DNA from: Chloroflexota bacterium
Lineage (GTDB): Bacteria; Chloroflexota; Anaerolineae; Promineifilales; Promineifilaceae
Assembly (NCBI GenBank): GCA_020353135.1
Contig: CP070688.1
Location: forward strand, 3,132,767 to 3,144,480
Direction of reading: 5' to 3'
Length of the DNA: 11,714 nt
The position numbers were made by a program, and so were the translations under genes. A model generated the notes under the pieces. The model was not told where the DNA came from, ran no database searches, and saw nothing but the letters and a program-made list of their open reading frames with translations. Below, in pieces: positions 1-11,714 of the stretch (the first letter of the stretch is position 1; each line of letters opens with the position of its first letter).

Positions 1-37
1 GGGTTTCAGACCTCTTCGATAGCCTGACCGCGATCAA

Positions 38-61
38 GACCGGGCCTGATCAGGCCCGGTC
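38..61. terminator. Perfect 24-bp palindrome over the stop of the PanE-family gene
   Basis: Two 12-bp arms, GACCGGGCCTGA and TCAGGCCCGGTC, are exact reverse complements with no gap. As RNA this could fold as a 10-bp GC-rich stem with a GATC loop. The TGA stop of the minus-strand PanE-family gene (50-52) lies inside it. Neither side is followed by a clear T-run, so a classic intrinsic terminator is not shown. A bidirectional terminator, an mRNA 3'-end stabiliser or a protein-binding palindrome are all possible. Confidence 0.45.
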
Positions 62-973
62 CTTCATTTCGGTTGGCTTCAGGGCGGCGTAAATGAAACC
101 GTTAACCGGCGTGGGCACGCTCGCTTCCCGACCGTAGCGCACCACTGAGCCAGTCATCGCTTCTAACTCGAATAACCGGCCGGCGGCGACATCGCGCTGC
201 ATAGAGGCCGTCGTCTCGTCAGGCATGGCCCGAATGAAGGCCATTGCTTCGGCTACGACGGCGCGTTCCAGGGCGACCCCCTTGGCCCGGGCTACAGCCT
301 CGATTTCAGCCATGCAGCTCTGCAACATGGCCATGGTTTCGGGGCTGGATTTGATAGCGCCGGCCGGTAATCTGACCACGCTGGCCAGGCCACTGTAAGC
401 CGTAATGAATAGAAACTTGGTCCACATGGCGGCTTTTATGTCCGTCGACAATTCGGCCGTGAGACCGGCCCGTTGCAGAATGCTCAAGATCGCCTCGCTC
501 CTTGGCGTCCGTCGCCCATCCCACTCGCCGAAAGTAATGCTCTGGAACGGGCTGCTTTGCTTGACGACGCCCGGTGCGGCGATGAAAGAGATAACCCTGC
601 ATAAGCCGCCCAGCGCTTTCTGCCGGCCGAAAAGTTCGACCAGGCGCTCGCTCGCCCGAATACCATTCATGAGCGGCAGCACGATGGTTTCCGGGCCAAC
701 CAGGGCGCCTATGCCAGCCAGGGCATCTTCCAGCTGGTAATCTTTGACGCAGACCAGTACCAGGTCGGCCGGACCTGGCTCCTCCATCCTGTCCGTTGCA
801 CTTACCGGCGAGACCCGAAAGTCACCGTGAACGCTTTGCACCGTTAAGCCGTGGGCCAGCAAGGCCGCCAAATGATCTCCGCGGGCAATAAAGGTCACAT
901 CCTGGTCCGCACGAGCCAGGCGGCCGCCGAAGTAGCCGCCCACGCCGCCGGATCCGACGACGACGATCTTCAT
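50..973 (-). CDS. panE: Ketopantoate reductase (2-dehydropantoate 2-reductase) family protein
   Basis: The 307-residue product matches the usual length of the PanE/ApbA family, which reduces 2-dehydropantoate to pantoate with NADPH in the cytoplasm. The N-terminal Rossmann motif GSGGVGGYFGG (residues 7-17) is clear. Further family landmarks are a VCVK segment near residue 75, PLMNG near 100, and MWTKFLF near 185, whose Lys fits the catalytic lysine. The C-terminal helical domain has a TSM-like QRDVAAGRLFELEAMTG stretch typical of the family. ATG is the start. The gene lies 5 nt downstream of an SDR gene on the same strand, so the two are probably co-transcribed. There is no pantothenate gene nearby, and many PanE homologues reduce other 2-oxo acids, so the family is secure but the substrate is not. 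Confidence 0.85.
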   Translation of the reverse strand: MKIVVVGSGGVGGYFGGRLARADQDVTFIARGDHLAALLAHGLTVQSVHGDFRVSPVSATDRMEEPGPADLVLVCVKDYQLEDALAGIGALVGPETIVLPLMNGIRASERLVELFGRQKALGGLCRVISFIAAPGVVKQSSPFQSITFGEWDGRRTPRSEAILSILQRAGLTAELSTDIKAAMWTKFLFITAYSGLASVVRLPAGAIKSSPETMAMLQSCMAEIEAVARAKGVALERAVVAEAMAFIRAMPDETTASMQRDVAAGRLFELEAMTGSVVRYGREASVPTPVNGFIYAALKPTEMKDRA

Positions 974-978
974 AGGGG

Positions 979-1767
979 TTAAAGCGGCGCGCCGGTCATG
1001 CCGCCGTCAAACATCAGTGCATGGCCGTGAATGAACGATGCGGCCGGCGAAGCCAGCCAGGCGGCGGCCTGGCCAAATTCCTCTACCAGACCCATGCGCC
1101 TCAATGGAATATTGGCCGCCACTTTCGCTGTCTCTTCTTGTATGCTGCTTTTGTTCTTGGCCGCCCTGTCGGTCAGTAGCTGTTCAACGCGCCCGGTCCA
1201 GGTGAAGGTAGGGTTGATTGAGTTTATGCGGATTCCCCTGGGGCCCAATTCATTGGCCATCGACTTCAACATGCCGATGACGGCCATGCGTAGGGAATTG
1301 GACAAGATCAAATTGTCGATCGGTTGCTTAACCGAAATAGACTCGATGGCGACAATGCTGCCTGACTCTCTGTCGAGCATGTGGGGCACGACGGCGTAGC
1401 ATAGCCTGACGGCGCTCATCAAGGTCAGTTCAGCCGCCCTTGACCAATGATCCGGCGTCAGGTCCAGGAAATTTCCCGATGGCGGACCACCGGCATTGAT
1501 GATCAGGATATCGATCTGGCCGAAACGATCGAGGGTGCTTTGCACCAGGCTGTCAATATCCTCCTGGCGCGTCAAATCGGCCCGCAAGGCCAACGGTTCG
1601 GCCCCGGTCTCACGTCCTAGCTCGGCCGCCGCCTGGTCGACAGCTGGACTTCGGGCGCAGATGGCGATCCGGGCGCCCTCATAGGCCAGTTGGCGGGCGG
1701 TCGCCTTGCCCAATCCCTTGGAGGCCGCGGTCACCAATGCTACCTTTCCTGCAAGTTGTAGGTCCAT
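979..1767 (-). CDS. Short-chain dehydrogenase/reductase family protein with atypical active site
   Basis: This is a 262-residue SDR-fold protein. The nucleotide-binding motif appears as TAASKGLG (13-20) rather than TGxxxGxG. NAGG is at 91-94, and the C-terminal MFDGGMTG is typical of 3-oxoacyl-ACP-reductase-like SDRs. The YxxxK catalytic pair is absent: the aligned stretch NLILSNSLR (152-160) puts Ser156 and Arg160 where Tyr and Lys are expected. I recall a BKR-like SDR subgroup with the same P-x-x-NLxLSN-x-x-R pattern, so this is probably a family trait and not decay. The open frame extends further upstream to 2052, but ATG at 1767 is chosen because a perfect AGGAGG lies 7 nt before it and homology to SDRs begins there. 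It is followed 5 nt later by the PanE-family gene. The reaction is unknown. Confidence 0.85.
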   Translation of the reverse strand: MDLQLAGKVALVTAASKGLGKATARQLAYEGARIAICARSPAVDQAAAELGRETGAEPLALRADLTRQEDIDSLVQSTLDRFGQIDILIINAGGPPSGNFLDLTPDHWSRAAELTLMSAVRLCYAVVPHMLDRESGSIVAIESISVKQPIDNLILSNSLRMAVIGMLKSMANELGPRGIRINSINPTFTWTGRVEQLLTDRAAKNKSSIQEETAKVAANIPLRRMGLVEEFGQAAAWLASPAASFIHGHALMFDGGMTGAPL

Positions 1768-1774
1768 CCTGGTT

Positions 1775-1780
1775 CCTCCT
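1775..1780 (-). promoter_or_regulatory. Ribosome binding site fixing the SDR start
   Basis: AGGAGG on the minus strand lies 7 nt before the ATG at 1767. It rules out the longer upstream reading of the frame, which would also run into the divergent gene. Confidence 0.75.
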
Positions 1781-1798
1781 GTGGATTTATGCGGACAT

Positions 1799-1804
1799 AG
1801 TATA
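1799..1804 (-). promoter_or_regulatory. Candidate -10 box for the SDR/PanE-family operon
   Basis: TATACT (5/6 match to TATAAT) occurs on the minus strand 31 nt before the SDR ATG. The -35 region is weak (TTAAGG at 17-nt spacing). The 148-nt divergent gap 1768-1915 must also hold the plus-strand promoter of the phosphodiesterase. TATGTT/TATGCT at 1861-1871 are possible -10 boxes there, but without a convincing -35. Confidence 0.35.
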
Positions 1805-1915
1805 ACAAGGTGGTCGCCAATCCTTAAAATCGCGTTCTTATATCGCTTCGCATCCTGGCTTATGTTATGCTTTGGAGCCTGCTGAACAACTGTGATTTGC
1901 TGCTGAGGAATAGTA

Positions 1916-2803
1916 ATGCGTTCTAGGTTATTGCGAGGCTTTTTACTTGTGGTAGTTCTGCTGGTGGTAATCGTCGGTCTGCTGGCCATCCTGGCCGAAC
2001 CGGCCGAACCACAACCTTTCTTCACCGCCGGGCCGGCCCGGCCGTGGGTCATCGCCCATCAGGGTGGCGACGGTTTATGGCCGGGCAATACGATGTTTGC
2101 TTTCGAAAACGCGGCCGAGTTGGGCGTTGACGTGCTGGAAATGGACATGCATAGCACGGCCGACGGCGTCCTGGTCTTGATGCACGACGATACCGTCGAC
2201 CGCACGACCGATGGCAGCGGCCGGATCGACGACATGACCCTGGCCGAACTCAAGGAATTGGATGCCGGTCACGACTGGACACCGGACGATGGTCAGACGT
2301 AACCCTTCCGTGGCCAGGATGTCGCCGTGCCCACCCTGGATGAGGTCTTCACCGCTTTTCCCGACCGGTTATTCAATATTGAGATTAAGCAGGCTGAACC
2401 CTCCATCGCCGATCCCTTCTGCCAGAAGATCCGGGAGCATGGCCTGGTCGATCAGGTGTTGGTCGCCTCTTTCAGCCAGGAAGCTCTGGATGAATTTCGC
2501 GTCATCTGCCCGGAAGTAGCGACTTCAACCGGCGAGATGGACGGTATCAAGCTCTTGGTCCTGAGCAAATTACTGCTCGAAGCCGTCCATAGCCCGCGGG
2601 CCCAGGCGGTCCAGGCGCCGGAGGAGCGCTTCGGCCTACGCGTATTGACGCCCCGAACGGTCAGCGCCTCCCACAATCGGGGAATGGAAATCCACGCCTG
2701 GACCATTGACGAAACGGATGACATGCGGCGGCTATTGGACATGGGTCTAGACGGCCTCATCACCGACCGGCCGGATCGTATGATGGCCCTACTTGATCGA
2801 TAA
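1916..2803 (+). pseudogene. Membrane-anchored glycerophosphodiester phosphodiesterase interrupted by one in-frame TAA
   Basis: The frame encodes a GDPD (GlpQ/UgpQ-type) enzyme that would hydrolyse glycerophosphodiesters to glycerol-3-phosphate and an alcohol outside the membrane. Residues 1-28 form a signal anchor (RSRLLR followed by a hydrophobic run at 9-27). The catalytic core follows: H48, E75-x-D77, H90 in MHDDTVDRTTDG, then E156 in NIEIK, HAWT, and a GLITDRPD end. TAA at 2300-2302 (codon 129) falls between GQT and PFRGQ, where I recall relatives carrying an aromatic residue (T-Y/F-P-F/Y-RGQ). A single base change from TAC or TAT explains it. Both halves are in the same frame with no other lesion and would total 296 codons, a normal length. 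The stop separates H48/E75/D77/H90 from E156, so neither half alone should be active. The usual HRG and PENT motifs read HQG and PGNT. Start ATG has GAGGAA upstream. A sequencing error or a very recent mutation is equally possible. Confidence 0.8.
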
Positions 2804-2829
2804 ATACGTCATTCAAAAACTTGAGTCCG

Positions 2830-2848
2830 GTTTACGCATAATGCAAAC
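2830..2848. promoter_or_regulatory. Upstream operator copy of the toxin-antitoxin operon (imperfect)
   Basis: GTTTACGCATAATGCAAAC holds the core GCAT-A-ATGC with outer GTTT/AAAC arms and a 2-nt bulge on the left. Read on the minus strand, it begins GTTTGCATTATGC, matching 12 of 13 bases of the perfect palindrome at 2866-2882. The two core centres lie 34 bp apart. It probably serves as a second, weaker binding site for the antitoxin. Confidence 0.5.
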
Positions 2849-2855
2849 AGGAAAC

Positions 2856-2884
2856 TTGTTCTTTCGTTAGCATTATGCTAACAT
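2856..2884 (+). promoter_or_regulatory. Candidate promoter of the toxin-antitoxin operon
   Basis: TTGTTC (2856-2861) and TAACAT (2879-2884) are separated by 17 nt, with 3/6 and 4/6 matches to the -35 and -10 consensus. Transcription would start near 2891, at the toxin GTG itself. The perfect palindrome lies in the spacer and overlaps the -10 box, an arrangement that fits autorepression. Confidence 0.4.
2866..2882. promoter_or_regulatory. Perfect 17-bp palindromic operator before the toxin gene
   Basis: GTTAGCAT-T-ATGCTAAC has exact 8-bp arms around one central base and ends 8 nt before the toxin start. Antitoxins with an HTH domain usually bind such sites to repress their own operon. The antitoxin encoded two steps downstream carries an XRE domain, so it is the natural ligand. 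Confidence 0.65.
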
Positions 2885-2890
2885 AGACAT

Positions 2891-3148
2891 GTGTACAGGA
2901 TTCGCTTTAGTAAGCAGGCGGATAGAGCCATGCGCAGGATGCCCTCAGGAGTTTCTGCCCGCATTCGCGAAAAGCTCATGCAGATCGCAAAGGACCCATA
3001 TGGCAGCCACGCTAACGTAACCAAACTGGAGGGTCGATCCGGTTATCATATGCGAGTTGGCAGTTGGCGAGTGCTGTACGAGACCGAGAATGAACAGCTA
3101 ATCATACTTGTATTGAGAATTGCGACCCGCGGAGAGGTATATAGATGA
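2891..3148 (+). CDS. RelE/ParE-superfamily toxin
   Basis: An 85-residue basic protein with the RelE fold signature: MYRIRFSKQADRAMRRMP at the N-terminus, then a helical DPYGSHANVTKLEG segment, GYHMRVGSWRVLYE, and a terminal ILRIATRGEVYR-like end. RelE-type members cut mRNA at the ribosome. The conserved Arg residues and the terminal Tyr-Arg seen here fit that group, although ParE-like gyrase poisoning cannot be excluded. The start is GTG at 2891. An in-frame TAA at 2879 blocks anything longer, and there is no Shine-Dalgarno sequence. The gene precedes and overlaps the antitoxin by ATGA, the reverse order seen in HigBA-type modules. Its GC content is lower than that of the flanking metabolic genes, suggesting horizontal arrival. 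Confidence 0.88.
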   Translation: MYRIRFSKQADRAMRRMPSGVSARIREKLMQIAKDPYGSHANVTKLEGRSGYHMRVGSWRVLYETENEQLIILVLRIATRGEVYR

Positions 3149-3516
3149 GTATACAGGTGATACAGAAGAACGGGCAGCCGGAATGGGCAATTCTACCTTA
3201 CGATCAGTACTTACAGTTGATAGAGGCGGCCGAAATGCTCCAGGATATTCGCGATTATGATGCCGCACGAAAGGCCTTTGAAGAAGGTGAAGAGCTAGTT
3301 CCAAGCGAGATCACCTTTGCCATTCTAGACGGCGAGAATCCTATCAAAGTATGGCGTGAATACCGTGGTTTGACTCAGCAGCAATTGGCTGACGCGGCCA
3401 GCATCAGTAAATCGTACCTGTCTCAGATCGAGACTGGCAAGCGTATCGGTAAGGCCGAGGTGTTGGCGGCGATTGCCTCTGGTCTGGGCTTGACATTGGA
3501 CGACATTCTCAACTAA
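3145..3516 (+). CDS. Antitoxin: XRE-family helix-turn-helix protein with N-terminal toxin-binding segment
   Basis: This 123-residue protein has two parts. The N-terminal half (1-60) reads like the Phd/YefM-type segment VIQKNGQPEWAILPYDQYL followed by acidic helices (EAAEMLQDIRDY, KAFEEGEEL), suited to wrapping the basic toxin. Residues 66-123 are a Cro/C1-type HTH: IKVWREYRGLTQQQLADAAS, then ISKSYLSQIETGKRIGK and a helical end. The start ATG overlaps the toxin TGA (ATGA) and has GGAGAGG 7 nt upstream, so translation is probably coupled. It neutralises the toxin and very likely represses the operon through the palindromes at 2830-2882. A sampled 60-nt stretch is about 47% GC versus about 68% in the neighbouring deaminase gene. 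Confidence 0.88.
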   Translation: MSIQVIQKNGQPEWAILPYDQYLQLIEAAEMLQDIRDYDAARKAFEEGEELVPSEITFAILDGENPIKVWREYRGLTQQQLADAASISKSYLSQIETGKRIGKAEVLAAIASGLGLTLDDILN

Positions 3517-3519
3517 TAT
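3490..3519 (+). promoter_or_regulatory. Candidate promoter for adenine deaminase inside the antitoxin 3' end
   Basis: A perfect TTGACA (3490-3495) lies 18 nt before TAATAT (3514-3519; 4/6 match to TATAAT). It would start transcription around 3526, leaving a leader of about 20 nt before the GTG at 3547. It would uncouple the deaminase from the toxin-antitoxin operon, only 30 nt upstream. Confidence 0.4.
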
Positions 3520-3534
3520 GCTGCAAACAACAAT

Positions 3535-3539
3535 GGAGG
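3535..3539 (+). promoter_or_regulatory. Ribosome binding site deciding the adenine deaminase start
   Basis: GGAGG lies 7 nt before GTG 3547 but only 4 nt before the preceding TTG 3544. The GTG is therefore preferred. Confidence 0.6.
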
Positions 3540-3546
3540 CGCTTTG

Positions 3547-5340
3547 GTGATCAAGCGACAACCACGGCATCAAGTCACTCAATCTTTGGTCGACGTGGCT
3601 ATGGGCCGCCGGGCGGCCGATATGCTCATTCGCGATGGCCAATGGGTAAATGTACACAGCGGCGAAATCATTTCCGGCACCGACGTAGCCATTTGGGGCG
3701 GCCGGATCGCCTACGTTGGTCCTGACGGCGAATACACTGTTGGCGAGGGAACGCAGGTGATAGAGGCCGGCGATCGCTACCTGGTGCCGGGCTTGTGTGA
3801 CGCCCACATGCACGTCGAGAGCGGGCTGGTCACGGTGACCGAATTCGTGCGCGGCGTCGTCCCCCACGGCACGACCAGCATGTTCGTCGATCCCCATGAA
3901 ATAGCCAATGTGCTCGGGCTGGAGGGCGTGCGGCTCATGCATGACGAGTCGGCCGGCCAGCCCATCAACGTCTATGTGCAGATGCCCAGCTGCGTTCCCA
4001 GCGCCCCTGGCCTGGAAACGCCAGGCGCCACAATCGGCCCGGATGAAGTAGCCGAGGCCATGACCTGGCCGGGCATCGTCGGCCTGGGCGAGATGATGAA
4101 TTTCCCCGGCGTCTGCATCAACGACGACCAGCTGCACGCCGAAATGGCCGAGACCATGAAGGCGGGCAAAGTCATTGGCGGCCACTATGCCTCACCCGAT
4201 CTCGGCCTGGCTTTTCACGGTTACGTGGCGGCGGGACCGGCCGACGATCACGAAGGCACGCGGGTCGAGGACGCCGTGGCCCGGGTTCGTCAGGGCATGC
4301 GGACGATGCTGCGTTTAGGTTCGGCCTGGCACGACGTGGTCAGCCAGGTCAAGGCTATTACCGAACTGGGCTTGGACAGTCGTTACTTCATACTGTGTAC
4401 CGACGATAGCCATTCAGGTACCTTGGTCCATGACGGGCATATGAACCGGGTGGTGCGCCACGCCATCGAGCAAGGACTGAAGCCGGTCACGGCCATCCAG
4501 ATGGCCACATTGAACACGGCCGAACACTTTGGACTGGAGAAAGACATCGGCAGCATCACGCCAGGCCGCTACGCCGACATCATCGTCAGCAGCGACTTGC
4601 CAACTTTGCCGGTCGAGGTCGTCATTGCCGCCGGGCAGGTCGTGGCTGAGAACGGCCAGCTCACTATTGACCTGCCGGCCTATCCATATCCGAAACTGGC
4701 GGCCGGCACGGTCCATCTGCCCCGACAATTGACGACGCTAGACTTCGACGTACCGGCCCCCAACCCTGAGCCGCCTACCGTTCGGGTGATCGGCGTGATC
4801 GAAAACCAGGCCCCGACACGGGCCGAAACGCGCGTGCTGCCGATAGATAGGGGCGTGCTACAATTGGACTCGCGCCAGGACGTGGCCCATCTGGCCCTTG
4901 TGGAGCGCCATAAAGGGACAGGCAAGGTGGTCAACGGCTTCGTCTCCGGATTTGGCTTTGATAAACCTTGCGCCATTGCCAGTACAATATCCCATGACAG
5001 CCATCACATGGTGGTGGTAGGCACCAGCAAGGGCAACATGGCCCAGGCGGCCAATCGCCTGGCCGAGATCGGCGGCGGCGTGATCGTCGTGCGGGAAGGG
5101 CAGGAAATCGCCCTCGTGGAGCTGCCGATCGCTGGGCTGATGTCGGACGAGCGAGCCGAGGTCGTCGCCGATAAGGCGGCGCGTATGGTCCAGGCATTTC
5201 ATGAATGCGGCTGCCAACTCAACAACGCCTTTATGCAGTTGAGCCTGCTTTCGCTGGTAGTCATCCCTGAGCTACGCATCTCCGATTTGGGAATCGTCGA
5301 CGTAAACAAGTTCGAAATTGTGCCCGTAACCGTTTCCTGA
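3547..5340 (+). CDS. ade: Adenine deaminase
   Basis: About 597 residues, as expected for the bacterial Ade/AdeC family, a metal-dependent amidohydrolase that converts adenine to hypoxanthine plus ammonia (EC 3.5.4.2) in purine salvage or catabolism. An N-terminal DMLIRDGQWVNVHSGEI segment precedes the barrel. Metal-site motifs are DAHMHVESG (about 85-92), DPHE (about 115-118), GLGEMMNFPGV (about 180-189), HGYVAAGPADDHEGT (about 224-238) and CTDDSHSG (about 284-291). The GRYADIIV return strand follows. The family-specific C-terminal domain contains GFGFDKPCAIASTISHDSHH and VVGTSKGNMAQA. All these motifs are present, so it should be active. GTG at 3547 is chosen by Shine-Dalgarno spacing; TTG 3544 is the alternative. 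It is the first gene of the right-hand catabolic block. A 231-nt gap separates it from the next gene, and no clear terminator is seen in that gap. Confidence 0.95.
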   Translation: MIKRQPRHQVTQSLVDVAMGRRAADMLIRDGQWVNVHSGEIISGTDVAIWGGRIAYVGPDGEYTVGEGTQVIEAGDRYLVPGLCDAHMHVESGLVTVTEFVRGVVPHGTTSMFVDPHEIANVLGLEGVRLMHDESAGQPINVYVQMPSCVPSAPGLETPGATIGPDEVAEAMTWPGIVGLGEMMNFPGVCINDDQLHAEMAETMKAGKVIGGHYASPDLGLAFHGYVAAGPADDHEGTRVEDAVARVRQGMRTMLRLGSAWHDVVSQVKAITELGLDSRYFILCTDDSHSGTLVHDGHMNRVVRHAIEQGLKPVTAIQMATLNTAEHFGLEKDIGSITPGRYADIIVSSDLPTLPVEVVIAAGQVVAENGQLTIDLPAYPYPKLAAGTVHLPRQLTTLDFDVPAPNPEPPTVRVIGVIENQAPTRAETRVLPIDRGVLQLDSRQDVAHLALVERHKGTGKVVNGFVSGFGFDKPCAIASTISHDSHHMVVVGTSKGNMAQAANRLAEIGGGVIVVREGQEIALVELPIAGLMSDERAEVVADKAARMVQAFHECGCQLNNAFMQLSLLSLVVIPELRISDLGIVDVNKFEIVPVTVS

Positions 5341-5492
5341 TCGGCTGGCCATATGCAACACTGCGCCCATTTTCTCCGGAATCTAACCCCCATTGCCGCG
5401 TGGATAGGCTAGAGTTTCCAGGGAAATTCGGGAGGGCAACCGCCATTCAACCGGGTCCAGGCCAACTTCCAACTTGAAAACCTTAAAACTAG

Positions 5493-5521
5493 TTGACAAT
5501 GCCAACATGATGTGTCAAAAT
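5493..5521 (+). promoter_or_regulatory. Promoter of the GntR regulator gene
   Basis: A perfect -35 box TTGACA (5493-5498) is followed after 17 nt by CAAAAT (5516-5521, 4/6 match). Transcription would start near 5528. This supports translation starting at ATG 5572 and not at GTG 5512, which would fall inside the promoter. Confidence 0.55.
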
Positions 5522-5552
5522 TTGTCATACAACCATACCACCTGACAAATTT
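5513..5552. promoter_or_regulatory. Candidate GntR operator: inverted TGTCA half-sites
   Basis: AAATTTGTCA (5518-5527) and TGACAAATTT (5543-5552) are exact 10-bp inverted repeats separated by 15 nt, spanning the predicted start of transcription. A further TGTCAA (5513-5518) pairs with the -35 TTGACA (5493-5498) as a second inverted pair with 14 nt between. Four half-sites over a promoter directly before a GntR gene fit autorepression. Confidence 0.5.
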
Positions 5553-5571
5553 AGTTCCCGTCGCACGACCA

Positions 5572-6297
5572 ATGATTAAGCGCAGTCCCTCTTTGACCGG
5601 CCAGGTCAAGGCTCATATCAAGCAGCAAATCCTCGACAACGCCTATGAAGATGATCGCGTGCCGGCCGAGATGGATCTGGCAAACGAACTCGGTGTTAGT
5701 CGAACCACGGTCCGCGATGCACTCAGCCGCTTAGAGAATGAAGGGGTCATCTATCGCAAGCAGGGCGCCGGCACCTTCGTAAACCGGCCGGGGTTGCGTA
5801 TCCGCTCACGATTGGACGAGATCTGGTCATATGAGGCGGTGCTGCAGGCCCATGGCTACGAGCCGTCCACGCGAGTGTTGGATGTGAACCGCCAGACGGC
5901 CGATTCTGGGCTGGCGGCCGACCTAAACCTGGACGCCGGACAACCCGTCCTGCTGATCCGCAAATTGTTCCTGGAGGATGAGCAGCCGGTCATCTTGACC
6001 CGCAACTACATCCCGCTTTCGCTGGTGGGCGAACCGGCGGAAGGGGACACGTTCGTGGTGCCCATATTCGATTATCTGAGTGACGTGGCCGGACAGCACT
6101 TGAGTTACTATCTTTCGGAAATCGTGCCCGTGATGGCCAGCGACGATCTGGCCCAAACGTTGCACGTCTCGTCGCCGACGGCCGTGCTCTCTTTGGAGGA
6201 GGTCGGTTACAACGAGGAAAACGAGCCGATCTTGAAAGCATATTCTTACTTCCGTGACGATCTTTTGCGCCTGGGTCTCATCCGGCGCAAGGTTTAA
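5572..6297 (+). CDS. GntR-family transcriptional regulator, HutC subfamily
   Basis: A 241-residue regulator. Residues 8-72 form the GntR winged helix: LTGQVKAHIKQQILDN, VPAEMDLANELGVSRTTVRD (30-49), then LSRLENEGVIYRKQGAGTFV. From about residue 85 to the end is a UTRA effector domain (PVLLIRKLFLEDEQPVILTR, YIPLSLV, LSLEEVGYNEENEPILKAYSYFRDD), which defines the HutC subfamily. These proteins usually repress neighbouring catabolic genes and are released by a small substrate or intermediate. ATG 5572 is chosen because it gives the normal GntR N-terminus and lies downstream of the promoter; an in-frame GTG at 5512 lies within the promoter. There is no strong Shine-Dalgarno. Its position between adenine deaminase and the transcarbamylase block suggests it controls one or both. 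Confidence 0.9.
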   Translation: MIKRSPSLTGQVKAHIKQQILDNAYEDDRVPAEMDLANELGVSRTTVRDALSRLENEGVIYRKQGAGTFVNRPGLRIRSRLDEIWSYEAVLQAHGYEPSTRVLDVNRQTADSGLAADLNLDAGQPVLLIRKLFLEDEQPVILTRNYIPLSLVGEPAEGDTFVVPIFDYLSDVAGQHLSYYLSEIVPVMASDDLAQTLHVSSPTAVLSLEEVGYNEENEPILKAYSYFRDDLLRLGLIRRKV

Positions 6298-6304
6298 CGA
6301 ACTG

Positions 6305-6339
6305 GGCCTGTAGCATCCCGCAGGCTGTCTTTACTTTTT
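6305..6339 (+). terminator. Weak hairpin plus T-rich tract (terminator or attenuator candidate)
   Basis: GCCTGT (6306-6311) can pair with GCAGGC (6320-6325, one G-T wobble) around an 8-nt loop, followed by TGTCTTTACTTTTTC. The shape resembles an intrinsic terminator after the regulator gene. It would lie in the leader of the transcarbamylase operon if that is read from upstream. The stem is short, so strength is doubtful. Confidence 0.35.
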
Positions 6340-6365
6340 CTACCCATAAGATAAGGAGATTTAAG

Positions 6366-7319
6366 ATGAGAAGTTTTGCTGGTCGAGACATTTTGTCTAT
6401 CAAGGATTTTGAACGCCAGGAGTTCTTTCGCGTATTTGAGATCGCCGAAGACCTCGAGCCCATCGCCCGCAATAGGCGCAATACTGATTTGTTGCAGGAA
6501 AAAACCCTGGTAACCGCCTTTTATCAGCCGTCGACCCGTACCCGGCTGGCCCATGAGGCGGCCATGATCCGCCTCGGCGGGCAGGTAACCGGTTTCGCCG
6601 ACGCCAAGATGACCCGCGCAGGCGACTTCTACCAGGAGTCCATCAAGGATACGGTCAAAATGCTGGAATTCTACGGCGATGTGATCGTCATGCGCCACTT
6701 CCAACAAGGCGCGCCTCACGAGGCGGCCAAATGGGCATCGGTGCCGATCATCAACGGCGGTGATGGCTGGGGCGAGCACCCGACCCAGATCTTGACCGAT
6801 TTGTACACCGTCTTGCGGGAAAAAGACCGCATCGACGGCCTGAAGTGGCTGGCAGTTGGCGACATGCGCATGCGCACCATGCACTCGCTGGCTTATGGTC
6901 TGAGCCAATTCGACTGTCCCATCACCTTTGTCTCGCCGCCGGACATGTCGTTGACGGACGAGTTCAAGGCCGATCTAGCCAACTACAGCCTGGACTATCA
7001 GGAAGCTGAACACGTCGAGCAGGCTATCGCCGATGCCGACGTCATCCTGGTCGAGCCGGTGGTGCAGCCTGACTATACCAAGTCGCGCGACGAGCGTACC
7101 GGAGAACTCGACCTGACCCCGGCCAACTACAAGATCACCCGCGAATTGTTGACCAGCAAGGCCAAATCAGACGCAATCCTGCTGCACTCGCTGCCGCGCA
7201 TGGACGAAATCCCGGCCGATGTCGACATCACCCGCTGGTCCCGCTACTGGCAAGAAGCGTTCAACGGCGTGGTAATGCGGATGGCGTTGTTGGCGTTGGT
7301 ACTCGGTGTCACCGAGTAG
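6366..7319 (+). CDS. Aspartate-carbamoyltransferase-like protein with altered substrate loop
   Basis: A 317-residue transcarbamylase-fold protein closest in pattern to the ATCase catalytic chain. Carbamoyl-phosphate and active-site residues preserved are STRTR (56-60), Arg110 in VIVMRH, HPTQ (138-141), the RTMHS motif (170-174) and LPR of HSLPR (274-278; the usual HPLPR has Pro where Ser275 is). The C-terminus, DEIPADVD and RMALLALVLG, is ATCase-like. Two key positions differ from E. coli PyrB. The KGET-type loop reads AGDFYQESIKDT (85-96) without Lys84, and the TRVQ segment reads PVVQ (231-234), putting Val232 at Arg229, which binds the aspartate carboxylate. Aspartate is therefore probably not the acceptor. 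AAGGAG lies 7 nt before the ATG. The next genes are a second transcarbamylase and carbamate kinase, which points to carbamoyl-phosphate production rather than pyrimidine synthesis. The true substrate is unknown. Confidence 0.85.
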   Translation: MRSFAGRDILSIKDFERQEFFRVFEIAEDLEPIARNRRNTDLLQEKTLVTAFYQPSTRTRLAHEAAMIRLGGQVTGFADAKMTRAGDFYQESIKDTVKMLEFYGDVIVMRHFQQGAPHEAAKWASVPIINGGDGWGEHPTQILTDLYTVLREKDRIDGLKWLAVGDMRMRTMHSLAYGLSQFDCPITFVSPPDMSLTDEFKADLANYSLDYQEAEHVEQAIADADVILVEPVVQPDYTKSRDERTGELDLTPANYKITRELLTSKAKSDAILLHSLPRMDEIPADVDITRWSRYWQEAFNGVVMRMALLALVLGVTE

Positions 7320-7357
7320 TGGCTGGTTGCTGGTAATTGGTTGAAGGAGCACTCAAG

Positions 7358-8335
7358 ATGCAAACCTACTTACACGGACGTGACCTAATTAGTGACCTCG
7401 ACTTCTCGAAGGAGGAAGTTGAAACGATACTGGATGTGGCTTGGAACTTGAAGCGCAAGCGGGCCTTGGGCGAACCCCATGCTTATCTGCGTGACAAGGT
7501 GCTGGCAATGCTCTTCTTCTTTTCCAGCACGCGCACCCGCGGCTCGTTTGAGGCGGGCATGGCCCAATTAGGCGGGCATGCGGCTTTTATCGAGAGCCGT
7601 ACGACCCAAATCTCGCACGGCGACACCGAGCGGGAAATGGGCGAGATCTTCGGCCGTTATTTCGACGGCATCGCCATCCGCCACGTAGATTGGAATATCG
7701 GCAACCGCTATCTCAATCTTGTAGCCGAGGCCTCCCGCGTGCCGGTCCTCAATATGCAATGCGAGATCTACCATCCGCATCAATGCCTGGCTGACATCAT
7801 GACCATCATCGAGAAAAAGGGCCGCGACCTGCGCCGCAAGAAGATGGTCGTCTCCTGGGCCTATGCTTCCTCGTACTTGAAGCCGATTTCTGTGCCCCAG
7901 TCGCTCATTCTGCAAATGCCGCGCTTCGGCCTGGACGTCGTCCTGGCCCACCCGCCTGAATTCCAATTGATGCCCGACATCATGGATCAGGCCAGGGAAC
8001 AGGCCCGCAAATTCAAGACCGGATTCGAGGTCGTGGACGACATGGAAGAAGCCTGCAAGGACGCGGATATCATCTATGCCAAATCGTGGGGCCCGCTGCT
8101 CACCACCCATGATCCGGACGAGGGTAAACGAATCCAGGACCAATACACGGACTGGATCGCCGACGAGGCCAAGATGGCCCTGGGCAAGGACGACGTGATC
8201 TACATGCATCCTTTGCCGGCCGACCGTGAGATCGAGGTCAGCAACGCGGTCATCGACGGTCCTCATTCAGTCGTATTTGACGAGGCCGAGAACCGTATGC
8301 ATGCTCAAAAGGCGGTCATGGCCCTGACCATGTAG
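7358..8335 (+). CDS. YgeW-like (knotted-class) carbamoyltransferase
   Basis: A 325-residue transcarbamylase related to OTCase and most like E. coli YgeW. Carbamoyl-phosphate motifs are SSTRTRGSFE (56-65), Arg108 in AIRH, HPHQ (139-142) and HPLPADR (284-290), with the helix ENRMHAQKAVMALTM at the end. Shared with YgeW are MQCEIYHPHQCLADI, and the SWAYASSYLKPISVPQ stretch (166-181) followed by RFGLDVVLAHP. This Pro-rich insertion is where acetyl- and succinylornithine transcarbamylases form their knot. The ornithine-binding DxxxSMG motif is replaced by KSWGP (242-246), so ornithine is unlikely. YgeW itself belongs to anaerobic purine/ureide clusters and its substrate is debated. Start ATG 7358 has AAGGAG 8 nt upstream; an in-frame TTG at 7337 is rejected. 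The 38-nt gap after the first transcarbamylase supports one operon. Confidence 0.87.
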   Translation: MQTYLHGRDLISDLDFSKEEVETILDVAWNLKRKRALGEPHAYLRDKVLAMLFFFSSTRTRGSFEAGMAQLGGHAAFIESRTTQISHGDTEREMGEIFGRYFDGIAIRHVDWNIGNRYLNLVAEASRVPVLNMQCEIYHPHQCLADIMTIIEKKGRDLRRKKMVVSWAYASSYLKPISVPQSLILQMPRFGLDVVLAHPPEFQLMPDIMDQAREQARKFKTGFEVVDDMEEACKDADIIYAKSWGPLLTTHDPDEGKRIQDQYTDWIADEAKMALGKDDVIYMHPLPADREIEVSNAVIDGPHSVVFDEAENRMHAQKAVMALTM

Positions 8336-8348
8336 CAACTTTCGGCGT

Positions 8349-8374
8349 TGGCTGTGCCGGGCCCGGCATAGCCA
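8349..8374. repeat. Intergenic inverted repeat between carbamoyltransferase and carbamate kinase
   Basis: TGGCTGTGCC and GGCATAGCCA can pair over 10 bp (one G-T wobble) around GGGCCC. The hairpin lies just after the upstream stop codon and ends about 10 nt before the Shine-Dalgarno of the carbamate kinase gene. No T-run follows, so a processing or stability element is more likely than a terminator. Confidence 0.5.
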
Positions 8375-8393
8375 CGTCTTGATGGAGAGTGTC

Positions 8394-9350
8394 ATGATGT
8401 CCGATAAGAAGAAAGTGGCCGTAGTCGCCATTGGTGGCAACTCGCTGATAATCGACAAGGCCCACTCCACGGTGCCTGATCAATATGAGGCGGCCGGAGA
8501 AACAGCCCGGCACATCGCGGTAATGATCAAAGACGGCTGGGATGTGGCCATTTCCCACGGCAATGGCCCCCAGGTCGGCTTCATTTTGCGCCGTTCCGAG
8601 CTGGCATCTCATGAGTTGCACGAGGTGCCTTTGGATGTCTGCGGCGCCGATACGCAAGGGGCCATCGGCTATGCGCTGCAGCAAAATCTCTACAATCATT
8701 TTCGCGAAATGGATATTGACAAATCGGTGACCACCGTCGTCACCCAGGTGGAAGTGGCCGCCAACGATCCGGCCTTCGAAAGTCCCTCCAAGCCCATCGG
8801 CTCCTTCATGGATGAACCGACGGCCGTGCGCCGGCGCGATGTCGACGGCTGGGATGTGGTCGACGACGCCGGCCGCGGCTGGCGGCGCGTCGTCGCGTCG
8901 CCTTTGCCTGTACGCATCGTCGAGGAGCCGGCCGTACGCCAATTGCTGGACGCTGGCATGGTCGTCATCACCGTTGGCGGCGGCGGCATCCCAGTGGTGT
9001 CCGACGAAAACGGCGATCTCAAAGGCGTAGCGGCCGTCATCGACAAGGATTTCGCTTCTGGATTGTTGGCCGCCAACATCGGCGCCGAACTGTTCGTCAT
9101 CAGCACTGCGGTCGAGAAGTGCGCCCTCAATTTCGGCCGGCCGGAGCAGTCATGGATCGACCATATGACGGTGGCCCAGGCCAAGGTGTACCTGGCCGAG
9201 GGCACGCACTTCGCCAAGGGCAGCATGGCGCCCAAGATTCAAGCGGCCATCAACTTCGTGGAGGCCAGTGGCGGCGAAGTCATCATAACTGACCCGCCCA
9301 ACATCGCCCGGGCCCTGGCCGGCGAAACCGGCACCCGCATCAGCGCCTGA
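8394..9350 (+). CDS. arcC: Carbamate kinase
   Basis: 318 residues, the normal length for the family, which transfers phosphate between carbamoyl phosphate and ADP to give ATP plus carbamate (EC 2.7.2.2), the energy-yielding step of arginine, agmatine and purine/allantoin fermentations. Diagnostic stretches are VVAIGGNSLI at the N-terminus, SHGNGPQVG, DVCGADTQGAIGYALQQ, the VVTQVEV strand, VRIVEEPAVRQLLDAGMVVI, GGGGIPVV, AVIDKDFASGLLA and FAKGSMAPKIQAA. All core residues appear present. ATG 8394 or the adjacent ATG 8397 is the start, with GGAG at 8384-8387; upstream TTG/ATG codons at 8379/8382 overlap the Shine-Dalgarno. The absence of arginine deiminase in the window, and two unusual transcarbamylases just upstream, suggest its carbamoyl phosphate comes from a ureido compound other than citrulline. 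Confidence 0.95.
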   Translation: MMSDKKKVAVVAIGGNSLIIDKAHSTVPDQYEAAGETARHIAVMIKDGWDVAISHGNGPQVGFILRRSELASHELHEVPLDVCGADTQGAIGYALQQNLYNHFREMDIDKSVTTVVTQVEVAANDPAFESPSKPIGSFMDEPTAVRRRDVDGWDVVDDAGRGWRRVVASPLPVRIVEEPAVRQLLDAGMVVITVGGGGIPVVSDENGDLKGVAAVIDKDFASGLLAANIGAELFVISTAVEKCALNFGRPEQSWIDHMTVAQAKVYLAEGTHFAKGSMAPKIQAAINFVEASGGEVIITDPPNIARALAGETGTRISA

Positions 9351-9368
9351 GGGCAAGGCGGATAAGGT

Positions 9369-10625
9369 ATGAAGCACATTCTACACTTGAAATGCCTCAT
9401 CTGCGGCGAGGAATATGCCCCGAATGAGGTCGAATATGTATGCCCGAACCACGGCAATGATGGCATCCTGGACGTACGCTACGATTACGAGTTCATTGGC
9501 CGCCACTTCAGCCGCGGGACGTTGGCACAAAGCCGGGACTACAGTATCTGGCGCTACAAGCCCCTGCTGCCCGTGCGGCCCGATGTGGCCGTTCCTCCCC
9601 TGCGGGTAGGCTGGACGCCGCTTTATTCGGCGCCACGCCTGGCGGCCGACGTTGGCCTAGACCAGCTGTGGATCAAGGACGATGGTCGGCAACCAACGGC
9701 CTCGTACAAGGATCGGGCCAGCGCCGTGGCAGTGGTCAAAGCGCGCGAACGAGGCGCTGAGATCGTGACTACCGCCAGCACCGGCAACGCCGCCGCCGCC
9801 TTGAGCGGCTTGTGCGCCAGCGTCGGCCAGAAGAACGTCATCTTCGTGCCCGAATTGGCGCCCCAGGCCAAGATCGCCCAGCTCCTGGTCTTCGGCTCGA
9901 CGGTTTTGCTGGTCAAAGGCACCTACGACGACGCCTTTGAATTGTGCCTGGCTGCGGCGGCCGAGTATGGCTGGTACAACCGCAACACAGCCTACAACCC
10001 ATACATGACCGAAGGCAAAAAGACGGCCAGCTTCGAGATCGGCGAACAGCTGGATTGGTCTGCGCCGGACGTCATCGTCGTCAGCGTCGGCGACGGCAAC
10101 ATCATCGGCGGCTTACACAAAGGTTTGAAGGATCTGCTGGCTCTGGGCTGGATCGATCACATGCCCCGCCTCATCGGCGTCCAGGCTGAAGGCAGCAACT
10201 ATATGTACCAGGCCTGGAAGAGCGGCGAAGATGTTCTTACCAAGCCGCCCATCCAGGCCGACACCCTGGCCGACAGCATCAGCGCCGGCCTGCCGCGCGA
10301 CCGGATCAAGGCCCTGGCCGCGGTGACTGAGACAAGCGGCGCTTACGTGAGCGTGAGCGATGAAGAGATTCTGGCCGCCATTCCAACCATGGCCCGCGGC
10401 AGCGGCGTCTTCGGCGAACCGGCTGGGGCGGCCGCTTACGCTGGATTGGTCAAAGCGAAGGACGAAGGACTGGTGTCGGCCGGCGAGCGGATCGTCGTCC
10501 TCAACACCGGCAACGGTCTCAAAGACGTGGCCGGGGCCATGAAGTCGGTCGAATTGGCCGGCACGGCCGCCTATCGCGTCGCGCCCGATATCGACGATTT
10601 GCGGCGGGTGATGAGGGAACTGTAA
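9369..10625 (+). CDS. Threonine-synthase-like PLP-dependent enzyme with zinc-ribbon N-terminus
   Basis: 418 residues of the fold-type-II PLP family. The N-terminus has a zinc-ribbon-like CLIC (9-12) with Cys25 and His28, common in one ThrC branch. Lys114 in TASYKDRAS is the expected Schiff-base lysine. TASTGNAAAALSG (135-147) binds near the cofactor, GDGNIIGG (241-248) takes the place of the glycine-rich phosphate-binding loop, and GEPAGAA and LNTGNGLKD (379-387) are ThrC-type signatures. Threonine synthase makes threonine from O-phosphohomoserine, but no thr gene is nearby. It sits 18 nt after carbamate kinase in a catabolic operon. A paralogue with lyase activity, for example on 2,3-diaminopropionate or serine/threonine, is therefore an open alternative. 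ATG 9369 is preceded by AAGG-type purine runs. Confidence 0.85.
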   Translation: MKHILHLKCLICGEEYAPNEVEYVCPNHGNDGILDVRYDYEFIGRHFSRGTLAQSRDYSIWRYKPLLPVRPDVAVPPLRVGWTPLYSAPRLAADVGLDQLWIKDDGRQPTASYKDRASAVAVVKARERGAEIVTTASTGNAAAALSGLCASVGQKNVIFVPELAPQAKIAQLLVFGSTVLLVKGTYDDAFELCLAAAAEYGWYNRNTAYNPYMTEGKKTASFEIGEQLDWSAPDVIVVSVGDGNIIGGLHKGLKDLLALGWIDHMPRLIGVQAEGSNYMYQAWKSGEDVLTKPPIQADTLADSISAGLPRDRIKALAAVTETSGAYVSVSDEEILAAIPTMARGSGVFGEPAGAAAYAGLVKAKDEGLVSAGERIVVLNTGNGLKDVAGAMKSVELAGTAAYRVAPDIDDLRRVMREL

Positions 10626-10630
10626 GCATT

Positions 10631-10689
10631 AGAAGCCAGGCTTATTGCAGACCATCAACAGGTCTGGCAAGGTCAAAAGCCTGGCTTCT
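10631..10689. repeat. Nested hairpin between the two PLP-enzyme genes
   Basis: AGAAGCCAGGCTT (10631-10643) and AAGCCTGGCTTCT (10677-10689) form a perfect 13-bp stem. Inside it, CAGACC (10648-10653) pairs with GGTCTG (10661-10666) around a 7-nt loop. The element begins 5 nt after the upstream stop codon. No U-run follows (next bases are TCGCGAGCG), so a standard intrinsic terminator is not supported. A stabilising or processing structure, or a regulator of the downstream gene, is more plausible. Confidence 0.6.
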
Positions 10690-10733
10690 TCGCGAGCGAA
10701 ATCTCGTTCACATTAATCCAAGAGGACAGACAC

Positions 10734-11714
10734 ATGATTGACTTAACCATAAACGAAGAAGGCCTGGAACGAGCCGTACAGCAGGCCCGCGAGCAGAATA
10801 TCATCATCCCCACCTTCAAACAGATGGAAGACCCAAGACTGATTCCGGACAAGATAAAGACCAGGCTCGACGACGTCGGTTTGTGGGATCTCAATCCCCT
10901 CAATCTCTTCCGCATCACCTGGCACAACGAGCCGCTGGCCTCCGGCGGCGAGTTCGGCGGGGTGAACTACCTGGAGTTTCCGCCAGAAATAACCGGCGTT
11001 GAAGCCCGAATCATCACCCTGATCGGCAAGTGGTTCCCAACCGGCGCGCACAAGGTCGGCGCCGCCTTTGGCTGCCTAGCGCCTCGCCTGGTCACAGGCC
11101 AATTCGACCCAACCTCACAGAAGGCCGCCTGGCCGTCCACCGGCAATTACTGCCGCGGCGGCGCCTACGACTCCCACCTGCTGGCCTGCGATTCAATCGC
11201 CATCTTGCCCGAGGGCATGAGCAAGGAACGTTTCGACTGGCTGGCCACCGTGGCCGGCGAGGTGATCAAGACGCCCGGATCCGAGAGCAACGTCAAGGAG
11301 ATCTTTGACAAATGCTGGGAACTGCGCGCTTCGGGCGAGGACATCGTCATCTTCAACCAATTCGACGAGTTCGGCAACTACTTGTGGCACTACAACGTGA
11401 CCGGCCGGGCCATGGAAGAGGTACTGAACGAGATCATGGGGCCCGACGACCGCTACCGGGGCGTCACCCTGACCACCGGATCGGCCGGCACCATCGCCTG
11501 CGGCGACTATCTGAAGCAGGTCTTCCCCACCAGCAAGATCGTGGCCAGCGAAGCGCTGCAGTGCCCGACGCTGCTCAACAACGGCTTCGGCTCACACCGC
11601 ATCGAGGGTATCGGCGACAAGCACGTGCCCTGGATCCACAATGTGAAAAACACCGATATGGTCGTGGCCATCGACGACGAGGCGACGACCAAGGTCAAGC
11701 GTTTGTTCAATACT
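10734..11714 (+). CDS. PLP-dependent fold-type-II enzyme (cysteine-synthase/threonine-synthase superfamily), 3' end missing
   Basis: The frame is open from ATG 10734 to the window end, giving the first 327 residues without a stop. AGAGGA lies about 7 nt before the start. Lys107 in FPTGAHKVGAA is the likely PLP lysine. WPSTGNYCRGGAYDS (133-147) is the asparagine loop, and TTGSAGT is the glycine-rich phosphate-binding loop. This pattern fits proteins I know as PLP-dependent protein subunit beta, usually about 430-460 residues, so perhaps 100-130 are missing. Such proteins are annotated loosely as cysteine synthase/cystathionine beta-synthase relatives, and the reaction is not established. Its location at the end of a transcarbamylase-carbamate kinase operon suggests amino-acid elimination or deamination, like diaminopropionate ammonia-lyase, but the sequence does not prove it. 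Confidence 0.85.
   Translation, partial: MIDLTINEEGLERAVQQAREQNIIIPTFKQMEDPRLIPDKIKTRLDDVGLWDLNPLNLFRITWHNEPLASGGEFGGVNYLEFPPEITGVEARIITLIGKWFPTGAHKVGAAFGCLAPRLVTGQFDPTSQKAAWPSTGNYCRGGAYDSHLLACDSIAILPEGMSKERFDWLATVAGEVIKTPGSESNVKEIFDKCWELRASGEDIVIFNQFDEFGNYLWHYNVTGRAMEEVLNEIMGPDDRYRGVTLTTGSAGTIACGDYLKQVFPTSKIVASEALQCPTLLNNGFGSHRIEGIGDKHVPWIHNVKNTDMVVAIDDEATTKVKRLFNT

Follow-up and report, generated by a model that had tools for sequence, protein, structure and literature searches.

A candidate lower half of the reductive uric acid pathway, with two phosphorolytic ureido cleavages, in an operon of Anaerolineae-type Chloroflexota

The reductive uric acid cluster of Escherichia coli comprises XdhD, YgfK, SsnA, HyuA, YgeW, YgeY, YgeX, and YqeA, and in a Clostridioides difficile variant that involves UacX and UacY the YgeW step becomes hydrolytic (both as given in the available sections of PMC12507026). 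Two questions are listed as open for this pathway, namely which of the ureido groups is the first to be removed, and whether its occurrence in the gut reflects an ancient origin or an adaptation to that habitat (PMC12990295). A second body of relevant work concerns pseudo-ATCases, for which the available sections of PMC4016543 define the RXQ motif (R230-Q232 of E. coli ATCase) and distinguish a group 2 with H[ST]LP and GX[SC] from a group 3 with HSLP and VXP. The pseudo-ATCase Rxyl_2847, a ureidoglycine carbamoyltransferase, has been shown to catalyze allantoate phosphorolysis (PMC4016543, in part). Those same sections give no function for a related gene of Nocardioides sp. JS614, and draw no link from it to 2,3-diureidopropionate or YgeY.

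The locus described here was identified in a stretch of Chloroflexota DNA of 11,714 nt (the window), in which domain and model searches recovered every gene named in the initial annotation, all on the plus strand. Adenine deaminase (3544..5340; TIGR01178, 494 bits, cut-off 472.5), the purine entry step that converts adenine to hypoxanthine, is followed by a GntR/UTRA transcriptional regulator (5512..6297; PF07702 and PF00392), which ends 68 nt before the next gene and is probably the local regulator of the cluster. The latter had been described as HutC, of which the GntR/UTRA family assignment stood and HutC itself did not: the score of 111.8 lies under the HutC cut-off of 220, so HutC is simply the nearest model, and the protein is under the cut-off of every NCBIfam model among the best 25 of 36. 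There follow an ATCase paralogue or “pseudo-ATCase” (TC1; 6366..7319) with intact carbamoyl-phosphate motifs and a replaced aspartate site; a knotted YgeW-like carbamoyltransferase (TC2; 7337..8335; PF02729/PF00185); carbamate kinase (8379..9350; NF009007, 375.4 bits, cut-off 266); and two fold-type-II PLP enzymes, one threonine-synthase-like (PLP1; 9369..10625; NF006050, 312.5 bits, cut-off 303) and one cysteine-synthase-like (PLP2; 10734..11714, cut by the window end; PF00291, 42.9 bits, cut-off 35). The successive gaps between these five genes are 17, 43, 18, and 108 nt. No RNA family in the window matched Rfam at gathering score.

This gene arrangement is not due to chance, since TC1 and TC2 recur in 66 and 81, respectively, of 81 sources (80 loci and the window), and in 396 genomes both were found in 91, TC1 alone in four, TC2 alone in 159, and neither in 142. 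Across the 81 sources, carbamate kinase was present in 73, the GntR family in 61, and the adenine deaminase family in 37. The titles of the related loci are nearly all Chloroflexota or Anaerolineae; some suggest groundwater, water-column, or deep-sea samples.

We infer that this operon provides the lower half of reductive uric acid breakdown in Anaerolineae-type Chloroflexota, with two phosphorolytic ureido cleavages and TC1 replacing YgeY, a reading to which we assign a probability of roughly 60%. Upstream genes, linked in relatives and located outside the window, would convert urate via yanthine and ureidomethyl-hydantoin to 2,3-diureidopropionate. TC2 would then cleave one ureido group by phosphorolysis and TC1, in whichever order, the other, thereby standing in for YgeY, whose hydrolysis of the second ureido group in E. 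coli conserves no energy. The two carbamoyl phosphates would yield two ATP via carbamate kinase, which uses carbamoyl phosphate and ADP to form ATP, and the product 2,3-diaminopropionate would be converted to pyruvate and ammonia via PLP2 and/or PLP1. The substrate, 2,3-diureidopropionate, had been guessed in the initial annotation, and turned out to be the intermediate in the reductive route of uric acid breakdown described in 2025 (PMC12507026, in part; PMC12990295).

SsnA, HyuA, YgfK, and YgeY are all absent from the window itself, whereas SsnA, HyuA, and YgeY are present in the TC2 neighbourhood of its relatives. In one related locus (L068, genome G014), YgeY, TC1, TC2, carbamate kinase, PLP1, PLP2, and a YgfK homologue are consecutive on one strand, with the YgfK homologue (39% identity over 1053 aa) directly after PLP2; this is the only one of the 81 sources with a YgfK homologue, the other case being locus L121 of G019, where YgfK (1174 bits, cut-off 835) shares a single contig with TC1, TC2, PLP2, and SsnA. 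Single contigs of two further genomes (G016 and G048) contain TC1, TC2, PLP1, PLP2, SsnA, and YgfM-like and XdhD-like genes, to which G048 adds HyuA and F420 genes; F420 genes are found beside SsnA in several genomes. The HyuA-type hydantoinase, of which one representative scored 524.5 against a TIGR02033 cut-off of 393.25, belongs to a family found in seven of the 81 sources, a count that is limited by contig ends. SsnA exceeded its model cut-off in 41 of 50 relative genomes, and at E <= 1e-120 it was detected in 227 of the 250 TC2-bearing genomes (396 genomes: both 227, TC2 only 23, SsnA only 82, neither 64; p 3e-15). TC1 itself shows a weak association with SsnA in the 396 genomes (odds ratio 2.1, p 0.03), which reflects how widespread SsnA is in the class (309 genomes at E <= 1e-120). 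The amidohydrolase within the cluster was also considered as SsnA; the one representative tested matches 8-oxoguanine deaminase instead (669.7 bits, cut-off 532).

These linked genes also bear on an alternative that we consider unlikely, in which TC1 shares the allantoate (ureidoglycine) carbamoyltransferase activity of Rxyl_2847 and the operon belongs to an allantoate route, a second ureide of which is handled by TC2. In favor of this, Rxyl_2847 is an established pseudo-ATCase encoded beside carbamate kinase and purine genes (PMC4016543, in part), and one relative has a hydantoinase that matches allantoinase models as well, with scores under their cut-offs. However, the upstream genes that are linked to the cluster are SsnA, XdhD-like, and F420 or YgfK genes, TC1 occupies a slot that it has in common with YgeY, and its HSLP or HSFP stands against HPLA in the Rxyl_2847 group (PMC4016543, Table 1).

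The slot before TC2 was computed for 80 loci and contains TC1 only in 31, YgeY only in 31, both in 11, YgeY with a broken TC1 in one, and neither in six. TC1 and YgeY tend to exclude each other among the 250 TC2-bearing genomes: with YgeY counted as a match at E <= 1e-90, 56 encode both, 35 TC1 only, 151 YgeY only, and eight neither (odds ratio 0.085, p 4e-11). YgeY exceeds its model cut-off in 18 of 50 relatives, comprising all seven genomes in which TC1 is absent or broken versus 11 of the 43 with intact TC1 (p 3e-4). Tree-aware tests point the same way without significance: across 125 rows (YgeY at E <= 1e-120 or over the model cut-off, minus a 349.7-bit match of G029), 4.8 pairs differed in the expected way, 1.0 in the opposite way, and 5.2 showed no difference (median p 0.22), and across 50 rows the values were 2.5, 0, and 1.5 (median p 0.25). 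Exclusion is not strict, since a YgeY-family gene accompanies TC1 and TC2 in 56 of the 91 genomes that encode this pair (in 21 of them at E <= 1e-130), and intact YgeY and TC1 are side by side in 11 of 43 TC1-plus loci.

Such adjacency favors the improbable reading that TC1 and TC2 target one and the same ureido group, or assemble into a mixed or regulatory complex, with YgeY or another hydrolase always taking the second group; against this, 35 of the 91 TC1- and TC2-bearing genomes lack a YgeY match at the E <= 1e-90 threshold, and among the 50 genomes every one whose TC1 is broken or missing has YgeY. The best reading is that TC1 would achieve by phosphorolysis what YgeY achieves by hydrolysis, for a yield of two ATP per urate. 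The suggestion in the initial annotation of a ureide-fermenting pathway is therefore supported, both by the linkage in relatives to reductive uric acid genes and by the slot that TC1 shares with YgeY.

The residues of TC1 were compared in 64 sequences, with 13 canonical PyrB, themselves picked by the RXQ motif, as reference. The STRT and HPTQ carbamoyl-phosphate motifs are retained in 64 of 64 and the equivalent of R167 is kept, whereas the aspartate site is lost: the equivalent of K84, which we take to be the lysine of the ATCase 80s loop, is D87 in all 64, the RXQ arginine is P231 in all 64, and TR[VI]Q occurs in none. In place of HP[LG]P, all 64 have S275, reading HSLP in 60 and HSFP in four; TC1 thereby combines HSLP with RXQ loss, the pattern of groups 2 and 3 of the pseudo-ATCases. 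Its fourth-motif region reads VEPVVQP, and VXP occurs outside the aligned columns. The family is highly conserved (72-91% identity to the window TC1 over 24 sequences), and among the best 120 relatives in each of two protein searches every source-given name is aspartate carbamoyltransferase.

Judged by these residues, TC1 is very likely not a normal aspartate transcarbamylase, since the aspartate-site residues are replaced and a separate canonical PyrB with RXQ is encoded in 11 of the 15 genomes that have intact TC1. That TC1 is a still-working aspartate transcarbamylase, located in the operon by happenstance, is consequently a quite improbable reading, to which the initial annotation had drawn attention as the outcome that would undo its own. 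It draws on the score of 248.5 against the TIGR00670 cut-off of 236.95 (the other ATCase models being below theirs) and on a fold that resembles ATCase. It draws further on three of the four intact-TC1 genomes that have no other PyrB-like gene, in which PyrE is present: G001, a 4.5-Mb single chromosome, and the drafts G009 and G018. Conversely, G015 retains TC1 with no PyrB or PyrE match. We propose that TC1 is a putative ureide carbamoyltransferase that serves as an alternative to YgeY.

For TC2, homologues suggest a start at an ATG near 7358. Its description as YgeW-like held as a likeness and not as YgeW proper, since it scored 181.2 against the curated TIGR03316 cut-off of 500 bits. In alignments, the TC2 family and E. 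coli YgeW have the KPxSVPQ and SWxP knotted-type segments in common, and eight TC2 relatives are 34-38% identical to E. coli YgeW, although the long C-terminal part of the latter is absent from TC2. The carbamate kinase scored 348.6 with TIGR00746, just under the cut-off of 358.25. It is very improbable that the operon serves to ferment citrulline, agmatine, or a different guanidino compound, TC2 then being a catabolic enzyme of the ornithine type. In favor of this, such pathways are built around carbamate kinase and a transcarbamylase, and TC2 scores best with ornithine and acetylornithine models, although under the cut-off of each. Against it, the TC2 family has no SMG, the motif of ornithine enzymes, OTC genes with SMG are located elsewhere in 17 of 20 genomes, and the neighbours are purine genes. 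Arginine deiminase is not among the annotated window genes, and arginine fermentation is likewise rated as improbable.

PLP1 and PLP2 are candidate diaminopropionate lyases. At least two thrC-family matches were found in each of the 20 genomes searched, some of which may be other enzymes, so PLP1 need not be the housekeeping threonine synthase. Full-length relatives of PLP2 are ~487 aa, and the predicted fold of one is nearest to cystathionine beta-synthase and cysteine synthase; a PLP2 relative is encoded in 48 of 50 genomes, in at least one as fragments only. No model for an OrtB-type thiolase, considered as an identity for PLP2, was among the matches listed. Of the neighbours that the initial annotation had singled out for comparison, XdhD-like genes (G016 and G048), HyuA, and YgeY do pair with the cluster in relatives, but YgeX does not: its family (TIGR01747) was detected at E <= 1e-15 in four of 50 genomes, in none of the four at the place of PLP1 or PLP2, and at E <= 1e-20 had no match in the 81 sources, on which grounds YgeX was rejected as the usual PLP enzyme.

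If true, the proposed pathway would account for the way in which these Chloroflexota gain ATP from purines, and would correct the name aspartate carbamoyltransferase that a conserved protein family now bears. Uric acid breakdown would probably be finished by two energy-yielding enzymes, versus the one known from gut bacteria. The frequency of SsnA in the class (309 of 396 genomes) bears on the question of old invention versus gut adaptation, and TC1, if it accepts one monoureido acid only, would offer a direct handle on which ureido group goes first. A broader claim is an even bet: that this is a fully phosphorolytic end stage of anaerobic urate fermentation, with two transcarbamylases, a non-YgeX PLP lyase, and double the ATP of this stage in E. 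coli; that the whole “aspartate carbamoyltransferase” family are ureide carbamoyltransferases; and that lineages have switched repeatedly between YgeY and TC1.

Like the E. coli cluster, the operon encodes a YgeW-like enzyme, carbamate kinase, and terminal fold-type-II PLP enzymes, to which relatives add SsnA, HyuA, YgeY, XdhD-like, and sometimes YgfK genes. Unlike it, the YgeY slot holds or adjoins an additional transcarbamylase, TC1; PLP1 and PLP2 are in the cluster, with the YgeX family in only four of 50 genomes; F420 genes are beside SsnA in several genomes; and a GntR/UTRA regulator and adenine and 8-oxoguanine deaminases are in the cluster. In common with the pseudo-ATCases described in the available sections of PMC4016543, TC1 is an ATCase paralogue with STRT and HPTQ, no RXQ, and a neighbourhood of purine genes, although it has HS[LF]P with no clear GX[SC], and its family is very conserved. 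By analogy, Rxyl_2847 offers a precedent for a phosphorolytic reading of TC1. The pairing with a ygeW homologue recalls the Nocardioides sp. JS614 gene, which is also accompanied by xdh genes and hyuA (PMC4016543, in part). The C. difficile variant shows that one ureido-removing enzyme of the pathway can be exchanged for an unrelated one (PMC12507026, in part); here, however, the YgeY step would turn phosphorolytic, whereas there the YgeW step turned hydrolytic.

Genes for adenine deaminase (3544-5340), a GntR/UTRA regulator (5512-6297), an aspartate transcarbamylase (ATCase)-like protein (TC1; 6366-7319), a YgeW-like transcarbamylase (TC2; 7337-8335), carbamate kinase (8379-9350), and two fold-type-II PLP enzymes, PLP1 (9369-10625) and PLP2 (from 10734, incomplete because truncated at the window end), follow one another on the plus strand of the window. 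The intergenic spacing suggests that the regulator through the PLP genes form a single operon. An inverted repeat with 13-base arms (10631-10643 and 10677-10689), a possible hairpin, lies between PLP1 and PLP2. Elsewhere on the plus strand, one glycerophosphodiester phosphodiesterase is split over two frames (1916-2302 and 2327-2803) by a frameshift or sequence error, and a ParE-like protein and a helix-turn-helix protein with overlapping genes (2891-3148 and 3145-3516) are a probable type II toxin-antitoxin pair.

Genomic surroundings outside the window were taken from relatives. A scan of genome contigs gave 118 TC2-relative stretches, the best 80 of which (79-93% identical) were used as loci; by record title, all are Chloroflexota or groups inside this phylum, save one Spirochaetales. 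Among these 80 loci plus the window, family counts, which are depressed by contig ends, were 81/81 for TC2, 73 for carbamate kinase, 66 for TC1, 61 for GntR, 37 for adenine deaminase, 36 for PLP1, 35 for an ABC-transporter BMP-type lipoprotein, 32 for PLP2, 31 for 8-oxoguanine deaminase, 15 for YgeY (the hydrolase for the second ureido group), 13 for FolD, and 7 for HyuA (families named from their representatives' model matches, the ABC transporter by sequence reading). The commonest order, from which single loci may miss genes, is 8-oxoguanine deaminase, adenine deaminase, GntR, (YgeY), TC1, TC2, carbamate kinase, (ABC transporter), PLP1, (glycosyltransferase), PLP2, a short uncharacterised protein, and HyuA. 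A ~190-aa protein (family 34; L077 17816-18391) occurs in 11/81 sources, mostly between PLP2 and HyuA, and drew no hit from either Pfam or NCBIfam at the thresholds applied. Immediately 3' of 8-oxoguanine deaminase, three loci encode a DAO-family FAD oxidoreductase (typed by model in L077, assigned by reading the sequences in L004 and L027).

The neighbours of the cluster are purine genes, including those of the reductive uric acid pathway. In one genome bearing a Chloroflexota title (G014, locus L068), xanthine-dehydrogenase-type genes, YgeY, TC1, TC2, carbamate kinase, PLP1, and PLP2 form one run that continues into a YgfK homologue (39% identity, 1053 aa; the only YgfK match in the 81 sources). 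In other genomes the upstream module was located via SsnA: single contigs hold carbamate kinase, GntR, TC1, TC2, PLP1, PLP2, an ABC transporter, SsnA, and YgfM-like and XdhD-like genes (G016); TC1, TC2, carbamate kinase, PLP1, PLP2, HyuA, SsnA, F420 genes, and YgfM-like and XdhD-like genes (G048); and TC1, TC2, SsnA, YgfK, and PLP2 (G019, 58 kb). In G001, SsnA adjoins F420 reductase, CofE, CofD, and CofC, all above their models' cut-offs, and a luciferase-family protein under all cut-offs shown; this arrangement fits the remark in PMC12507026 that Chloroflexota SsnA clusters hold a putative F420-dependent enzyme. The same study showed in vitro that HyuA and YgeW with phosphate yield albizziin, which YgeY and YgeX then take to pyruvate; PMC12990295 notes a dispute over the ureido group that YgeW attacks first.

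TC1 and YgeY share one slot before TC2. Among 50 genomes, YgeY (TIGR03526) is above cut-off in 18 and TC1 is intact in 43; TC1 is a fragment with stops in G044, carries two internal stops in G005, and has no match at E <= 1e-60 in the other five. YgeY is present in 7/7 genomes without intact TC1 vs 11/43 with it (Fisher p 3e-4). A class-wide sample of 396 genomes contained TC1 in 95 (E <= 1e-75), TC2 in 250 (E <= 1e-110), YgeY in 297 (E <= 1e-90), and SsnA in 309 (E <= 1e-120). The 250 TC2-bearing genomes comprise 56 with TC1 and YgeY, 35 with TC1 only, 151 with YgeY only, and 8 with neither (odds ratio 0.085, p 4e-11); tightening the YgeY limit to E <= 1e-130 changes the counts to 21, 70, 146, and 13 (odds ratio 0.027). 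TC1 and YgeY are therefore not strict alternatives, given the 56 genomes with both. The DNA 5' of TC2, read directly in 80 genomes, holds YgeY alone in 31, YgeY with TC1 fragments in 1, and neither in 5 of the 37 lacking TC1 by the class-wide search (two of these five have < 1.5 kb of sequence before TC2), and TC1 alone in 31, YgeY then TC1 in 11, and neither in 1 of the 43 with TC1. TC1 changes state 16 times on a 125-row TC2 tree, and a paired tree-aware test of TC1 against YgeY over these rows was not significant (median p 0.22), so part of the pattern may reflect kinship. Directly 5' of TC2, five loci (L138, L139, L141, L155, L209; two typed by model) carry a threonine-dehydratase-like PLP gene; at L138 and L139 this slot lacks both TC1 and YgeY.

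Its residues set TC1 apart from ordinary aspartate enzymes. When 64 TC1 sequences were compared with 13 canonical PyrB from the same genomes (chosen by the RXQ motif), all 64 kept STRT, HPTQ, and the GRTVHS arginine, and all 64 had D for the 80s-loop lysine and P for the RXQ arginine; HPLP is replaced by HSLP (60/64) or HSFP (4/64). We take the lysine and the GRTVHS and RXQ arginines to be K84, R167, and R229, respectively. The predicted TC1 fold is ATCase-like (pLDDT 83; TM-score 0.86 to 1ml4), and, as a guess, its new acidic residues D87 and E230 may face a substrate amino group. A canonical PyrB separate from TC1 was found in 13 of 20 genomes examined, including 11 of 15 with intact TC1. 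That TC1 is instead a working ATCase is favoured by G001, a single 4.5-Mb chromosome with PyrE in which no other PyrB-like gene was found, and by drafts G009 and G018, where PyrE is likewise present and TC1 is the sole PyrB-like gene. In G015, which has TC1, neither PyrB nor PyrE was found.

Under the proposed mechanism, 2,3-diureidopropionate would lose one ureido group to TC2 and the other to TC1, both by phosphorolysis; carbamate kinase would then generate two ATP, and 2,3-diaminopropionate would be split by PLP2 and/or PLP1. By distribution, PLP2 is the better candidate lyase (48/50 genomes; YgeX family members occur in 4/50), and by predicted fold it is nearest to enzymes working through aminoacrylate. 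As carbamoylation is favoured by equilibrium, according to PMC4016543, phosphorolysis would need pull from carbamate kinase and the lyase. Additional carbamoyltransferases, 36-45% identical to TC2, occur in TC2-bearing genomes (L084, L096, L104, L110, L113). One of them, on contig C29 of G014, has an M20 hydrolase and SsnA-like amidohydrolases (below cut-off) nearby, perhaps as a second ureide cluster.

No proposal of a second transcarbamylase in the reductive uric acid pathway was found in the accessible portions of the open-licence literature. Pseudo-ATCases have already been described, one of which proved to be an allantoate carbamoyltransferase, and the same study pictures a Nocardioides pseudo-ATCase adjoining a ygeW homologue, with its function left unassigned there (PMC4016543).
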